Shown here: in pieces, positions 1 through 64,000 of the stretch
Layout: the number at the start of each line of letters is the position of its first letter
How positions within the stretch are numbered: position 1 is the first letter of the stretch
NCBI RefSeq assembly: GCF_002160865.1
Contig: NZ_NFLJ01000005.1
Location: 1 to 64,000 of the forward strand
Direction of reading: 5' to 3'
From: Massiliimicrobium timonense
GTDB lineage: Bacteria > Bacillota_I > Bacilli_A > Erysipelotrichales > Coprobacillaceae
DNA length: 64,000 nucleotides
Made by a program: the position numbers and the translations under genes
The notes under the pieces: generated by a model
Database searches by the model: none
Told to the model about the DNA's origin: nothing
What the model saw: the letters and a program-made list of their open reading frames with translations, nothing else

Positions 1-225
1 AAAAGAAGGATATGGTTTGAGTTCATCTAAACGTGATAATATGGGGCGAGGATTCTTTGTACAGAATACAAAACAATCTACAACATCTTCATTGATCAAA
101 TATTTAGTAATCTGTGTCGGATAATAAGGATTTCTGACATAGACATATCCTTCTTTTAAACGATGAAAAAACCAGTCACTATAAAAAGCAATGATATCGC
201 TACGGCCACTGATATTGAAGATCAT
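1..225 (-). CDS. DUF1848 family protein, N-terminal part (runs off the window)
   Basis: The 75 codons present start MIFNISGRSDIIAFYSDWFF and continue with a stretch reading VRNPYYPTQI and then FCTKNPRPIL. This is the pattern of the DUF1848 family, whose biochemical role is not known; family members often carry a C-terminal cysteine cluster, which would lie outside the window. The ATG is 3 nt after the stop of the AIM24-like gene, so it is the third gene of a tight mgsA-AIM24-DUF1848 run. The 3' part is missing only because the window ends. The family call is by recognition of the N-terminal pattern. Confidence 0.7.
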   Translation of the reverse strand, partial: MIFNISGRSDIIAFYSDWFFHRLKEGYVYVRNPYYPTQITKYLINEDVVDCFVFCTKNPRPILSRLDELKPYPSF

Positions 226-228
226 AAT

Positions 229-903
229 TTATTTTCCTGTTGGAATAAAAGGAATAATACTTTGAGCAATTGTTGAAATCGGCATCGTTTGTAAAACAAC
301 ACGACCTGGTCCTGTAATGACTGTATGAAATAAACCTTCGCCACCTAATAATTTATTCTTCATACCTGGTACACTTTGTGTTGTCAATTGACAAGTCGCA
401 TCCATTAAAGCCAAATTACCTGAATCAACAATGAGCTTTTGCCCAGCTTCTAGCTGATATTCCACAGTTGCACCATCAATTTCAATAAAAGCAACACCAT
501 GTCCAGATAAACGGCTCATGACAAAACCTTCACCACCAAAAAGTCCTGTTGATATCTTTTTATGAAAGAAAACACTTCTTTCAACCGTTTCTTCACAAGC
601 TAAAACAGATGATTTTTGAACAACAATTTCCTTACCAGGTGCTATATCATATTTTTTGATTTCACCAGGAAATGAAGAACCAAAAGCAATTTTACCAGTT
701 TCTCTTGCCTGATAGACATTTAAAAACATTGTTTCTCCTGAAAACATTCTCCCAAAGGCTTTACCAATACCACCACTCGTTGTTTCCATTGTCATACATG
801 GATCCATCCAAGCCATGGCACCACTATCACTCACCATTTTTTCACCTTTTTCTAATTCACAAATGACAACTGGAAAAGGTGTTCCCTGAATTTCATACTG
901 CAT
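229..903 (-). CDS. AIM24 / TIGR00266 family protein
   Basis: About 224 residues with the glycine-rich double beta-barrel pattern of the AIM24 family (formerly DUF124): SGAMAWMD near the start, GGIGKAFGRMFSGE, and a second half with GFVMSRLSGHG and DSGNLALMD repeating the same motif types. No signal peptide or membrane segment is visible, so it is probably cytosolic. Family members are widespread in bacteria and fungi (mitochondrial in yeast) without an assigned reaction. An in-frame GTG lies 15 nt upstream, but the GAGG Shine-Dalgarno favours the ATG at 903. It begins 1 nt after the mgsA stop, implying cotranscription. Confidence 0.85.
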   Translation of the reverse strand: MQYEIQGTPFPVVICELEKGEKMVSDSGAMAWMDPCMTMETTSGGIGKAFGRMFSGETMFLNVYQARETGKIAFGSSFPGEIKKYDIAPGKEIVVQKSSVLACEETVERSVFFHKKISTGLFGGEGFVMSRLSGHGVAFIEIDGATVEYQLEAGQKLIVDSGNLALMDATCQLTTQSVPGMKNKLLGGEGLFHTVITGPGRVVLQTMPISTIAQSIIPFIPTGK

Positions 904-904
904 T

Positions 905-1279
905 TTACTTTCCCTCACTTTCTAAAGTTTTTATAATGAATTCTGCTGTTTTTTGATGTGATGCCAAAGGAACTTGATGCACATCACAAACACGCATTAA
1001 AGCATTGATATCTGGCTCGTGGGGTTGGGCTGTCAAAGGATCTCTAAAGAAAATCACAAAATCCATTTTTCCCTCACCAACATATCCCCCTATCTGCTGA
1101 TCACCACCATAAGGTCCAGACAAACAACGATGAATCATCAAATCTGTATTTTCCATAATTTTTAATCCTGTTGTCCCTGTCGCAAACAATGTATGTTGTT
1201 TAAAAAATTCTTCATGCTTTTTCACAAAAGCAATCATTTCTTGTTTTTTAGAATCATGAGCTATCAAAGCTATATTCAT
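905..1279 (-). CDS. mgsA: Methylglyoxal synthase
   Basis: Converts dihydroxyacetone phosphate to methylglyoxal and phosphate, a bypass that relieves phosphorylated-sugar build-up and regenerates phosphate. The 124-residue length is typical. Visible family motifs are ALIAHDSKK at the N terminus, the phosphate-binding FATGTTG, and the signature [11 protein letters not shown] followed by FFRDP. GTG codons lie upstream, but AAAGGAG sits 8 nt before the ATG at 1279. It is first in a run with the AIM24-like and DUF1848 genes, and is separated from the upstream HAD gene by an intrinsic terminator, so it probably has its own promoter. Confidence 0.96.
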
Positions 1280-1309
1280 ATCCACCACTCCTTTGTTTTA
1301 TTATACATG

Positions 1310-1338
1310 AAAAAAAGCTCTCATCAAAATGAAAGCTT
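1310..1338 (-). terminator. Intrinsic terminator after HAD gene
   Basis: On the minus strand AAGCTTTCAT pairs, with one mismatch, with ATGAGAGCTT around a short TTTG loop and is followed by a run of T. It overlaps the stop codon of the HAD phosphatase gene and separates it from mgsA. Confidence 0.8.
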
Positions 1339-2143
1339 ACAAAATATATTTTTCAATAAATTTTCCAATACCATCATGGTCATGATCATCTGTAATATAA
1401 TCAGCCACACTCTTTGTTTTTTCACTACCATTAGCCATCACAACACCAATACCTGCATGAAGGGTCATATCATAATCATTATCAGCATCACCAAATGTAC
1501 AAAGCTGTTTCATATCAATGCCATGCATATCCATGACTTCCTGTAAGCCATGTGTTTTTGTAACTCTTGGATCCATATATTCAAACAGTTCACTGGATGT
1601 TTTCAAAGAAGCTGATTTATATTTTTCATTAGAAAAAGTCTGACTTCTTTCTACAACTGAATCCATATCTTCAGGATGACAAATAATAATTAATTTTGCG
1701 CGTGGTTCTTTTAAAAATTCATCAAAATTGGCCACTTGATAAGGGACTTTATCTGCCTTTGATAACATTTGAATATGTTCATCATCTTTAGGAGCATATA
1801 AAATTCCTTGATCAGGAATCGCAAAATTGACATTCATATCTTCAAAATGACGAATCACATCTTGAATCAAAGCACCATCTAATGGAAAGCTTGATTTTTC
1901 AACCTGCAATGTATAATCATTAATTTCTGCTCCACCAGTTCCTACAATTGCATCAACCAATCCATCAATTCCCCATGATTTTAAAAGGGTTTTGACACTA
2001 TGCACATCTCTACCTGTGGATAAACCAAATAAAATTCCTTTTTCTCTTGCTTTTTTTATCATTTCTACTGTCATTGGTGAAACAATTCCTTGACTATTTA
2101 ATAATGTTCCATCAACATCACACATAATTGCTTTTACATCCAT
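1337..2143 (-). CDS. Cof-type HAD-IIB phosphatase
   Basis: A 268-residue HAD-superfamily hydrolase. Motif I is CDVDGTLL with nucleophile D9 and acid/base D11; motif II is the Thr in GLSTGRD; motif IV is GDADNDYDM near residue 218. The cap between residues 85 and 190 is the IIB type typical of Cof/YidA sugar-phosphate or cofactor phosphatases. The substrate cannot be read from the sequence. AAGGAG stands 7 nt before the ATG. It lies 11 nt after the stop of an RpiR-type regulator that is probably cotranscribed and may sense its substrate through the SIS domain. Confidence 0.9.
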   Translation of the reverse strand: MDVKAIMCDVDGTLLNSQGIVSPMTVEMIKKAREKGILFGLSTGRDVHSVKTLLKSWGIDGLVDAIVGTGGAEINDYTLQVEKSSFPLDGALIQDVIRHFEDMNVNFAIPDQGILYAPKDDEHIQMLSKADKVPYQVANFDEFLKEPRAKLIIICHPEDMDSVVERSQTFSNEKYKSASLKTSSELFEYMDPRVTKTHGLQEVMDMHGIDMKQLCTFGDADNDYDMTLHAGIGVVMANGSEKTKSVADYITDDHDHDGIGKFIEKYIL

Positions 2144-2154
2144 TTTAAAACTCC

Positions 2155-2907
2155 TTAAATATAATATTTTGTATAATAATAAATACGTAAAATATCAAAG
2201 ACCATCATGATCTGATAGTTAAATTGGATCCCATCAAAACGTCCCGGTACCTGTACCACATAATCTGCACCTAAATCATTTTTCTTTTTATATTTCACAT
2301 TCTGTGTTAATAAAACAATCTTAGCATCATGAATGTTTTGATCGGCACTTTCTTTTAAATAATCATGCAAAGTTCTTCCTGTTGCACTAATAAAGATCAC
2401 AACATCATCTTTTTGAAATTGAAAATCTTTCACAAAATGGTGATATTGAATCACTTCTTTACCAAAAGTAATAAAGTCTGTTTGAAATTCAACCGCAATA
2501 CTTGTTGGATATAATGCTCCAATGATAATGACACGTTTCTTTTTAAAAATCAATTCACAAATTTGTTCAAGTTCTTTGATAAATGTGTCTTTATCATAAG
2601 AAGCATCCAGCTGTTCAATCAACTGTGAAGCAGAGATTCCTAACATACGTGCACGAATCTGTGATACACGTAACATATAATCGGCTACTAATTCGCTTTG
2701 AAATTCTTCATAAGTCTGAAAACCTAAATGTTGACAAAAATCTAAAATCTCATCTTCTTGAAAACCACCTTCATCCATCACTCTTTGTAAAGAATAATCT
2801 TCCATCTCAACATAATGATGAACAATAAACAATCCAATACGATACATATGATCATCATCTAAACAACCATTTAAATATTTTAAAATTCTTGATAAAACAA
2901 TGTCCAT
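2155..2907 (-). CDS. RpiR-family transcriptional regulator (HTH + SIS)
   Basis: 250 residues: an N-terminal helical DNA-binding part (about 1-80) and a SIS sugar-phosphate-binding domain (about 110-240), marked by KKRVIIIGALYPTSIA and VVIFISATGRTLHDY. RpiR/MurR proteins usually respond to phosphosugars. The start has AAGGAGG 7 nt upstream. It heads a two-gene unit with the HAD phosphatase. A clear paralogue lies at 11606-12367, sharing SRILKYLNGCLDDD at the N terminus and most of the SIS domain; that copy heads a unit with a CapA gene. Ligand and targets are unknown. Confidence 0.85.
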   Translation of the reverse strand: MDIVLSRILKYLNGCLDDDHMYRIGLFIVHHYVEMEDYSLQRVMDEGGFQEDEILDFCQHLGFQTYEEFQSELVADYMLRVSQIRARMLGISASQLIEQLDASYDKDTFIKELEQICELIFKKKRVIIIGALYPTSIAVEFQTDFITFGKEVIQYHHFVKDFQFQKDDVVIFISATGRTLHDYLKESADQNIHDAKIVLLTQNVKYKKKNDLGADYVVQVPGRFDGIQFNYQIMMVFDILRIYYYTKYYI

Positions 2908-3098
2908 AAAGAAGCCTCCTTATCTGATAATTTTATTATAATCCTTTTTTATCAAAAAACATGTTTTTTCTCAAATAGATAGAAGACATAATGATTGTAT
3001 CAAAAATAATAATCAAATACTTATTTTTCTATGAAATAAATCATTTTTATCATCAAAAAGCTTCTTTTAAAGAAAAGAATGACAAATTTTTTTCATTG

Positions 3099-3124
3099 AA
3101 AAAGGCTTGATTCCATTCAAGCCT
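3099..3124 (-). terminator. Intrinsic terminator after second HAD gene
   Basis: Minus-strand AGGCTTGA pairs with TCAAGCCT around ATGGAA and is followed by TTTTTC. It lies just past the stop codon of the HAD gene at 3134-3976. Confidence 0.85.
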
Positions 3125-3133
3125 GATATTGTA

Positions 3134-3976
3134 TTATCCTATTAAATCCATTTCTTTCATAACCTTATAAATACCATCTTGATCTGGATCAGTAAAGAAA
3201 TATTTTCCTAACGCTTTTAAATTATCTGATGCTCCTTCATAAACAACACCTGTTTCGACTTCTTGAAGCATCTGATAATCATTCATACTATCACCAAAAC
3301 CAATAGTATCTTTCATTTGACCATGAAAATGATTAACAACTTTTAAAATACCATCTGCTTTTGTACAATATTTTAATATAATTTCTCCATTAATAAAATC
3401 ATCCTCTTCTTTAGAAAAAGTCACAATATTAAAGAATTCTTCTAAAAATGGTACACAATCATAAAAGCTTTGTTTATTTGGTGCAATAAAACAAACCTTT
3501 GTAACACCTGTAGTTAAAATATTAAAATCTTTGATAGGTAAACGATTTTCCCCCATACGTCTTAACTGGAAAAAACGCATTAATTCTAAGTTATTTTCAC
3601 AGTCTTTTTGATGTTTTTGATCAAAGAACTCATTGACACCAGGTGTCTGATATAAAGCTTTTTTCGTTTCCAATGTAAACAAAATATGATTATTGATAAA
3701 TAAAGTCATGACTTCTGATAAGATATACTGATTCATAAAATTTTCAAATATATACTCACCATCAACAATCACAAATCCACCAGCACTACAAATTGCCCCA
3801 TCAAACTCAATATTCTTGATATCTCCTACAATAGAAGTAGGAGCACGACCCGTACATAAAAATGCACGATGTCCATTTTGTCTTGCCTGTTGAATAGCCA
3901 TTTTTGTTTTCTCTGTGACCATTTTAGATTTGCCTACTAATGTCCCATCAATATCAAAAAATAAAAATTTTCCCAT
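3134..3976 (-). CDS. Cof-type HAD-IIB phosphatase
   Basis: 280 residues. Motif I FFDIDGTLV gives D8 and D10; CTGRAP carries the motif II threonine; the C-terminal GFGDSMNDYQML is motif IV. The intervening cap is of the IIB type. It belongs to the family of haloacid-dehalogenase-like phosphatases acting on sugar phosphates or flavin/pyridoxal phosphates; the real substrate is not evident. The ATG at 3976 is preferred over an in-frame ATG 21 nt upstream because GGTGGTGA lies just before it. It has its own terminator and stands alone between an RpiR operon and pdp. Confidence 0.88.
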   Translation of the reverse strand: MGKFLFFDIDGTLVGKSKMVTEKTKMAIQQARQNGHRAFLCTGRAPTSIVGDIKNIEFDGAICSAGGFVIVDGEYIFENFMNQYILSEVMTLFINNHILFTLETKKALYQTPGVNEFFDQKHQKDCENNLELMRFFQLRRMGENRLPIKDFNILTTGVTKVCFIAPNKQSFYDCVPFLEEFFNIVTFSKEEDDFINGEIILKYCTKADGILKVVNHFHGQMKDTIGFGDSMNDYQMLQEVETGVVYEGASDNLKALGKYFFTDPDQDGIYKVMKEMDLIG

Positions 3977-4048
3977 AATTTCACCACCGATTATCATTAT
4001 ACATCAAATTTTGATATCAGATATAAAAATATCATTTTTTGAAAATAA

Positions 4049-5350
4049 TTATGATAAAACTTCATCAATCAATATAGGTTTATTTACAAATTCATTTGAA
4101 AACTCATAGGCATCCAAAATATCTTTTTGTAATTCTTTAGAAAGTCCAGTATTTGTATGAACTTCAACTAATACATCTCCTTTTTTGACAAAGTCACCTA
4201 TTTTTTTATGCAAGATCAAACCAACACTATAATCAATCTCATCATCCGTTGTTTCACGTCCTCCACCTAATTTCATACTGACAATTCCCAGTGGTTTTGC
4301 CTTTAAATCCTTAACATATCCGGTTGTCTGACTGTAAACAGGAATGACTTCTTTAGCTTTTGGAAACATTTCTGGATGACGAACGTAAGCATCATCTCCT
4401 CCTTGTGCTTTCACCATTGCACAAAAAGTTCTCAATGCCTGTTTACTATCAATAGCCTCCTGCAACATCTTTCTGGCTGAAAGTAATGAATCTGCCTTTT
4501 GAGCTTGAATTAACATATGACTTCCGGCCTGTAAACAAAGCTCTAATAAATCTTCTGGCCCATGCCCATTTAAAGTATCAATAGCTTCTTTAACTTCCAG
4601 ACTATTTCCAATAGCATAACCTAACGGCTGACTCATATTAGAAATGGTTGCTCTGGTATCTTTGCCAAGCGAATCACCAATTTCAATCATTGTACGTGCC
4701 AATTCTTTTGCTTCTTCAATGGTATTCATAAAGGCACCATCACCATATTTGACATCTAACAATATCGCATCACTGCCGGCCGCCAGTTTTTTTGACATAA
4801 TAGAAGATGCAATTAATGGAATACAGGAAACAGTTGCGGTAACATCACGTAAAGCATACATTTTTTTATCAGCTGGATCTAAATGACCACTCTGTCCAAT
4901 AATCGCCAATCCACAATCATTAACCTGCTTCACAAAATCTTCTTCATCAATCATAATATGAAGTCCTGGTATAGATTCTAATTTATCCAATGTTCCACCA
5001 GTATGTCCTAATCCTCTTCCGCTCATTTTAGCTACTGGTACTCCACAGGCTGCCACAATCGGTCCTAAAACCAAAGATGTTTTATCACCAACACCGCCAG
5101 TGCTATGTTTATCAACTTTGATTCCTTGAATACGACTTAAATCAATGACATCACCACTATGCATCATTTCTTTGGTTAAAATAGCTGTTTCTTCTTTATC
5201 TAAGCCTTGAAAACAAACGGCCATCAACCATGCACTCATCTGATAATCAGGTATATCACCTTTTGTATAACCTGCTACAATAAAGTGAATCTCTTCTGGA
5301 GTATGTTTGAATCCATCTTTTTTCTTTTCAATCAAATCAACCATTCGCAT
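4049..5350 (-). CDS. pdp: Pyrimidine-nucleoside phosphorylase
   Basis: Phosphorolysis of uridine, thymidine and deoxyuridine to the base and (deoxy)ribose-1-phosphate in nucleoside salvage. 433 residues, the usual length. Signature features are KVDKHSTGGVGDKTSL (phosphate loop), SGRGLGHTGGTLDKLE, and the C-terminal GGGRE region. The ATG has GAGGA upstream and begins 3 nt after the stop of an XRE regulator, indicating cotranscription. No other deo genes are in the window. Confidence 0.95.
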   Translation of the reverse strand: MRMVDLIEKKKDGFKHTPEEIHFIVAGYTKGDIPDYQMSAWLMAVCFQGLDKEETAILTKEMMHSGDVIDLSRIQGIKVDKHSTGGVGDKTSLVLGPIVAACGVPVAKMSGRGLGHTGGTLDKLESIPGLHIMIDEEDFVKQVNDCGLAIIGQSGHLDPADKKMYALRDVTATVSCIPLIASSIMSKKLAAGSDAILLDVKYGDGAFMNTIEEAKELARTMIEIGDSLGKDTRATISNMSQPLGYAIGNSLEVKEAIDTLNGHGPEDLLELCLQAGSHMLIQAQKADSLLSARKMLQEAIDSKQALRTFCAMVKAQGGDDAYVRHPEMFPKAKEVIPVYSQTTGYVKDLKAKPLGIVSMKLGGGRETTDDEIDYSVGLILHKKIGDFVKKGDVLVEVHTNTGLSKELQKDILDAYEFSNEFVNKPILIDEVLS

Positions 5351-5353
5351 ATT

Positions 5354-5995
5354 TTATTCCTCACTTTTCTTTTTTAAAAGATTACGAAATCTTATATCTC
5401 CATTATACACTCCCCAGATTGTGAATGCACTATTTATCCAAAAATCAATATGATTTAACATAACATCAAAAGCATATCCCCAGTTTGCTATAATACCACT
5501 TACTAAAATCAAATAAATGATCCACATCAAAACATATCCAAACTTTTTTCTTCTAAATATAAGATAATAAGCCAACCAATATCCATATGACAAATAATAC
5601 ATATTCGTAAATGGAGCCAAATGTTCTTCCAACATTAACCATCCTAAATCCCAGTGCCACGTAAAAGATATCCAAAATACACTAAGCATTGATACGATAA
5701 ATAAAACCATATTCCATCTTTCATTGCGTTGCATCTTATGATAATCTTCTTTTAAAACTTGTGGAACAACTTCATGATGTTCTGTTTCATATTCTCCTAA
5801 GAAAAATTCACTTATAGTTATTCCTAATATTTCACATAAAGGGATATAAAGCGAAGCATCAGGAAGATGAATGCCCCTTTCCCATTTAGATACGGATTTA
5901 TCTGTAACAGAAAGTTTTTCAGCCAATTGTTTTTGAGTCAATCCTTTTTTCTTACGACAAGTTGCTATGAATAATCCTATTTTCTTTTGATCCAT
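5354..5995 (-). CDS. XRE-family regulator with membrane domain
   Basis: 214 residues. Residues 5-60 form a classic helix-turn-helix (CRKKKGLTQKQLAEKLSVTD, then KSVSKWERG). Residues about 95-200 contain around four hydrophobic segments rich in Trp and Tyr, so this is a DNA-binding domain tethered to the membrane. This architecture is common in Firmicutes, with unknown signals. The ATG at 5995 has AGGAGG upstream; an earlier in-frame start lacks one. It is coupled to pdp with a 3-nt gap, but whether it controls pdp is not shown. Confidence 0.85.
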   Translation of the reverse strand: MDQKKIGLFIATCRKKKGLTQKQLAEKLSVTDKSVSKWERGIHLPDASLYIPLCEILGITISEFFLGEYETEHHEVVPQVLKEDYHKMQRNERWNMVLFIVSMLSVFWISFTWHWDLGWLMLEEHLAPFTNMYYLSYGYWLAYYLIFRRKKFGYVLMWIIYLILVSGIIANWGYAFDVMLNHIDFWINSAFTIWGVYNGDIRFRNLLKKKSEE

Positions 5996-6064
5996 AATGA
6001 TTCCTCCTGCCTTCATTATAACGAAAACAGATAAAAAGGACACCACGTAAAAGTAGAATCATAT

Positions 6065-6097
6065 AAAAAAGCAGTTCATCATTCCAATAAACTGCTT
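6065..6097 (-). terminator. Intrinsic terminator after GyrI-like gene
   Basis: Minus-strand AGCAGTT pairs with AACTGCT and is followed by TTTTTTAT. It lies between the GyrI-like gene and the XRE-pdp unit. Confidence 0.8.
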
Positions 6098-6113
6098 AAA
6101 CTTTTCTATTTTC

Positions 6114-6611
6114 TTATTTTTTCAATTGAACAGGAATCCAAACCTCACTGTAGGCATAATGATCTTGATGTTCATCCATTTTTGTAAAAGAAAATGATAA
6201 TGAATATGCTAGTTCATAATCAGAAGTTGGAAGCCACTTAGCATAAATACTTGCCATTGTGTTTTGTAAAGTTGATGGGAATGGTCCTTCATTTGGAAAT
6301 ACTGCCCATGTAAGTGGAGGAACTGAAAGTTGATCAAATTGATCACTAATATCAACACATGTCGTTAAGACACCAATCATATGTGTCAGTTGTCCTTTTT
6401 CTTCCAGAAAATCAGTATCAGAATCATAAGATACATTCACGATTTCATACGGTTCCATACTTTGTAGTTGATGCAACTCTCTTTTTTGTTCCTCTGTTAT
6501 TTCACTTGCTAATTGTACAATTTCATTATTCACACCTTCAAATTGAAGTGATACACGTTTACTGACTCCTACAAAACGAAATGCTTCTTTTTGAATGATT
6601 TTATAATCCAT
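6114..6611 (-). CDS. GyrI-like / AraC effector-binding domain protein
   Basis: 165 residues that consist only of a GyrI-like small-molecule-binding domain, with the family-typical C terminus reading YSEVWIPVQ and a central CVDISDQFDQLSVPPLTWAVF region. There is no helix-turn-helix, so it is a stand-alone effector-binding protein of the kind found in drug-binding SbmC/GyrI relatives. Start chosen by AAGGAG 7 nt upstream of the ATG. It is flanked by its own terminator and a 250-bp upstream gap, so it is probably monocistronic. The ligand is unknown. Confidence 0.8.
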   Translation of the reverse strand: MDYKIIQKEAFRFVGVSKRVSLQFEGVNNEIVQLASEITEEQKRELHQLQSMEPYEIVNVSYDSDTDFLEEKGQLTHMIGVLTTCVDISDQFDQLSVPPLTWAVFPNEGPFPSTLQNTMASIYAKWLPTSDYELAYSLSFSFTKMDEHQDHYAYSEVWIPVQLKK

Positions 6612-6847
6612 ATGTTAGCTCCTTGAATGATTATTATTAAAACATTGTTACCTTCTTATGCAATAACTTCTCTTAAAAAGAGAATATCATAAAAATGGAA
6701 TAAAAAATAGAAAGTTCACTATTGATTTAAAAAGTTTACTACTATTGAATCACACAGCTATGAAAAATCTACATATGGATATATTTTAAATCAAAATAAT
6801 CTCCGTTTCCTTTTTATGATTTTTATTAATATACAAGCTCTTTATAA

Positions 6848-6880
6848 AGAAAATACAAAGTTTTATTCAAACTTTGTATC
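6848..6880 (-). terminator. Intrinsic terminator overlapping the end of fmt
   Basis: On the minus strand ATACAAAGTTT pairs with AAACTTTGTAT, followed by a short T-run. The left arm is inside the last codons of fmt. Confidence 0.75.
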
Positions 6881-7813
6881 GACTTCAAAAATGCAATGTC
6901 CATTTAAATAATCTTTAACAGACATTCTTTTTTTACCTTCTAATTGTAATTCTGTAATCAGATAAACGCCATCATTCACTTTAACTCCAATAGCATCTTT
7001 AAAAATCTTGACAATTGTTCCATTGTCCTGATGAGCATGATGTTTCATCGCATTTTCACATTGATGAACCTGTCCTGCCCAGATTTTAACAGTCTTTCCC
7101 TGATAAGTTGTATAACTTCCTGGCCATGGATTTGTTCCACGAACTTTATTATAAACTTGTCGAGCAGACATATTCCAGTCAAGACGTTCATCTTCTCTAG
7201 AAAGAGTGGGCGCATAAGTCACTAGATTTTCATCTTGAGGTATACGTTGATTTATTCCCTTTAAAATATCTGGTAATGTTTCTTTTAATAATTCTGCACC
7301 TAAATCACTTAAACGATCATATAAAATACCTACTGTATCTTCTTCTAAGATAGGTGTTTCTTTTTGGGCAATCATATCTCCAGCATCCATTTTTTTGACC
7401 ATATACATAATTGTGACACCTGTTTTCTCTTGTCCATCAATAATAGCCTGATGTACTGGTGCACCCCCACGATATAATGGTAACAATGATGCATGAACAT
7501 TAATACATCCTAAACGAGGAATATCCAAAACAGCCTGTGGTACAATCTGACCATACGCTGCTGTAATAATCAAATCAGGTTTTAAATCTGCAACTGCCTG
7601 GTAATCTTCTTTAATACGTGCAGGTTGAATAACAGGAATATCATATTTTAAAGCTTCTACTTTTACATCTGGCATTGTCAAAACTTTTTTTCTACCCACA
7701 TAACGATCAGGCTGAGTGACAACACCAACAATATTGTAATCCTCTTCTATCAGCATTTTCAAAACAGCCAACGAAAATGATGCTGTTCCCATAAATACAA
7801 TTCTTTCTTTCAT
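6863..7813 (-). CDS. fmt: Methionyl-tRNA formyltransferase
   Basis: Transfers a formyl group from 10-formyl-tetrahydrofolate to Met-tRNAi for translation initiation. About 316 residues. The N-terminal Rossmann part starts RIVFMGTASFSL; the catalytic motif region reads INVHASLLPLYRGGAPVHQA, carrying the family N-H-S/D residues; the C-terminal OB-fold domain follows residue 205. The ATG at 7813 is preferred over an in-frame GTG 9 nt upstream because of GTGAG spacing. The EIIB-ROK fusion gene ends 62 nt downstream of this start on the same strand, so transcription would run into fmt. Confidence 0.95.
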   Translation of the reverse strand: MKERIVFMGTASFSLAVLKMLIEEDYNIVGVVTQPDRYVGRKKVLTMPDVKVEALKYDIPVIQPARIKEDYQAVADLKPDLIITAAYGQIVPQAVLDIPRLGCINVHASLLPLYRGGAPVHQAIIDGQEKTGVTIMYMVKKMDAGDMIAQKETPILEEDTVGILYDRLSDLGAELLKETLPDILKGINQRIPQDENLVTYAPTLSREDERLDWNMSARQVYNKVRGTNPWPGSYTTYQGKTVKIWAGQVHQCENAMKHHAHQDNGTIVKIFKDAIGVKVNDGVYLITELQLEGKKRMSVKDYLNGHCIFEVDTKFE

Positions 7814-7875
7814 TTTATTCACTCACTTTCACTATCTTATAATATTAGGCTATTTTTCCATTTTATACAATCTTT

Positions 7876-9288
7876 TTAATTCTTTTTTAAATCATTGACA
7901 CATAGTTTTGTAAGACCATCTAGCATATATGGACTCATTTCTTTAATTGAATAAAGCTCTGGCATATAATCTTCAGGAATAAATGATAAGAGTTTATTTC
8001 TGACTTCATTCATATCATTTGTCATAGGCGAGTACACGGCAATTGCTTCAGGTCCCATAATACATATTGAAGGTAATAATGATTTTGTTACAAGCTCTAA
8101 TACACCTTCTTGCGTCCATGCCAGTTTTGCACATTCATCAGAAAATTGCATACGATGAATAAAATAACGAACTTCTCCAGCAACCCCATTTCTTCCTGTC
8201 ACAATCTGACCATGAGAAATAATACCTTGTCCTCCTACACCAAAACCAAATGGTTGTGAGTGAAAGATAATATTTTGATATTCAGGATGTTCTAATGCAA
8301 ATCCCACAACTGCAGCATTGGCATTATTACATACTAAAACTTTAATTCCATATTTCTTTTCAAATTCATTTTTTATATCCAGAATTTTTTCATCAGGTGA
8401 ATTTCTTAACTGTTGATCATCTTTAACAATCCCTGGTGTTGCAATACCAATCATATCCACATATTGATGTTTTAATAAAACAGTATCAATAATATCATAA
8501 AGATCATAAACATTTAAAGAAGGTTTGATAATCATATTATGATCAATAATTTCACAATGATCACTCAAACGATAATAAATTCTTGTTTGTGCCTTATTAT
8601 TAGAAATCACAATAGATAAAATACGATTTTCATATTCTATACAATGCGTATGATGTTTTTGCGCTTCCTGTGTTTTGTTAGTATAATACTCTTCAAGTTC
8701 ATTTTGTAGAAATCTTAAAGCCCCTGGCGCATCATATGAAGCAAAAACAGTTGTGGGAATCTGAAGGACTAATTTATCTGTTAAACTTTCTTTTAAACGA
8801 TTCAACATATAACCAATCTGTGGTGCAATGAATACAACATCATATTTATCAACTTCTTCATAAATACTTAAATAAGAAACAGCATCAAAATGATAATCCA
8901 ACCCTAACATTCCTGCCACACTATTTAAGTTCTCTGCAAACATAGACGTTGTCAAACCAGATGAGCATGATAAAAGAACTTGTAAAGTTTTTTCATTTTT
9001 TAAGCCAACTAATGTTTCTACCATTTCATCAAATAATTGTTTTGCATGATCTTCATCATTCAACTCAAAATGAAGATAGAATTTCACTGAATCATCTTTT
9101 TTAGAAACAATAGAGAACTCTACAATTGTGCTTTGTTCAATAACAGTAAAACGAATAGAAGCCTCTCCATAATCCGTAACTAATCTGATTAAAGATTCAT
9201 TATCTTCTACAATCTGATAATCATCATTATATTGTTCTTTAATCCATGATTGAAAATCAAAATCCAATTCCTTTTTCTTAGTATCCAT
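7876..9288 (-). CDS. PTS EIIB-like domain fused to a degenerate ROK domain
   Basis: 470 residues with three visible parts. Residues 1-95 form an unrecognised alpha/beta segment. Residues 100-205 look like a lactose/cellobiose-type PTS EIIB domain: QVLLSCSSGLTTSMFAENL places Cys108 where the phosphocysteine sits in EIIB. Residues 222-470 have the ROK fold: GFGVGGQGIISHGQIVTGRN then GVAGEV, and IGIATPGIV. The ROK part lacks a recognisable DxGxT phosphate loop, reads NNANAA where active kinases have NDANAA (the catalytic Asp is Asn322), and has no Cys-rich zinc motif. It is probably a non-catalytic sensor coupling sugar-PTS status to something else; this is inference. No PTS genes are nearby. 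Confidence 0.75.
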   Translation of the reverse strand: MDTKKKELDFDFQSWIKEQYNDDYQIVEDNESLIRLVTDYGEASIRFTVIEQSTIVEFSIVSKKDDSVKFYLHFELNDEDHAKQLFDEMVETLVGLKNEKTLQVLLSCSSGLTTSMFAENLNSVAGMLGLDYHFDAVSYLSIYEEVDKYDVVFIAPQIGYMLNRLKESLTDKLVLQIPTTVFASYDAPGALRFLQNELEEYYTNKTQEAQKHHTHCIEYENRILSIVISNNKAQTRIYYRLSDHCEIIDHNMIIKPSLNVYDLYDIIDTVLLKHQYVDMIGIATPGIVKDDQQLRNSPDEKILDIKNEFEKKYGIKVLVCNNANAAVVGFALEHPEYQNIIFHSQPFGFGVGGQGIISHGQIVTGRNGVAGEVRYFIHRMQFSDECAKLAWTQEGVLELVTKSLLPSICIMGPEAIAVYSPMTNDMNEVRNKLLSFIPEDYMPELYSIKEMSPYMLDGLTKLCVNDLKKN

Positions 9289-9356
9289 ATATTTTCCTCA
9301 CTTTGATATTTGTTAATCATATTGTATCATTCACCATTATCAAATAAAACCCTTAA

Positions 9357-9393
9357 ATAAAAAAAGTAGAACAATGCTGGCATTGTTCTACAT
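9357..9393 (-). terminator. Intrinsic terminator after the Abi-like gene
   Basis: A long perfect stem on the minus strand: GTAGAACAATGC pairs with GCATTGTTCTAC around CA, followed by TTTTTTT. It insulates the EIIB-ROK gene from the Abi-like gene. Confidence 0.85.
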
Positions 9394-9544
9394 AAAACTT
9401 TCGTTTTTGTCCTTCTACTTATTATATGCATTTTTCGTATAAATAATCAACTATTTTTTTTACAAATTCATAATGAGATACGAGTATATTGTCTTTAATA
9501 AAATAATCCCTATGTTTAATAAATCTGACATGAATTAAATCTTT

Positions 9545-10372
9545 TCATCTGTTAAATTGTTTTTCTTTTAAGACAGAACTAGTACAAACTTCATTAAATA
9601 AAAATAAAGTTGCTATAAAATCATGGATTACTGGATTCATAATTTTTTTTCGTCTAGAATTTTTACTGATGTTTGGTATTTTTGTTAATAAAAGAACTAA
9701 TTCTTTGCTTGGTTCAATTATATTTTTTGTATTATTGTATAAATGTGTGTGAGTATAGGGCTTTCTTAAAGTGTTTAATAAGCAATTATTATGAGCTGAT
9801 GCATTTCTAATAAATTTTAAAGGCCATAACAAATGATTGATTGTTCTGGACTTATTTTCTGGATAAAGTTCGTAATATAATTCAAAAAGTTTAATAAAAT
9901 CACCAAATGAAAGGACTTCTACAATGTTCCATATAGCCCAATTATTTTGGTATTTATGAATCAAATCAGCACATGCAGAATCATTCTTTTTATGATTTAT
10001 ATTTTGTTTAATATATGGATATTTTATAAAAAGTTTATCAATAATATGATATCCATCTTCTTGATCATTGTGAGTTAAATCATTAATTAATTTTACTTTT
10101 AAAAAATGCTCTGTATCTAAAGATAGTTTGATAATATATTCCCTTAAATACATATCAAGTTTTGATAATTCCACTAAATAGGCAAAATCTAAGTTAATAT
10201 ATACATTTTTTACTTCATTGTATTCAAAAGATTTAGCGAAAGATTTTAACTTAAAGTAATATGTATGGTGTGTCAAATATTGTATAGCAGATTGCTCATT
10301 GATAATATTAAACTTAATATTTTTACTCTTTAGATTTATAATTTGTTGTGAAACTGAACACTTTGTGCGCAT
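9545..10372 (-). CDS. Abi_2-type abortive infection protein (HEPN)
   Basis: 275 residues resembling the AbiD/AbiF (Abi_2) family. N-terminal SAIQYLTHHTYYFKLKSFA and LDMYLREYIIKLSLDTEHFLK match the family's helical pattern. RNASAHN at about residue 190 is the R-x4-6-H motif of HEPN ribonucleases. Abi proteins abort phage infection, probably by RNA cleavage. Acidic residues are sparse and the gene is AT-rich, consistent with acquisition, although composition was not measured. It stands alone, with a terminator downstream and a 210-bp upstream gap; no antitoxin-like partner is adjacent. An SD (GGAGGTG) precedes the ATG. Confidence 0.75.
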   Translation of the reverse strand: MRTKCSVSQQIINLKSKNIKFNIINEQSAIQYLTHHTYYFKLKSFAKSFEYNEVKNVYINLDFAYLVELSKLDMYLREYIIKLSLDTEHFLKVKLINDLTHNDQEDGYHIIDKLFIKYPYIKQNINHKKNDSACADLIHKYQNNWAIWNIVEVLSFGDFIKLFELYYELYPENKSRTINHLLWPLKFIRNASAHNNCLLNTLRKPYTHTHLYNNTKNIIEPSKELVLLLTKIPNISKNSRRKKIMNPVIHDFIATLFLFNEVCTSSVLKEKQFNR

Positions 10373-10525
10373 GATTATTCACCTCCAATTTATTTTAGCA
10401 TTATTCCATCAGATAATGTCAATGAAAGAATTATCTCATTCTTCAAAAAAATAAAATCTTATACCTTTACAAAACATAAAATTGACTTTTTCAATTGACT
10501 AAATTTATATATCTTAAACATCATA

Positions 10526-10565
10526 TAAAAAAGCTGTTGACTCTATATACTTTATCAACAGCTTA
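10526..10565 (-). terminator. Intrinsic terminator after capA-like gene
   Basis: Minus-strand AAGCTGTTGA pairs with TCAACAGCTT and ends in TTTTTTAT, about 20 nt past the stop of the CapA lipoprotein gene. Confidence 0.85.
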
Positions 10566-10583
10566 AAGCAGCATGAATTCATG

Positions 10584-11594
10584 CTATTTGATTTCATTCA
10601 CTTTTTCTAAAACACGTGATGCATCTTCTCCCTCAACAGGAGTTGGCTGATAATTATTACGTGATGCTGTCGAAGAAATCATACATGGAATGATTTGATT
10701 ATCTTCTTTTACCAATTGATCATTTTCAAAAGAAAATGTGTGCTGATAAATCATTGTATCCTTATCACTAGGATTCTTATTACCACCAAAACAGAAATTA
10801 CCTAAACTATAAACAATCTTCTTTCCTTTATATGTTTCAATTCCCTGTAAAACATGAGGATGTGAACCTATAATCAAATCTGCCCCTGCATCAATGCTTT
10901 CCTTTGCAATACGACGTTGTGAATCCATAGGTGCTTCATCACGCTCAATTCCCCAATGATAATAAATAATAACTAAATCACTTTTTGTTTTTAAATCTGT
11001 AATTGCTTTTTTCATTTCTGCAGTAAATTCATATGGAAAAGAATATCCTAAAAAACCAATCTTGATACCTTTGACATCTACAATACAACTTTCATCATAA
11101 CCAAAATGCTTAATATTCTTTTGATCCAAGACCTCTTTTGTGTCTTCCATTCCTTGTTCAAAATGATCACGAGAATGATTATTAGCTAAAGTAACAGCTT
11201 CCACACTTCCCTCTGTTAAAATATCAACATATTCTGGTTTTCCTTTAAAAGCAAAAGTCTTTTCAGCATAATCTTGACTTGTTGTTAGAGGACCTTCTAA
11301 ATTGGCTATAGTTAAATCATCTTTTTCAAAAACTGATTTTACATTCTTTAAAAAATAACGACAATCCTTTCCCTGCTTTTCATATTCCTGATCAAAAGAC
11401 CCCTCATAGCCTTGACCAGCATAATTACCTAAAGTAATATCTCCTACAAAAGATAACGTGATTTCTGTTTTTTTCACTTCTGGTTCTTTTTCAACTTGTT
11501 TTTCTTCTTTCACTTCTTCTTTCTTTTCACTTTGACATCCCATCAATGTCAAAGCAAAACACATCACCAATAAAAACTGTATTCCCTTCTTCAT
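10584..11594 (-). CDS. CapA-family lipoprotein (metallophosphatase fold)
   Basis: 336 residues. The signal peptide ends in a lipobox LMGC (Cys20), followed by a charged Lys/Glu linker to about residue 45. The CapA/PGA_cap domain shows SFVGDITLGN, ANLEGPLT, LANNHSRDHF, YYHWGIE and GSHPHVLQG, a calcineurin-like metal-binding arrangement. Family members are linked to poly-gamma-glutamate capsule attachment, but many relatives, like this one, have no capsule genes nearby. It is anchored to the outer face of the membrane. It lies 11 nt after an RpiR-type regulator and is probably cotranscribed with it. Confidence 0.85.
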   Translation of the reverse strand: MKKGIQFLLVMCFALTLMGCQSEKKEEVKEEKQVEKEPEVKKTEITLSFVGDITLGNYAGQGYEGSFDQEYEKQGKDCRYFLKNVKSVFEKDDLTIANLEGPLTTSQDYAEKTFAFKGKPEYVDILTEGSVEAVTLANNHSRDHFEQGMEDTKEVLDQKNIKHFGYDESCIVDVKGIKIGFLGYSFPYEFTAEMKKAITDLKTKSDLVIIYYHWGIERDEAPMDSQRRIAKESIDAGADLIIGSHPHVLQGIETYKGKKIVYSLGNFCFGGNKNPSDKDTMIYQHTFSFENDQLVKEDNQIIPCMISSTASRNNYQPTPVEGEDASRVLEKVNEIK

Positions 11595-11605
11595 ATAACC
11601 ACCTA

Positions 11606-12367
11606 TTATTCTTCTTCTAAATAAAACTTTTCATAATAACGAATTCTCATTAAATCTAAAATCATCATCGTCTGATAACTAAATTCCAAGCCATCAAATG
11701 TTCCTAAAACATGAACAACATAATCCGGACAAACATTTTCAAATTGAATATATTTCATATTTTGTGTAACCAATACAACATAAGCATCACAAAGATTTTG
11801 TTTCACCATCTTTTTGGCATTATATTCCATTGTACGACCTGTAGCTGTAATAAATAAAACAACATCATCCTCATTAAATTGAAATGATTTATCAAAATGA
11901 TGATACTCAATAACTTCTTTTCCTAGAGTAATTAAATCTGTCTGAAAATCAACAGCAATACTACTTGGATAAAGTGCTCCCACAATAACAACTCTTTTCT
12001 TTTGAAAAATCAAATCACAAATTTCATCAATTGTGTTTAAAAATTCTTCTTTTGAAAATTTAATATTTAAATGTGATAAAAACTTATCTACATGTGTATG
12101 TAACATTCTGGCTTTGATTTGATCTAAACGTAATTGTTTATCTAAATTCATTTGTTCATGAAATTCTTCATAAGAATGAAGTCCTAAATGTTTAAAAAAT
12201 GATAATGCTTCTTCTTGTGTACAATGGGCTTTGGCTATAAACTTTGAAAAATCATAACAACAAATCTGATGATAATTTTTCACAACAAAACTTCCAATAC
12301 GATACATATAATCGTCATCTAAACATCCATTTAAATATTTTAAAATACGCGATATTAATATTTCCAT
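11606..12367 (-). CDS. RpiR-family transcriptional regulator (HTH + SIS), second copy
   Basis: 253 residues and a paralogue of the regulator at 2155-2907: SRILKYLNGCLDDD is shared at the N terminus, and KKRVVIVGALYPSSIA and VVLFITATGRTMEY mark the SIS domain (about 110-250). The second of two adjacent ATGs (12367) is chosen because it aligns with the paralogue's start and lies 7 nt after AGGAGG. It heads a unit with the CapA lipoprotein gene. RpiR proteins normally bind phosphosugars; the ligand here is unknown. Confidence 0.85.
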   Translation of the reverse strand: MEILISRILKYLNGCLDDDYMYRIGSFVVKNYHQICCYDFSKFIAKAHCTQEEALSFFKHLGLHSYEEFHEQMNLDKQLRLDQIKARMLHTHVDKFLSHLNIKFSKEEFLNTIDEICDLIFQKKRVVIVGALYPSSIAVDFQTDLITLGKEVIEYHHFDKSFQFNEDDVVLFITATGRTMEYNAKKMVKQNLCDAYVVLVTQNMKYIQFENVCPDYVVHVLGTFDGLEFSYQTMMILDLMRIRYYEKFYLEEE

Positions 12368-12434
12368 CATTGACCCTCCTTTATTACCATTATATCGCAA
12401 AACATCAAAGAAAACGAATATTTTCCTCATCTAT

Positions 12435-12468
12435 ACAAAAACTGTAACGAAAACATTTCGCTACAGTC
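12435..12468 (-). terminator. Intrinsic terminator after the flavoprotein operon
   Basis: Minus-strand ACTGTAGCGAA pairs with TTCGTTACAGT (one G-T pair) and is followed by TTTTTG. It closes the two-gene old-yellow-enzyme unit. Confidence 0.85.
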
Positions 12469-12473
12469 CTTAT

Positions 12474-14426
12474 TTAAATACTCTTTGTGACTTGATATCC
12501 TTCACTGATGGTATCTTTGATATTTCCTACCTGATGGGCATCGCCAATGATATGATAAGTTATATTCGCTTGTTTCAACATATCTTCTATAGATGAATCT
12601 GGTCGATAGCCACAGGCAAAAACCAATGTATCTGCATCATCAATTGTATAAGATTGTTGATTTTGTACATAAATGATTTGATTATTTGTCACTTGTTCCA
12701 CTTTCGCATTCACAATCATCTTGACACCTTTTTTCATGAGTCTTTGGACAAGCAATGAACGACCTGGTCCAGATTCATTCAACATGACCTCCTGTCCCAT
12801 TTCAATGATTGTTATATCACGATTTCGAGGGAAATGATCATTCACTAATGGTGCCAGATAGTCTGCCAGTTCACAGCCTACTGAACCACCACCGACAATG
12901 ACAATTTTACGTCCTGGAAAAGCACGTCCATTCAAGATATCATCACCTGTCATCCACTGTTTAAATGATGTCATAGATTGAGGGATAATAGCTTTGGCTC
13001 CCGTTGATGCGATGACTTCATAATCATGGAATTCATTTTGTAACATCTCTAAAGTCACCATTGTTTTTGTTCGTATATCAACACCTGATTGAACAAGGCG
13101 ATGACGCATCCATTTGATCACTTGGCATAAATCTTGCTTTCCAATAGGAACACTGGCAGCTTTTAAAGCACCACCAACATCATCTTCTTTTTCACAGAGG
13201 ACAACATCATGTCCTCGTTTTTTCGCAACATAGGCAGCTTCCATTCCAGCTGGACCAGCACCAATAACTAAGATTTTCTTTTTCATCAAAGATGGTTGTA
13301 ATGTATCTTCGTTTTCTAAAGCAAATGAAGGATTCATTGTACAGGCAACAGGCTTACCAAACATAATGCCATTTAAACAACGTAAGCACCCAATACATGG
13401 ACGAATATCTTCAATGCGTCCATCTTTTGCTTTATTAGCAAATTCAGGATCACAGAGATTGGCACGTCCAATCATACAGGCATCAGCTTTACCATTGGCA
13501 ATAATTTCTTCTGCCACCCAAGGTTCAACAATACGTCCCACTGTCGCAACAGGAATAGAAACATGTTTTTTAATTTCAGCTGCCAGGGCGACATGTGAAC
13601 CCATTGGTGTTCCCGGTGCTGGAATAGAACTTCCTCTGGCAATCGTTGTTCCCCCAGATACATGAAGCATATCGACACCATGAGCTTCTAATTGTTTGGC
13701 AACATAAACCATATCCGTTAAATTTAACCCACCATCACTATATTCATCACCAGAAATACGTACATCAATAATAAAGTCTTTTCCACAGGCATTTCTAATG
13801 GCTTCAATAACTTCTAAAGTCAATTTCAAACGTGCATCAATATTGCCACCATATTCATCAGTTCGTTTATTATACAGTGGTGATAAGAAACCACCTAACA
13901 ATCCATGCGCATGAGCCGCATGAACTTCAACACCATCTCCACCAGCCTTTTGTACTCTCAAAGCTGCATCAGCAAATTGTTGAATAATCACTTTCAGTTC
14001 TTCTTTTGTGACAGGACGAGGTGCTTCTTTGGCATAATAAGGCCCAACATGCGATGGGGCAATCAACTGTGGTGTTCCCGGAATAGGAAAGGCCATATAG
14101 GCAGGATGAAATAATTGAGGTAAGATTTTAGCACCATATTCATGAACACCTTCAACCAGCTTTTTCCATCCTGCAATAAAGGAATCATCATGAATCGACA
14201 TATCACCAGGCAAATAAACATAGGTTGGTTCCACTGTCACAACTTCCGTTACAAATAATCCAACACCACCCTTTGCTCGAGCTTTATAATGTTCAACAAG
14301 TTCATCTGTCACATAACCCTTATCACCTAAATTAGTTGATAAAGGTGGCATAAATAAACGATTCTTGACTGTTTGCGTTCCTATTTGAATAGGTTCAAAT
14401 AAATGGGGATATTTCACTTCATTCAA
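12474..14426 (-). CDS. Old-yellow-enzyme family NADH:flavin oxidoreductase (FadH/Bai-type)
   Basis: 650 residues: an N-terminal FMN-binding TIM barrel (1-350), a [4Fe-4S] cluster motif C-I-G-C-LRC-(12 residues)-C near 345-365, and a C-terminal FAD/NAD(P)H Rossmann pair (KKKILVIGAGPAGMEAA; KIVIVGGGSVGCELAD). This is the architecture of 2,4-dienoyl-CoA reductase, enoate reductases and BaiCD/BaiH bile acid enzymes. The segment that usually reads GYL at the catalytic Tyr reads HAHGLLGGF here, so that Tyr is absent. The substrate is an unsaturated carbonyl compound by family; which one is unknown. It follows its paralogue with a 4-nt gap. Confidence 0.85.
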   Translation of the reverse strand: MNEVKYPHLFEPIQIGTQTVKNRLFMPPLSTNLGDKGYVTDELVEHYKARAKGGVGLFVTEVVTVEPTYVYLPGDMSIHDDSFIAGWKKLVEGVHEYGAKILPQLFHPAYMAFPIPGTPQLIAPSHVGPYYAKEAPRPVTKEELKVIIQQFADAALRVQKAGGDGVEVHAAHAHGLLGGFLSPLYNKRTDEYGGNIDARLKLTLEVIEAIRNACGKDFIIDVRISGDEYSDGGLNLTDMVYVAKQLEAHGVDMLHVSGGTTIARGSSIPAPGTPMGSHVALAAEIKKHVSIPVATVGRIVEPWVAEEIIANGKADACMIGRANLCDPEFANKAKDGRIEDIRPCIGCLRCLNGIMFGKPVACTMNPSFALENEDTLQPSLMKKKILVIGAGPAGMEAAYVAKKRGHDVVLCEKEDDVGGALKAASVPIGKQDLCQVIKWMRHRLVQSGVDIRTKTMVTLEMLQNEFHDYEVIASTGAKAIIPQSMTSFKQWMTGDDILNGRAFPGRKIVIVGGGSVGCELADYLAPLVNDHFPRNRDITIIEMGQEVMLNESGPGRSLLVQRLMKKGVKMIVNAKVEQVTNNQIIYVQNQQSYTIDDADTLVFACGYRPDSSIEDMLKQANITYHIIGDAHQVGNIKDTISEGYQVTKSI

Positions 14427-14430
14427 CTCC

Positions 14431-16365
14431 TTAAATTTGATTAGCAGCTAAATAGCCTTCTTCAATCGCACGATTAATATCTGCTGCTTTTTCATGGCAG
14501 TCACCCACAACATAAACTGGGATACCTTTTTCTTCTAATAGTGATGTATCAAAAGTATTTGGTTTGGCTCCAACAGCTAAAACAACATAATCACAATCTA
14601 ATGATATTGTTCCATTTTCATTTTGGGCTTCCACTGTTGAAGATGTAATGGCAGTGACTTTCGTATTAACATATTGTTGTACACCATGTTTTTCAAAATC
14701 AGCCATCATTGTTGGTCGAACAGTTGTTGATTCTTCTTTAGCAATCGTATCCATCATTTCAACAATAGACACCTGAGCACCCATTTGTGCTAACATTTCA
14801 GCTGTTTCTGCACCAACTAAACCTCCACCAATCACAACAACACGACCATTAGCTAATTGTTCATGATTTAAGACTTTCCATGCATCATAGACATGTGGTA
14901 AATCACTTCCTGGAATAGCTGGAATCACATTAGAAGCACCTACTGCCACAATCACTGCATCAGGATTTTCATCTAAAATACATTGAGCACAGACTGTATG
15001 TCCTAATCTTAAATCAACATCTAATTCTTTCATTTCATTTGTTAAATAATGGATACCACGATTCATTTCATATTTTCTAGGTGGTACAGCTGCAATATTC
15101 AGTTGTCCTCCTAATGTTGTTTCTTTTTCAAATAACACAACATCATGTCCTTTTGTTTTCGCAACTCTGGCAGCTTCCATACCTGCTGGTCCACCGCCCA
15201 CAACAACAACTTTTTTCTTATCTTTAGCTGGTGTAATCACACGTTCATATTCATAACCATTTTCAGCATTTAATACACAGCTTAAGAACTTTCTGTTTTG
15301 AATAGAATCTGTACACCCTTTATTACACATCATACAATGACGAATACGAGAACCTTGCCCTGCTTCTAATTTTTTCACATAGTCTGGATCTGTCAATAAA
15401 GAACGTCCTAGACCGATTATATCACAAACACCATTTTCAATAAGGGCTTCACCATTCTCTGGAGTAATAATTCGTCCAACTGCAGAAACTGGAATAGACA
15501 CAGCATCCTTAATCTGTTTTGTATAAGAAGCCATGAAACAATATGGTGTTGTTCCCATTGCTGGAATTGTATCATTCATATTTCCTGTATGATTGGCTTG
15601 TCCTACATGAATCATATCTACGCCTTTTTCTTCCAAGATTTTCGCAAACTTCACAGCTTCTTCAATGAGTAAGCCACCTTTTCCTCTTAAACTTCCATCT
15701 GGATTGACAGTCACAACTGGTAACTTATAGTCAATACAAATATCTGGAGCGTATTCTTTAATTGTTTTCACAACATCTAATGCAAAACGAATTCTATTTT
15801 CAAAAGAACCACCATATTGATCTTGACGATGATTTAAAATTGTTGAACATAAAGACCCAACCAATCGATCTCCATGAACCTCAATCACATCCACACCTGC
15901 CTGATAGGCACGTTTAACACAATCACCCATTTTTCTTAAAATATCATTTAATTGTTCTTCTGTTACTTCATCAATATAATGTAACATATCATGATGCAAT
16001 TTCGCACGTGCTCCCTGCATATCTCCCTTTTTAAATAATTCAGCCAAAGCATCAACATCATATTCTGGATGAAATAACTGAATCCCTAGTTTACAGTCAT
16101 AAACATGTAAAGCCTCTGCCAGTTTTTGATAAGCTTCAATTTGTCCATCATGAAATAATTTAGGTGTTGGTGATACAGTATTGACGGGTGCTACATCACC
16201 AAGAACAATATAAGCCACTCCCCCTTGAGCAATTCTTTTATAAAAATTGTAACTTTGTTGTCCAATGCTTCCATCTCTTTCTTCATATCCTGTCGTCATT
16301 GGTGGAAACATAATCCTATTTTTTAATGTGATTTTTCCAACTTGAATTGGTTCTAATAATTTCAT
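14431..16365 (-). CDS. Old-yellow-enzyme family NADH:flavin oxidoreductase, paralogue
   Basis: 644 residues, same architecture as its downstream neighbour: TIM barrel starting LLEPIQVGKITLKNRIMFPP, iron-sulfur motif C-MM-C-NKG-C followed by a distant Cys, then VVVVGGGPAGMEAARV and RVVVIGGGLVGAETAEM dinucleotide folds. The region equivalent to the catalytic GYL reads HGDRLVGSL, so Tyr is also missing. The pair plus an upstream AraC regulator forms a substrate-responsive reductase locus. The two proteins may act on successive or alternative substrates. AGGAGG precedes the ATG. Confidence 0.85.
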   Translation of the reverse strand: MKLLEPIQVGKITLKNRIMFPPMTTGYEERDGSIGQQSYNFYKRIAQGGVAYIVLGDVAPVNTVSPTPKLFHDGQIEAYQKLAEALHVYDCKLGIQLFHPEYDVDALAELFKKGDMQGARAKLHHDMLHYIDEVTEEQLNDILRKMGDCVKRAYQAGVDVIEVHGDRLVGSLCSTILNHRQDQYGGSFENRIRFALDVVKTIKEYAPDICIDYKLPVVTVNPDGSLRGKGGLLIEEAVKFAKILEEKGVDMIHVGQANHTGNMNDTIPAMGTTPYCFMASYTKQIKDAVSIPVSAVGRIITPENGEALIENGVCDIIGLGRSLLTDPDYVKKLEAGQGSRIRHCMMCNKGCTDSIQNRKFLSCVLNAENGYEYERVITPAKDKKKVVVVGGGPAGMEAARVAKTKGHDVVLFEKETTLGGQLNIAAVPPRKYEMNRGIHYLTNEMKELDVDLRLGHTVCAQCILDENPDAVIVAVGASNVIPAIPGSDLPHVYDAWKVLNHEQLANGRVVVIGGGLVGAETAEMLAQMGAQVSIVEMMDTIAKEESTTVRPTMMADFEKHGVQQYVNTKVTAITSSTVEAQNENGTISLDCDYVVLAVGAKPNTFDTSLLEEKGIPVYVVGDCHEKAADINRAIEEGYLAANQI

Positions 16366-16436
16366 CTTTTTTCCTCCTATTCATAACTACGCATATGATA
16401 GCACTTACACATATATAAAACATACTCTTTTAGAAT

Positions 16437-16466
16437 AAAAACATATACTTTTTCGTATATGTTTTT
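16437..16466. terminator. Bidirectional-looking hairpin after the AraC gene
   Basis: ACATATAC pairs with GTATATGT, with A-rich sequence on one side and T-rich on the other. On the minus strand it ends the AraC gene, which would then be transcribed apart from the two flavoprotein genes. Confidence 0.65.
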
Positions 16467-17353
16467 TATTTCACAAAGTTTTTATTCAAAATCATTTTCT
16501 TTTTATAATCACGAGGACTCATGCCTGTGATTTTTTTAAAAGCTTTTGACAGATGATAAGCCGAAGAATATCCCAGTTCCTGTGCCAATATATTTACATT
16601 TTTTCCCAACAGTAACTGCTTTTGAACATAAGCTATTTTTTGTTGTTGAATATAAGAGGCTGGTGGTACCTGTAAAATTTGCATAAACGCCTTATATAAT
16701 ACACTTGTTGACACCCCTAAAGATTGTGCCATGACCTGTAAACGAATAGGCTCATAGAGATGATCTTGGATATAATGAATACTTTCGTTCATTAAACTCG
16801 TATATGAGGATTGATGAATCTTATAATGTAAGTCACTGCCTCTTTTCATCTGGGCTCTTATTATAGCAACAATGATTCGCATTAAAGCGGAAGTAATCAC
16901 ACTTGAATAACCAATTTCTTTTTCCTTAGCTTCTATTAATAATCTTTCCAGCATCACCTGAAAATCAATCACTTCATCTGGATAAATCAAATGACCATGA
17001 TCTGTCAACAAAGATAAAAACTGAGGTTTTAAATAAAGTGGTTCAATATCAAAGTGAAAATAATAATAAGCATAATGATCATATCCATGATTAATGGATG
17101 TATTTAACTGAAAAGGCTCTAAAATCAAAAAACTTCCTTGTGGGCATTCATATTGACGATTACCAATAATGGTTGTAGAACCCCCTTCTCGATAATAAAC
17201 AATTTCTATATCGTCTGAAATATAACTGGCTTTTGTATCATGATCACTTTGCCATAATCCAAAATTATTGATTTGAAATGTCATTTGCCCTAATAAATCT
17301 GTTAATTCATCACCTTCAAATTGTGAATACTGTTGCTTTGTTTCAATATACAT
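16466..17353 (-). CDS. AraC-family transcriptional regulator
   Basis: About 295 residues: an N-terminal cupin-like sensor (residues 40-110, with ECPQGSFLILEPFQLNTS) and a C-terminal double HTH (about 195-290) ending LAQELGYSSAYHLSKAFKKI then TGMSPRDYK, the classic AraC signature. The third candidate start (17353) is chosen by AGGTG spacing; a GTG and an ATG just upstream are possible. It lies upstream of, and in the same direction as, the two old-yellow-enzyme genes, and is the obvious candidate for their activator, responding to their substrate. Confidence 0.88.
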   Translation of the reverse strand: MYIETKQQYSQFEGDELTDLLGQMTFQINNFGLWQSDHDTKASYISDDIEIVYYREGGSTTIIGNRQYECPQGSFLILEPFQLNTSINHGYDHYAYYYFHFDIEPLYLKPQFLSLLTDHGHLIYPDEVIDFQVMLERLLIEAKEKEIGYSSVITSALMRIIVAIIRAQMKRGSDLHYKIHQSSYTSLMNESIHYIQDHLYEPIRLQVMAQSLGVSTSVLYKAFMQILQVPPASYIQQQKIAYVQKQLLLGKNVNILAQELGYSSAYHLSKAFKKITGMSPRDYKKKMILNKNFVK

Positions 17354-17524
17354 ACACATCACCTATCTCTATTGTATTAAAATTTTCTCTTGAATAAAAT
17401 GACAAATTTTTTTCATTCATGTCTTCTTTTTAATCTTTCTTTTGACTATTTTGTTCTTATTTTATACAACATCATCCATTCTTTTCATTATGTCTTATAA
17501 TATAAACAAAGGAGAGTGAAAAGG

Positions 17525-18373
17525 ATGAGTAAAATTATATTTATTGATGTGGATGGAACACTATTAGATTATGAAAACAAGTTACCTCAATCAGCTGTCA
17601 TAGCGATTCAACAAGCACGTGCCAATGGTCATAAGGTTTATATCTGTACTGGAAGAAGTAAGGCAGAAGTTTATGATTATATCTGGGATATTGGATGAGA
17701 TGGAATGATTGGTGGAAATGGCAGCTATGTTGAACATCAAGGGCAAGTGATCATGCATCAACTCATCACAAAAGAACAATGTCGTCATATCGTGGATTGG
17801 TTAAAAGAAAGACATTTAGAATTTTATTTAGAGAGTAATAGTGGGCTATTTGCAAGTGAAAATTTTGAAGAAAAAGGAAATCCTGTGATTAAAGAATATT
17901 GTAAAAGAAAAGGAAAAAATCATGCTGAACAATTCACTGTTCGTGATGTTTTTCCAGAGATGATTTATGGTGGAGAATTATATCGTGATGATGTTAATAA
18001 GGTCAGTTTTATTTTAAACAGTTATCAAGATCATTTAGATTCCATTCAAGAATTTCCTGATTTAAAAGCAGGAACTTGGGGTGGCAAAGGTGAAATTGCT
18101 TTATTTGGTGATTTAGGTGTAAAAGATATAACGAAAGCTCATGCGATTGATGTATTGTTAAATCATCTTGGGGCAAAGATTGAAGACACTTTTGCCTTTG
18201 GTGATGCGAAAGTTGATATTCCGATGTTAGAATACTGCCATGTTGGTGTCGCTATGAAAAGTGGTGGAGATGAAATCAAAGCAATGGCTGATTATGTCAC
18301 TGATGATGTTGATCAGGATGGATTATATAAGGCCTTTGTCCATTTTGGAATCATTAATGAAAAAGACTCTTAA
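17525..18373 (+). pseudogene. Cof-type HAD-IIB phosphatase interrupted by an in-frame TGA
   Basis: The reading frame encodes a full HAD-IIB phosphatase: IIFIDVDGTLL (D8, D10), CTGRSKAEV, then a TGA at 17696-17698, then in the same frame DGMIGGNGSYVEH onward to FAFGDAKVDIPML and VTDDVDQDGLYK. Nothing else is broken, and the stop replaces a single codon between DIG and DGMIGGNG, where relatives usually have an aromatic residue. Other genes in the window read through with the standard code, so this is a nonsense mutation, a sequencing error or, less likely, recoding. The 222-residue downstream part could be restarted at the ATG at 17705 but would lack the nucleophile. The 3' end forms half of a terminator split by an IS. 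Confidence 0.85.
18360..18371 (+). terminator. Left arm of a terminator split by the IS
   Basis: AAAAAGACTCTT here is the exact complement of AAGAGTCTTTTT at 20496-20507, just beyond the IS right end. Joined, they would form one bidirectional terminator between the HAD gene and the convergent phosphofructokinase gene, with the IS in its loop. Confidence 0.7.
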
Positions 18374-18381
18374 AAATAAAC

Positions 18382-18418
18382 TGTACCCTGTAAAATGGAC
18401 AGTTAAATAAAAAGGTAT
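18382..18418 (+). repeat. IS left terminal inverted repeat
   Basis: 37 bp beginning TGTACCCTGTAAAATGGACA, with mismatches to the right end at positions 9, 11, 12, 13, 15 and 21. Confidence 0.9.
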
Positions 18419-18475
18419 CACTCTAAAATGTGATGCTGAATATTTAACCGACTCTGTTTTACAGGGTCTTTTATT
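18385..18475 (+). terminator. Hairpin at the IS left end, shielding the transposase
   Basis: ACCCTGTAAAA (18385-18395) pairs with TTTTACAGGGT (18457-18467). An inner TTAAATA/TATTTAA and ATCAC/GTGAT extend the stem, and it is followed by CTTTTATTTT. It has the form of a terminator that would block outside transcription from entering the transposase genes. Confidence 0.65.
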
Positions 18476-18512
18476 TTGCTTATAATATGATTTGATGAAA
18501 GGATTGATTGGA

Positions 18513-18956
18513 ATGGGTGTAAACTATTTTACTGATGAACAAATTAAAATACTCAAGGATAATCCATATATTGAAAAAATATCTTACAAAAGCATTAAAT
18601 ACTCCCAAAAGTTTAAAATGGAGTTCTGGTCACGCTATTCACAAGGAGAAGCCCCTTCTTCCATACTTTCTTCCTTTGATATTGATCCACATATTCTTGG
18701 ACCAAAACGCATAAGTAATATTGTTCAACGAATAAAGAAGGAAGCAGAACGCTTAGAAGGATTTGAAGATACCAGAAAACACAATGCAGGTCGCCCTAGA
18801 ACAAGAGACATGTCCCCCGAAGAAAAGATTGCTTATCTTGAACATAAGATTGCCTATCAAAAACAGGAAATAGAGTTTCTAAAAAAAATAAGATCACTGG
18901 AGAGGGAAGCCTATTGGAAACTGCAGAAGAAAAATACAAAATCATCGAAGAAATGA
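18513..18956 (+). CDS. IS3-family transposase OrfA (HTH)
   Basis: 147 residues: an N-terminal DNA-binding domain (about 20-90, including KFKMEFWSRYSQGEAPSSIL) and a C-terminal coiled coil (EEKIAYLEHKIAYQKQEIEF) typical of the leucine zipper through which OrfA multimerises. The ATG at 18513 is chosen because AAAGGA lies 9 nt upstream; ATG 18495 is possible but has no SD. Its 3' end overlaps orfB, and a slippery heptamer at 18881-18887 would shift ribosomes by -1 to make the OrfAB fusion transposase. Confidence 0.85.
   Translation: MGVNYFTDEQIKILKDNPYIEKISYKSIKYSQKFKMEFWSRYSQGEAPSSILSSFDIDPHILGPKRISNIVQRIKKEAERLEGFEDTRKHNAGRPRTRDMSPEEKIAYLEHKIAYQKQEIEFLKKIRSLEREAYWKLQKKNTKSSKK
18881..18887 (+). 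other. Programmed -1 frameshift site (A AAA AAA)
   Basis: In the orfA frame the codons read CTA AAA AAA ATA, giving the canonical slippery heptamer. After a -1 slip the next codon is AAT, and the frame runs open into orfB (TTG at 18914) without a stop. Confidence 0.85.
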
Positions 18957-19846
18957 TTTCTCGAGATGACAATCTTCTCAACATTACCAGATTATGTGAA
19001 ATTGCAGAAGTTTCCAGAAGTGGCTTCTACAACTGGAAAAATAACTGCAATAAGCGTCAGCAGAAAGAACAGCGGGACAAGAACGATTTTGAACTCATAT
19101 TGAAGGCATATCAGTACAGAGGATATGATAAAGGAGCAAGAAGCATTCACATGCATCTGCTGCACATGGGAGTAAGGATGAATATCAAAAAAATAAGGAG
19201 GCTCATGAAAAAATATGGACTTTTCTGCAAAATAAGAAAAGCCAATCCATATAGAAGAATGGCAAAAGCAATAAAAACAAATAATATTGCCCCCAATGTT
19301 GTCAATCGTGATTTCATACAGGAGCCAAGAATAGTCATATTAACCGATATTACATATCTCTTTTATGGGAAAGAAAAAAGAAAAGCATATCTATCGGTCA
19401 TGAAGGATGCATTTACCAATGAGATACTATCATATGTTGTCAGCGAATCATTGGAGATTGACTTTGTGTTAATGACTGTAAAACAACTGTTTGAAAAGCA
19501 TGGAGCGACAATCAAAACAAACAAGACGATATGCCATAGCGACCAGGGCATTCATTACACCAGTATAGATTTTCAAAAGCTGCTCAAGGACAAAGGATTG
19601 AGGCAATCAATGTCAAGAAGGGGCAACTGCTGGGATAATGCACCACAGGAATCCTTTTTTGGTCATATGAAAGATGAAATAGATATAAGCAGGTGCAACA
19701 CTTTCAATGACCTTAAAGCAGTTATAGATGATTATATAGATTACTACAATAACGAAAGGTATCAGTGGGACCTGGCAAAACTGTCACCTTCAGAATATTA
19801 TCAGTACTGGCTGTCAGATATATATCCAATAGATATAAAAAAATGA
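18914..19846 (+). CDS. IS3-family transposase OrfB (DDE integrase core)
   Basis: 310 residues in the -1 frame relative to orfA. It contains the HTH_21-like segment (YQYRGYDKGARSIHMHLLHM) and the rve integrase core, with the first catalytic Asp in ILTDITYL, the second in CHSDQGIHYTS, and the Glu in NCWDNAPQESFFGHMKDE. All three DDE positions are intact, so the element could be active. The listed start is a TTG; expression is more likely as an OrfAB fusion from the start at 18513 through the frameshift. Confidence 0.93.
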   Translation: METAEEKYKIIEEMISRDDNLLNITRLCEIAEVSRSGFYNWKNNCNKRQQKEQRDKNDFELILKAYQYRGYDKGARSIHMHLLHMGVRMNIKKIRRLMKKYGLFCKIRKANPYRRMAKAIKTNNIAPNVVNRDFIQEPRIVILTDITYLFYGKEKRKAYLSVMKDAFTNEILSYVVSESLEIDFVLMTVKQLFEKHGATIKTNKTICHSDQGIHYTSIDFQKLLKDKGLRQSMSRRGNCWDNAPQESFFGHMKDEIDISRCNTFNDLKAVIDDYIDYYNNERYQWDLAKLSPSEYYQYWLSDIYPIDIKK

Positions 19847-19866
19847 TACTATTCAAAAATAGTATC
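19836..19866 (-). terminator. Terminator of the IS passenger gene
   Basis: GATACTATT pairs with AATAGTATC around a 4-nt loop; the minus strand continues with TTTTTTT. It ends the passenger gene and overlaps the end of orfB. Confidence 0.75.
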
Positions 19867-20367
19867 ATCATATTGAAAACGCATCATATCATGATATTGG
19901 TTTCTTTCATCCAAGAGTTCTTCTTCAAGGTCAATATTAAGCTGAGATTCAAAACGGGTCTGCATATCAATCATCTGATAGGATAAGACTTCACATTGAT
20001 TTTCAAGCCAGAAGATATATTCGCGAGTGGACATGAACTTATAACCATCAGTGTAGGACTGATAGTCCTGACTGAAAAGATCCTTAAGCTCACTAATGGT
20101 CATAAGCACAGTTGACACATCGAAATCATTGTGGAAAACATTGAAAAGCTGTTCCTCGTTCCAAAAGGAATCTGAGAAATCGGCGAGTTGACAGGACGTG
20201 TTAAGTGAAGGAAAAGCAATCCAGTTATAATAGACACCTTTAGAAAGGATTCCTTCAATAACATTACCATTTCTGTTGACCTTAAATTCAATACAGTTGT
20301 CATACTTGACACAAACAAGTTTAAACTTTTTAGAATCATTAAAAATATACATAATCATCTTAAACAC
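19849..20367 (-). CDS. Unknown passenger protein inside the IS element
   Basis: A 172-codon frame between the transposase and the right terminal repeat, convergent with the transposase. I do not recognise the family. The protein is acidic, rich in Asp, Phe, Tyr and Asn, without signal peptide or clear membrane segments. The N-terminal part (residues 8-60) looks like beta strands, and the C-terminal half (100-170) like amphipathic helices (EYIFWLENQCEVLSYQMIDM). The listed GTG start has no SD; ATG codons at 20358 and 20352 are alternatives. Upstream lie two hairpins, one with AAGGAGG in its loop. It could be a regulator of transposition, or cargo. Confidence 0.6.
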   Translation of the reverse strand: MFKMIMYIFNDSKKFKLVCVKYDNCIEFKVNRNGNVIEGILSKGVYYNWIAFPSLNTSCQLADFSDSFWNEEQLFNVFHNDFDVSTVLMTISELKDLFSQDYQSYTDGYKFMSTREYIFWLENQCEVLSYQMIDMQTRFESQLNIDLEEELLDERNQYHDMMRFQYDDTIFE

Positions 20368-20368
20368 A

Positions 20369-20421
20369 AAGCCACTGATCTTGACCAGTGGCTTAAGACT
20401 GTGTCATTCCTCCTTGACACA
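20369..20421 (-). promoter_or_regulatory. Tandem hairpins in the passenger gene leader
   Basis: On the minus strand TGTCA/TGACA encloses the loop AGGAGGAA (20401-20421) together with an ATG that opens a four-codon frame (ATG ACA CAG TCT TAA). A second stem, AAGCCACTG/CAGTGGCTT (20369-20394), follows directly before the GTG of the passenger gene. The order (short leader peptide, hairpin, gene) recalls translational attenuation, but this is only a reading of the layout. Confidence 0.4.
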
Positions 20422-20449
20422 ATCATATAAGATAATATTCGTTAAAAAT

Positions 20450-20486
20450 ATACCTTTTTATTTAATTGTCCTTGACATAGGGTACA
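20450..20486 (-). repeat. IS right terminal inverted repeat
   Basis: Read inward on the minus strand it starts TGTACCCTATGTCAAGGACA and continues TTAAATAAAAAGGTAT, the partner of the left repeat. Confidence 0.9.
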
Positions 20487-20495
20487 CTTTAAAAC

Positions 20496-20507
20496 AAGAG
20501 TCTTTTT
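20496..20507 (-). terminator. Right arm of the terminator split by the IS
   Basis: AAGAGTCTTTTT complements 18360-18371. It lies just past the stop codon of the phosphofructokinase gene, which has therefore lost the pairing partner of its own terminator. Confidence 0.7.
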
Positions 20508-21578
20508 TTATTCATCACCAAATGAAATTCCCATTAAACGGGCATTTTGCACAGTATCTCCATGAACATCCACATATTTTAATTTTCCTGCTGTTTCTTC
20601 TAATGGAATAGCTGTTAAATGATGATCTACAAAAACAACCAATTGCCCATAGTTTTTATCAAGAATCAATTTTGCGCCTTCGACCCCCATTAATGTCGCC
20701 ATTTCACGATCATAGGCACATGGACTTCCCCCACGTTGGGCATGTCCAGCAAGTGAAACGCGAATTTCTTTATCAATATAATGTGATAATTTTTGAGCAA
20801 TTTCATAAACAACAGAATGACCTTCACGACTGGCAACTTTTAATTTGTATTGTTTTTTAGAAAGCATGGATTCTTCTTTAGATAAAGCTCCCTCTGCACA
20901 GGCAATCAAAATAGATTTTTGTCCTGCTTGTACTTTCTTTTGAATATCTTGAGCTATAACTTCGATATCATAAGGAATTTCTGGTAAAAGAATGATATCT
21001 GCCCCAGCCGCAATTCCTGCTGATAAACAAATATGTCCAACCTTATGTCCCATAATTTCAACAATAAAGACACGACTATGACTATAAGCCGTTGTTTGAA
21101 TTTCATCTAAATATCTTGATGCAATATCAACAGCTGATTGAAATCCAAAAGTATAATCCGTTCCCCATGTATCATTATCAATGGTTTTAGGTAAACCAAT
21201 GACATTCATTCCTTCCTGTGATAACAAATGTGCTGTTTTTAATGAACCATTTCCACCAAGAACAGCTAAACAATCTAGCTTTAATTTTTGATATGTTTTT
21301 TTCATGGCAGCCACTTTATCAAAACCATTTTCAATCACACGCATTTTTTTAAAAGGACATCGAGAAGTTCCTAAAATCGTTCCCCCTAAATTTAAAATGC
21401 CTTCAAAATCAGATGGTTGCATGATACGATAATTTTCATACATAAGTCCTTTATAACCATCTATAAACCCAATAATTTCAATATCTTTTCTTTGTTGATA
21501 GAGTGTTTTCGCAATGCCACGCATTGTCGCATTCAATGCCTGACAATCACCTCCACTTGTTAAAAAGCCAACCCTCAC
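20508..21578 (-). CDS. 6-phosphofructokinase, PKTIDND type (phosphoryl donor uncertain)
   Basis: 356 residues of the PFK-A family. The N terminus GFLTSGGDCQALNATMRG and the substrate loop VSLAGHAQRGGSP are clear. Two donor-specificity positions differ from the canonical PfkA at 38551: the metal site reads LGGNGS instead of GGDGS, and the active-site loop reads PKTIDND (Lys) instead of PGTIDND (Gly). In this family Lys here is typical of pyrophosphate-dependent and some actinobacterial ATP enzymes, so the donor may be PPi. The ATG is 4 nt after the ppk stop, so the two are translationally coupled. The paralogue at 38.5 kb is presumably the main ATP enzyme. Confidence 0.85.
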   Translation of the reverse strand: MRVGFLTSGGDCQALNATMRGIAKTLYQQRKDIEIIGFIDGYKGLMYENYRIMQPSDFEGILNLGGTILGTSRCPFKKMRVIENGFDKVAAMKKTYQKLKLDCLAVLGGNGSLKTAHLLSQEGMNVIGLPKTIDNDTWGTDYTFGFQSAVDIASRYLDEIQTTAYSHSRVFIVEIMGHKVGHICLSAGIAAGADIILLPEIPYDIEVIAQDIQKKVQAGQKSILIACAEGALSKEESMLSKKQYKLKVASREGHSVVYEIAQKLSHYIDKEIRVSLAGHAQRGGSPCAYDREMATLMGVEGAKLILDKNYGQLVVFVDHHLTAIPLEETAGKLKYVDVHGDTVQNARLMGISFGDE

Positions 21579-21582
21579 AATC

Positions 21583-23634
21583 TCACTCCTTTACATCAAT
21601 TCCCTTTTTGAAAAAATATTCCTGACTATTCATAGGGGTCTGTTTATTTTTAATATGCTTATAACTTCCATCACCTAATAATTCACAAGCCTTGACATTA
21701 TCATTCAACATCGTATGGAACATTGAACAAATGATTCTTTGAATCTTCTTATCATAGATAGGTGTTGCAACTTCCACACGTCTTTCCAAATTTCTTGTCA
21801 TTAAATCAGCTGAAGAAATATAAACCTTTTTATCTTCACCCGTTCCAAAAATATAAATACGTGAGTGTTCCAGATAACGTCCAACAATAGAAATTACTCG
21901 AATATTATCAGTATAACCTTCAACATGAGGAATAATACAACAAATACCTCTGACAATCATATCTATCTTGACTCCAGCCTGACTGGCTTCAATCAGTTTA
22001 TTAATCATTGTTTTTGATGTCACAGAATTACACTTAAATCCAACATAAGCTTCTTTCCCTTGTTTAGCTAAAGCAATCTGTTCATCAATATATTCACAGA
22101 TTTTTGATAACATACAATGAGGTGCAACCATTAAATGCTCTGTATGTGACATTGTTTCACCTAAACTCAAATGATTAAAAACATCATTAATTTCTTCACC
22201 TAATTCATGATTATGTGTCATTAAAGATAAATCTGTATAAAGCTTCGCTGTGTTTTCATTATAATTTCCAGTTCCAATCTGAGAAACATATTGAACACCT
22301 TGATTATTTTTATAAGTAATTAAACACAATTTAGAATGAACCTTATAACCATCCAATCCATAAATCACACGACATCCAGCTGCCTCTAAACGTTTTGACC
22401 AATCAATATTATTTTCCTCATCAAAACGAGCTCTTAATTCCACTAAAACGACAACTTCTTTACCATTATCGGCAGCTCTAATTAATGATTTGACAATCTT
22501 TGAATTTTTAGCCACACGATAAAGTGTCATCTTGATACTAGCCACATGAGGATCACGACTGGCTTCATCTAAAAGTCTTAAAAATGGTGACATAGATTCA
22601 AAAGGATAAGCCAGTAAAATATCTTTTTTACTGATTTGTTTAATCATTGGCACAGCATTTTCTACCATTGGGCTATTTCTTGGTTCTAATCGTTTATAAA
22701 ACAATTGTGGATGTAACATACGTAAATGATCACGCAAAGTTCCAATGAATCCTAAATCCAATGGTGCTTGAGATAAGAACACTTGATTTTTCTTTAAATT
22801 CAAGAAATTCATCAACATCATAATTTCCAGTTCTTCCAATCCTTCAGATATTTCCAGACGGATTGGACATAATTTACGACGCTGTTTGATTAATGTTTCC
22901 ATCATTTCACGATAATCTTCATGCCCTTCTAAAGAATGATCATCTTCATCAATATCAGCACTTCTTGTCACACGAATAAATCCTTTATTTTTAATCGTAT
23001 ACTTACTAAACACTTTTGATACAAAATGTAAAATAATATCTTCAACCAAAATAAATTGTCCCTGCATACTTGGTACTGCCAGCATTCTTTCATCAATCGC
23101 ATTCCCACAAGAAACAATCCCCATTTTGCGTTTTCCTTTTTTTGATTCTAATTGAACAATAATGTATAACTCCTTATTATTCAAAAAAGGAAATGGCTGT
23201 CTTTTAGATACCACCTGTGGTGAAATCAATGGTAAGATTTCTGAATCAAAGTATTTTTCAAAATACTTACGATCTTCTTTATTTTTTAATTGATGATATT
23301 TCACAATGCCCCAACCGTATTCTTTTAAATCATCCATAATACGTGCATAAATACGATCTTTTTTACGATTTAAAAATCCTACTCTCATTAAACAGGCTTT
23401 TAATTGTTCTTCTCCTGTCATTTGTGTTTTATTATCTTTAGATGATGGATAAAATAACATTTGATCATACAATGTTCCAATGCGAACCATAAAAAATTCA
23501 TCCATATTAGATTGAAAGATAGACACAAAATTCAACTGTTCTCCTAACGGTACTTTTTTATCCTTTGCCTGCATTAAAACACGATCATTAAACTTTAACC
23601 ACGATAACTCTCTATTTTCTCTACAACCTTTCAT
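21583..23634 (-). CDS. ppk: Polyphosphate kinase 1
   Basis: 683 residues, the usual PPK1 length. Reversibly polymerises the gamma phosphate of ATP into polyphosphate. The N-terminal domain starts NRELSWLKFNDRVL and SNMDEFFMVRIG; the catalytic phospholipase-D-like domains carry YKVHSKLCLI with the phospho-accepting His, and the second HSRIYIFGTG. It is followed 4 nt later by a PFK gene, so the two form an operon linking polyphosphate and glycolysis. The start is preceded by GAGG. An inverted repeat GTCTTG/CAAGAC (23671-23692) lies in the upstream region and could be an operator. Confidence 0.95.
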   Translation of the reverse strand: MKGCRENRELSWLKFNDRVLMQAKDKKVPLGEQLNFVSIFQSNMDEFFMVRIGTLYDQMLFYPSSKDNKTQMTGEEQLKACLMRVGFLNRKKDRIYARIMDDLKEYGWGIVKYHQLKNKEDRKYFEKYFDSEILPLISPQVVSKRQPFPFLNNKELYIIVQLESKKGKRKMGIVSCGNAIDERMLAVPSMQGQFILVEDIILHFVSKVFSKYTIKNKGFIRVTRSADIDEDDHSLEGHEDYREMMETLIKQRRKLCPIRLEISEGLEELEIMMLMNFLNLKKNQVFLSQAPLDLGFIGTLRDHLRMLHPQLFYKRLEPRNSPMVENAVPMIKQISKKDILLAYPFESMSPFLRLLDEASRDPHVASIKMTLYRVAKNSKIVKSLIRAADNGKEVVVLVELRARFDEENNIDWSKRLEAAGCRVIYGLDGYKVHSKLCLITYKNNQGVQYVSQIGTGNYNENTAKLYTDLSLMTHNHELGEEINDVFNHLSLGETMSHTEHLMVAPHCMLSKICEYIDEQIALAKQGKEAYVGFKCNSVTSKTMINKLIEASQAGVKIDMIVRGICCIIPHVEGYTDNIRVISIVGRYLEHSRIYIFGTGEDKKVYISSADLMTRNLERRVEVATPIYDKKIQRIICSMFHTMLNDNVKACELLGDGSYKHIKNKQTPMNSQEYFFKKGIDVKE

Positions 23635-23801
23635 ATTAACCTCCTCTATTTATTACTAAAAAAATAATATGTCTTGTATAGATTATCAAGACTATTTTCT
23701 TTGTTTTACAAAAACTTAAGGTTTTCTTTACATGAGCTTCATATATTTATTTTACACTTTTTTGACTTGAAAATAAACCATTTTATGTTGAAGTCATTAG
23801 A

Positions 23802-23830
23802 TTGATTTTTTATAGAGATATGTCTATAAT
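23802..23830 (+). promoter_or_regulatory. Sigma-A type promoter of the flavodiiron gene
   Basis: TTGATT (-35) and TATAAT (-10) are separated by 17 bp, 26 bp upstream of the ATG; an SD GGAGG follows. Confidence 0.8.
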
Positions 23831-23855
23831 TATAAAGGAAATGGAGGAATAAAAA

Positions 23856-25646
23856 ATGTTAATAACAAACGATATCAAATACGTTGGTGTCAATGATCAT
23901 CAAGTTGATTTATTTGAAGGACAATATCATGTCCCTCATGGTATGTCTTATAACTCATATGTCATTTTAGATGAAAAGATTGCAGTTATGGATACAGTTG
24001 ATATTCATTTTACTCATGAATGGTTAGATCAGATTGCTGAAGTGTTAGATGGAAAACAGCCAGATTATTTAATTATTCAGCATATGGAACCTGATCATTC
24101 AGCAAATATTTTAAACTTCATGAAAGTTTATCCTCAAACAACAATTGTCGGTAATGCAAAAACATTTATGATGATGGATCAGTTCTTTTCTTTAGATCCA
24201 AATTATCAACGATTAGTTGTCAAAAATGGTGAAGAACTATGTTTAGGAAAACATACTTTATCATTTGTCTTTGCTCCAATGGTACACTGGCCAGAAGTTA
24301 TGATGACTTATGATCAAAAAGAAAAAGTTTTGTTCTCTGCTGATGGTTTTGGTAAATTTGGGGCTAATGATGTAAATGAAGATTGGGATGATGAAGCACG
24401 TCGTTATTATATTGGTATTGTTGGAAAATATGGAGCACAGGTACAGGCAGTGCTTAAAAAAGCTGCTGGTTTAGACATTCAAACGATTTGTCCATTACAT
24501 GGACCTGTTCTTAAAGATAATCTTTCACACTATATCAACTTATACCAGACTTGGTCATCATATAGTGTAGAAACTGATGGTATTATGATTGCTTACAGTT
24601 CTATTTATGGTCATACCAAAAAAGCTGTTGATTTACTGGCATCAAAATTAACTGAAAAAGGATGTCCAAAAGTTGTTGTTCATGATTTAGCACGTGAGGA
24701 TATGGCATTATGTGTCAGTGATGCTTTTCGCTATGGTAAACTTGTTTTAGCTTCTGTCACATATAATGCTGATGTTTTCCCATTCATGAAAGACTTTATT
24801 CATCATTTAACAGAAAGAAACTTCCAGAATCGTACTGTTGCCTTAATGGAAAATGGTTCATGGGCACCAATGGCATGTAAAGTCATGAAAGCCATGTTAG
24901 AAAACTGTAAGAATATCACTTGGGCAGAAAATCATATCACTGTTAAATCTGCATTAAATAGTGAAAGCAGTGAAGCAATTGAAAAATTAAGCGATGAATT
25001 ATGTCGTGATTACATTGCGAAATCTAATGATAAAGCAAATAAACATGACATGACTGCTTTATTTAAGATTGGTTATGGATTATATGTTGTGACAAGCAAT
25101 GATGGAAAACAAGATAATGGTTTAATTGTCAATACTGTGACACAATTAACAGATAATCCAAATAGAGTTGCGGTCAATATCAATAAACAAAACTATTCTC
25201 ATCATGTCATTAAACAAACAGGAAAATTAAATGTGAACTGTCTATCAGTAGATGCTCCATTTAGTATCTTTGAAAGATTTGGTTTCCAAAGTGGTCGTAC
25301 TGTTAATAAATTTGAAGGTTTTGAACCATTACATTCTGATAATGGTCTTGCATTCTTACCTCGTTATATTAATGCATTTATGTCTTTAGAAGTTGAAGAT
25401 TATGTAGATTTACAAACACATGGTATGTTCATTTGTAAAGTCACTGAAGCCCGTGTGATTTCTGATTTAGATACAATGACTTATACATATTATCAAAATC
25501 ATGTCAAACCAAAACCTCAAACAGAAGGTAAAAAAGGTTATGTATGTAAAATCTGTGGTTATATCTACGAAGGTGATGTTCTTCCAGAAGATTTCATCTG
25601 TCCATTATGTAAACATGGTGTTGTAGATTTTGAACCTATTCAATAA
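23856..25646 (+). CDS. Flavodiiron protein with fused flavin reductase and rubredoxin
   Basis: 596 residues in four modules. Residues 1-250 are a metallo-beta-lactamase-like diiron domain with HMEPDHSAN, the downstream VHWPE and SADGFG ligands and LHGP. Residues 255-395 are an FMN-binding flavodoxin (IAYSSIYGHTKKA). Residues 410-555 are a flavin-reductase-like domain (VNTVTQLTDNPNRVAVNINK). Residues 560-596 are a rubredoxin with CKICGYIYEG and CPLCKHG. By family it reduces O2 to water (or NO to N2O) in the cytoplasm and protects anaerobes. Fusing both electron donors makes it largely self-sufficient. Monocistronic, with its own promoter and terminator. Confidence 0.95.
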   Translation: MLITNDIKYVGVNDHQVDLFEGQYHVPHGMSYNSYVILDEKIAVMDTVDIHFTHEWLDQIAEVLDGKQPDYLIIQHMEPDHSANILNFMKVYPQTTIVGNAKTFMMMDQFFSLDPNYQRLVVKNGEELCLGKHTLSFVFAPMVHWPEVMMTYDQKEKVLFSADGFGKFGANDVNEDWDDEARRYYIGIVGKYGAQVQAVLKKAAGLDIQTICPLHGPVLKDNLSHYINLYQTWSSYSVETDGIMIAYSSIYGHTKKAVDLLASKLTEKGCPKVVVHDLAREDMALCVSDAFRYGKLVLASVTYNADVFPFMKDFIHHLTERNFQNRTVALMENGSWAPMACKVMKAMLENCKNITWAENHITVKSALNSESSEAIEKLSDELCRDYIAKSNDKANKHDMTALFKIGYGLYVVTSNDGKQDNGLIVNTVTQLTDNPNRVAVNINKQNYSHHVIKQTGKLNVNCLSVDAPFSIFERFGFQSGRTVNKFEGFEPLHSDNGLAFLPRYINAFMSLEVEDYVDLQTHGMFICKVTEARVISDLDTMTYTYYQNHVKPKPQTEGKKGYVCKICGYIYEGDVLPEDFICPLCKHGVVDFEPIQ

Positions 25647-25648
25647 AG

Positions 25649-25708
25649 AAAGAGGCATCAACCAAAATAGAGTCATTTCACTCTATAGAGGTTACAGCCT
25701 CTTTTTAT
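25649..25708 (+). terminator. Two-stem terminator after the flavodiiron gene
   Basis: AGAGGC pairs with GCCTCT over a long distance and encloses a second stem ATAGAGT/ACTCTAT; TTTTTATT follows. Confidence 0.75.
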
Positions 25709-25745
25709 TGACAAAAAATCATTAAATTGAAAATGGATTAGCAGC

Positions 25746-26066
25746 TCACTGATCATGGTTGGTATTCTCTTCTTCCGTCACTGGTTCAATAGCTTTTTGC
25801 AATACAGCAACATATTTTTGAAACTCATCTTTACCAAAATTAGTTAAATGATATGTCGTTAAAGGTTTGTCATTATATATGACTTTATGCTTTAAAATAA
25901 ATTGATTTTGAATAAGTTTATTTAAATGCGTTGCCATATTTCCATCAGTACAATGACAAATTTCTTTTAATTTTTTATAGGAAAGATCTCCTTGATATAA
26001 ACTAGCAATAATTTGTAATCTTATATTTGATTCAAACATCTTTGATAAATGAGTTATGTTATTCAT
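25746..26066 (-). CDS. Small winged-helix transcriptional regulator
   Basis: 106 residues of the HTH_34/MarR-like type. Helix-turn-helix LSYKKLKEICHCTDGNMATH and LNKLIQNQFILKHKV, then the wing TTYHLTNFGKDEFQKYV. There is no sensor domain. Cys residues in EICHC are notable in the recognition region but of unproven use. Convergent with the flavodiiron gene; the upstream gap contains no recognisable target. SD GGAGGCG precedes the ATG. Confidence 0.8.
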   Translation of the reverse strand: MNNITHLSKMFESNIRLQIIASLYQGDLSYKKLKEICHCTDGNMATHLNKLIQNQFILKHKVIYNDKPLTTYHLTNFGKDEFQKYVAVLQKAIEPVTEEENTNHDQ

Positions 26067-26746
26067 CGTTATCGCCTCCTATACAACTCAAGACATAAAA
26101 ATTGTTGTGTTTTTTCTCATTTAAAAGATCATCTGCATCATTTTATGATTGTTCTATCAATAACCATTTTTCTAAGACTTTCATCAATGTATTTCTCTTT
26201 ATTATTTAAATTCTTACTTTATTTTAGCATAATATAACTATTATAAGAACTTTTTTATTATTATATAATCTCAATTATTCATGAGTTTATAATATAATTA
26301 TGAAATTTCTTTATTTCATGGACATTTTCTTGTCTTATTTACCCATTGAGTGAATCGTTTTTTATATACAATAAAAGCTCCTGTATAATATAGGTGTTCA
26401 AACTATAATACAATGAGCACTAATGTGCTACTATCTATTTTCAATTTTGATACCATAAATTTTAACGGTGACGACATTTCCTATGATAGTGACAATATCT
26501 TACTTCTTTCTGCTTTTAAAAAGTGCAATCTCTTTTTTTAACTAGATTCCATTTCTTTCCATGATACAAGAAGATTGCTTAAATATTCCAATTATGACAC
26601 TGTAAGCTAAATTTTTTAGGTTATTTCAATCAAGTTAATCAAAGTCCGATATAAAAATCATCCTTTCTAAAAAAACAATCTTTAAAATGAATTAACTCTA
26701 TGATATCATTTCAATAATCAAATTATGTTTTATATATTTTTTATCA
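26067..26746. other. Decayed intergenic region
   Basis: 680 bp without a supportable gene. It contains copy A of a diverged direct repeat (26281-26373) and short open fragments on the minus strand, including one reading IVYKKRFTQWVN, that look like broken coding sequence. No tRNA, rRNA or CRISPR structure is visible. Confidence 0.5.
26281..26373. repeat. Diverged direct repeat, copy A
   Basis: Begins ATGAGTTTATAATATAATTA and ends GTTTTTTATATACAATAA. It matches copy B at 27323-27433 at most positions, with an indel of about 17 bp. In the minus strand both encode related short peptides (IVYKKRF / IVYKKLF), so they may be two broken copies of one gene. Confidence 0.6.
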
Positions 26747-27045
26747 TTAACCCTCAACGTCATGATTATCTGTTTTTTCATTTATATCTGACTCACCAAT
26801 AATTCTATTTTTAAAATATAAGTCCCAGCTTCTTTTCTTCACTTTATAGAGATTGTTGTTGGAAAAGCTAAAAATAAATCTTTATCAATAGTATTTACTA
26901 AAACACAATAATATTTCATTCCAAATTCAGGATTAACATTACCTTTTAAATCAATTAAATAAATACCCCCATTTCTTATTTTATTCACAATACATTTCTT
27001 CCCATAAAAAAAGGATACCTTTGTATCCATGTCTTCGTAAATCAT
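26747..27045 (-). pseudogene. Frameshifted small gene resembling a PemK/MazF toxin
   Basis: The first frame encodes 68 residues with GGIYLIDLKGNVNPEFGMKY then YCVLVNTIDKDLFLAFPTT, the pattern of the N-terminal beta-barrel of MazF/PemK endoribonucleases, and stops at TGA 26839. Directly there the -1 frame stays open for 31 more sensible codons, starting VKKRSWDLYFKNRIIGESDI, to a TAA at 26747. The combined length is one base short of 100 codons, so a single-base deletion in an A-rich stretch explains the break. No antitoxin gene is adjacent. A structured leader with its own terminator lies upstream. Family assignment is tentative. Confidence 0.5.
27002..27030 (-). terminator. Terminator-like hairpin overlapping the toxin-like gene start
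   Basis: Minus-strand GGATAC pairs with GTATCC around a 4-nt loop and is followed by TTTTTTT. It lies inside the first codons of the toxin-like frame and would end a roughly 150-nt transcript from the promoter at 27166-27194. Confidence 0.6.
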
Positions 27046-27160
27046 ATCAAATATGATTTATATTTGCAGAATGTGACCACTTCAAGCAGTAATCATACTT
27101 AATGTATGATCACTAGGTGTTGTTCTAGACAACTCTTCAAGAGATATATTTCTCTTTCTA
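27031..27160 (-). ncRNA. Candidate structured leader or small RNA
   Basis: Between a good promoter and a terminator-like hairpin lies an RNA with several short stems: AGAGA/TCTCT, GTTGT/ACAAC and a longer ATCATAC/GTATGAT (27090-27113), plus two copies of CTTGAAG. No open frame with an SD covers it. The layout (promoter, structured RNA, terminator, MazF-like gene) resembles that of type III toxin-antitoxin loci, but the tandem repeats expected of such antitoxins are not evident. It may instead be an ordinary leader. Confidence 0.35.
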
Positions 27161-27165
27161 CTAAA

Positions 27166-27194
27166 ACTTTACATTAGGTATCCAATTTTGTCAA
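27166..27194 (-). promoter_or_regulatory. Sigma-A type promoter upstream of the toxin-like gene
   Basis: TTGACA (-35, 27189-27194) and TAAAGT (-10, 27166-27171) are separated by 17 bp on the minus strand. Confidence 0.65.
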
Positions 27195-27322
27195 TAAATG
27201 ATTAACAATATATTGTAGATCATATCTACACTTCATAATATGATCATCATCTTATGAAATATACCAGAAAACAAGAAAATGTTATTATATAGTTTATAAA
27301 TATATTTCATCTCTAATTATGT

Positions 27323-27433
27323 ATGAGCTTGTAATATAATCATGAAATATCTTTATGTTATGGATACTTTCTTCTTTTATTCATTCTTTTTCTATTTACC
27401 TATCAGATGAATAGTTTTTTATATACAATTATA
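27323..27433. repeat. Diverged direct repeat, copy B
   Basis: Begins ATGAGCTTGTAATATAATCA and ends GTTTTTTATATACAATTATA; partner of copy A at 26281-26373. It adjoins the ABC-ATPase remnant. Confidence 0.6.
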
Positions 27434-27446
27434 ACGAGTAATAAAA

Positions 27447-27662
27447 TCAGTAATATAGGTTGGCCATGTCAAGGCATGTTAAACCTAACATATCAATAAT
27501 ATCATTGACATACTTTTCACCTACCATCTTCTTAAAAGTATTAAGCATTTATCATTCATATCCTATAATAACCTTCTTGTAAATAACTTTTTCAGGTATC
27601 ATTAAAACAGCTATAATATGTAATAATTTACTTTTTCCACTACTAACTGATAGATTTCTACG
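27447..27662 (-). pseudogene. ABC-transporter ATPase remnant
   Basis: On the minus strand a short open stretch reads NLSVSSGKSKLLHIIAVLMI then PEKVIYKKVIIGYE and stops at 27552. It closely follows the Walker A region of LolD/MacB-type ATPases (normally GSGKSTLLHIIAGLD...). A second stretch in another frame reads NTFKKMVGEKYVNDIIDMLG and ends at 27447, like the helical domain before the ABC signature. Frameshifts, stops and deletions make it a decayed fragment. With the repeat copies on either side it suggests loss of an MacB/antimicrobial-peptide-type exporter. Confidence 0.5.
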
Positions 27663-27737
27663 TTAATCTATTTTATGTTCGGCTTTTGTTATGCTCCTTT
27701 TAATTTTCCTCTATCTCTTTTGATTTTTTTTAATCAA

Positions 27738-27769
27738 AACAAAAGAGAGATTCTATTTGTAAATCTCTC
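27738..27769 (-). terminator. Terminator of the RelBE-type operon
   Basis: Minus-strand AGAGAGATT pairs with AATCTCTCT followed by TTTTG and a T-rich tract; it overlaps the last codons of the toxin gene. Confidence 0.8.
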
Positions 27770-28019
27770 TTCTATGTCCAACATTAATAACAAGAATAAT
27801 AAGCTTATCATCTTCTATGTCACATAAAATACGATAATGACCTACTCTATATCTCCATTGGTTTTTTAGATTTCCTTTTAACCCCTTTCCATGTACTCGT
27901 GGATCAGTGCAGCCAACAAGATTTTTTGTTATCCACCTCATAATCATGACTTGCGTATATCGATCCATTTTCTTAATTTGCTTTTGAGCAGCTTTTGAAT
28001 ATTCAACTTTGTAGCTCAT
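27753..28019 (-). CDS. RelE/ParE-family toxin
   Basis: 88 residues, typical for RelE. MSYKVEYSKAAQKQIKKMD, then KGLKGNLKNQWRYRVGHYRI and VINVGHRREIYK give the RelE fold with the basic C-terminal catalytic residues (Arg55, Arg58, Tyr87 region). RelE toxins cleave mRNA on the ribosome. Its ATG overlaps the antitoxin stop by 4 nt, the standard order of antitoxin then toxin. The pair sits in a decayed accessory region and may stabilise it. Confidence 0.92.
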   Translation of the reverse strand: MSYKVEYSKAAQKQIKKMDRYTQVMIMRWITKNLVGCTDPRVHGKGLKGNLKNQWRYRVGHYRILCDIEDDKLIILVINVGHRREIYK

Positions 28020-28234
28020 AAACCAAGTTCCTTCATGAAATTTTCATGTGATATTGTTTCAGGATCTTTTAAATATTCCTCATGTGCCTGCTGGGCAATC
28101 ACTATATCATATTCTTCCTCAATTTTTTCTAATAATGCAGTTTTCATTGCTTCACTTAAAGAAATTCCATGAAAATTAGCATAGTTCTTAAACAGTTTCT
28201 CTTCCTCTGCATTAAGTCTGATTGAAAAACTCAT
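28016..28234 (-). CDS. RelB-type antitoxin (ribbon-helix-helix)
   Basis: 72 residues. The N-terminal MSFSIRLNAEEEKLFKNYAN and HGISLSEAMKTALLEKIEEE form a ribbon-helix-helix DNA-binding domain; the acidic C-terminal tail (EEYLKDPETISHENFMKEL) would wrap the toxin. A longer frame exists, but GAGGTGG 6 nt upstream fixes the ATG at 28234. By family it neutralises the RelE toxin and autorepresses the operon, probably through the palindrome over the -10 element. Confidence 0.9.
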   Translation of the reverse strand: MSFSIRLNAEEEKLFKNYANFHGISLSEAMKTALLEKIEEEYDIVIAQQAHEEYLKDPETISHENFMKELGL

Positions 28235-28249
28235 AAAACCACCTCTTTC

Positions 28250-28285
28250 GTAATACATTGTACTACATAAATAATATACTGTCAA
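28250..28285 (-). promoter_or_regulatory. Promoter and operator of the RelBE-type operon
   Basis: TTGACA (28280-28285) and TACAAT (28257-28262) are 17 bp apart on the minus strand. The near-perfect palindrome GTAGTACAATGTATTAC (28250-28266) covers the -10 box and is a likely binding site of the antitoxin. Confidence 0.75.
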
Positions 28286-28420
28286 CTTTATTATATACAT
28301 TTTTATGGATTTCATTGCATATCTTAATGATAATTTCACCTAAAATATTCAATAATTAAAAAAAGCATAAACCTAAGATTATATCTTAAATTTATGCTAT
28401 GAAATGAGATTTCTCCACTA

Positions 28421-29233
28421 TTAATCTACCATCACAACAGCACCTTTATATTCATCTTCTACAAATTGCTTGATTTCATCAGATTTTAAAACTTCAATAA
28501 GTGCTTGAATCTTTTCATCTTTTTCATGTCCTTCTTGAACAGCCACGATATTGACATATGGATTACTTGCATCAACTTCTTCAATAATTAAAGCATCATT
28601 CATTGGATTTAATCCAGCTTGAAGGGCATAATTCCCATTAATCGCAACCAAATCTCCTTCGCCATTTTGGAAAGTTGTTCCTAATAATTCTGGTTTAATT
28701 TCTGTAAATTTTAAGTTCTTAGGATTAGAAACAATATCTTTTGTTGTGGCTTCAAGACGATCTACATCATTGCTTAATTCAATCACTCCAGCATCTTCTA
28801 AGATACCTAAAATTCTTCCATGATCAGCAACAGAATTAGAAATAATGACTTCTGCATTGTCTGGAATATTTTGAATACTATCAATTGTCTTTGAATAGAA
28901 TCCAAATGGTTCTAAATGAATACCTGCAGCTTCTACAATTTTATAGCCATGTTCTTCAACTTCTCCTTCAAAGAAAGGACGATGTTGGAAGTAATTGGCA
29001 TCCACTTCTCCTGCATCTAATGCTTTATTAAAAATATAATAATCATCCAATACTTTAATTTCTAAATCAATATCATATTTTTCTTTTAAAATCGGTTTTG
29101 CTTCCTCTAAAATTTTAGAATGAGGATCTAATGTAGCTGAAACAGTTAAAGTGTTTTCACTCTCTGTTGATCCACAACCTGTTAATCCAATAGCTAAAAA
29201 TAATGCGAAAATTCCAGTTAATAATCTTTTCAT
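28421..29233 (-). CDS. metQ: Methionine ABC transporter substrate-binding lipoprotein
   Basis: 270 residues of the NlpA/MetQ family. The signal peptide ends in lipobox LTGC with Cys20. Family features are VSATLDPHSKILEEAKPIL, the YFQHRPFFE segment, AGIHLEPFGFYS and the substrate-site region LLGTTFQNGEGDLVAINGNY. It binds L- or D-methionine on the outside of the membrane and delivers it to MetI/MetN. Third gene of metN-metI-metQ, behind a Met T-box. Confidence 0.95.
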   Translation of the reverse strand: MKRLLTGIFALFLAIGLTGCGSTESENTLTVSATLDPHSKILEEAKPILKEKYDIDLEIKVLDDYYIFNKALDAGEVDANYFQHRPFFEGEVEEHGYKIVEAAGIHLEPFGFYSKTIDSIQNIPDNAEVIISNSVADHGRILGILEDAGVIELSNDVDRLEATTKDIVSNPKNLKFTEIKPELLGTTFQNGEGDLVAINGNYALQAGLNPMNDALIIEEVDASNPYVNIVAVQEGHEKDEKIQALIEVLKSDEIKQFVEDEYKGAVVMVD

Positions 29234-29245
29234 ATGTTTTCCTCC

Positions 29246-29911
29246 CTATCTCTTATCTATTTTTTTCACAATCAGATCACCTATAATCTGAATCATAAAC
29301 ACAATCACCAAAACAAAGAATGTTGCTGTATACATGACTGGCATATTCTGTCTGACATAACCATACATATAGGCTAAGTTTCCAAGTCCTCCAGCACCAA
29401 TACATCCTGCCATAGCAGTATAACCAACCAGTGATATTCCCATCACTGTAATACTTGATACCAAAGCAGGTTTGGCTTCAGGAATTAAGACTTTCATAAT
29501 AATCTGCCAGTTACTGGCTCCCATAGCTTTACTGGCTTCAATCGTTCCTTTATCAATTTCACTTAAGGCAATCATACACATTCTGGCATAGAATGGGGCA
29601 CTGGAAACAATCAATGCTGGTAAAGCCCCTTTCACACCTAACATTGTTCCCATTGTCATCAAAGTGACTTCCAAAAGTAAGAAAATCAGAATAATGAATG
29701 GAATTGCTCTAAATAAATTGACAATAAAATCAAGGATACGATGTACAATTTTTTGAGGATAAAGTCCATCTTCTTTTGTGATATAGAGAATAATTCCTAA
29801 TATAAAACCTAATATAACTGCAATGACCAAAGAAATAATAGTCATGATGAATGTTTCTTGAATCGCAACAAGCATAGCCTCCCAATCAATTTGACTGAAA
29901 AATTCACTCAT
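29246..29911 (-). CDS. metI: Methionine ABC transporter permease
   Basis: 221 residues with five hydrophobic segments. The permease EAA-type loop IEASKAMGASNWQIIMKVLI then PEAKPALVSSI, which contacts the ATPase, is clear at about residues 130-160. The gene lies 1 nt after metN and 12 nt before metQ. Pathway and regulation as for the operon: uptake of methionine under control of tRNA-Met charging. Confidence 0.95.
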   Translation of the reverse strand: MSEFFSQIDWEAMLVAIQETFIMTIISLVIAVILGFILGIILYITKEDGLYPQKIVHRILDFIVNLFRAIPFIILIFLLLEVTLMTMGTMLGVKGALPALIVSSAPFYARMCMIALSEIDKGTIEASKAMGASNWQIIMKVLIPEAKPALVSSITVMGISLVGYTAMAGCIGAGGLGNLAYMYGYVRQNMPVMYTATFFVLVIVFMIQIIGDLIVKKIDKR

Positions 29912-29912
29912 C

Positions 29913-30932
29913 TTATATCACCTCCACAATCACATGATAGTCTTGAAATTTTTGAATAATGTTTTCATAATCCTGTTTTGTTCCTCCTAAAACATTGACA
30001 ATCAATACGCCAAAAGAACTATCAATTGTATTTGTGAGATTTCCAGAAACAATACTGATATCTAATGTTGTTTCTTTCATCACACGAGAAACAATCGGCT
30101 GTCTAGAAATATCTTCATCAAATGTTAATCTTAATAAAATACCATTTGGATAAATCTTTTTTAAGTTTTCATTTTGTTTATCATCATCAATCTTACTTGA
30201 TATATCTCTCACAAAACGTTTTGTCACAGTATGTTGAGGATGTTCAAAGATATCTTTGACACGTCCTACTTCAACAACTTTTCCTTCACTCATCACAGCG
30301 ACACGATGACAGATTTTTTGTACGACTTCCATTTGATGGGTAATCATAATAATGGTAATTCCTAACTTATGATTAATATCTTTTAATAAATCTAAAATCT
30401 GTTCCGTTGTATCTGGATCTAATGCACTCGTGGCTTCATCACACAACAAAAGACTGGGATCATTAGCCAATGCTCTGGCAATACCTACACGTTGTTTCTG
30501 TCCTCCAGACAATTCACTTGGATATGCATTTTCACGTCCCTGTAAACCAACCAGTTCAATCAATTCTCTCGTTTTCTTTTTTCTAATCTCTTTATCAACA
30601 CCAGCAATTTCTAATGGCAATTCAATATTCTTTTGAACAGTTCTTGACCACAATAAATTAAAATGCTGAAAAATCATTCCCATCTTTGTTCTTTTCTTTC
30701 TTAAATCCTTTGGATTCAATAAAGAAATATCTTCTCCATCAATCATCACTTCACCACTTGTCTGCTTTTCAAGCTGATTGATTATACGAACAAGTGTTGA
30801 TTTTCCTGCTCCACTATAACCAATGACACCAAAGATTTCCCCTGTTTGAATGGTTAAATTCACATCCTGACAGGCATGAATATCTCCTTTAGGTGTATGG
30901 AAAACTTTTTGTATATGTCTTAATTCAATCAT
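29913..30932 (-). CDS. metN: Methionine ABC transporter ATP-binding protein
   Basis: 339 residues. Walker A GYSGAGKST, signature LSGGQKQRVGIARAL, Walker B LLLCDEATSALD, and the H-loop TIIMITHQ. The C-terminal NIL domain (about 265-339) is the regulatory domain that binds methionine and causes trans-inhibition of transport in the E. coli homologue. First gene of metNIQ, preceded directly by a T-box leader whose specifier reads ATG. Confidence 0.96.
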   Translation of the reverse strand: MIELRHIQKVFHTPKGDIHACQDVNLTIQTGEIFGVIGYSGAGKSTLVRIINQLEKQTSGEVMIDGEDISLLNPKDLRKKRTKMGMIFQHFNLLWSRTVQKNIELPLEIAGVDKEIRKKKTRELIELVGLQGRENAYPSELSGGQKQRVGIARALANDPSLLLCDEATSALDPDTTEQILDLLKDINHKLGITIIMITHQMEVVQKICHRVAVMSEGKVVEVGRVKDIFEHPQHTVTKRFVRDISSKIDDDKQNENLKKIYPNGILLRLTFDEDISRQPIVSRVMKETTLDISIVSGNLTNTIDSSFGVLIVNVLGGTKQDYENIIQKFQDYHVIVEVI

Positions 30933-30950
30933 CCAATCCCTCCTATCAAC

Positions 30951-31190
30951 AAAAAAACTCGTCCTACTAAGGACGAGTTATAACCCGTGTTACCACCTTA
31001 ATTCATTGTTATATCACTACAACAACCTTTTCGAGTACCAACATACTCTAGTACGATAACGGGTACACCCGCCATTAGCTAACGATTCACTAATGAAACT
31101 CCAAGACCATCTTCATTTATGCCTCATCATTCTTTTCCACCAGCCAAGAACTCTCTATTGAATCATCATAAACTACTCTTCTTTTCACTG
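30951..31190 (-). promoter_or_regulatory. T-box riboswitch, Met specifier, upstream of metNIQ
   Basis: On the minus strand: AGAGAGTTCTTGGCTGGTG (stem I distal region), the specifier context GAAG-ATG-GTCTTGGAG, the T-box GGTGGTAACACGGG (complement at 30984-30997), and the terminator ACTCGTCC/GGACGAGT with TTTTTTT (30951-30979). Uncharged tRNA-Met would stabilise the antiterminator and turn on methionine import. Confidence 0.93.
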
Positions 31191-31201
31191 TTGTTAATAA
31201 T

Positions 31202-31230
31202 ATCTTATCGTGTTTATAAAGATTTGTCAA
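31202..31230 (-). promoter_or_regulatory. Promoter of the metNIQ T-box leader
   Basis: TTGACA (31225-31230) and TAAGAT (31202-31207) are separated by 17 bp on the minus strand, just upstream of the T-box. Confidence 0.8.
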
Positions 31231-31237
31231 ATATTTT

Positions 31238-32404
31238 TTATAAAAATGCATGATCAATTTGAATTACACAAAAATAATGTTTATTCATTTTTTGCACAGC
31301 TTCAATAATCTGCTTTTTAATATCATGATGTGAAACCTCATCATCAGCTGGTAATAACACATCAAAAATAAGATTGATATGTGTTGGTCCTTTCACTAGA
31401 CGAAAATCATGAATACTATATTGTTCATTGATATTTTTTACAATCTTTTCTACCTGTTGTTTTAAATCATTCGTTAAAGCATCATGAGTATCAATAGGAT
31501 CCATATGGATTGTTGTTAAAATATTGTACTTCTCTAATAAAGATCTTTCAATCACATCAATTTGATCATGAACTTCCATCATATTTTCATGACTATCCAC
31601 TTCAGCATGAAAAGTCATATATTGACGACCAGGGCCATAATCATGTAACATAAAATCATGAATACCTAAAACCTTATCAAAAGACAAAACATATTGATAA
31701 ATATCATCAACTAAATCCTTATCCGGTGCCTTTCCAAGCAAAGGATCAACCGTATCTTTAAAGATTTCAATTCCAGATTTAAACACAACCACTGAAACAA
31801 TGACACCAATCACACCATCCACAGGTAAATCAGTGACTAAGCTTAAACATAATGAAATCAATGTAGCGAGTGTAGCACATACATCATTTAAACTATCTTG
31901 AGAAGCAGCTTTTAATGATGTTGAATCAATCAAATGTCCCGCTTTTTTATTAAAGCTTGCCATCCATAATTTCATCATGATAGATACAATCAAAACAATC
32001 ACTGCACCCCATGTAAAAGACAATGTTTCTGGTTCAAAAATTTTCATCACAGATTCTTTCAAGGAAGAAAAAGCCACTAAAAGAATCAAAAAAGAAATAA
32101 TTAAACCCGCAATATATTCATAACGTCCATGTCCATAAGGATGGTCACTATCTGGGTGTTTTCCTGCCAGTTTAAAACCAAATAACGTCGCTAAATTACT
32201 TCCCATATCAGAAAGATTATTCAATCCATCAGCCTGAATGGCCACCGAATGTGTTATCCAGCCAAACAATAATTTAAAGATAACCATAATACAGTTACAT
32301 ATAATAGAAAGAACACTGCAAAGTGTTCCATATTTTTCTCTAACTTCTGGTGTTTGTGTTGATTGATAATTAGGAATCGTTTTTTTCACTATCAACTGAA
32401 ACAT
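31238..32404 (-). CDS. Cation diffusion facilitator family transporter
   Basis: 388 residues with about six membrane segments in the first 215. The CDF metal-site helix reads AIQADGLNNLSDMGSN, with HPDSDHPYGHGRYEYIAG after it; the second intramembrane site is DSLNDVCAT. A long C-terminal cytoplasmic domain (about 225-388) includes HDFMLHDYGPGRQYMTFHAE. Exports divalent cations such as Zn2+, Mn2+ or Fe2+ against protons; the metal is not evident. The start is supported by AGGAGG. It lies 9 nt after a small gene of unknown function and is probably cotranscribed. Confidence 0.92.
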   Translation of the reverse strand: MFQLIVKKTIPNYQSTQTPEVREKYGTLCSVLSIICNCIMVIFKLLFGWITHSVAIQADGLNNLSDMGSNLATLFGFKLAGKHPDSDHPYGHGRYEYIAGLIISFLILLVAFSSLKESVMKIFEPETLSFTWGAVIVLIVSIMMKLWMASFNKKAGHLIDSTSLKAASQDSLNDVCATLATLISLCLSLVTDLPVDGVIGVIVSVVVFKSGIEIFKDTVDPLLGKAPDKDLVDDIYQYVLSFDKVLGIHDFMLHDYGPGRQYMTFHAEVDSHENMMEVHDQIDVIERSLLEKYNILTTIHMDPIDTHDALTNDLKQQVEKIVKNINEQYSIHDFRLVKGPTHINLIFDVLLPADDEVSHHDIKKQIIEAVQKMNKHYFCVIQIDHAFL

Positions 32405-32413
32405 AACAACCTC

Positions 32414-32764
32414 CTAGAAAATGTTTGAAATTTTTTTCAAATAAATATTTTTACCTTCTTTTTGAAGCAATCCACAATCTTCTAATTCTTGAAGATATCC
32501 ATCAATTTTGGCTTGATCAACATTTTTATGTGCCAAATCTTTTAAAACTTCAATAACTTGAGGATGATCATCACGAATATAAGCATTTCCATTATTATCA
32601 TATAATGGACTTTTCAACATGACATTTAAACAGGCAACATAAGCCCATTTTACTTCTAAACGTACCATTTTATACTGCATTGTATCAAATAATGCACTTG
32701 GCATGTAGTATTGATCTTCATGATTTCTTAAATCCTTGATATCATTTTTATCATAACAAATCAT
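32414..32764 (-). CDS. Small winged-helix-like protein of unknown function
   Basis: 116 residues, no signal or membrane segment. The pattern VRLEVKWAYVACLNVMLKSP, a short strand pair NGNAYIRDD, and helix-turn-helix-like QAKIDGYLQELEDCGLLQKE then GKNIYLKKI resembles the winged helix found at the N terminus of replication initiators and phage replisome organisers. I do not recognise a named family. AGGGAGG lies upstream of the ATG. It is followed by the CDF transporter gene after 9 nt; a functional link is not obvious. Confidence 0.6.
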   Translation of the reverse strand: MICYDKNDIKDLRNHEDQYYMPSALFDTMQYKMVRLEVKWAYVACLNVMLKSPLYDNNGNAYIRDDHPQVIEVLKDLAHKNVDQAKIDGYLQELEDCGLLQKEGKNIYLKKISNIF

Positions 32765-32861
32765 TTTTATTCCTCCCTCTATGTTTTTTCATTATAACAT
32801 AGAATAATCTCTTTTGGTAAAGAATATTCCATTTTCCATGATAAAACTTTTATCATATTCT

Positions 32862-32890
32862 TTGCTTTTTTTGACTATACTTTTTATAAT
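32862..32890 (+). promoter_or_regulatory. Sigma-A type promoter of cysK
   Basis: TTGCTT (-35) and TATAAT (-10) are 17 bp apart, 25 bp before the ATG; AAGGAG follows as SD. Confidence 0.7.
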
Positions 32891-32914
32891 GAAACAAAAT
32901 AAAGGAGTGATCTC

Positions 32915-33841
32915 ATGAAAATTTATCATAGTATTCAAGATATGGTTGGACAAACACCTATCTTACAATTACATCATATTGAAAAGTTAGAAGATACACA
33001 GGCTCATCTTTTCGCAAAACTAGAATATTATAATCCAGCCGGCAGTGTGAAAGATCGTGTTGCTAAAAGAATGTTATTGGATGCGTTAGAAGCGGGTCAA
33101 ATTCATTTAGACTCAACAATTATTGAGCCTACAAGTGGAAATACAGGCATTGGTTTATGCGCTATTGGTAGTGCTTTAGGTTTAAAAGTGATCATCGTTA
33201 TGCCTGATACCATGAGTGAAGAAAGAAGAAAATTAATGAAAGCTTATGGAGCAAAGCTTGTTTTAACACCGGGTAAAGAGGGAATGAGTGGGGCGATTGC
33301 GAAGGCTGAAGCATTAGCAAAAGATATTCCTCACAGTTTTATTCCAAGCCAATTTACCAATTTAAGCAATCCTAAAGCCCATTATCTTTCTACTGGTCCA
33401 GAAATCGATCAGCAGATGGATGGCCAGATTGATATCTTTGTGGCAGGTATAGGAACTGGTGGTACAATCAGTGGTGTTGGTCACTATTTAAAAGAAAAAT
33501 ATCCTCAAGTTCAGATTGTTGCTGTAGAACCGGCTGATTCCCCACTTCTTTCCAAAGGACAAGCTGGACCTCATCAAATTCAAGGTATTGGTGCTAATTT
33601 TGTTCCAGAAACATTAGATACGCATATTTATGATCAAATTATCACAGTATCTACTGATGAAGCTTTTCAAGCTGCTCGTCAACTCGCAAAAAAAGAAGGT
33701 ATACTGACAGGTATTTCTTCTGGTGCAGCTTTATTTGCAGCACAAAAACTGGCAAAAGAACCTCAAAACAAAGATAAAAATATTGTTGTTTTATTACCTG
33801 ATGGTGGCGATCGTTATTTATCAACAGCTTTATATGAATAA
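32915..33841 (+). CDS. cysK: Cysteine synthase (O-acetylserine sulfhydrylase)
   Basis: 308 residues of the PLP fold-type II family. PAGSVKDR carries the PLP-binding Lys, [10 protein letters not shown] is the substrate loop, and [10 protein letters not shown] binds the phosphate of PLP. Makes L-cysteine from O-acetylserine and sulfide. It is monocistronic, with a clear promoter and terminator, and divergent from the CDF gene. No T-box or S-box lies in the short leader. cysE is not in the window. Confidence 0.95.
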
Positions 33842-33845
33842 AAAA

Positions 33846-33885
33846 TGAAAGTTATTTCATATTGTCATGAAATAACTTTTTCTTT
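33846..33885 (+). terminator. Terminator of cysK
   Basis: AAAGTTATTTCA pairs with TGAAATAACTTT, followed by TTCTTTT. Confidence 0.85.
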
Positions 33886-33890
33886 TCAAT

Positions 33891-33917
33891 CAAAAAGCGA
33901 GTCATTCCACTCGCTTA
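33891..33917 (-). terminator. Terminator of thrS
   Basis: Minus-strand AAGCGAGT pairs with ACTCGCTT around GGAATG and runs into TTTTTG; it overlaps the thrS stop codon. Confidence 0.85.
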
Positions 33918-35648
33918 TCTTGATTTGTCTTCAATTTGTTTTAAAACCATATCAACAAATTCATCTAATGATATAGTTGTCTGTTTTTGTTCTCCATACT
34001 GACGATAAGTCACTGTTCTTTCATCACGTTCATTATTTCCTAATACTAACTGATATGGAATCTTTTTCATTTGTGCTTCACGAATACGATAACCTAATTT
34101 TTCTTCACGATCATCTAATTCCACACGAATACCTTTAGCTTCTAAAAGTTGATAAACTTCTTTTGCATAATCTAAATGATATTCATTTTTAACTGGAATC
34201 ACTTTGACTTGTGTAGGTGCTAACCATAATGGGAATGCTCCTGCAAAGTGTTCAATTAAAATACCAATAAATCTTTCAATAGATCCAAAGATGACACGGT
34301 GCAACATAACTGGTCTGACTTTTTCACCATGATGATCAACATAAGTTAAATCAAATCTTTCTGGTAAATTCATATCCAATTGGATTGTTCCACATTGCCA
34401 GACTCTACCTAAAGAATCTCTGACATGGAAATCAAGTTTTGGACCATAGAAAGCTCCATCTCCAGGATTAACTTTAAAATCTTTCCCAGCTGCTTTACAT
34501 GCAGCTGCTAAAGCAGCTTCACTCTTTTCCCAAATTTCTAAATCTCCAATATATTTTTCTTCTGGACGAGTTGATAATTCAATATCATATGGTAAGCCTA
34601 AATTTGAATAAACACGATCAATAAATGAAATCAAACGTACGACTTCACTTTCAATCTGATCAGGTGTCATAAAGATATGGGCATCATCTTGTGTAAATGT
34701 ACGCACTCTAAATAAACCATTTAAAGCTCCACTGGCTTCATGTCTATGCACTTGTCCAAGTTCTCCCATACGTAACGGTAAATCTTTATACGAATGTAAA
34801 CTATTTTTATAAACAAGCATACTTCCCGGACAGTTCATTGGTTTAATCGCAAATTCACGTTCATCAACTTCACTTGTATACATGTTTTCTTTATAGTTAT
34901 CCCAATGTCCAGAAACTTCCCATAATTCTCTTGACATCATGATTGGTGTTTTAATGAACTGATATCCTTCTTTGGCATGTTCTTCATACCAGTACTGTTC
35001 CAATGTATTTCTTAATAACATACCATGTGGTAAGAAAAATGGCATTCCAGGAGCATATTCACTCATCATAAATAAATCAAGTTCTTTTCCTAATTTTTTA
35101 TGATCTCTTTTTTTCGCTTCTTCTAAGAAATCCAGATGTTCCTGTAATTCTTCAGCAGTAGGGAAACAAACACCATAAATTCTTTGTAAGACTTTGTTAT
35201 TCTTGTCACCTTTCCAATAAGCTCCAGAATGTTTTAATAATTTAAAATTCTTACAAAGCTTCACTGTTTCTACATGTGGTCCTCTACATAAGTCAACAAA
35301 ATCTCCTTGACGATAACAGCTAATTTGTCCATCTTCTAATCCTTCAATAAGATCTAATTTATAAGGATCATCTTTAAACATTTCTAAAGCTTCAGCTTTA
35401 GAAATATCTTCTCTGACAATTCTTTTTCCGTCTTTACAGATTTTTTTCATTTCTTTTTCAATTTTAGGTAAATCTTCATCCGTAATCACCTGATCTCCTA
35501 AATCCATATCATAATAAAATCCTTCACTCACAACTGGCCCTACCCAGAATTTTGCCTGTGGATATAAATGTTTAACAGCCTGTGCTAAAACATGAGCACA
35601 AGAGTGATTTAATGTATTGAGTGCTTCTTCGTTTTTAAAATCTCTCAT
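33915..35648 (-). CDS. thrS: Threonyl-tRNA synthetase (form without TGS domain)
   Basis: 577 residues. It begins almost directly with the editing domain (NHSCAHVLAQAV, HxxxH at 15-19; CRGPH later), so the N-terminal TGS domain of the usual 640-residue enzyme is absent. The class II core has FAIKPMNCPGSM (zinc Cys), FRVRTFTQDDAH (motif 2) and the motif 3 region VMLHRVIFGSIERFIGI; the anticodon-binding domain follows from about 475. The ATG at 35648 follows GGAGG; its 5' end overlaps the GNAT gene by 14 nt. Controlled by a Thr T-box. Confidence 0.95.
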   Translation of the reverse strand: MRDFKNEEALNTLNHSCAHVLAQAVKHLYPQAKFWVGPVVSEGFYYDMDLGDQVITDEDLPKIEKEMKKICKDGKRIVREDISKAEALEMFKDDPYKLDLIEGLEDGQISCYRQGDFVDLCRGPHVETVKLCKNFKLLKHSGAYWKGDKNNKVLQRIYGVCFPTAEELQEHLDFLEEAKKRDHKKLGKELDLFMMSEYAPGMPFFLPHGMLLRNTLEQYWYEEHAKEGYQFIKTPIMMSRELWEVSGHWDNYKENMYTSEVDEREFAIKPMNCPGSMLVYKNSLHSYKDLPLRMGELGQVHRHEASGALNGLFRVRTFTQDDAHIFMTPDQIESEVVRLISFIDRVYSNLGLPYDIELSTRPEEKYIGDLEIWEKSEAALAAACKAAGKDFKVNPGDGAFYGPKLDFHVRDSLGRVWQCGTIQLDMNLPERFDLTYVDHHGEKVRPVMLHRVIFGSIERFIGILIEHFAGAFPLWLAPTQVKVIPVKNEYHLDYAKEVYQLLEAKGIRVELDDREEKLGYRIREAQMKKIPYQLVLGNNERDERTVTYRQYGEQKQTTISLDEFVDMVLKQIEDKSR

Positions 35649-36162
35649 TTTCTTTTCCTCCAATCCAAAATCTTAATATATCATCACACTGATTTTCAAA
35701 CTGTCCACCACATTTTTCAATTGTTTTTCGAGATGCTATGTTATCTTTATGGCAGGTGACTAAAACTGGGAAAATATCCCATTGCTTACAATACTTTAAA
35801 GCTTCCTGCAACATCATTGTCGCATGTCCTTGACAACGATAAGAGGGATGAATGGAGTAACCAATATGCCCTCCATGACGCAAGAGTTCTTCATTTAAAC
35901 AATGCCGAATATTGATACATCCCACTACCACACCATCAACAATATAAAGAAACTCTGTTGCCGGGACATAACCATTTTGCAGTTCAATCCCTAAATGATT
36001 CTTTTTCTCTCTGGCAATCCATTGTTGATAAGTGTTCTCCATTCCATAAGAACCAGCACCATTGATACCAAAGGGATTGTTTTCATCTTTCATCGCTTGA
36101 ATGAAATCCTTCATAGATACTTCATGTTTAATAGCAGGAAATTCTAAATGCCCCTTCATCAT
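35635..36162 (-). CDS. GNAT family N-acetyltransferase
   Basis: 175 residues. The acetyl-CoA-binding region reads HIGYSIHPSYRCQGHATMML, with the R/Q-x-x-G-x-A signature, and the C-terminal CHKDNIASRKTIEKCGGQFE is typical of RimJ/RimL-like acetyltransferases. The acceptor is unknown. It stands between the Thr T-box and thrS and overlaps thrS by 14 nt, so its expression depends on tRNA-Thr charging; translational coupling is likely. AGGAGG lies 7 nt upstream of the ATG. Confidence 0.88.
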   Translation of the reverse strand: MMKGHLEFPAIKHEVSMKDFIQAMKDENNPFGINGAGSYGMENTYQQWIAREKKNHLGIELQNGYVPATEFLYIVDGVVVGCINIRHCLNEELLRHGGHIGYSIHPSYRCQGHATMMLQEALKYCKQWDIFPVLVTCHKDNIASRKTIEKCGGQFENQCDDILRFWIGGKENERF

Positions 36163-36175
36163 ATTGTCACCTCCT

Positions 36176-36385
36176 CATAAAAAAGAGATTTCATCCAAAG
36201 GACGAAATCTCGTGGTACCACCTTTATTCATTATCGACAGATAACCTCAAAACTTTAACGCAGTTATACGACCATCTCTTTCGAGCGTAGCTATTAGGGA
36301 GTATTTTTATAAGCTATCCAAGATTTTCACCAGCCATCTTCTCTCTAACCAATCACTTATAAAAACATATCCTAAATCATCGCTT
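36176..36385 (-). promoter_or_regulatory. T-box riboswitch, Thr specifier, upstream of GNAT-thrS
   Basis: Minus strand: AGAGAGAAGATGGCTGGTG, specifier context AAAAAT-ACT-CCC (Thr codon), T-box GGTGGTACCACG, and terminator GAGATTTCGTCC/GGATGAAATCTC with TTTTTT. Uncharged tRNA-Thr would permit read-through into the acetyltransferase and thrS genes. Confidence 0.92.
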
Positions 36386-36391
36386 GTAAAA

Positions 36392-36670
36392 TTATTTTAC
36401 ATCATTATTCTGATTTGTCAAGACATCTGTTTCTTTTGTTTTCATGAGTTCATAATATTCTACAATTTCAGCAAATCCATAAATAACAAACGAAAGCAAT
36501 AGAGAGATAAAACAAGACCACAACATCATTAACATTGATTGAACTCCCATCAATTGTCCTGTATTTAAATAAGATGTATTTGCCGCTATCGAATATCCTT
36601 GTTGAACAATACTTCCAATCAAAAAGATATAAGCACATATTTTCAAAATTTTAGATACTTTACAAGTCAC
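36392..36670 (-). CDS. Small membrane protein, two predicted segments
   Basis: About 92 residues starting at a GTG that sits 8 nt after an unusually G-rich SD (GGGGAGGGGGG). It has two hydrophobic segments around residues 8-28 and 45-72 and an acidic/polar tail. KILKICAYIFLIGS and FVIYGFAEIVEYYE are shared in pattern with the protein encoded just upstream, so the two are tandem paralogues. No family is recognised. The last codons contain the promoter of the Thr T-box operon. Confidence 0.7.
   Translation of the reverse strand: MTCKVSKILKICAYIFLIGSIVQQGYSIAANTSYLNTGQLMGVQSMLMMLWSCFISLLLSFVIYGFAEIVEYYELMKTKETDVLTNQNNDVK
36394..36421 (-). promoter_or_regulatory. Promoter of the Thr T-box leader
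   Basis: TTGACA (36416-36421) and TAAAAT (36394-36399) are 16 bp apart on the minus strand; the promoter lies inside the 3' end of the small membrane protein gene upstream. Confidence 0.7.
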
Positions 36671-36705
36671 GATTTTTACCCCCCTCCCCGTCAATTTTGA
36701 CACTT

Positions 36706-36921
36706 TTATAAAACCTTTCGATTTTCAAATAACTGAATAACCAATCCACAGCCATAAATAACCAAAGCAATCACTACAGCAAAAATAAAATCAAAAAACA
36801 AAACCATCATACTTTGTAATGACCACATAAACTGGAATTGAAAACATATGGATTTAAAAACATAAAAAACGATGAATATATAAGCACAAATCTTTAATTT
36901 TTTTCCAACATCATGAAACAT
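36706..36921 (-). CDS. Small membrane protein, paralogue of the next gene
   Basis: About 71 residues. Starts MFHDVGKKLKICAYIFIVFY and ends with IYGCGLVIQLFENRKVL; two hydrophobic segments. Start 36921 is preferred (AAAGG upstream, and alignment with the paralogue); longer starts exist. Function unknown; the arrangement as a tandem pair suggests they may interact, which is inference. Confidence 0.6.
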   Translation of the reverse strand: MFHDVGKKLKICAYIFIVFYVFKSICFQFQFMWSLQSMMVLFFDFIFAVVIALVIYGCGLVIQLFENRKVL

Positions 36922-37040
36922 GATTATCATACCTTTCTTTTGATGAAAGAATATCTTTTTTCTCAAAAAGAAAATATTCTTTCCTCAATATTTAAAATAG
37001 CATAAAATTGTGTATAAATGATGACTATTTTTATATTTTG

Positions 37041-37073
37041 AAAAAAAAGTATCACTTTCAAAGTGATACTTTC
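37041..37073 (-). terminator. Terminator of the pfkA-pyk unit
   Basis: Minus-strand AAGTATCACTTT pairs with AAAGTGATACTT with a 1-nt centre and is followed by TTTTTT. Confidence 0.85.
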
Positions 37074-37093
37074 AATAGAAATTGATTGAAAAT

Positions 37094-38518
37094 TTATTTA
37101 ACAGTGATTAATTGTAAGTAGCTTGTTGTTCCACGAACACCAGGAGTTCCTCCTGTCACAAGGATTGTTTCCCCAGCATTTACACCATTTTCTTTAGCAA
37201 TCACTTCAGCTAAGTTTAATAAACCTTCAGTCGTATCCATGTGTTTACATGTTACTGATTTAACACCCCAGTTGATTGCTAATTTCTTAGTTGTTTTTTC
37301 ATATGGAGTTGCCGCAATGATTGGACATTCTGGTCTATATCTAGACATTTTCTTTGCTGTAAATCCAGATTCAGTGAAAGCTACAATAGCAGCCACATTG
37401 AATTTTGTTGCGATTTCAGCAACTGACATACAGATAGCTTCTGAAGTATCATTAGAAGCTGTTCTGATTGCTTTTCTATGTAATGAAGCATAATCTAATG
37501 TAGATTCTGTTTTAATAGCAATTTTATTCATAACCATAACGGCTTCTTCTGGATATTTTCCTTGTGCAGATTCCCCAGATAACATGATTGCATCTGTTCC
37601 ATCATAGATGGCATTGGCAACATCACTCACTTCAGCACGAGTTGGTCTTGGGTTTTCTTGCATAGATTCAAGCATTTGTGTTGCTGTAATAACAACTTTA
37701 CCAGCTGCTTTACATTTTCTGATTAATTCTTTTTGAATTAATGGTACATCTTCAGCAGGAACTTCAACACCTAAATCCCCACGTGCAACCATGATACCAT
37801 CAGCAACTTTGATAATATCATCCATTTTTTCAACACCTTCGCTATTTTCAATTTTAGCGATGATTTGAATATCAGGTTTTCCATTTTCAACTAATATTTT
37901 TTTAACATCTAAAACGTCTTGAGGACGACGCACAAATGATGCAGCAATGTAATCTACATCTTGTTGACATCCAAATTCTAAGTCAGCTCTATCTTTTTCA
38001 GAAATGAAATCAAATCCAAGTTCGATACCAGGAACATTGATTCCACGTTTATTTTTTACTTTACCATCATTTGCACAAACACAAACGATATCAGTTCCTT
38101 CAACATGATCAACTAATAATTCCACTTGACCATCATTAACTAAGATAAATCCACCAGGTTTAACATCTTTATACAAATCTTTATATGTGATTGTAAAACG
38201 ATCAGCAGTCCCTACAATATCTTCTACACAGATTGTAGACACTTGTCCTTTTTTAAATTCAGTAAATCCACCTTCAAAATCACCAGTTCTAATTTCTGGA
38301 CCTTTTGTGTCTAATAAAATAGCACAATTTGTTCCAAGTTCAGCATTGACATCACGCATTGTCTGCATCTTTTTACCATGTTCTTCATGATCTCCATGAG
38401 AGAAGTTACAACGCATAACATTCATACCTGCTAAAACTAATTTTTTTAACATTTTTGGATCTTCAGAAGCAGGTCCAATTGTACAAATAATCTTTGTTTT
38501 CTTCATCTTATCTTTCAT
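37094..38518 (-). CDS. pyk: Pyruvate kinase
   Basis: About 474 residues. KIICTIGPASEDP at the N terminus, the active-site region IIAKIENSEGVEKMDDII, VARGDLGVEVPAEDVP, and TATQMLESMQENPRPTRAEV are all present; the C-terminal allosteric domain ends ILVTGGTPGVRGTTSY. It lacks the extra PEP-utiliser-like C-terminal domain of Bacillus enzymes. Catalyses PEP + ADP to pyruvate + ATP. The ATG at 38518 is chosen (AGGAG 11 nt upstream); a TTG at 38524 and an ATG at 38506 are alternatives. It lies 32 nt after pfkA, as in many Firmicutes. Confidence 0.96.
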   Translation of the reverse strand: MKDKMKKTKIICTIGPASEDPKMLKKLVLAGMNVMRCNFSHGDHEEHGKKMQTMRDVNAELGTNCAILLDTKGPEIRTGDFEGGFTEFKKGQVSTICVEDIVGTADRFTITYKDLYKDVKPGGFILVNDGQVELLVDHVEGTDIVCVCANDGKVKNKRGINVPGIELGFDFISEKDRADLEFGCQQDVDYIAASFVRRPQDVLDVKKILVENGKPDIQIIAKIENSEGVEKMDDIIKVADGIMVARGDLGVEVPAEDVPLIQKELIRKCKAAGKVVITATQMLESMQENPRPTRAEVSDVANAIYDGTDAIMLSGESAQGKYPEEAVMVMNKIAIKTESTLDYASLHRKAIRTASNDTSEAICMSVAEIATKFNVAAIVAFTESGFTAKKMSRYRPECPIIAATPYEKTTKKLAINWGVKSVTCKHMDTTEGLLNLAEVIAKENGVNAGETILVTGGTPGVRGTTSYLQLITVK

Positions 38519-38550
38519 TCTCAATTAATCTCCTATAGCTTAGTTTATAT

Positions 38551-39510
38551 TTAACGAAGTTTTAATACATCTTCGTAAATACCTTGATTGACTTGACGTT
38601 TATGTCCTAAGACTTCTTGAATTGGTAGTCCAACAATTTCACCTTTAACATCACTAATACAAAGTCCACCTTTACCTTCTTCAAGTAATTCAACAGCTTT
38701 AATTCCCATACGTGTAGCTAAAACACGATCTCTGGCAGATGGACGTCCACCTCTTTGCATATGTCCTAAAACATTGGCACGTGTTTCAAATCCTGTGGCT
38801 TCTTCAACACGTTTTGCAAGTTCATGAACATCTGTAATATGTTCAGTAATAACAACCAACGCATGTTTTTTATCAGAAGCTTTAGAACGTTTTAATGTTT
38901 CAATGACTTCTTCTTCATCAAAACCACTTTCACTTGTGACAATCATTTCAGCACCACATGCAAGTCCAGCATGAACAGCTAAATCACCACATCTTCTTCC
39001 CATAACTTCCAAGATTGTACATCTTTGATGAGAACTAGATGTATCTCTTAGTTTATCCAATGCATCAACAATTGTATTTAAAGCTGTATCAAAACCAATT
39101 GTAAAATCAGTATCAGGGATATCATTATCTATTGTTCCAGGAATACCAATACAGTTAATTCCCATTTCTGTTAATTTCAAAGCACCATTATAGCTTCCAT
39201 CTCCCCCAATAACAACCAAAGCTTCCATTCCAACTTTTTTCATTTGTTCAATGGCTTCTTCTCTGACTTTAGGGTCTTTAAATTCTGGGAAACGAGCAGA
39301 TTTTAAGAATGTTCCACCAATATTAATAATATTACGTGTACTATGACTATCAAATTCAATAAATTCCCCATCATGAAGTCCTTTATATCCAAGTCTAACT
39401 CCATAAATTTTAATTCCTCTGTTTAAACAAGTTCTTGTGACAGCACGAATCGCTGCGTTCATTCCTGGTGCATCTCCACCAGAAGTTAATACTCCAATGC
39501 ATTTAACCAT
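38551..39510 (-). CDS. pfkA: ATP-dependent 6-phosphofructokinase
   Basis: 319 residues, canonical PfkA. GVLTSGGDAPGMNAAIRAV binds the nucleotide, VIGGDGSYNGA carries the ATP-type GGDGS, and PGTIDNDIPDTD carries the catalytic Asp with the ATP-type Gly. LGHMQRGGRPSARD is the sugar-phosphate site. It is upstream of pyk in the same unit. It differs at both donor-specificity positions from the second PFK at 20508. AGGAG precedes the ATG. Confidence 0.96.
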   Translation of the reverse strand: MVKCIGVLTSGGDAPGMNAAIRAVTRTCLNRGIKIYGVRLGYKGLHDGEFIEFDSHSTRNIINIGGTFLKSARFPEFKDPKVREEAIEQMKKVGMEALVVIGGDGSYNGALKLTEMGINCIGIPGTIDNDIPDTDFTIGFDTALNTIVDALDKLRDTSSSHQRCTILEVMGRRCGDLAVHAGLACGAEMIVTSESGFDEEEVIETLKRSKASDKKHALVVITEHITDVHELAKRVEEATGFETRANVLGHMQRGGRPSARDRVLATRMGIKAVELLEEGKGGLCISDVKGEIVGLPIQEVLGHKRQVNQGIYEDVLKLR

Positions 39511-39603
39511 AACTTTTCTCCTCTCGCTTTATTACTTATTATTTTATCATAAAATGGTGTTGTGTTCTACACTTTCGAGTACATTCTATATCGTCAAATT
39601 CGT

Positions 39604-40500
39604 TCAGTCAAGCATTATTTCAATGCTTAACGCTTTCAATTTTGAAATAATTGTATTTGCACGAATTTCATCACCTTTTTTTAAAGTATACACCTTTTTT
39701 AGTTCGTTATAACCATATAAACTTGTAAAAAAAGTAGGCAAATGATTCAATAAACGATATGATAAAATCGTTAATAAAATTTCATCTCTAGACCACGCTG
39801 TAATATTTTCTTCACCAATTTCATCCAACAATAAATAATCCACTTTCAATAATTTATCCATTGCATAAGCATTATCCCCCGAAGAAAAACTCGCCTTTAA
39901 ATCAATCAGATAAGTTGGAAAATGAATAAATCCAATCTGTTTATCCTTTTTAGCTAATGAATTCATTAATCCAGCCAATAATGTTGTTTTCCCACTTCCC
40001 ATAGGTCCATGTAAAAACAAACCTTGTGAAGTTGGTGTTTGCGAATATTTTAAGATTTGTACCAAAGCATCTTGACAGGCTGGTGTAAGATGCTGTGTAT
40101 CTTGAACCAGCTTTAAAGAAGATAAATCCGTCAACATTAACTCTTGAGAAACATTGCTCATCACAAAATGATCTAACAGTTGTCTTTTGGCTTCAATCGC
40201 TTTTCCATAAGGGCAACTCTGTAATTCTAAAATGATTTGTCCATCATTGTAAGAAAGCATCTTTTGCATACCTATTGTTTCTTTAGGACAATAGTCTAAT
40301 CCCTGACAGGATTGGCAAATATGAAAATCATCATTGTAATCTAAAAACTCCACCCAGTAATCTTCCATCACTGAAGCATCTAAATGGTTCTGTTTTAAGA
40401 AATGCTGAATATTTTTTTCTTTGAGTAAAGCATATTGACTTTCTGATTTGATTTTTTGAATATCATCATTTTGAAAAATCATATCTGCTACGCTTTTCAT
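39604..40500 (-). CDS. dnaI: Primosomal helicase loader DnaI
   Basis: 298 residues. The N-terminal part has the zinc-binding cysteine pattern CQSCQGLDYC followed by a distant Cys; the C-terminal AAA+ domain has Walker A LHGPMGSGKTTLLAGL and Walker B YLLLDEIGEE. Loads the replicative helicase during initiation and restart together with DnaB/DnaD. Its ATG overlaps the dnaB stop by 4 nt. Last gene of the replication cluster; the stem AAGCATT/AATGCTT past the stop has no T-run. Confidence 0.93.
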   Translation of the reverse strand: MKSVADMIFQNDDIQKIKSESQYALLKEKNIQHFLKQNHLDASVMEDYWVEFLDYNDDFHICQSCQGLDYCPKETIGMQKMLSYNDGQIILELQSCPYGKAIEAKRQLLDHFVMSNVSQELMLTDLSSLKLVQDTQHLTPACQDALVQILKYSQTPTSQGLFLHGPMGSGKTTLLAGLMNSLAKKDKQIGFIHFPTYLIDLKASFSSGDNAYAMDKLLKVDYLLLDEIGEENITAWSRDEILLTILSYRLLNHLPTFFTSLYGYNELKKVYTLKKGDEIRANTIISKLKALSIEIMLD

Positions 40501-41732
40501 AATTGTCCCTCCTTCAATTGATTCAATAAGTCCTGTAATTCCTCAGAAGATACTTGTCTTGCAGGTTCTTTTTTATCTTCCACTACTTCTTCATCTGGTG
40601 CATCCATTAATTCACGATAAGCATCCATAGCTGTCATAATTTTTTTACGGGCCCATGAAGCTCCAATCGCCTCACAATAACGCTTTGATAAACGATTATT
40701 ATTTTTCCCTAATACATACTCAATCAAGACATTAACAACTGCTGGTTTTAAACCCAACTGCACCATCAATGTTTCCACAATCATTAAATCATGATAGACT
40801 GGCTCTTTTCCACCCTGTTTTTCCTTCAACAATTCATAAGGTGTAATCGTATCCAGATATTTCATATGTAAGATGAGAGGTGAAACACTGGCTTCCTGTG
40901 TTTGAAACTGCAAGGGTTGTTTATGATAGATTTCCTGTAACGAAGATGATTGTTGGATATCAAAGTACTTTTGTATAGATTGTTTTATGCGTTGACGATT
41001 CAATCCCTGTGATTCCATTGCATCTTTTATCAAACCAGCCAGAGTCAAAGCATCCACACTATAAACATATCCTAACTCCACAGCATAGTCCAAATCTTCT
41101 TGACTTAATAAAGAACGATTAACCTGATAATCTGCTAAACTTTGATACAACAAATCACGATCATATTGAACTTTTACATTTTGTGATTCCTGTTGTACAA
41201 ATTCTTCTTGATACTTTAATAAACGTGTTCCTTTATGGAGATGTTCAATTGTAAACACATCTTGAAATTTAGCTGTCACATCTTCATAACCCTCTAAATT
41301 TTCTAAAGATATTTTAAAATATTGTAATGTTTTTTGAAAATCTTCTTGTGATAATGAAAACTGAAGCAATGATGATAAAATCTGATTCTTAAAGAAAGCC
41401 TTCAATGATAAAGGAGCATAGATACGATATATATATTGGGTGATATCCTGTTCATGTTTAACATAGCTTTTTAATAAGCCAATCGCTTCAAGTGAACGCA
41501 AAGCTTTTTCCAGTTCCATAATATTGATAGATACAAAAGATAGTAAGCGAGAAAGAGGACAAGGTGCAATAAAACGTCGCATACGTTTTCCTTCCATCAC
41601 CAGCATCATATAAACCTGCAAGGCTGTTGAACCAATGAAAGGCTGATACAAATAATAAAGTGTATCTATTTGGACTTCATCCAATGGATAACGCATTTCT
41701 ACACGATAAAGATCAGTGACGTACAATTTCAT
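40497..41732 (-). CDS. dnaB: Replication initiation and membrane attachment protein DnaB
   Basis: 411 residues of the Firmicute DnaB/DnaD type (not the helicase). The N-terminal winged-helix part contains YYLYQPFIGSTALQVYMML, and the C-terminal DDBH2-like helical region is near residues 305-375, followed by an acidic linker and SSEELQDLLNQLKE. Acts with DnaD and DnaI in primosome assembly. Overlaps coaE by 20 nt upstream and dnaI by 4 nt downstream. AGAGG precedes the ATG. Confidence 0.9.
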   Translation of the reverse strand: MKLYVTDLYRVEMRYPLDEVQIDTLYYLYQPFIGSTALQVYMMLVMEGKRMRRFIAPCPLSRLLSFVSINIMELEKALRSLEAIGLLKSYVKHEQDITQYIYRIYAPLSLKAFFKNQILSSLLQFSLSQEDFQKTLQYFKISLENLEGYEDVTAKFQDVFTIEHLHKGTRLLKYQEEFVQQESQNVKVQYDRDLLYQSLADYQVNRSLLSQEDLDYAVELGYVYSVDALTLAGLIKDAMESQGLNRQRIKQSIQKYFDIQQSSSLQEIYHKQPLQFQTQEASVSPLILHMKYLDTITPYELLKEKQGGKEPVYHDLMIVETLMVQLGLKPAVVNVLIEYVLGKNNNRLSKRYCEAIGASWARKKIMTAMDAYRELMDAPDEEVVEDKKEPARQVSSEELQDLLNQLKEGQL

Positions 41733-42309
41733 TTTTTAAAACCTCTAAAACTCTTTCTATTTGAACATATAAATCTTCAAAATTCTGACGATTATCAATA
41801 ATATAATCCCCCATCTCTTTTTTCTTTTCAATTGAAATCTGTTGACTCATCAACAATCTTGCCTGTTTTTCATCTATCTGATTACGTTTCATTAAACGCT
41901 TTAACTGTGTTTTTTCATCAACATAAACAACCATCACATCATCACACATCGTATCCATATGTGTTTCATATAACAAAGGAACATCTAAAAAAACAAGCGG
42001 TTCTTGACATTGTTCGATTCCTTTTTTTAACATTTCTTGAACATAGGGATGAATAATACTTTCTAATAAGGCTTTTTGTTGAGGATCATGAAAAACAATT
42101 TGTCCTAATTTTTGACGAGAAATATTTTGATTGTCATCCAGACAATCAAAACATTCTACAATTTGATGATAACAGTGACTTTCTTTTTCTAAAGCCTGAT
42201 GAGAAATCTCATCAGCATCCAAGACACAATAACCATGTGTTTTTAAATATTGTGTCACTGTACTTTTTCCAACTGCAATAGACCCTGTAATTCCAATAAC
42301 TCGACTCAT
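41713..42309 (-). CDS. coaE: Dephospho-CoA kinase
   Basis: 198 residues. Walker A GITGSIAVGKSTV, then VLDADEISHQ with the catalytic Asp, and VFLDVPLLYET. Final step of coenzyme A synthesis. The ATG at 42309 has GAGGTG upstream; a longer in-frame start lacks support and would overlap mutM. It lies between mutM and dnaB, the conserved Firmicute order, with nrdR (present in Bacillus at this place) missing. Confidence 0.94.
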   Translation of the reverse strand: MSRVIGITGSIAVGKSTVTQYLKTHGYCVLDADEISHQALEKESHCYHQIVECFDCLDDNQNISRQKLGQIVFHDPQQKALLESIIHPYVQEMLKKGIEQCQEPLVFLDVPLLYETHMDTMCDDVMVVYVDEKTQLKRLMKRNQIDEKQARLLMSQQISIEKKKEMGDYIIDNRQNFEDLYVQIERVLEVLKNEIVRH

Positions 42310-42320
42310 TAATAACACCT

Positions 42321-43133
42321 CTAATAACGTTTCTTTTGACAATGGGGACAAAAATAAGTTCCACGCTGATGTACCATCACTTTCTTAATAGGATGATGAC
42401 AAACAGAACATTCTTTTTGTCCATGTACCTTTAATTGAACTTGAAATAGTCCATGAATCCCATTAGCATCAAAGGAATGAATTGTTGTTCCTCCTTGACG
42501 AATGGCATCATTTAAAACATTGATAGCCACCTCTTTTAATTCAGCGACTCTTTTTTTCGATAAGCGTGAAGCACGTGTACGTGGATCCATATGCATATAA
42601 AAACAAATCTCATTAGCATAAATGTTTCCAATACCACACATAATACTTTGATCTAATAAAGCTGTTTTGATAGGTAAGGAACAATGATGTAAACGTTGAT
42701 ACAAATCTTCAACTGTAATATCAAAAGGTTCTGGACCTAATTTCTTTAAAGGCATCTGTTCACGATAATGATGCAAATCGACACATTCCATGCGACCAAA
42801 CTTTCTGGTATCAATATATCTTAAATCTTGATGATGATCCATATGAAACACAACATGGGTATGTTTATTAACTGGTTCATCCGAATCAACGATATGAAAC
42901 TTTCCTTCCATACGCAAATGGGAAACAAAGGCATGTTCTTGACATTGAAAGATCAGATACTTTCCAACACGGTCAATATCACAAAAAACTTCCCCTGTGA
43001 AAGCTTCAATAAATTGTTTGACATCGCCCACTATTATACGTGAGTAATAAACATCTATTCCTAGAATTGGACGTCCTATAATAAAATTCTTTAATGTTCG
43101 TCTGACAGTTTCAACTTCTGGTAGTTCTGGCAT
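42321..43133 (-). CDS. mutM: Formamidopyrimidine-DNA glycosylase
   Basis: 270 residues. PELPEVETVRRTL gives the catalytic Pro1/Glu2 after Met removal; GRVGKYL-type Lys is at RVGKYLIF; H2TH region LLDQSIMCGIGNIYANEICF; C-terminal zinc finger C-x2-C (CSVC) and C-x2-C (CPHC). Excises oxidised purines. Located 7 nt downstream of polA, with coaE following 11 nt later. Confidence 0.96.
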   Translation of the reverse strand: MPELPEVETVRRTLKNFIIGRPILGIDVYYSRIIVGDVKQFIEAFTGEVFCDIDRVGKYLIFQCQEHAFVSHLRMEGKFHIVDSDEPVNKHTHVVFHMDHHQDLRYIDTRKFGRMECVDLHHYREQMPLKKLGPEPFDITVEDLYQRLHHCSLPIKTALLDQSIMCGIGNIYANEICFYMHMDPRTRASRLSKKRVAELKEVAINVLNDAIRQGGTTIHSFDANGIHGLFQVQLKVHGQKECSVCHHPIKKVMVHQRGTYFCPHCQKKRY

Positions 43134-43140
43134 AAGTCAC

Positions 43141-45750
43141 CTATTTTAAATCATACCAATTGGATGCATAAGCTCCATCGACCTTTAAAGGGACTTCCAT
43201 TTGAAAAGCATTTTCCATCGCTGTTTTAATCATTGTCATCATATCTTCTAATTCATCTTTATACACATCAAAAATCAATTCATCGTGAACCTGTAAAATC
43301 ATTTGAGATTTCATATGTTTTTCTTTCATTAAACGATCGACTTGAATCATCGCCAGTTTTAAAATATCAGCACCACTTCCTTGAATTGGTGAATTCATCG
43401 CAAAACGCTTCGCCTGTTCACGAACCATAAAGTTTTTATCATGAATTGTAGGAATATAACGTTTACGATTTAAAACTGTGGAAACATAACCATCACGTTT
43501 ACAATCTTCTACAACACGTTCCATATATTGTTTGATTTCTGGATATTCTTCAAAATAACGACGAATAAATTCTCTCGCTTCACTGAGTGTCACACCAATT
43601 TGCTTAGATAATCTAAATTCACCCATACCATAAATAATACCAAAATTCACAGCTTTTGCCTGACGACGCATTTGTGGTGTCACATCTTCATCTTTCACTT
43701 TAAATACCAAAGCTGCCGTATGGGTATGAATATCTTTATTTTGATGGAAAGCTTCAATCAATGATTTAACCTTCGCCAGATGAGCTAAAATACGTAACTC
43801 AATTTGTGAATAATCAAAGGAAACCAAATAATCATGACTAGCAACAAAAGCCTGTCGAATCAGTTTACCTTCTTCCTGACGTACAGGAATATTTTGTAAA
43901 TTTGGATCAATAGAAGATAAACGACCCGTCTGTGTTAAAGCCTGATTAAAAATTGTATGTATTTTTCCATCCGCAAAAACCTGTTCCTGTAAACCTTTAA
44001 CATAAGTAGATGATAATTTTGTTAACATACGATATTGTTGAATCAAAGGAACAATGGGATGTAAATCTTCAATCTTTTCTAAAATATCCTGTGATGTGGA
44101 ATAACCACTCTTAGTTTTTTTACCATTTGGTAAACCCAGTTTACCAAATAAAATATCTCCTAACTGTTTAGGTGAAGCAATATTAAATTTTTCATCAGCC
44201 AAAGTATAAATATCTTCTTCAATCTCTTTAATTTGAGCATCAAAAGTCTGTTCCAGCTTCTTTAAAACATTGACATCAACCTTCGCTCCAACATATTCCA
44301 TATCCGCCAATATATAAGTAACAGGTAATTCTAAATTCTGATACAAATCATATTGATCTTCCTGTTTCAATTTTTCAATAGCTAAATCTTTCAATTCATA
44401 AATCGCTTTAGCTTTAGAAATTGTATGTTTCGCAAGTAAATCCATCTCTGGAATATGTTTCTTCGTATTTTTACCAAAAACTTCTTCTTCATATTGTAAA
44501 GATGTATAACCATAATAATCTCCAATATATTTCATCTCATCTTTTAGACTTGGATTTAAAATATATGAAGCTAACTGTAAATCAAAATCCATACCTTGAA
44601 TTTCAATCCCATTCCATTTTGCTGATAAAATCTGTGCTTTGATATTATAGCTATATTTATGATATTGAGGATTTTTTAAATAATCCAAGAATTGCTGATC
44701 TTTTAAAGCATCTTCATAACTTATAAAATAAGCTTGATGAGCATTATAAAGAGCATAACCTAAGACAATAGATTTATGATAATTTTGATCATAGATAGCA
44801 CCTAATATACTGCTGTCTTCTTGAATCAATGGCATCGTATGAACCACTTCATATTGAAAATCTGTCTTTTGTTCTTTTCTTGATTCTACGGAAATCTTTT
44901 TTAAAAGTGAATTCATATCATAATGAGTATAAAAAGCTTTTAATTTTTCAAAATCATAACCATTATATCTGGCTTGATTTAAATCGAGTGTCATAGGAAT
45001 ATCACGAAGAATTGTCGCAATCTTTTTTGATTGAAGACCTAAGTCAATATTTTCACGAATTTTTTCTCCCATCTTTCCTTTGATTTCATTCATATGTTCC
45101 TTTAAATTTTCAATTGTTCCATACTCATGAAGCAGTTTTAAAGCGGTCTTTTCACCAACCCCCTTAATACCAGGAATATTATCAGCACTATCACCCATTA
45201 AACCAAGAAAATCACGAATCTGATCAGGCTTTAAACCATATTTTTCATCCAATGTGGCAGGAGTATACACATCTAATTGCGTCACTCCTTTAACCGTTCG
45301 ATAAACTGTTGTCTGATTGGAAACAAGCTGAAAAGCATCTTTATCTCCTGTAAAGATAGAAACTGTTAATCCCTGTTCTTCCCCTAATTTGGATAATGTT
45401 CCAATCAAATCATCACCCTCATATCCTTCCATTTCATAGTAAGGAATCTGATAAGCTTCTAAAAACTCACGCACCATCGCAAATTGACATTTTAATTCAT
45501 CCGGTGTTTCCTTTCGTGTCGCTTTATACTGATCTAATAAATCATTTCTAAAAGTCTTTTTCCCATAATCAAAAGCGACCACAACATAAGCACTTTCACG
45601 CTCTAATATCTTTTGTAACATATTGGCAAAACCAAACACAGCATTCGTTGGAATTCCATCTTTATTCACCATTAAATTTCCCATTGATGCTGTTGCATAA
45701 TAGGCTTTAAATAACAATGAATTTCCATCAATCAAAACTAATTCTTCCAT
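43141..45750 (-). CDS. polA: DNA polymerase I
   Basis: 869 residues. The N-terminal 5' nuclease (1-290) starts LVLIDGNSLLFKAYYA, with GDKDAFQLV and GLMGDSADNIPGIKGVGEKT. The middle domain (300-470) has lost the acidic residues expected of a 3'-5' exonuclease, as in Bacillus. The polymerase domain has SFDYSQIELRILAHL (motif A), RRQAKAVNFGIIYGM (motif B) and QVHDELIFDV (motif C). Repair and Okazaki fragment processing. It starts 2 nt after the dnaE stop. Confidence 0.97.
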   Translation of the reverse strand: MEELVLIDGNSLLFKAYYATASMGNLMVNKDGIPTNAVFGFANMLQKILERESAYVVVAFDYGKKTFRNDLLDQYKATRKETPDELKCQFAMVREFLEAYQIPYYEMEGYEGDDLIGTLSKLGEEQGLTVSIFTGDKDAFQLVSNQTTVYRTVKGVTQLDVYTPATLDEKYGLKPDQIRDFLGLMGDSADNIPGIKGVGEKTALKLLHEYGTIENLKEHMNEIKGKMGEKIRENIDLGLQSKKIATILRDIPMTLDLNQARYNGYDFEKLKAFYTHYDMNSLLKKISVESRKEQKTDFQYEVVHTMPLIQEDSSILGAIYDQNYHKSIVLGYALYNAHQAYFISYEDALKDQQFLDYLKNPQYHKYSYNIKAQILSAKWNGIEIQGMDFDLQLASYILNPSLKDEMKYIGDYYGYTSLQYEEEVFGKNTKKHIPEMDLLAKHTISKAKAIYELKDLAIEKLKQEDQYDLYQNLELPVTYILADMEYVGAKVDVNVLKKLEQTFDAQIKEIEEDIYTLADEKFNIASPKQLGDILFGKLGLPNGKKTKSGYSTSQDILEKIEDLHPIVPLIQQYRMLTKLSSTYVKGLQEQVFADGKIHTIFNQALTQTGRLSSIDPNLQNIPVRQEEGKLIRQAFVASHDYLVSFDYSQIELRILAHLAKVKSLIEAFHQNKDIHTHTAALVFKVKDEDVTPQMRRQAKAVNFGIIYGMGEFRLSKQIGVTLSEAREFIRRYFEEYPEIKQYMERVVEDCKRDGYVSTVLNRKRYIPTIHDKNFMVREQAKRFAMNSPIQGSGADILKLAMIQVDRLMKEKHMKSQMILQVHDELIFDVYKDELEDMMTMIKTAMENAFQMEVPLKVDGAYASNWYDLK

Positions 45751-45752
45751 AT

Positions 45753-48700
45753 CTATTCAATCACCCTTGCCTTATCCACAATAAAAGACAATTTATCTTT
45801 CATATCCACTCTTCCTTGAATAAGACAAATATTTCCTTTCTTTAACATCATTCCTATGTCCTTATACCTTGAAGCAAAAACAACACCATCCAAACTTCCT
45901 GTTTCATCCATTGCTTCAATAAAACACATTTCCTGACCTTTACGATCTGTTATATTTTTCACACGTTGTAATTGTACGACAACATTCACTGTCCTATGCA
46001 CATATTCATCTAAACTGGACACATTAACATAGGACACTTTGATTTTTTGTTTTTTTAACTCTAAAGGATGCATGGATAAATAAACACCTAATACAGCCTT
46101 TTCACGATTTAATTTTTCTTCAAGCTGATCTTGATAAATCGTTAAAACAGGTTTTTCTTCAATCCCCAGATTTTCTTTTAAATGACCATAATCCCTAATC
46201 GCATCGAGATTCTTTAAAATCGTCTGACGTGATAAACCAAATTCATCCAAAGCCCCTGCATCTACTAACGATTCTAACATTTTTTTAGAAAGATGTGAAT
46301 TTTCCATACGCATCATAAAATCATAAATATCTTTAAACAAACCTTTTTGACGTTCTTCAATAATAGCCTTATAACCAGCATATCCCACATTTTTAATTGC
46401 CAATAAGGAATAACGAATATGCCCATCTTCCACCATAAAACGTGCCTGTGACTGATTCACAGAAGGTGGTAAGAGGCGAACATGATAAGCTTTACACTCT
46501 TGAATACAATGCACTTTTGTATTTTCACTTGATAATTCATTCGATAAAATCGATGCAAAGAAATACAAAGGATAATTGGCTTTTAAATAAGCTAACTGAT
46601 AAGCCACATAAGCATAGGCAACACTATGAGATTTATTAAAACCATAATCTGCAAACTTTTCTATTAATCCAAATACTTCTTCAGCTTTTTCTTGAGAAAA
46701 TCCATTTTTCAGACAACCTGCTATAAATTCTTCTTTCATAGAATGCATCAATTCTGTTTCTTTTTTAGAAGTGGCCTTCCTTAGTATATCAGCTTTCGCA
46801 AGTGAAAAACCTGCCATTTTTTGGGCAACCTGCATCATCTGTTCCTGATACACCATAATCCCATAAGTTGATTTTAAAATAGGTTCTAATTCTTTTAAAG
46901 GATATACAACTTTTTCTTGATATGAACGACGTTTTAAATAAGTCGGGATATTTTCCATTGGACCCGGTCTAAACAAGGCAATAGCTGCCACAATATCATC
47001 AAAACAATAGGGTTTCATCTGTCTTAGTAAATGACGCATACCATAAGATTCTAATTGAAAAACACCAAAAGTATCTGCTTTAGAAATCAAACGATAAGTT
47101 TTTTGATCATCTAAAGGCATCTCATTTAAAACAATTTTTATCTTTTGATTATGTTCAATATCCTTACAAATATAATCAAGCATTGTCAAGTTTTTCAATG
47201 CTAAAAAATCCATTTTCAAAAAACCAGCTGTTTCAATATAATCCTTAGAATATTGACACATTAATGTAGAAGTTGGACCAACAACCAAAGGGACAACTTC
47301 ATGTAAAATACGCTTTGATAAAATAACCCCTGCCGCATGGGTAGAAATATTACGTGGTAAATGTTCAATAATGCTTGTTGCTCCTACAATTTTCTTTAAA
47401 CGCTGATCTTGATTAATCAAAGATTGAAACTGAGCAGATGACTGATACATCTGTGTAATGGTCTTTTTGTTCTTTGGTGAAGTCGGTATCATCTTTGCGA
47501 TGAGTTCTAAACGAGGCAAAGGGACACCCATAACCTTTCCCATTTCCTTCATCGCCACACGAGGACCATATGTATTGAATGTAACAATTTGTGCCGCATG
47601 ATCCTTACCATATTTATCAATGACATAACGAATCACTTCATCACGACGATCATCTTGAAAATCTATATCAATATCGGGCATAGATACACGTTCTGGATTC
47701 AAGAAACGTTCAAACAATAAATCATAGCGCAAAGGATCAATATTGGTAATTCCTAAAACATAAGCAACCAGACTTCCAGCTGCACTTCCTCTGCCCGGTC
47801 CTACTTGTATTTTTTGAACCTTTGCCCAGCGTACATAATCCCAGACAATCAAAAAATAATCATCAAAACCCATTTCATGAATAATTTTCAATTCATAGAG
47901 TAAACGTTTTTGATATGTCACAGGAATTTCTTGATTTTGAAAACGTTTCTTTAATCCTACATGGCATAAACTTCTTAAATAATCTACCGCTTTCCCCTGA
48001 TGAGGAACAGGATAAGTTGGTAAATATTTCTCATTCAAAGGAATTGTCGCCTTACATGTCGTACAGACATGTCTTGTTTCTTCAATGATTTCTGGAGGGA
48101 ACAATCTTTCCATTTCCTTTTCATCTTTTAAATACTTTTCCTGTGTCAAAGGCTGATATTGTGCGTCCAGTGTAATTCCTTGAGCCGAAGCCTGTAATAA
48201 ATCCACAGCTAAAGCATCCTGTTTTTTTAAATAACGCACTTCATTAGAACAAATCACTTTGACTTTGACATAACGTGCCAAAGACATCATTCTTTCATTG
48301 CCTTTTTCCTGCATTTTCAAATGATGATTTTGTAACATAATATAATAATGATCATGAAAAAGCTTTTGAAACAAACGCATATACTTAATCGCTTCATCTT
48401 CCATTTCCTTAGCCACATGACGTTCTACAATTCCATCTTCTAATCCCGAAATCACATAGAGATGTTCATGATATAAAGCCAGTTGATCTAAAGCAATCGC
48501 ACGATCACTACTTAAATTCACTTCGCAACAAATATGCACGAGATCAAAATAGCCTTGATCATCAATAGCTAAAAGAATAAAAGGATAAATCTGACCATCT
48601 ATAAGAACACTGGCTTCCATTCCTAAAATAGGTTTAATCCCATTTTGAAGACAGGCTTCACTAAACTCCATCGCACCAAACATATTATTTTTATCTGTTA

Positions 48701-48809
48701 GAGCTAAGGCATCTAAATGTTTTTCTTTTGCAGCTAAAACTAGATCTTTAATTAATATTGTACTTTGTTGAAAACTGTAACCACTATAAACCTGCAAATG
48801 TCCAAACAT
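45753..48809 (-). CDS. dnaE: DNA polymerase III alpha subunit (DnaE type)
   Basis: 1018 residues. The N-terminal PHP domain begins HLQVYSGYSF, with the first metal-site His pattern altered as in other Firmicute DnaE proteins. The palm has the catalytic PDIDIDFQDDRR and VGPGRGSAAGSLV; helix-hairpin-helix and C-terminal OB fold (VVVQLQRVKNITDRKGQEMC) follow. In Firmicutes this enzyme extends primers, alongside the main replicase PolC. First gene of the dnaE-polA-mutM-coaE-dnaB-dnaI cluster. SD GGAGG precedes the ATG. Confidence 0.96.
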   Translation of the reverse strand: MFGHLQVYSGYSFQQSTILIKDLVLAAKEKHLDALALTDKNNMFGAMEFSEACLQNGIKPILGMEASVLIDGQIYPFILLAIDDQGYFDLVHICCEVNLSSDRAIALDQLALYHEHLYVISGLEDGIVERHVAKEMEDEAIKYMRLFQKLFHDHYYIMLQNHHLKMQEKGNERMMSLARYVKVKVICSNEVRYLKKQDALAVDLLQASAQGITLDAQYQPLTQEKYLKDEKEMERLFPPEIIEETRHVCTTCKATIPLNEKYLPTYPVPHQGKAVDYLRSLCHVGLKKRFQNQEIPVTYQKRLLYELKIIHEMGFDDYFLIVWDYVRWAKVQKIQVGPGRGSAAGSLVAYVLGITNIDPLRYDLLFERFLNPERVSMPDIDIDFQDDRRDEVIRYVIDKYGKDHAAQIVTFNTYGPRVAMKEMGKVMGVPLPRLELIAKMIPTSPKNKKTITQMYQSSAQFQSLINQDQRLKKIVGATSIIEHLPRNISTHAAGVILSKRILHEVVPLVVGPTSTLMCQYSKDYIETAGFLKMDFLALKNLTMLDYICKDIEHNQKIKIVLNEMPLDDQKTYRLISKADTFGVFQLESYGMRHLLRQMKPYCFDDIVAAIALFRPGPMENIPTYLKRRSYQEKVVYPLKELEPILKSTYGIMVYQEQMMQVAQKMAGFSLAKADILRKATSKKETELMHSMKEEFIAGCLKNGFSQEKAEEVFGLIEKFADYGFNKSHSVAYAYVAYQLAYLKANYPLYFFASILSNELSSENTKVHCIQECKAYHVRLLPPSVNQSQARFMVEDGHIRYSLLAIKNVGYAGYKAIIEERQKGLFKDIYDFMMRMENSHLSKKMLESLVDAGALDEFGLSRQTILKNLDAIRDYGHLKENLGIEEKPVLTIYQDQLEEKLNREKAVLGVYLSMHPLELKKQKIKVSYVNVSSLDEYVHRTVNVVVQLQRVKNITDRKGQEMCFIEAMDETGSLDGVVFASRYKDIGMMLKKGNICLIQGRVDMKDKLSFIVDKARVIE

Positions 48810-48840
48810 ACAATCGCCTCCTCTTTATGCTACATTATAA

Positions 48841-48868
48841 CAAAAAAAATCATTATAAGATACAATGA
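48841..48868 (-). terminator. Weak terminator-like hairpin
   Basis: Minus-strand TCATT pairs with AATGA and is followed by TTTTTTTTG, at the end of the small membrane protein gene. The stem is short, so the call is uncertain. Confidence 0.4.
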
Positions 48869-49161
48869 AAAGAGAAAAGAATCAACATAATCGCAATATA
48901 CAAACAAAAGACAACATAAATCAAATCTAAAAAATAAAAACTTTCTATACTTAAAATCCATAAACGATAAAAATATAACACAATCAAATAAAAATGATAT
49001 TGCAGTTGAATCACCTTAAACCATCTTTGATTCATAATAATAATGATACTCACTAAAACTGCCAACAAATGAAAAGGTATGATCCATTGAAAACAGACAA
49101 GTTGCAATATCAAAAACACACCACATAACAACTGCATTTTTTTCATTCTACGTATCATCAT
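48853..49161 (-). CDS. Hypothetical membrane protein
   Basis: About 102 residues, strongly hydrophobic, with probably three or four segments (around 10-27, 29-45, 55-70, 75-100). Positive residues (IRRMKKMQ) at the N terminus suggest a cytosolic start. No family recognised. Several adjacent starts are possible; ATG 49161 has AGGTG 6 nt upstream. It lies between the TSCPD gene terminator and dnaE. Confidence 0.55.
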   Translation of the reverse strand: MMIRRMKKMQLLCGVFLILQLVCFQWIIPFHLLAVLVSIIIIMNQRWFKVIQLQYHFYLIVLYFYRLWILSIESFYFLDLIYVVFCLYIAIMLILFSFHCIL

Positions 49162-49205
49162 AGACATCACCTAATTTATCATATGATAAAAATGTCTAGA
49201 AAAGA

Positions 49206-49235
49206 CAAAAAAAGTAGAACTTTTCTGTTCTACTG
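49206..49235 (-). terminator. Terminator of the apbE-TSCPD unit
   Basis: Minus-strand GTAGAAC pairs with GTTCTAC around a 6-nt loop, followed by TTTTTTT. Confidence 0.85.
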
Positions 49236-49469
49236 TGCTTGTTTTAATGCTTGAGCTAATTGATCTGGACAAGATGTTGGTTTTGCACCACAGCGAATCC
49301 CTTCCAATCTGGCAATGGCTTCTTCCTTACTCATTCCTTCCACAAGTTTAGCAACACCCTGTGTATTTCCAGAACATCCCCCAATAAATTTCACACCTGT
49401 GACCTTTCCATCTACAACATCAAAATCAATACGACTTGAACAAGTCCCTTTTGTCTTATAACTTTGCAT
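49230..49469 (-). CDS. TSCPD domain protein (TIGR03905 type)
   Basis: 79 residues, a whole TSCPD domain: GTCSSRIDFDVVDGKVTGVK at the start, FIGGCSGNTQGVAKL in the middle and IRCGAKPTSCPDQLA at the end. Four conserved cysteines suggest metal or cofactor binding; the same domain is appended to some B12-dependent ribonucleotide reductases. As a stand-alone protein its role is unknown. The second of two ATGs fits AGGAGG spacing. It follows apbE by 11 nt. Confidence 0.85.
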   Translation of the reverse strand: MQSYKTKGTCSSRIDFDVVDGKVTGVKFIGGCSGNTQGVAKLVEGMSKEEAIARLEGIRCGAKPTSCPDQLAQALKQAQ

Positions 49470-49480
49470 CATATTTCCTC

Positions 49481-50611
49481 CTAATTTAATCTAGATTTTT
49501 CAATAATATAAACATTATCATTATCCTTAAGACCATCTGACATTTTGATTTTACCATCTTCCAATAACCAGATAGCCTCAACACCATCCAATGAATTGAC
49601 CAGCTTCAATCCTTCTTCATATTCCATTAAAAAAACTGCCGAACTCAAGAAATCAGCCAAACCACTATCTTCTGTAATAATGCTGACACTTCTAAAATGA
49701 ACAGCTGGATATAATGTTTCTGGATCAATCAAATGATGGTATCTAACACCATTCACATCTTGATAAAAACGTTGATAATCCCCACTTGTCACAATGGACT
49801 CACCCTGTACAACCAATACAGCTTCATTTTCACTATCTGGGTCATCTGCACTCGCTGCATAATTACCATCTTGTGGTGATTCAATACCGACACAGAATTT
49901 ATCTGCACAATCATCCAGATAAAATTCTCCCTCTTTTTGAATCTTTCTTTGCCCATGACTGGCCACATTACCACCACCACTTAACAAGAAATTATCAACA
50001 CCCATTTCAATTAATCCATCTTTAATCAGTTCAATTGCATAACCCTTAGCAGTCGCACCTACATCAATAGACGCCAAAGCATCATTGATATAAACTGTTT
50101 TCTTCTTTTCATCAATTTCAATACTATCAATACTTGTATGCTGATTGGCATTTTCTAATTCCTCATCACTTGGCACCGTACCAACACCATCATGACTTTC
50201 TGCTTCTTCACGATAATCATGCCAGATATTGATAACACTTCCAAAAGCAATATTCACTTTAGAAGAAATCTTTTGATTTCTTTCAATACTTAAATTCAAT
50301 AAATCAATCAAAGGTTGATCTACTTCAATGGCTTTCTTTCCTGCATTATCATTAACTGTCTTTAAATTATTCATACCATTATATGTATTATATTTATCAA
50401 ACAACTGATCATAATAATTCAACTGTTCTTCAATATAATCACATTGTTCATTAAACTCATCTTCACTACTGACATAAGACATATATGTTGTAATGGTATC
50501 AAAAGGCCCTGTAATATAATGATTCATCAATTCATATTTTTTTGAACACCCCGTCATGATCATCATCATTGACAAAGATAATAAACTTAAGACTAATTTC
50601 TTCAATTTCAT
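49481..50611 (-). CDS. apbE: FAD:protein FMN transferase (ApbE), lipoprotein
   Basis: 376 residues with a signal peptide ending in lipobox MTGC (Cys22), so it acts outside the membrane. ApbE features: TGPFDTITTYM, ASIDVGATAKGYAIE (FAD/Mg site), NFLLSGGGNVASHG and the HHLIDPETLYPA region with the C-terminal VTSGDYQRF. Covalently attaches FMN to a Thr/Ser of extracytoplasmic proteins. The gene immediately upstream encodes a two-domain FMN-binding lipoprotein, its probable substrate. Start ATG preferred over the preceding GTG. Confidence 0.94.
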   Translation of the reverse strand: MKLKKLVLSLLSLSMMMIMTGCSKKYELMNHYITGPFDTITTYMSYVSSEDEFNEQCDYIEEQLNYYDQLFDKYNTYNGMNNLKTVNDNAGKKAIEVDQPLIDLLNLSIERNQKISSKVNIAFGSVINIWHDYREEAESHDGVGTVPSDEELENANQHTSIDSIEIDEKKKTVYINDALASIDVGATAKGYAIELIKDGLIEMGVDNFLLSGGGNVASHGQRKIQKEGEFYLDDCADKFCVGIESPQDGNYAASADDPDSENEAVLVVQGESIVTSGDYQRFYQDVNGVRYHHLIDPETLYPAVHFRSVSIITEDSGLADFLSSAVFLMEYEEGLKLVNSLDGVEAIWLLEDGKIKMSDGLKDNDNVYIIEKSRLN

Positions 50612-50640
50612 CACCGTTTTTCATTATAACAATAAACATC

Positions 50641-50670
50641 AAAAAAAACCATGAATTTTTTCATGGTTTT
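50641..50670 (-). terminator. Terminator of the FMN-binding lipoprotein gene
   Basis: Minus-strand AAACCATGAA pairs with TTCATGGTTT around AAAA/A, followed by a T-run. It lies before apbE, which would then be transcribed separately or by read-through. Confidence 0.8.
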
Positions 50671-50678
50671 CATCATTT

Positions 50679-51614
50679 TTATTGAGCATTAGTGAATGCT
50701 TCAGCTACAGCTTCTAAGAATGCTCCAATATCCATTGTACATCCAGCAGCTAAATCAGAACCAGTTTTTGGAACTGTTGTATGTTCTTCATCACGTTTTT
50801 CTGTTTCAGTTTTAGCAATTTCATCAGCTGTTTTACCTTTGCAGTATTCTTCAAATGCAATTGCTTGTTCATACCATTCTTTACCGATTCCAGAAACACC
50901 TTTCATTCCATAGTCTTCTTTTCTTTCTGATTTTGTATCAGTAGTTTTTTCATTGATTTGAGCTACATCAATTTTTGAATAAACAACTTTACCATCAGCA
51001 TCAGTAGCAACTAAAGCGATAGTTGTATCTAATTGTTTAGCTTCACCATCGTTAGCCATAACTTCACCAACACCAATTTTATCAGCATTAGCATCTTGAG
51101 CATTTGCGATTGCTTTAGCAACTGCTTCTTTAAATTCACCGATGTCCATTGTACATCCAGCAGCTAAATCAGAACCAGATTTTGGAACTGTTGTATGTTC
51201 TTCATCACGTTTTTCTGTTTCGATTCCAGCAATTTCATCAGCTGTTTTACCTTTACAGAATTGTTCAAAGAACTGTGCTTGTTCATACCATTCTTTACCG
51301 ATTGGAGAAACACCTTTCATTCCATATTCTTCTTTTAATTCTTTTTTAGTTTTTGTTTTTTCAGCATCCCCACCTGGAGTAGATTGAGCTACGTCAATAT
51401 CAATATATTGAACTTTTCCATCAGCATCTAATCCAACAGCAGCAATAGTTGAGTTCACTTGACCGTCAGAATAAGAACTTACAACTCCTAAACCAGCTTT
51501 TGCATATTTAGCACCTTCAGCAGCTGCTCCAGTATCTTCACCTTTCTTACCACATCCTACTAAAACAGTAGCTACTAAAGCAGATGCAGCTAAAACTTTT
51601 AATAATTTGTTCAT
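50679..51614 (-). CDS. Duplicated FMN-binding-domain lipoprotein (PplA-like)
   Basis: 311 residues. Signal peptide with lipobox LVGC (Cys21), a short Ala/Gly linker, then two tandem copies of one domain (about 37-173 and 180-311). Each has YGMKGVS-IGKEWYEQA, a KGKTADEI segment and ends in TTVP-GSDLAAGCTMDIG. The Gly-Cys-Thr with Thr155 and Thr293 sits where FMN-binding domains are flavinylated by ApbE. This matches PplA-like lipoproteins of flavin-based extracellular electron transfer; no ndh2 or membrane quinone genes are visible here. The ATG at 51614 has AAGGAG upstream. Confidence 0.85.
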   Translation of the reverse strand: MNKLLKVLAASALVATVLVGCGKKGEDTGAAAEGAKYAKAGLGVVSSYSDGQVNSTIAAVGLDADGKVQYIDIDVAQSTPGGDAEKTKTKKELKEEYGMKGVSPIGKEWYEQAQFFEQFCKGKTADEIAGIETEKRDEEHTTVPKSGSDLAAGCTMDIGEFKEAVAKAIANAQDANADKIGVGEVMANDGEAKQLDTTIALVATDADGKVVYSKIDVAQINEKTTDTKSERKEDYGMKGVSGIGKEWYEQAIAFEEYCKGKTADEIAKTETEKRDEEHTTVPKTGSDLAAGCTMDIGAFLEAVAEAFTNAQ

Positions 51615-51780
51615 AAAAAAATTCTCCTTCCCATTCCTTTTTTGAACTACATATATTATAGCTTGAAAGCGTTTATATATCAAGGTTTTTTCGTTGCTTT
51701 TGCACTCATTTTTAGGTTCAAAAAAAAGAAAAATACAAATTATTTTGAATTTATCAATGCTTTTGTGAAAAAATTCATAA

Positions 51781-51805
51781 GAAAAAAAAGAATAAATTCT
51801 TTTTA
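51781..51805 (-). terminator. Terminator of the thyA-folA-plsC operon
   Basis: Minus-strand AAAGAAT pairs with ATTCTTT with a 2-nt loop, then TTTTTC; the stem overlaps the end of plsC. Confidence 0.65.
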
Positions 51806-52522
51806 AAATTCATTCTCATTTTCGTTGATACACTTTTCTATTCTTGATTGTACCATACTTGCAACTTCTGTACTGCTCATATCTTTATATTCATCATAAT
51901 AAATAGGTGTTAAATAATGAATCTGAGCATCTACTTTTTCAATGGAATTATTGTCAAACACTTTATAACAATCAATCAATGCAACAGGAACGATTGGTTT
52001 TTTTGCATTCATAACTGATTTAAAGGTTCCCCCTTTAAATTCCAGCATTTTATTTTGTTGACGACATCTTGTCCCTTCTGGAAAAATGACATAACTTGTT
52101 CCAGCTGCCATATCTTTTGAAGCTTGTCTAATCACTTTGACTGAAGCACGAATATTTTCACGATCAATCGCTAATGCATCAACCATATGTAATACATTTT
52201 TTAAGACAAAGACATGCATTAATTCTTTTTTCACAATGAATTTAAAAGGTTGATCATGTGTTCCAAACAAAATAAGTGCATCAAATAATCCCTGATGATT
52301 AGGAGCCATTAAATATCCCTGTTCTTCTGGTAAATTTTCTTTACCAAAGCAATGAATATTGACTCTTGATTTTTCATTCACTTTTCTAATTAATCTTTGT
52401 GTAAAATCAAATCTTGTTTCAAAACTGACATCTTCTTTATGTTTATTATAACGATGAATCGTTAATAACCATCCCGGTATTCTATATAATAATCTTATAA
52501 CTAAAAATATAATTCTTTTCAT
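51803..52522 (-). CDS. plsC: 1-acyl-sn-glycerol-3-phosphate acyltransferase
   Basis: 239 residues with a hydrophobic N terminus. NHQGLFDALIL holds the NHx4D catalytic motif, VIFPEGTRCRQ the FPEGTR acyl-acceptor motif, and PIVPVALIDCY motif IV. Adds the second acyl chain in phosphatidic acid synthesis at the membrane. Its ATG overlaps the folA stop by 4 nt, so it is the third gene of thyA-folA-plsC. Confidence 0.94.
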   Translation of the reverse strand: MKRIIFLVIRLLYRIPGWLLTIHRYNKHKEDVSFETRFDFTQRLIRKVNEKSRVNIHCFGKENLPEEQGYLMAPNHQGLFDALILFGTHDQPFKFIVKKELMHVFVLKNVLHMVDALAIDRENIRASVKVIRQASKDMAAGTSYVIFPEGTRCRQQNKMLEFKGGTFKSVMNAKKPIVPVALIDCYKVFDNNSIEKVDAQIHYLTPIYYDEYKDMSSTEVASMVQSRIEKCINENENEF

Positions 52523-52995
52523 TGGGCACCTCTTTGATAGATTTCTAAATCAAATGTTTCAAATGGTTTGACTTCTTTTAAAACAAAACCATAATCTTCA
52601 AAATCTGGGAAATATGTTTCACCAACATGTGTTCCTTTAATTTTAGAAATCAATAATTGATCAACAAAAGGTAAAGACTGTTTATAAATAGAAGCTCCTC
52701 CAGATATAAACAAATCTTTTCCACTTTCTTTATATTCTTGAATCACTTCTTCTAAAGATGTTCTCACTTCTACACGTTCATCTTCAAAAGGTTCAAAACT
52801 CACAACAATGGTATGACGATGAGGTAATGGTCTACCAATCGCTTGATATGTTGTATAACCCATTAATATCGTTTGATGTATCGTTGTGTCTTTAAAATGC
52901 TTTAAGTCTTCTTTATTATCCCAAGGCATACCATTAGATGAATCTTTCTTTCCAATTAAACGATTATCATCCATAGCTACAATAATACTAATCAT
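52519..52995 (-). CDS. folA: Dihydrofolate reductase
   Basis: 158 residues. ISIIVAMDDNRLIGKKDSSN and MPWDNKEDLKHFK hold the substrate site (Asp in the WDxKED segment), TILMGYTTYQAIGRPLPHR the cofactor site, and FISGGASIYKQ the second NADPH loop. Regenerates tetrahydrofolate, which ThyA consumes. Its start overlaps the thyA stop in TAATG, so translation is coupled. Confidence 0.96.
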   Translation of the reverse strand: MISIIVAMDDNRLIGKKDSSNGMPWDNKEDLKHFKDTTIHQTILMGYTTYQAIGRPLPHRHTIVVSFEPFEDERVEVRTSLEEVIQEYKESGKDLFISGGASIYKQSLPFVDQLLISKIKGTHVGETYFPDFEDYGFVLKEVKPFETFDLEIYQRGAQ

Positions 52996-53882
52996 TAGAC
53001 ACTCACCTTTCCATATAATCTTCCATGACTTTGATAGTTTTCAATAGAAATATCATCAATCGTAAAATCAAATAAAGATTTAATTTCTGGATTTAACTTT
53101 AATTGACATAATGGTAATGGCTCTCTTGATATTTGTTCTTTAACAACATCAAAATGATCTTTATAAATATGAGCATCTCCAATTGTATGAATAAATTCTT
53201 TCGCTTCATATCCACAGACTTGTGCTAACATTGCTGTCATTAAAGCATAAGAAGCAATATTAAATGGCACTCCTAAGAATGTATCAGCACTTCTTTGATA
53301 TAATTGACAAGATAAATATTTTTTATCAGCTGACACATAAAACTGTAAAAAAGCATGACATGGTGGTAAAGCCATCTGATCTACTTCAACTGGATTCCAT
53401 GCACTCACAATATGTCTTCTTGAAAAAGGATTATTTTTTAAACCATCAATTAAAATAGATAACTGATCAACCCCTTGTTCATTAAAATTACGCCATTGTC
53501 TACCATAGACTGGTCCTAATTCCCCATATTTTAAAACAAACGGATCATCAGCAGGTAATTCTTTTATTTTAGCAACAAATTCTTCTAAACTCTCACCATG
53601 AAAATCTTCAGACTTCTTAAAGTTTTCATAAGGCCATTCATTCCATATTTTGACATTTCTATCAACCAGATATTTAATATTTGTATCTCCCTTAATAAAC
53701 CATAATAATTCTTCTGCAATTGGTCTTAAAAACATTTTTTTCGTTGTTAATAAAGGAAAACCAACACGTAAATCATAACGTGTCTGATAACCAAAAACAC
53801 TACGTGTCCCTGTTCCTGTACGATCATCACGATCTTCCCCATGTTCTAATATATATTGACACATTTCTAAATACTGTTTCAC
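52995..53882 (-). CDS. thyA: Thymidylate synthase
   Basis: 295 residues. [20 protein letters not shown] then TRSVFGYQ at the N terminus, the catalytic [32 protein letters not shown] and the GDAHIYKDH. Converts dUMP to dTMP using methylene-THF. A longer frame exists, but the family's start (MKQYLE) corresponds to a GTG at 53882 that lies 8 nt after AGAGG. First gene of the operon. Confidence 0.96.
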
Positions 53883-54137
53883 ATTCTTCACCTCTCGCTT
53901 ATTATAGCGAATAAACAAGGAAAAGTCATTATTTTTCATTGAAATAAACTCTTATAGTAAAAGAGCCGTTAATATTTACAGTCAAGCAAAGATATTCTAA
54001 CAATAACTATAGATGCTTTTACATCATTTTTATAGTTGCATTCGATAGAATAGAAAACAAATAACAAGAATATATGTCTGTTTGTTGTTGAAGTCTATTT
54101 TTGTTATAATGCATATAGACAAAGCAGAAAGGATCAT

Positions 54138-54304
54138 ATGAATATGGATACTCACAAATTGGCTAAAGAACTTATTGAACAAATGAATTCCAAAATGAAA
54201 GGAAATCTCTATCGGTTCATTTTTCTTACAATTCCAACAAAATAGAAGGATGCAGGTTGACAGAAGAACAGACTGAGATGATATTTGAAACAAATTCTTT
54301 ATGA
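54138..54304 (+). pseudogene. Remnant of a Fic-family protein gene (N-terminal part)
   Basis: Starts MNMDTHKLAKELIEQMNSKM then KGNLY; after a frameshift it continues SYNSNKIEGCRLTEEQTEMI then FETNSL and stops. The NSNKIEG-RLTEEQT segment is the conserved N-terminal region of Fic AMP-transferases, which carries inhibitory-helix-type elements. The catalytic HPF motif and the whole core are gone. AAAGG lies before the ATG, and a promoter TTGTTG-17 bp-TATAAT lies upstream, so the decay may be recent. Fic proteins often act as toxins; no antitoxin is visible. Confidence 0.65.
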
Positions 54305-54684
54305 TCTCATTCAACAATATTGTTATACATAGCGATATATTTAAATGACTTCTTTTATGCTATAACATAACAAAATATTATAAGAATTGCTGACATCAAG
54401 GCTATCGAATTTTTAAACAAAAAGAAATTTATTGCGATTTTTGGAGGTTTAAGTAGAAATTAAAGTGCGATTTTTGGGTATAACGAATGATTTGGAGAAA
54501 ACTCTCAATATTTAAATGTAAAATTCATAAAAAACATAATAGTAGAAAAGAAGCAAACGTAAAATCATTTTACTTATAAAAGTAATATCACACGCTAAAA
54601 TATTGTAAAGATTTACATAAAACCAAGTGTATCCTATTGCTCACAAATAACAAAATTGCCTGCAATTAAATTCAAAAGTCATAA

Positions 54685-54740
54685 AACAAAAAAAACAGAT
54701 GAAACGTATACAATCGTATCATATTTCATCTGTTTTTCTT
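54685..54740. terminator. Bidirectional terminator-like hairpin
   Basis: AAACAGATGAAA pairs with TTTCATCTGTTT around a 19-nt loop, with A-run on the left and T-run on the right. It could close transcription from both sides. Confidence 0.65.
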
Positions 54741-54765
54741 TATCATTTATAACTTATAAGTATCA

Positions 54766-54798
54766 TAAAAGAAAAAGAGAATCTTGAAATTCTCTTTA
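54766..54798 (-). terminator. Terminator of the TIM-barrel gene
   Basis: Minus-strand AAAGAGAAT pairs with ATTCTCTTT followed by TTCTTTT. Confidence 0.8.
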
Positions 54799-55476
54799 AT
54801 CATCATGGTGAGAACATTGTATACGATAACGTTCCATCATTTCTTTAAATATTTCTCCATTTGTAGGTGGTGTATAAGTCACTGCATTTGCACCTGCTTT
54901 GATGACTTCTCTTATCGTTTCATCACTAGGACCACCTGTCGCAATAATAGGAAAATCTTTATCTATTTCACGTAATGCTTTTATAATTTCAACAGTCTTT
55001 TTACCACCTGATACATTAATAATACTTGCTCCAGAATGAAGCATTCTTTCTTCTAAAGGTTCATCAGTTGAAACAACAGTTAAAACAATAGGAATATCAA
55101 TAATAGATGCTAATTCCTGCACAAACTTTGTTTTTGTTGGTGCATTCAATACAACTGCTGATGCTCCATGTAATTCTGCATCTAAAGCAATTTTATTAAC
55201 TCTTGGTCCAGCTGTTGTTCCTCCTCCAACACCTGCAAAGACAGGTTTTTGAGCCACTTCTATAATCGCATTTGTAATCTGCATTGTCGGTGTAAAAGGA
55301 TATACAGCAATCACTGCATCAGCATTGCAATTAGAAATAATCGCAACATCTGTTGAAAAGATTAATGATTTAATTCTTCTTCCATTAATTGTAATCCCAG
55401 AAACATCATAAATACATTGAGGGACTTTTACAATATGTCTTAATTTAGAATCAACAATAGGTGTTGTTTTTTCCAT
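54796..55476 (-). CDS. Conserved TIM-barrel protein of unknown function
   Basis: 226 residues with repeated beta-alpha units: DVAIISNCNADAVIAVYPFT, PVFAGVGGGTTAGPRVNKIA, ASAVVLNAPT, IIDIPIVLTVVST, ASIINVSGGK and a C-terminal phosphate-binding type PIIATGGPSDETIREVIKAG then ANAVTYTPPT. This conserved Firmicute family is often labelled only 'hydrolase'; no reaction is established to my knowledge. The GGGTTAG loop and the C-terminal GGPS suggest a phosphorylated ligand. It lies 32 nt after a ROK sugar kinase gene and is probably cotranscribed with it. Confidence 0.7.
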   Translation of the reverse strand: MEKTTPIVDSKLRHIVKVPQCIYDVSGITINGRRIKSLIFSTDVAIISNCNADAVIAVYPFTPTMQITNAIIEVAQKPVFAGVGGGTTAGPRVNKIALDAELHGASAVVLNAPTKTKFVQELASIIDIPIVLTVVSTDEPLEERMLHSGASIINVSGGKKTVEIIKALREIDKDFPIIATGGPSDETIREVIKAGANAVTYTPPTNGEIFKEMMERYRIQCSHHDD

Positions 55477-55508
55477 TTATTATCACCCCATTCAAGTATA
55501 ATCTTTTT

Positions 55509-56396
55509 TTATGAATTGACTGTGAAGAAATGATAGAGTGCTCCTAATAAATTAGCATCATTATGATATTGACAAGTTAAAACAACAGGACGTATTTTCG
55601 CATGTGTAAAACGACTAAAAATGACATCCAAACGCTGATTCACTTCATCTAATAAATCTTCTCTAATACTAATTCCTCCACCAATGACAATCTTTTGTGG
55701 ATCATAGGCATATTGCAAATTATAAATACCATTTGCTAAAACATAATAATACTTATCCACATATTTTTCATAAATAGGATCATCATGATAATGATCAAAA
55801 ATTTCCTTACCATCCAAAGAAGATACATCAACACCTTTTTCTCTAGCAACCCCTCTAACAACTGCCATAGTAGAACCCACATCTGACCATGTATACATTT
55901 CATGTGTATCAAAATCAAACTGTGCAATCATATAACCAAATTCTCCACCATGTAAATGTTCACCTTTATGAATACGACGATCCTTAACAACAGCTCCACC
56001 AATACCTGTTCCACTGACAATAAAACAACAATCTTGAACATCACTTGCTGCTCCTTTCCAGACTTCAGCTAAAGCAGCACAATTGGCATCATTTTCCATT
56101 TCAACAGGAACATTTAATCTCTTTTCTAGGTCTTCTTTAATATGTGGTCCATGTATATAATCAATCGCACTTGAACCACCAATCACACCTTTTTCACTAT
56201 CAACAGCACCAGGCATACTTAAAGCTACACCTTTTAAACTTTGATGACTAGAAAATTCATCAACAATCACTTGATACATATCTTCTATCGTTGGAGGCAC
56301 TTTAACCTTCTTTGCTTCATAAATTTGACCATCTTCATCTAAAACAGCCATTTTAATAGATGTTCCACCAACATCCACACATAAATATTTCTTCAT
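55509..56396 (-). CDS. ROK-family sugar kinase (glucokinase-like)
   Basis: About 295 residues. YLCVDVGGTSIKMAVL is the phosphate loop, MENDANCAALAE holds the catalytic Asp, SGTGIGGAVV binds the phosphate, and GGEFGYM follows, but the Cys-rich zinc motif of many ROK kinases is absent. Likely a cytosolic glucose or N-acetylhexosamine kinase; the exact sugar is not evident. The ATG at 56396 has AAAGG 8 nt upstream. It is a useful contrast with the degenerate ROK domain at 7876-9288, which lacks these residues. Confidence 0.9.
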   Translation of the reverse strand: MKKYLCVDVGGTSIKMAVLDEDGQIYEAKKVKVPPTIEDMYQVIVDEFSSHQSLKGVALSMPGAVDSEKGVIGGSSAIDYIHGPHIKEDLEKRLNVPVEMENDANCAALAEVWKGAASDVQDCCFIVSGTGIGGAVVKDRRIHKGEHLHGGEFGYMIAQFDFDTHEMYTWSDVGSTMAVVRGVAREKGVDVSSLDGKEIFDHYHDDPIYEKYVDKYYYVLANGIYNLQYAYDPQKIVIGGGISIREDLLDEVNQRLDVIFSRFTHAKIRPVVLTCQYHNDANLLGALYHFFTVNS

Positions 56397-56590
56397 TTCA
56401 TTCACCTTTCTTTTTTTATTTCATTGCTATTATATCATTAAACAAACTTCTCTGTGAATACCTAAAAATTCCTTTTCATTATATATCCAAGTCACACCAT
56501 ATATCTCATAAAATAACCCATCTTTTTTAACAAAAAAACCAATAATAACTATCTTATCACAAGCTATTACGTATTTAAAAACGAAAATAA

Positions 56591-56731
56591 AACAATAAAC
56601 CCATTATCAATACATCATCACAAACAAATGATAACATAGAAATAAGTGGTTGGATTTTTATGATGATACTTGCTGTAGGTGGAATAACAGGTTTAGCTAT
56701 AACTAGAAAACATCATAAAGCAAACATCTAA
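56591..56731 (+). pseudogene. C-terminal fragment of a cell-wall-anchored surface protein
   Basis: An open stretch of 46 codons without a start reads NNKPIINTSSQTNDNIEISG, then WIFMMILAVGGITGLAIT and RKHHKANI. A polar run, a hydrophobic segment and a basic tail are the layout of a sortase-type sorting signal; NTSSQTND stands where an LPxTG/NTxTG-like site would be. The 5' part is gone and stops precede it. An intact terminator follows. The parent protein cannot be identified. Confidence 0.5.
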
Positions 56732-56735
56732 AAAC

Positions 56736-56772
56736 TTGAGTATCAACAATAATCCTTATTGATACTCTTTTT
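56736..56772 (+). terminator. Terminator behind the surface-protein fragment
   Basis: GAGTATCAA pairs with TTGATACTC, followed by TTTTTG. Confidence 0.8.
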
Positions 56773-56822
56773 GATTCCTATTTTATGGAATCAATCAATT
56801 TGATTCCGTATATAAGGAATCA
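56772..56822. promoter_or_regulatory. Two tandem palindromes TGATTCC-N8-GGAATCA
   Basis: Identical arms occur at 56772-56793 and 56801-56822, each with an 8-bp centre, repeated at a 29-bp period. The regular spacing (nearly three helical turns) is typical of paired operator sites for a dimeric regulator. No adjacent regulator gene is present. Confidence 0.55.
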
Positions 56823-56898
56823 TTTTATTTACAATATCAGTCAATTAATATAAAACAAATACATAAAAACAAATTCTACCTACAAGAGAGGTGAAAAT

Positions 56899-56934
56899 AT
56901 GGCTGCCAATTCAAAAAATAAAAAACAGAAATGA
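56899..56934 (+). CDS. Very short frame with strong SD (possible gene start remnant)
   Basis: ATG at 56899 follows AGAGAGGTG with ideal spacing and encodes MAANSKNKKQK before TGA. It may be the 5' end of a lost gene downstream of the palindromes, or a short peptide. The sequence past the stop is the aroK terminator. Confidence 0.3.
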   Translation: MAANSKNKKQK

Positions 56935-56940
56935 AGTAAA

Positions 56941-56968
56941 CAAAAAAGCTATAGTCATTTATAGCTTC
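56941..56968 (-). terminator. Terminator of the aromatic amino acid operon
   Basis: Minus-strand AAGCTATA pairs with TATAGCTT around AATGAC, then TTTTG; it overlaps the 3' end of aroK. Confidence 0.85.
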
Positions 56969-57465
56969 TTCAATAAATCAATAATTTTATGACAAACATC
57001 TTCTAATGTCCCATCATTATCAACATGATAATCACAGGCTTGTAAATAAAGAGGATGTCTAACTTGATATAAATCATAGAGTTTTTGAGCACCCTCTTTT
57101 AATAAAGGGCGAGATGATGTATCAACATCTTCTAAAATAAGAGGAATGGGGCGATCAATATAAATAATATACCCACTTTGTTTCAAGGCTTCGATATTTT
57201 CATAACGCTGAATAACCCCACCACCTGTAGAAATAATACAATGTTTTTGTTGGGCAATCTCTAAACAACATGCTGTTTCTCTTTCTCTAAAATAGTCCTC
57301 TGATATATCAAACATTTGAGATATGGACATTTGATATTTATCTTCAATATACTGATCCATATCAATCCATTGTTTATGAAGTTTATCTTTCAATAGTTTC
57401 GCAATTGTGGTTTTCCCACATCCCATCATTCCTATCAAAACAACATTTGTTTTATCTTTTCGCAT
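56959..57465 (-). CDS. aroK: Shikimate kinase
   Basis: 168 residues. Walker A VLIGMMGCGKTTIAKLL, the shikimate-binding DMDQYIED and FRERE, and ISTGGGVI. Phosphorylates shikimate at the 3 position. It overlaps the end of pheA by 14 nt and is the last gene of the operon. aroD and aroE are not in the window. Confidence 0.94.
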   Translation of the reverse strand: MRKDKTNVVLIGMMGCGKTTIAKLLKDKLHKQWIDMDQYIEDKYQMSISQMFDISEDYFRERETACCLEIAQQKHCIISTGGGVIQRYENIEALKQSGYIIYIDRPIPLILEDVDTSSRPLLKEGAQKLYDLYQVRHPLYLQACDYHVDNDGTLEDVCHKIIDLLKKL

Positions 57466-58567
57466 AATTTCCTAATATCCTCATCGTTTTGGTATGAGCT
57501 TTAATATCTTCTAATGCCTGTAAAAATGAAGGTTGTTTTAAACTTCCTTCTAAATCTACATAAAAATAATATTCCCATGTTGTTTCTAGTAATGGACGAG
57601 ATTCAATACGCAACATATTGATTGAATAATCATTAATAATCTTTGTGATTTGATATAAAGTACCTATTTGATGTGGTAATGTAAACACAATACTGATACA
57701 AGAGGCATCATCAGAAATTTCTAAATGTTTTCCAAAAATAATAAATCTTGTTGAATTATTAGAAACATTTTGAATATTTTCTTGAATCACATCTAAATCA
57801 TAAAGCTTAGCAGCTTGTAAAGATGCAATAGCACCGATATGAGGATCATTTAAAGAAGAAACATATTGAGCTGCCATTGCAGTATTTTCATAAGCACGTG
57901 GTTGAATATGATGTTTATCTAAAAACAAGGAAGTTTGTAGTAATCCTTGAGGGTGAGAATAAACAGCTTGTATATCTTCCAGTTTTGTACCTTTGATACC
58001 TAATAAGTGTTGTGACACCGCCAGACTTTGTTCCCCTACAATATAAAAATCATAATCTCTCATAGCATCATAATTATCATTAATAGCCCCTGTCGATGAG
58101 TTTTCTAAAGGTACAATCCCATAATCAATTTCATCATGTTTTAATGCTTCAAACACATCTTTAAAATGTGGATAATTCTGTCTTTGAACATCATCTCCAA
58201 AGTAAGTTTTCAAAGCTTTTTCAGAAAAAGAACCAGGCACACCTTGAAAACCAACCGTAATATTTTGTGTTTGTGGTTGCGGAAAATGAGGACAAGAATA
58301 AGATAAAAATGTAGATTGATATGTTTTAGAAATATTCATTAAAGATGTAAGAAACAGTTTTGCATAAGGTTCGAGTGTTTCCTGATGAATACGTGAGATA
58401 TTTTTTTGAATCACTTGTGCTTCACGTTCACTTTGAAATATTTCCATATCATGAACCATTTTATAATGCACAACATCTTTAGCAACATTCATTCTTTTTT
58501 CAAATAAAGCCATCAATTGTTCATCAATAGCATCTATTTCTTCTCGACATTGTTTTAAATCTTTCAT
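57452..58567 (-). CDS. pheA: Bifunctional chorismate mutase / prephenate dehydratase
   Basis: 371 residues. N-terminal AroQ-type chorismate mutase (1-85; CREEIDAIDEQLMALFEKRM). Prephenate dehydratase (about 105-285) with GVPGSFSEKAL, LENSSTGAI and the NNSTRFIIFG. C-terminal ACT domain (about 290-371) with the Phe-binding ESRP (RIESRPLLETTWEYYFYVD). Makes phenylpyruvate from chorismate, so the operon leads to phenylalanine, consistent with the Phe-specifier T-box. It begins 1 nt after the aroC stop. Confidence 0.95.
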   Translation of the reverse strand: MKDLKQCREEIDAIDEQLMALFEKRMNVAKDVVHYKMVHDMEIFQSEREAQVIQKNISRIHQETLEPYAKLFLTSLMNISKTYQSTFLSYSCPHFPQPQTQNITVGFQGVPGSFSEKALKTYFGDDVQRQNYPHFKDVFEALKHDEIDYGIVPLENSSTGAINDNYDAMRDYDFYIVGEQSLAVSQHLLGIKGTKLEDIQAVYSHPQGLLQTSLFLDKHHIQPRAYENTAMAAQYVSSLNDPHIGAIASLQAAKLYDLDVIQENIQNVSNNSTRFIIFGKHLEISDDASCISIVFTLPHQIGTLYQITKIINDYSINMLRIESRPLLETTWEYYFYVDLEGSLKQPSFLQALEDIKAHTKTMRILGNYAKR

Positions 58568-58568
58568 A

Positions 58569-59636
58569 TTAACCTAACAGATCCAAGACTCCCAGTGCTG
58601 CCATTGATTCCACTACCACAACAGCACGAGGGACAATACATGGATCATGCCTTCCTTTCACTTGAATTTGTGTATTGGTATGTGTCTGAACATTAATTGT
58701 TTCTTGAATTTGAGAAATAGAAGGTGTTGGTTTAATACCAACTTGAAAAACAATCGGCATTCCATTCGTAATACCTCCAGTGATACCCCCATTATGATTG
58801 GTTTTGGTTTTGACTTGATCCCCTTGATAGTAATAAGCATCATTGGCTTCATGACCATACATCTGATGAATAGATTCACTTCCAAAGCTCACACTTTTTA
58901 CAGCCGGGATACTAAATAATAATGGAGATAAATGAGATTCTACTGAATCAAAGAAAGGATTACCTATTCCTGCTGGAACATGAGCTATTGCACATTCAAT
59001 GATACCTCCAACTGAATCCTGTGACATACGTGCTTTTTCTATTTCTTCCTGCATTTTTATAAAAACTTGATCATCTAATGTTGGATACATTTGATGTGAT
59101 AATTGTTTTAATAGTTCATCATCTATATCCACTGGAAACGAACAATCTTGAATATGATGAATCTGTTTCATATGAGCACCAATTATAATTCCTTTTTCTA
59201 ATAAAATCTGTCTGGCAATACTTCCAGCCAATACAATAGGTGCTGTTAAACGTCCAGAAAAATGTCCTCCCCCACGTACATCATTATATCCATGATATTT
59301 GATGTAAGCTGGATAATCACTATGTCCTGGTCGCATATTGACTTTTAACTCACTATAATCCTTTGAATGAGTATTTGTATTTTCAATCATTGCACATAGC
59401 GGAGCACCTGTTGTCACGCCATCTCGTATTCCACTGACTATTTGAAATTCATCTTTTTCCTTTCGTGGTGTAGACATCTGATTTTGTCCTGGTGCACGTC
59501 GTTTCATAAACCAGCGAATTTCATCCATATCTAGTTTCATTCCGGCTGGTAAGCCCCCTATCACAATACCTATAGCTGGTCCATGACTTTCTCCAAATAT
59601 AGATAATTCAATATTATTCCCCCAGTTTGCACTCAT
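58569..59636 (-). CDS. aroC: Chorismate synthase
   Basis: 355 residues. GESHGPAIGIVIGGLPAG at the N terminus, RPGHSDYPAYIKY, RGGGHFSGRLTAPIVLAGSI and the C-terminal RHDPCIVPRAVVVVE. FMN-dependent elimination of EPSP to chorismate. The ATG at 59636 has AGGAGG 8 nt upstream; it overlaps aroA by 23 nt. Confidence 0.96.
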   Translation of the reverse strand: MSANWGNNIELSIFGESHGPAIGIVIGGLPAGMKLDMDEIRWFMKRRAPGQNQMSTPRKEKDEFQIVSGIRDGVTTGAPLCAMIENTNTHSKDYSELKVNMRPGHSDYPAYIKYHGYNDVRGGGHFSGRLTAPIVLAGSIARQILLEKGIIIGAHMKQIHHIQDCSFPVDIDDELLKQLSHQMYPTLDDQVFIKMQEEIEKARMSQDSVGGIIECAIAHVPAGIGNPFFDSVESHLSPLLFSIPAVKSVSFGSESIHQMYGHEANDAYYYQGDQVKTKTNHNGGITGGITNGMPIVFQVGIKPTPSISQIQETINVQTHTNTQIQVKGRHDPCIVPRAVVVVESMAALGVLDLLG

Positions 59637-60891
59637 CAAAGACACCTCCTAATTGTTGAAAATCTTCCCAGAAACGAGGATAAGATTTTTCTACACATTG
59701 TTCATCATCAATGATGACTGGTTCTAAACAAACAGTAGAAGCAATAGCTTCCATCATAGCCATACGATGATCATGATAAGAAGATACTTGACCACCTTGA
59801 AGTTTTTCTACACCTGTGATTTCCATCGCATCTTCCATTTCAATAGCCTGTCCTCCCAGCTGATTGATGACTTCTACTGTGGCTTTTAAACGATCACATT
59901 CTTTGATACGTAAACGTCCAATATGATGAATATATGATGTTCCTGAACTTAAAGCACAGGCTAGTGCCATAACTGGAATGATATCAGGACATTGTGAACC
60001 ATCAATAGAGATAGCTTTTAAACCATTTGACTGCATACACATTCCTGATGTTGTTTCTGTATATTGACATCCCATCTGACACAATAAATCTACGACAACC
60101 TTATCACCCTGATAAGATTCATTGTTTAAATCTTGCAGACAGACTTGGTTATTTAAAGCTCCTGCCACAAGATAAAAAGCAGCTTGTGAAAAATCAGCTT
60201 CTACACGATAATCACATGGTTGATAACGTTGTCCTCCTTTAATCATGAATTCTTGATAATCATGATTTTCAATTTGAATACCAAACATGTCTAACATCTG
60301 TAAAGTGAGATCAATATATCCTTTTGATTGCACAGGTGAAGTCATCACAATACGTGAATCTTCATCCATCAATGGTAAAGCAAATAATAATCCACTAATA
60401 AACTGTGAAGAAACATCTCCCGGTAAATGAAATTCTCCCCCATGCATTCTTCCTCTCACATATAAATCTAAGACATTTTCACGATACAAATAAGAAATCC
60501 CCTGTTGATCAAAAATATCATAATATACCTGCATTGGTCTTTTTCCTAATCTTCCTTCACCAGTAAAATGAAGATTATTTTCACAAACCAAAGCAATGGG
60601 AACCATAAAACGTAAAGTTGAACCTGATTCAAAACAATTGATTTCACATTGATTTTTCATAAAAGTTGTTGTGCCATCAATCTCAAGATAATCTTCATGT
60701 TCAAAAATCATTGTTCCTAAACTTTTCATAGCTCCAATCGTCGCTTCTATATCTTTAGAATATTCAATATTCGTAATAACACTTCTTCCTTGTGCTAAAG
60801 AAGCACAAATGATTGCACGATGTGCCATACTTTTTGAAGGAGGAACTGCAATTCCTCCTGATAGTTGATGTGGTGTAATTTTGATTGCCAT
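59614..60891 (-). CDS. aroA: 3-phosphoshikimate 1-carboxyvinyltransferase (EPSP synthase)
   Basis: 425 residues. VPPSKSMAHRAIICASLA binds phosphoshikimate, ESGSTLRFMVPIAL follows, and the C-terminal RIKECDRLKATVEVINQLGG and YHDHRMAMMEAIAS complete the two-domain fold. Condenses shikimate-3-phosphate with PEP. Start at 60891 fixed by AGGAGG; its ATG lies 1 nt after the aroB stop. Confidence 0.96.
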   Translation of the reverse strand: MAIKITPHQLSGGIAVPPSKSMAHRAIICASLAQGRSVITNIEYSKDIEATIGAMKSLGTMIFEHEDYLEIDGTTTFMKNQCEINCFESGSTLRFMVPIALVCENNLHFTGEGRLGKRPMQVYYDIFDQQGISYLYRENVLDLYVRGRMHGGEFHLPGDVSSQFISGLLFALPLMDEDSRIVMTSPVQSKGYIDLTLQMLDMFGIQIENHDYQEFMIKGGQRYQPCDYRVEADFSQAAFYLVAGALNNQVCLQDLNNESYQGDKVVVDLLCQMGCQYTETTSGMCMQSNGLKAISIDGSQCPDIIPVMALACALSSGTSYIHHIGRLRIKECDRLKATVEVINQLGGQAIEMEDAMEITGVEKLQGGQVSSYHDHRMAMMEAIASTVCLEPVIIDDEQCVEKSYPRFWEDFQQLGGVFDECKLGE

Positions 60892-60892
60892 T

Positions 60893-61951
60893 TTATACCT
60901 CCTGACTTTCATCTATCAATGATAAATCACTTGGATAAATAAAGCAATTCCCAATCTCTTTTAATAAGACAAAATTCAATTTTTGATTGATGTTCTTTTT
61001 ATCTAAAGCCATTGCTTTTTTTAAATCTTTAACAGGAACATGAGCCATGCTAGGTAAATGATATAAATCCAATGCTTTTTTAATTTGATTGGCTGTTCCT
61101 TCTTTTGTCAGTCCCAATTTTTGAGATATTAAACTCAACTGATACATACCGATTCCAACTGCTTCTCCATGTGAATAAGTCTGATAATGATAATATTGTT
61201 CAATCGCATGTCCTAAAGTATGACCAAAATTCAATGCCAGACGATCCCCAAAATCCAACAAATCTTTTTCAACAACAATACGTTTTAAATCGACACAACG
61301 ATAAATGATATCATCTATATCTTGATATAAATCATCAAAGGATGTATAGGAAACTAATTTTTGAAACAAATCTTTATCAAAAATACATCCATATTTAATC
61401 ACTTCTCCCATACCATCATTGATATACCTTTGATCCAATGTTTTCAGTGTCAATGGATCAATCAAGACACATGAAGGATGTTTAAATGCCCCTACCAGAT
61501 TCTTTCCTTCTGGTAAATCTACAGCGACTTTTCCTCCTACACTTGAATCAACCTGTGCCAAAAGAGAAGTAGGAATTTGAATAAACTGTATACCTCTTAG
61601 AAATGTACTGGCAACAAATCCAGCCAAATCACCAATGACACCACCACCTAATGCGATGATGGTATCTGTTCTGGTTAAATGGAAATCAAGTAACTGATGA
61701 TAAATCTCAGGTAAGATATCAAAACGTTTAGATTGTTCCCCATGCTTTACAATGACATGTCCAACATGATATTGAGATTGTAATTGTTTTTCTAACTTTT
61801 CGCCATAATATGAAAACACCAGATCATCAGATATAATCATGATTTTTTGTCCATGACATAATGGTGAAAGTTTATCCAAAACATGATCTAATAGTCCCTG
61901 CTGAATATAAATATGATAACTGTCTTTTTGTAAATTGACTTTTAAATCCAT
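60893..61951 (-). CDS. aroB: 3-dehydroquinate synthase
   Basis: 352 residues. NAD-binding ALGGGVIGDLAGFVASTFLR, PTSLLAQVDSSVGGKVAVDL, and the zinc-ligand segments NFGHTLGHAIE and SHGEAVGIGM. Converts DAHP to 3-dehydroquinate. The ATG at 61951 has AGGAG 7 nt upstream. Follows aroF by 10 nt. Confidence 0.96.
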   Translation of the reverse strand: MDLKVNLQKDSYHIYIQQGLLDHVLDKLSPLCHGQKIMIISDDLVFSYYGEKLEKQLQSQYHVGHVIVKHGEQSKRFDILPEIYHQLLDFHLTRTDTIIALGGGVIGDLAGFVASTFLRGIQFIQIPTSLLAQVDSSVGGKVAVDLPEGKNLVGAFKHPSCVLIDPLTLKTLDQRYINDGMGEVIKYGCIFDKDLFQKLVSYTSFDDLYQDIDDIIYRCVDLKRIVVEKDLLDFGDRLALNFGHTLGHAIEQYYHYQTYSHGEAVGIGMYQLSLISQKLGLTKEGTANQIKKALDLYHLPSMAHVPVKDLKKAMALDKKNINQKLNFVLLKEIGNCFIYPSDLSLIDESQEV

Positions 61952-61961
61952 TTTCTCGCTC

Positions 61962-62978
61962 CTAAATCTTCTTTCCAACAATTTCTCCAATGCCTTTAAT
62001 CTGTCTTAACAGTTCTGTATATTTTTGAGGTTTTAATGATTGTGGTCCATCACATAAAGCATGTTCTGGATCATTATGCACTTCTATCATCAATCCATCA
62101 CATCCTGCAGCTACAGCAGCTTTCGCCATTGGCTCTACCAGCCACCATTTCCCTCCGGCATGAGATGGATCAATAATAATAGGTAAGTGTGTCAATCGCT
62201 TAATGACTGGAATAGCCTGCAAATCCAATGTGTTTCTTGTATAGCTTTCAAACGTTCTGATTCCTCTTTCACATAAAATCACATTAGGATTTCCACTTGC
62301 CATGATATATTCTGCACTCATGATCCATTCTTCATATGTTGCACTTAATCCTCTTTTTAATAATATTGGTTTCGTACATCTCTTTCCTACTTCTTTTAAC
62401 AGATCAAAGTTTTGCATATTTCTGGCTCCAATCTGAACCAGATCAACTTTTTCATTAAATTCATCAATATAATCAGCACTCATCAATTCAGATACAATTG
62501 GTAATCCTGTTTCCTTTTTCGCTGCCACTAAGATATCCAATCCTGCTGTTCCCATTCCCTGAAAGGCATATGGTGATGTTCTAGGCTTGAACGCTCCCCC
62601 TCTTAACATATTCGCTCCAGCAGCTTTGGCTTCTCTGGCAATCGCAATGACCTGTTCCTTTGATTCAACTGAACATGGACCCGCTATCAACGCCAGATGA
62701 TCTCCACCAACCTTAACACCACTGACATCTATAATGGAATCTTCAGGGTGAAAGGCACGATTTGCCAACTTATAAGGTTCGCTGACACGCATCACATGAT
62801 CAACAACAGGTGACACTTCCAGTTGTTTAGGATCAACCTTTGTAACATCTCCAATAATTCCACAAATGGTTGTTTCTGTTCCCACAACAATATGTGTTGT
62901 TAATCCTTCATCTTCTACTTGTTTTACTATTTTTTGTACATCTTCATCTTTTGTTTTTGGTTTAAATACAATAATCAT
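61962..62978 (-). CDS. aroF: 3-deoxy-7-phosphoheptulonate (DAHP) synthase
   Basis: 338 residues, type I-beta. An N-terminal ferredoxin-like regulatory domain (1-70; MIIVFKPKTKDEDVQKIVKQ) precedes the barrel, with ALIAGPCSVES, MLRGGAFKPRTSPYAFQG, KRGLSATYEEW, VILCERGIRTFE and IDPSHAGGKWWLVEPM. First step of the shikimate pathway; the N-terminal domain in relatives mediates feedback inhibition by Tyr or Phe. First gene of the operon, behind a Phe T-box. A nearly identical copy lies just upstream at 63362 onward. Confidence 0.95.
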   Translation of the reverse strand: MIIVFKPKTKDEDVQKIVKQVEDEGLTTHIVVGTETTICGIIGDVTKVDPKQLEVSPVVDHVMRVSEPYKLANRAFHPEDSIIDVSGVKVGGDHLALIAGPCSVESKEQVIAIAREAKAAGANMLRGGAFKPRTSPYAFQGMGTAGLDILVAAKKETGLPIVSELMSADYIDEFNEKVDLVQIGARNMQNFDLLKEVGKRCTKPILLKRGLSATYEEWIMSAEYIMASGNPNVILCERGIRTFESYTRNTLDLQAIPVIKRLTHLPIIIDPSHAGGKWWLVEPMAKAAVAAGCDGLMIEVHNDPEHALCDGPQSLKPQKYTELLRQIKGIGEIVGKKI

Positions 62979-63006
62979 TTTTTATCCCCTTTCTCTACTG
63001 TATAAA

Positions 63007-63265
63007 TAAAAAATCTCCCATCCTATAAGGACGAGAGAAAATCTTCCGTGTTACCACCTTACTTCACTTATATATCACTATATAAGCCTTATCAAGTACG
63101 CCTGTCAACAGGTTCATACTCTGATGCTGTAACGGGCATTCCCGTGTAAGCCTACTTTTCTTTCAGCCACCTACTCCAAGAGGAATTCAATGAGTTCACT
63201 TGATTCTTTTTCACCAGCCAAGAACTCTCTACGCAAGCTCACTTATCTACTCTTTCTTTTCACAG
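63007..63265 (-). promoter_or_regulatory. T-box riboswitch, Phe specifier, upstream of the aro operon
   Basis: Minus strand: AGAGAGTTCTTGGCTGGTG, specifier context TTGAA-TTC-CTCTTGGAG, which lines up base for base with GAAG-ATG-GTCTTGGAG of the metN T-box, then T-box GGTGGTAACACGG, and terminator TCTCTCGTCC/GGATGGGAGA with TTTTTT (63007-63040). TTC is a Phe codon, so low charged tRNA-Phe should turn on the pathway. Confidence 0.92.
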
Positions 63266-63295
63266 TATTTATAACAGTAGTTTTTATATGCTTAT

Positions 63296-63324
63296 ATATT
63301 ATGCGATAAAAACAAAAAAGTCAA
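63296..63324 (-). promoter_or_regulatory. Promoter of the aro operon T-box leader
   Basis: TTGACT (63319-63324) and TAATAT (63296-63301) are 17 bp apart on the minus strand, between the two DAHP synthase genes. Confidence 0.75.
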
Positions 63325-63361
63325 TCTTTTTTCTATATTTCCTTAATTTTATCTTTTTATT

Positions 63362-64000
63362 CTATTGTACATGTTTTCCAACAATTTCTCCAATGCCTTT
63401 AACCTGTCTTAACAGTTCTGTATATTTTTTTGGTTTTAATGATTGTGGTCCATCACATAAAGCATGTTCTGGGTCATTATGCACTTCTATCATCAATCCA
63501 TCGCATCCTGCAGCTACCGCAGCTTTCGCCATTGGCTCTACCAGCCACCATTTCCCTCCGGCATGAGATGGATCAATAATAATAGGTAAGTGTGTCAATC
63601 GCTTGATAACTGGAATCGCCTGTAAATCCAATGTGTTTCTTGTATAGCTTTCAAATGTTCTGATTCCTCTTTCACATAAAATCACATTGGGATTTCCACT
63701 TGCCATGATATATTCTGCACTCATGATCCATTCTTCATATGTTGCACTTAATCCTCTTTTTAATAATATCGGTTTCGTACATCTTCTTCCTACTTCTTTT
63801 AACAGATCAAAGTTTTGCATATTTCTGGCTCCAATCTGAACCAGATCAACTTTTTCATTAAATTCATCAATATAATCAGCACTCATCAATTCAGATACAA
63901 TTGGCAATCCTGTTTCCTTTTTCGCTGCCACTAAGATATCCAATCCTGCTGTTCCCATTCCCTGAAAGGCATAAGGTGATGTTCTAGGCTTGAACGCTCC
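63362..64000 (-). CDS. Second DAHP synthase, C-terminal part (runs off the window)
   Basis: About 213 codons that match the adjacent aroF almost residue for residue; differences seen include GRRCTK for GKRCTK, KPKKYTELLRQV for KPQKYTELLRQI, and the tail VGKHVQ for VGKKI. All barrel motifs present in this part (KRGLSATYEEW, IDPSHAGGKWWLVEPM) are kept. The gene is open to the window edge and is truncated only by it. It is a tandem duplicate separated from aroF by the T-box leader; whether its own leader is also a T-box cannot be seen. Confidence 0.93.
   Translation of the reverse strand, partial: GAFKPRTSPYAFQGMGTAGLDILVAAKKETGLPIVSELMSADYIDEFNEKVDLVQIGARNMQNFDLLKEVGRRCTKPILLKRGLSATYEEWIMSAEYIMASGNPNVILCERGIRTFESYTRNTLDLQAIPVIKRLTHLPIIIDPSHAGGKWWLVEPMAKAAVAAGCDGLMIEVHNDPEHALCDGPQSLKPKKYTELLRQVKGIGEIVGKHVQ

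Follow-up and report, generated by a model that had tools for sequence, protein, structure and literature searches.

In the 64-kb window, by which we mean the whole stretch of DNA analysed, the coding sequence at 7876-9288 on the minus strand starts with ATG, carries the ribosome-binding-like sequence GAGGAAAA directly upstream of this start and encodes a protein of 470 amino acids, in which an N-terminal domain (N-domain), an EIIB-like domain and a ROK-like pseudokinase domain are joined. This three-part architecture, already proposed in the initial annotation, was confirmed by translation of the open reading frame, by orthologues, by the AF2 model of the N-domain and by Pfam matches to PTS_IIB (residues 104-182, E 5.7e-9) and ROK (residues 273-373, E 7.7e-11), both above cut-off. 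In NCBIfam, lactose/cellobiose IIB was the top match (E 1.3e-15) and ROK kinases were matched only partially, with no match passing the cut-off. The fusion gene is flanked by an Abi-like gene and fmt. A terminator-like hairpin upstream of it (9366-9391, minus strand; consensus match only, one found versus 0.9 expected by chance) suggests that the gene may have its own transcription start. No PTS genes were recognised within the window and no EIIC beside the fusion gene, so that the previously noted lack of adjacent PTS genes is true for this gene, but it is false for many paralogues.

Several further features of the window were recorded. The Abi_2 abortive-infection-like gene just upstream (9545-10372, minus strand) encodes 275 amino acids and appears shortened, as its counterpart in Massilimicrobiota sp. 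An134 (L031, 6918-7868) has a similar start and 316 amino acids. A tandem pair of old-yellow-enzyme/2-enoate reductase-like ORFs (12474-16365, minus strand) adjoins an AraC-like regulator (16466-17362), and two overlapping ORFs at 18492-19846 (plus strand) resemble an IS3-family transposase pair (orfA/orfB). At 55509-56405 (minus strand) the window encodes another ROK protein, a kinase whose DVGGT loop is intact and which could serve as an active control.

Domains and motifs of the fusion protein

In the AF2 model, for which four orthologues were used, the N-domain was good, the EIIB part usable and the ROK part of low confidence beyond residue 320. The N-domain (residues 8-98; 8995-9267, minus strand) consists of a helix, five strands and a helix in the model of residues 1-101 (mean pLDDT 88), which contains no HTH; together with the absence of any HTH family from the protein, this bears out the earlier statement that there is no DNA-binding domain. 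Searched against Pfam, the N-domain gave no family above cut-off, with TriTu as a sub-threshold match (E 0.03-0.05), and Foldseek of the model returned nothing significant and no match better than E 0.19. The top row of the structural aligner was likewise a TriTu immunity protein (Z 8.3, borderline; rmsd 2.4 over 79 residues; Foldseek E 0.41). A profile of the N-domain run against the PDB returned short PPR-repeat matches only, none of which passes by itself. N-domain and EIIB also occur without ROK as stand-alone genes of about 200 amino acids.

The lactose/cellobiose-type PTS EIIB domain (residues 102-205; 8674-8985, minus strand; PF02302) superimposes on E. coli IIB-cellobiose 1iib with Z 16.8 and rmsd 1.4 over 103 residues; further IIB proteins were matched too. 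Both the EIIB fold and the CxxGxxT cysteine loop are present, Cys108 (codon 8965-8967, minus strand), the presumed phosphorylation site, being situated within CSSGLTTS. Cys108, Gly111, Thr113, Thr114 and Ala155-Pro156-Gln157 are invariant in all 37 full-length members (13 orthologues and 24 paralogues), and the cysteine is likewise found in 23/23 of a wider orthologue set, so the assignment of an EIIB module with Cys108 stands.

The ROK-like domain (residues 222-470; 7879-8625, minus strand; PF00480) was recognised in the AF2 model by residues 217-339, which align with the N-lobes of both ROK kinases and ROK repressors at Z 9-12 over 99-120 residues; a profile search with the fusion family also matched both kinases and repressors. 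The suggested fold search was therefore successful for EIIB, as 1iib, and for the ROK N-lobe, but left the N-domain without a significant Foldseek match. As described in the initial annotation, residues 321-326 read NNANAA (8311-8328, minus strand), no DxGxT is present and AGEV is kept (G371, E372). Asn322, in place of the catalytic Asp, was found in 23/23 orthologues, but 21/24 paralogues keep Asp; the described loss of this residue thus holds for the orthologue clade, where the change is fixed, and does not extend to most paralogues. DxGxT was absent from the ROK-domain start of every fused member by pattern search and alignment, and the sole match to the pattern among fused proteins (DVGAT in L021) falls close to the EIIB/ROK boundary and not within the ROK domain. 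Among proteins from the same genomes the loop is present in 8/8 kinases (two read EAGGT) and in none of the regulators. The survey of homologues proposed earlier hence yielded an invariant Cys108, Asn322 in every orthologue and no fused member with DxGxT in its ROK domain.

The zinc CxCGxxGC cluster is typical of ROK kinases, though not universal, and the sugar site of these kinases is lined by Asn, Asp, both Glu and one His. The CxCGxxGC pattern was not found in the fusion protein, which is a weak discriminator as it was also missed in 7/8 kinases, and the cluster is absent from all fused members and from related HTH-bearing ROK regulators. The reported absence of the cluster was correct for the cysteines, but the Glu of the motif is kept: Glu398 (codon 8095-8097, minus strand), another sugar-ligand position, aligns with the Glu of CxCGxxGCxE in 2qm1 and is retained in 34/37 members. 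Glu372 (codon 8173-8175, minus strand) in the AGE motif, also a sugar-ligand position in ROK proteins, is kept in 35/37 and Asn321 in 36/37 members, and the position of the His ligand is mostly Tyr or Phe across the fused family. As N321, E372 and E398 are kept, the His and the zinc cysteines are gone and Asp is replaced by Asn, a modified sugar pocket without kinase chemistry is plausible for the ROK part. This agrees with the earlier view of an altered ROK domain that may still bind a ligand, the sugar pocket being partly retained.

Conservation, ancestry and genomic neighbourhoods

The 23 orthologues share 40-100% identity with the fusion protein, the lowest values being found in a sister family, and all keep Cys108, Asn321, Asn322 and Glu372; a Massilimicrobiota genome carries the same gene at 98% identity. 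Comparison with three congeners gave dN/dS values of 0.18, 0.11 and 0.12 for the gene and low values in each domain, the ROK part being conserved as strongly as the EIIB part. With these residues fixed in 23/23 orthologues and dN/dS at about 0.11-0.18, architecture and motif state are not due to chance: the substitution pattern indicates that the fusion protein is under purifying selection, and in the sequences compared Asn322 is a fixed trait specific to this orthologue clade. Among 316 genomes of the order, 22 have an orthologue above the E 1e-100 line. Coprobacillaceae genomes each contain several full-length paralogues with about 30-37% identity to the fusion protein, so that the fused family is expanded there; full-length proteins were also found in a few representatives of one further family within this order, with no full-length match elsewhere in the phylum in a sample of 392 genomes and no relatives on viral contigs.

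The origin of the fusion is explained by split gene pairs. Four other genomes (loci L046, L051, L081 and L082) have a ROK regulator gene immediately after, or slightly overlapping, the end of an N-EIIB gene; the N-terminus of this regulator takes the place of the EIIB part, and the halves show 28-38% identity each to the fusion protein. Pfam HTH_24 passes in the split ROK gene of L082 (E 8e-7) and is sub-threshold in L046 (E 0.002), the regulator of which has NagC as NCBIfam top match over residues 3-236, HTH included; no Pfam HTH model passes for L051 and L081, in which the N-terminal region is similar in length and appearance. L038 was rejected as a split pair, as it is a broken fused gene with a ROK part lacking an HTH. 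The ROK tree comprised 51 domains, including those of 27 fused proteins, four split regulators and eight kinases; in it the fused proteins form one clade (100/99) with the split regulators as sister (100/98), surrounded by HTH-ROK regulators and with the kinases outside (100/100). The N-EIIB tree also shows one fused clade, with weaker support (91/66) and stand-alone rows unresolved.

From these data, the simplest history is that the fusion protein arose from a NagC/XylR-type ROK regulator that lost its HTH and was joined to its N-EIIB neighbour: an ancestral NagC-like regulator would have stood beside an N-EIIB gene, and a single fusion would have deleted the N-EIIB stop and the regulator HTH. 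The fused gene may instead have been split into two genes later, against which speaks that the outgroups carry an HTH. A recently inactivated kinase was rejected from the placement in the ROK tree and because the DxGxT loop is missing across the whole regulator lineage. The claim that the fusion protein itself lost its catalytic apparatus therefore had to be given up; as neither the loop nor the zinc cluster occurs in any fused member or in the related, ancestral HTH-ROK regulators, kinase competence was lost in the regulator ancestor.

Orthologue neighbours vary between genera and most lack PTS genes. A conserved operon partner was rejected, since fmt is a neighbour genus-wide only and other orthologues are placed elsewhere. 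In L130 (5808-8152, minus strand), a distant orthologue has an intact ROK sugar kinase gene 23 bases downstream, so that pseudo-ROK and real ROK may act together; other orthologues have a divergent maltose-acetyltransferase-like gene upstream (L129) or a GH1-like gene at about 3.5 kb (L133). Links are clearer for the paralogues, of which neighbourhood counts are descriptive only as seeds were drawn partly from these loci: in L084 (Pfam-confirmed) the fused gene shares an operon with two small EIIB genes ahead of it and an RpiR gene behind it, and L106 has the same order. Some are found within PTS clusters (L042, L087 and L043, the last in a BglG-EIIBC-EIIA cluster), and that of L047 is next to GH1. 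Across three complete genomes, a lac-type EIIB gene was present within 5 kb of 4/13 family genes versus 0.76 expected (p 0.005). The corresponding EIIC statistic was discarded, as its EIIC set was incomplete and lacked, at the least, the EIIBC that adjoins the fused gene of L043. The genome of the window contains one lac-type EIIA gene.

Two additional gene associations were observed. A PHP-like phosphatase gene recurs behind HTH-ROK regulators that lack the kinase motifs (L074 1580-3440, L078 5790-7737, L080 5934-7816, L083 6540-8457), and L041 and L119 likewise have such a gene immediately next to their fused gene. In four genomes, the genes of one paralogue group have a small P-loop ATPase-like gene immediately downstream (L034 4009-4437, L037 9241-9669, L042 8057-8485, L086 6480-6908).

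Proposed function and rival explanations

A PTS-controlled co-regulator is the best fit to the regulator origin, the invariant EIIB cysteine and the lack of both HTH and kinase loop. We consider it about 50% probable that the fusion protein is a cytoplasmic, PTS-linked co-regulator acting via protein contacts, an HTH-less ROK descendant fused to N-EIIB, for which we infer phosphorylation, ligand, partner and direction of control. At low sugar flux, Cys108 would be phosphorylated by a lactose/cellobiose-class EIIA or by a neighbouring small EIIB, and at high flux it would be dephosphorylated, while the kinase-dead ROK domain would bind a sugar or sugar phosphate. Both inputs would set the contacts with a DNA-binding partner, for example an HTH-ROK or RpiR regulator, and the protein would act as co- or anti-repressor reporting sugar-uptake status to other regulators. 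The regulatory class as such is moderately supported, and the signalling role suggested in the initial annotation is still the most likely reading in view of regulator ancestry and invariant Cys.

An auxiliary PTS EIIB, which would carry or take up phosphate for a transporter with the ROK part only as scaffold or binding site for the incoming sugar, would agree with the intact EIIB site and with the paralogues in PTS clusters (L043, L042, L087). We regard this as unlikely, as the ROK part is regulator-derived and as conserved as EIIB, and as an EIIC neighbour is lacking for the gene studied here and for the majority of its orthologues. The fusion protein could also bind DNA itself, if the alpha-beta5-alpha N-domain had replaced the HTH and EIIB and ROK were its sensors; descent of the ROK part from DNA-binding regulators and the lack of a significant Foldseek or above-cut-off Pfam match of the N-domain to a known fold would allow for this. 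However, the N-domain model has no HTH, its top structural neighbour is the borderline immunity protein match rather than a DNA-binding protein, and the same domain is found in split N-EIIB proteins whose partner has its own HTH (for L051 and L081 Pfam did not confirm it, the region being HTH-like), which makes DNA binding by the N-domain unlikely.

Dihydroxyacetone kinase is a PTS-fed soluble kinase and as such a model for a soluble phosphotransferase in which the EIIB Cys~P replaces ATP and phosphorylates a sugar in the ROK pocket. Loss of the ATP-loop motifs with sugar-ligand positions kept, and the Asp base retained in 21/24 paralogues, would fit such a reaction, which is nevertheless improbable for the window protein given its regulator ancestry, the lost ROK His ligand and Asn as base in this protein and all 23 orthologues. 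Very improbable, too, is a variant in which the Asp-bearing paralogues would be membrane-free PTS phosphotransferases, with a ROK pocket working without ATP, and the Asn322 clade their non-catalytic sensor version. A functionless, degenerating relic of a sugar kinase, as the several missing kinase motifs might indicate, can hardly be reconciled with dN/dS of 0.11-0.18 for the whole gene, low values per domain and residues fixed in 23 orthologues.

Comparison with known systems

The main known case of a link between a ROK repressor and a PTS EIIB is E. coli Mlc, in which separate proteins from unrelated genes are involved. Here evolution appears to have joined the two, first as neighbouring genes and next in one chain, with the DNA-binding part discarded. 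As split and fused forms and many paralogues occur in the same gut bacteria, the regulatory logic becomes comparable between versions, and the fixed natural Asp-to-Asn change separates sugar sensing from kinase chemistry. This would also explain proteins likely annotated merely as 'PTS IIB' or 'ROK family'. The open-licence literature searched yielded no description of an EIIB-ROK fusion, and the pairing appears undescribed.

Fold and active-site cysteine loop are the same as in lactose/cellobiose PTS EIIB proteins (CelA, ChbB; 1iib, 1h9c), from which the fusion protein differs in that its EIIB is embedded in 470 amino acids with N- and ROK domains, usually without adjacent EIIC/EIIA. With the ROK sugar kinases GlcK, NanK and BglK it shares the N-lobe fold and several sugar-ligand positions, but it lacks DxGxT, zinc cluster and catalytic Asp and falls outside the kinase clade. 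In CelR/MtlR PRD regulators, control is exerted by the phosphorylatable cysteine of a regulatory EIIB(Gat)-like domain (PMC3478281); unlike the fusion protein, these have HTH, PRD and EIIA domains, an EIIB of another class and no ROK. MecR2 of S. aureus is derived from a ROK (XylR) repressor and acts by protein contact with MecI, its N315 variant being without HTH (PMC3406092), and thus resembles the fusion protein, but it has no EIIB or N-domain and its target is the MecI repressor. In E. coli, the EIIB-bearing transporter EIICB-Glc, when dephosphorylated, sequesters the ROK repressor Mlc (PMC3901232). Mlc and NagC lack the kinase loop as the fusion protein does, the split relatives of the fusion family match NagC over HTH and ROK, and control through an EIIB module is the proposed shared logic. 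In contrast to Mlc/NagC, the fusion protein has no HTH or membrane part and carries its EIIB in the same chain; this EIIB is of the lactose/cellobiose class and Mlc binds a glucose-type EIIB, so that the parallel is an analogy only. As precedents, CelR/MtlR, MecR2 and Mlc show that each proposed step is possible in principle, and the fusion architecture is a new form of a known PTS-ROK regulatory logic.
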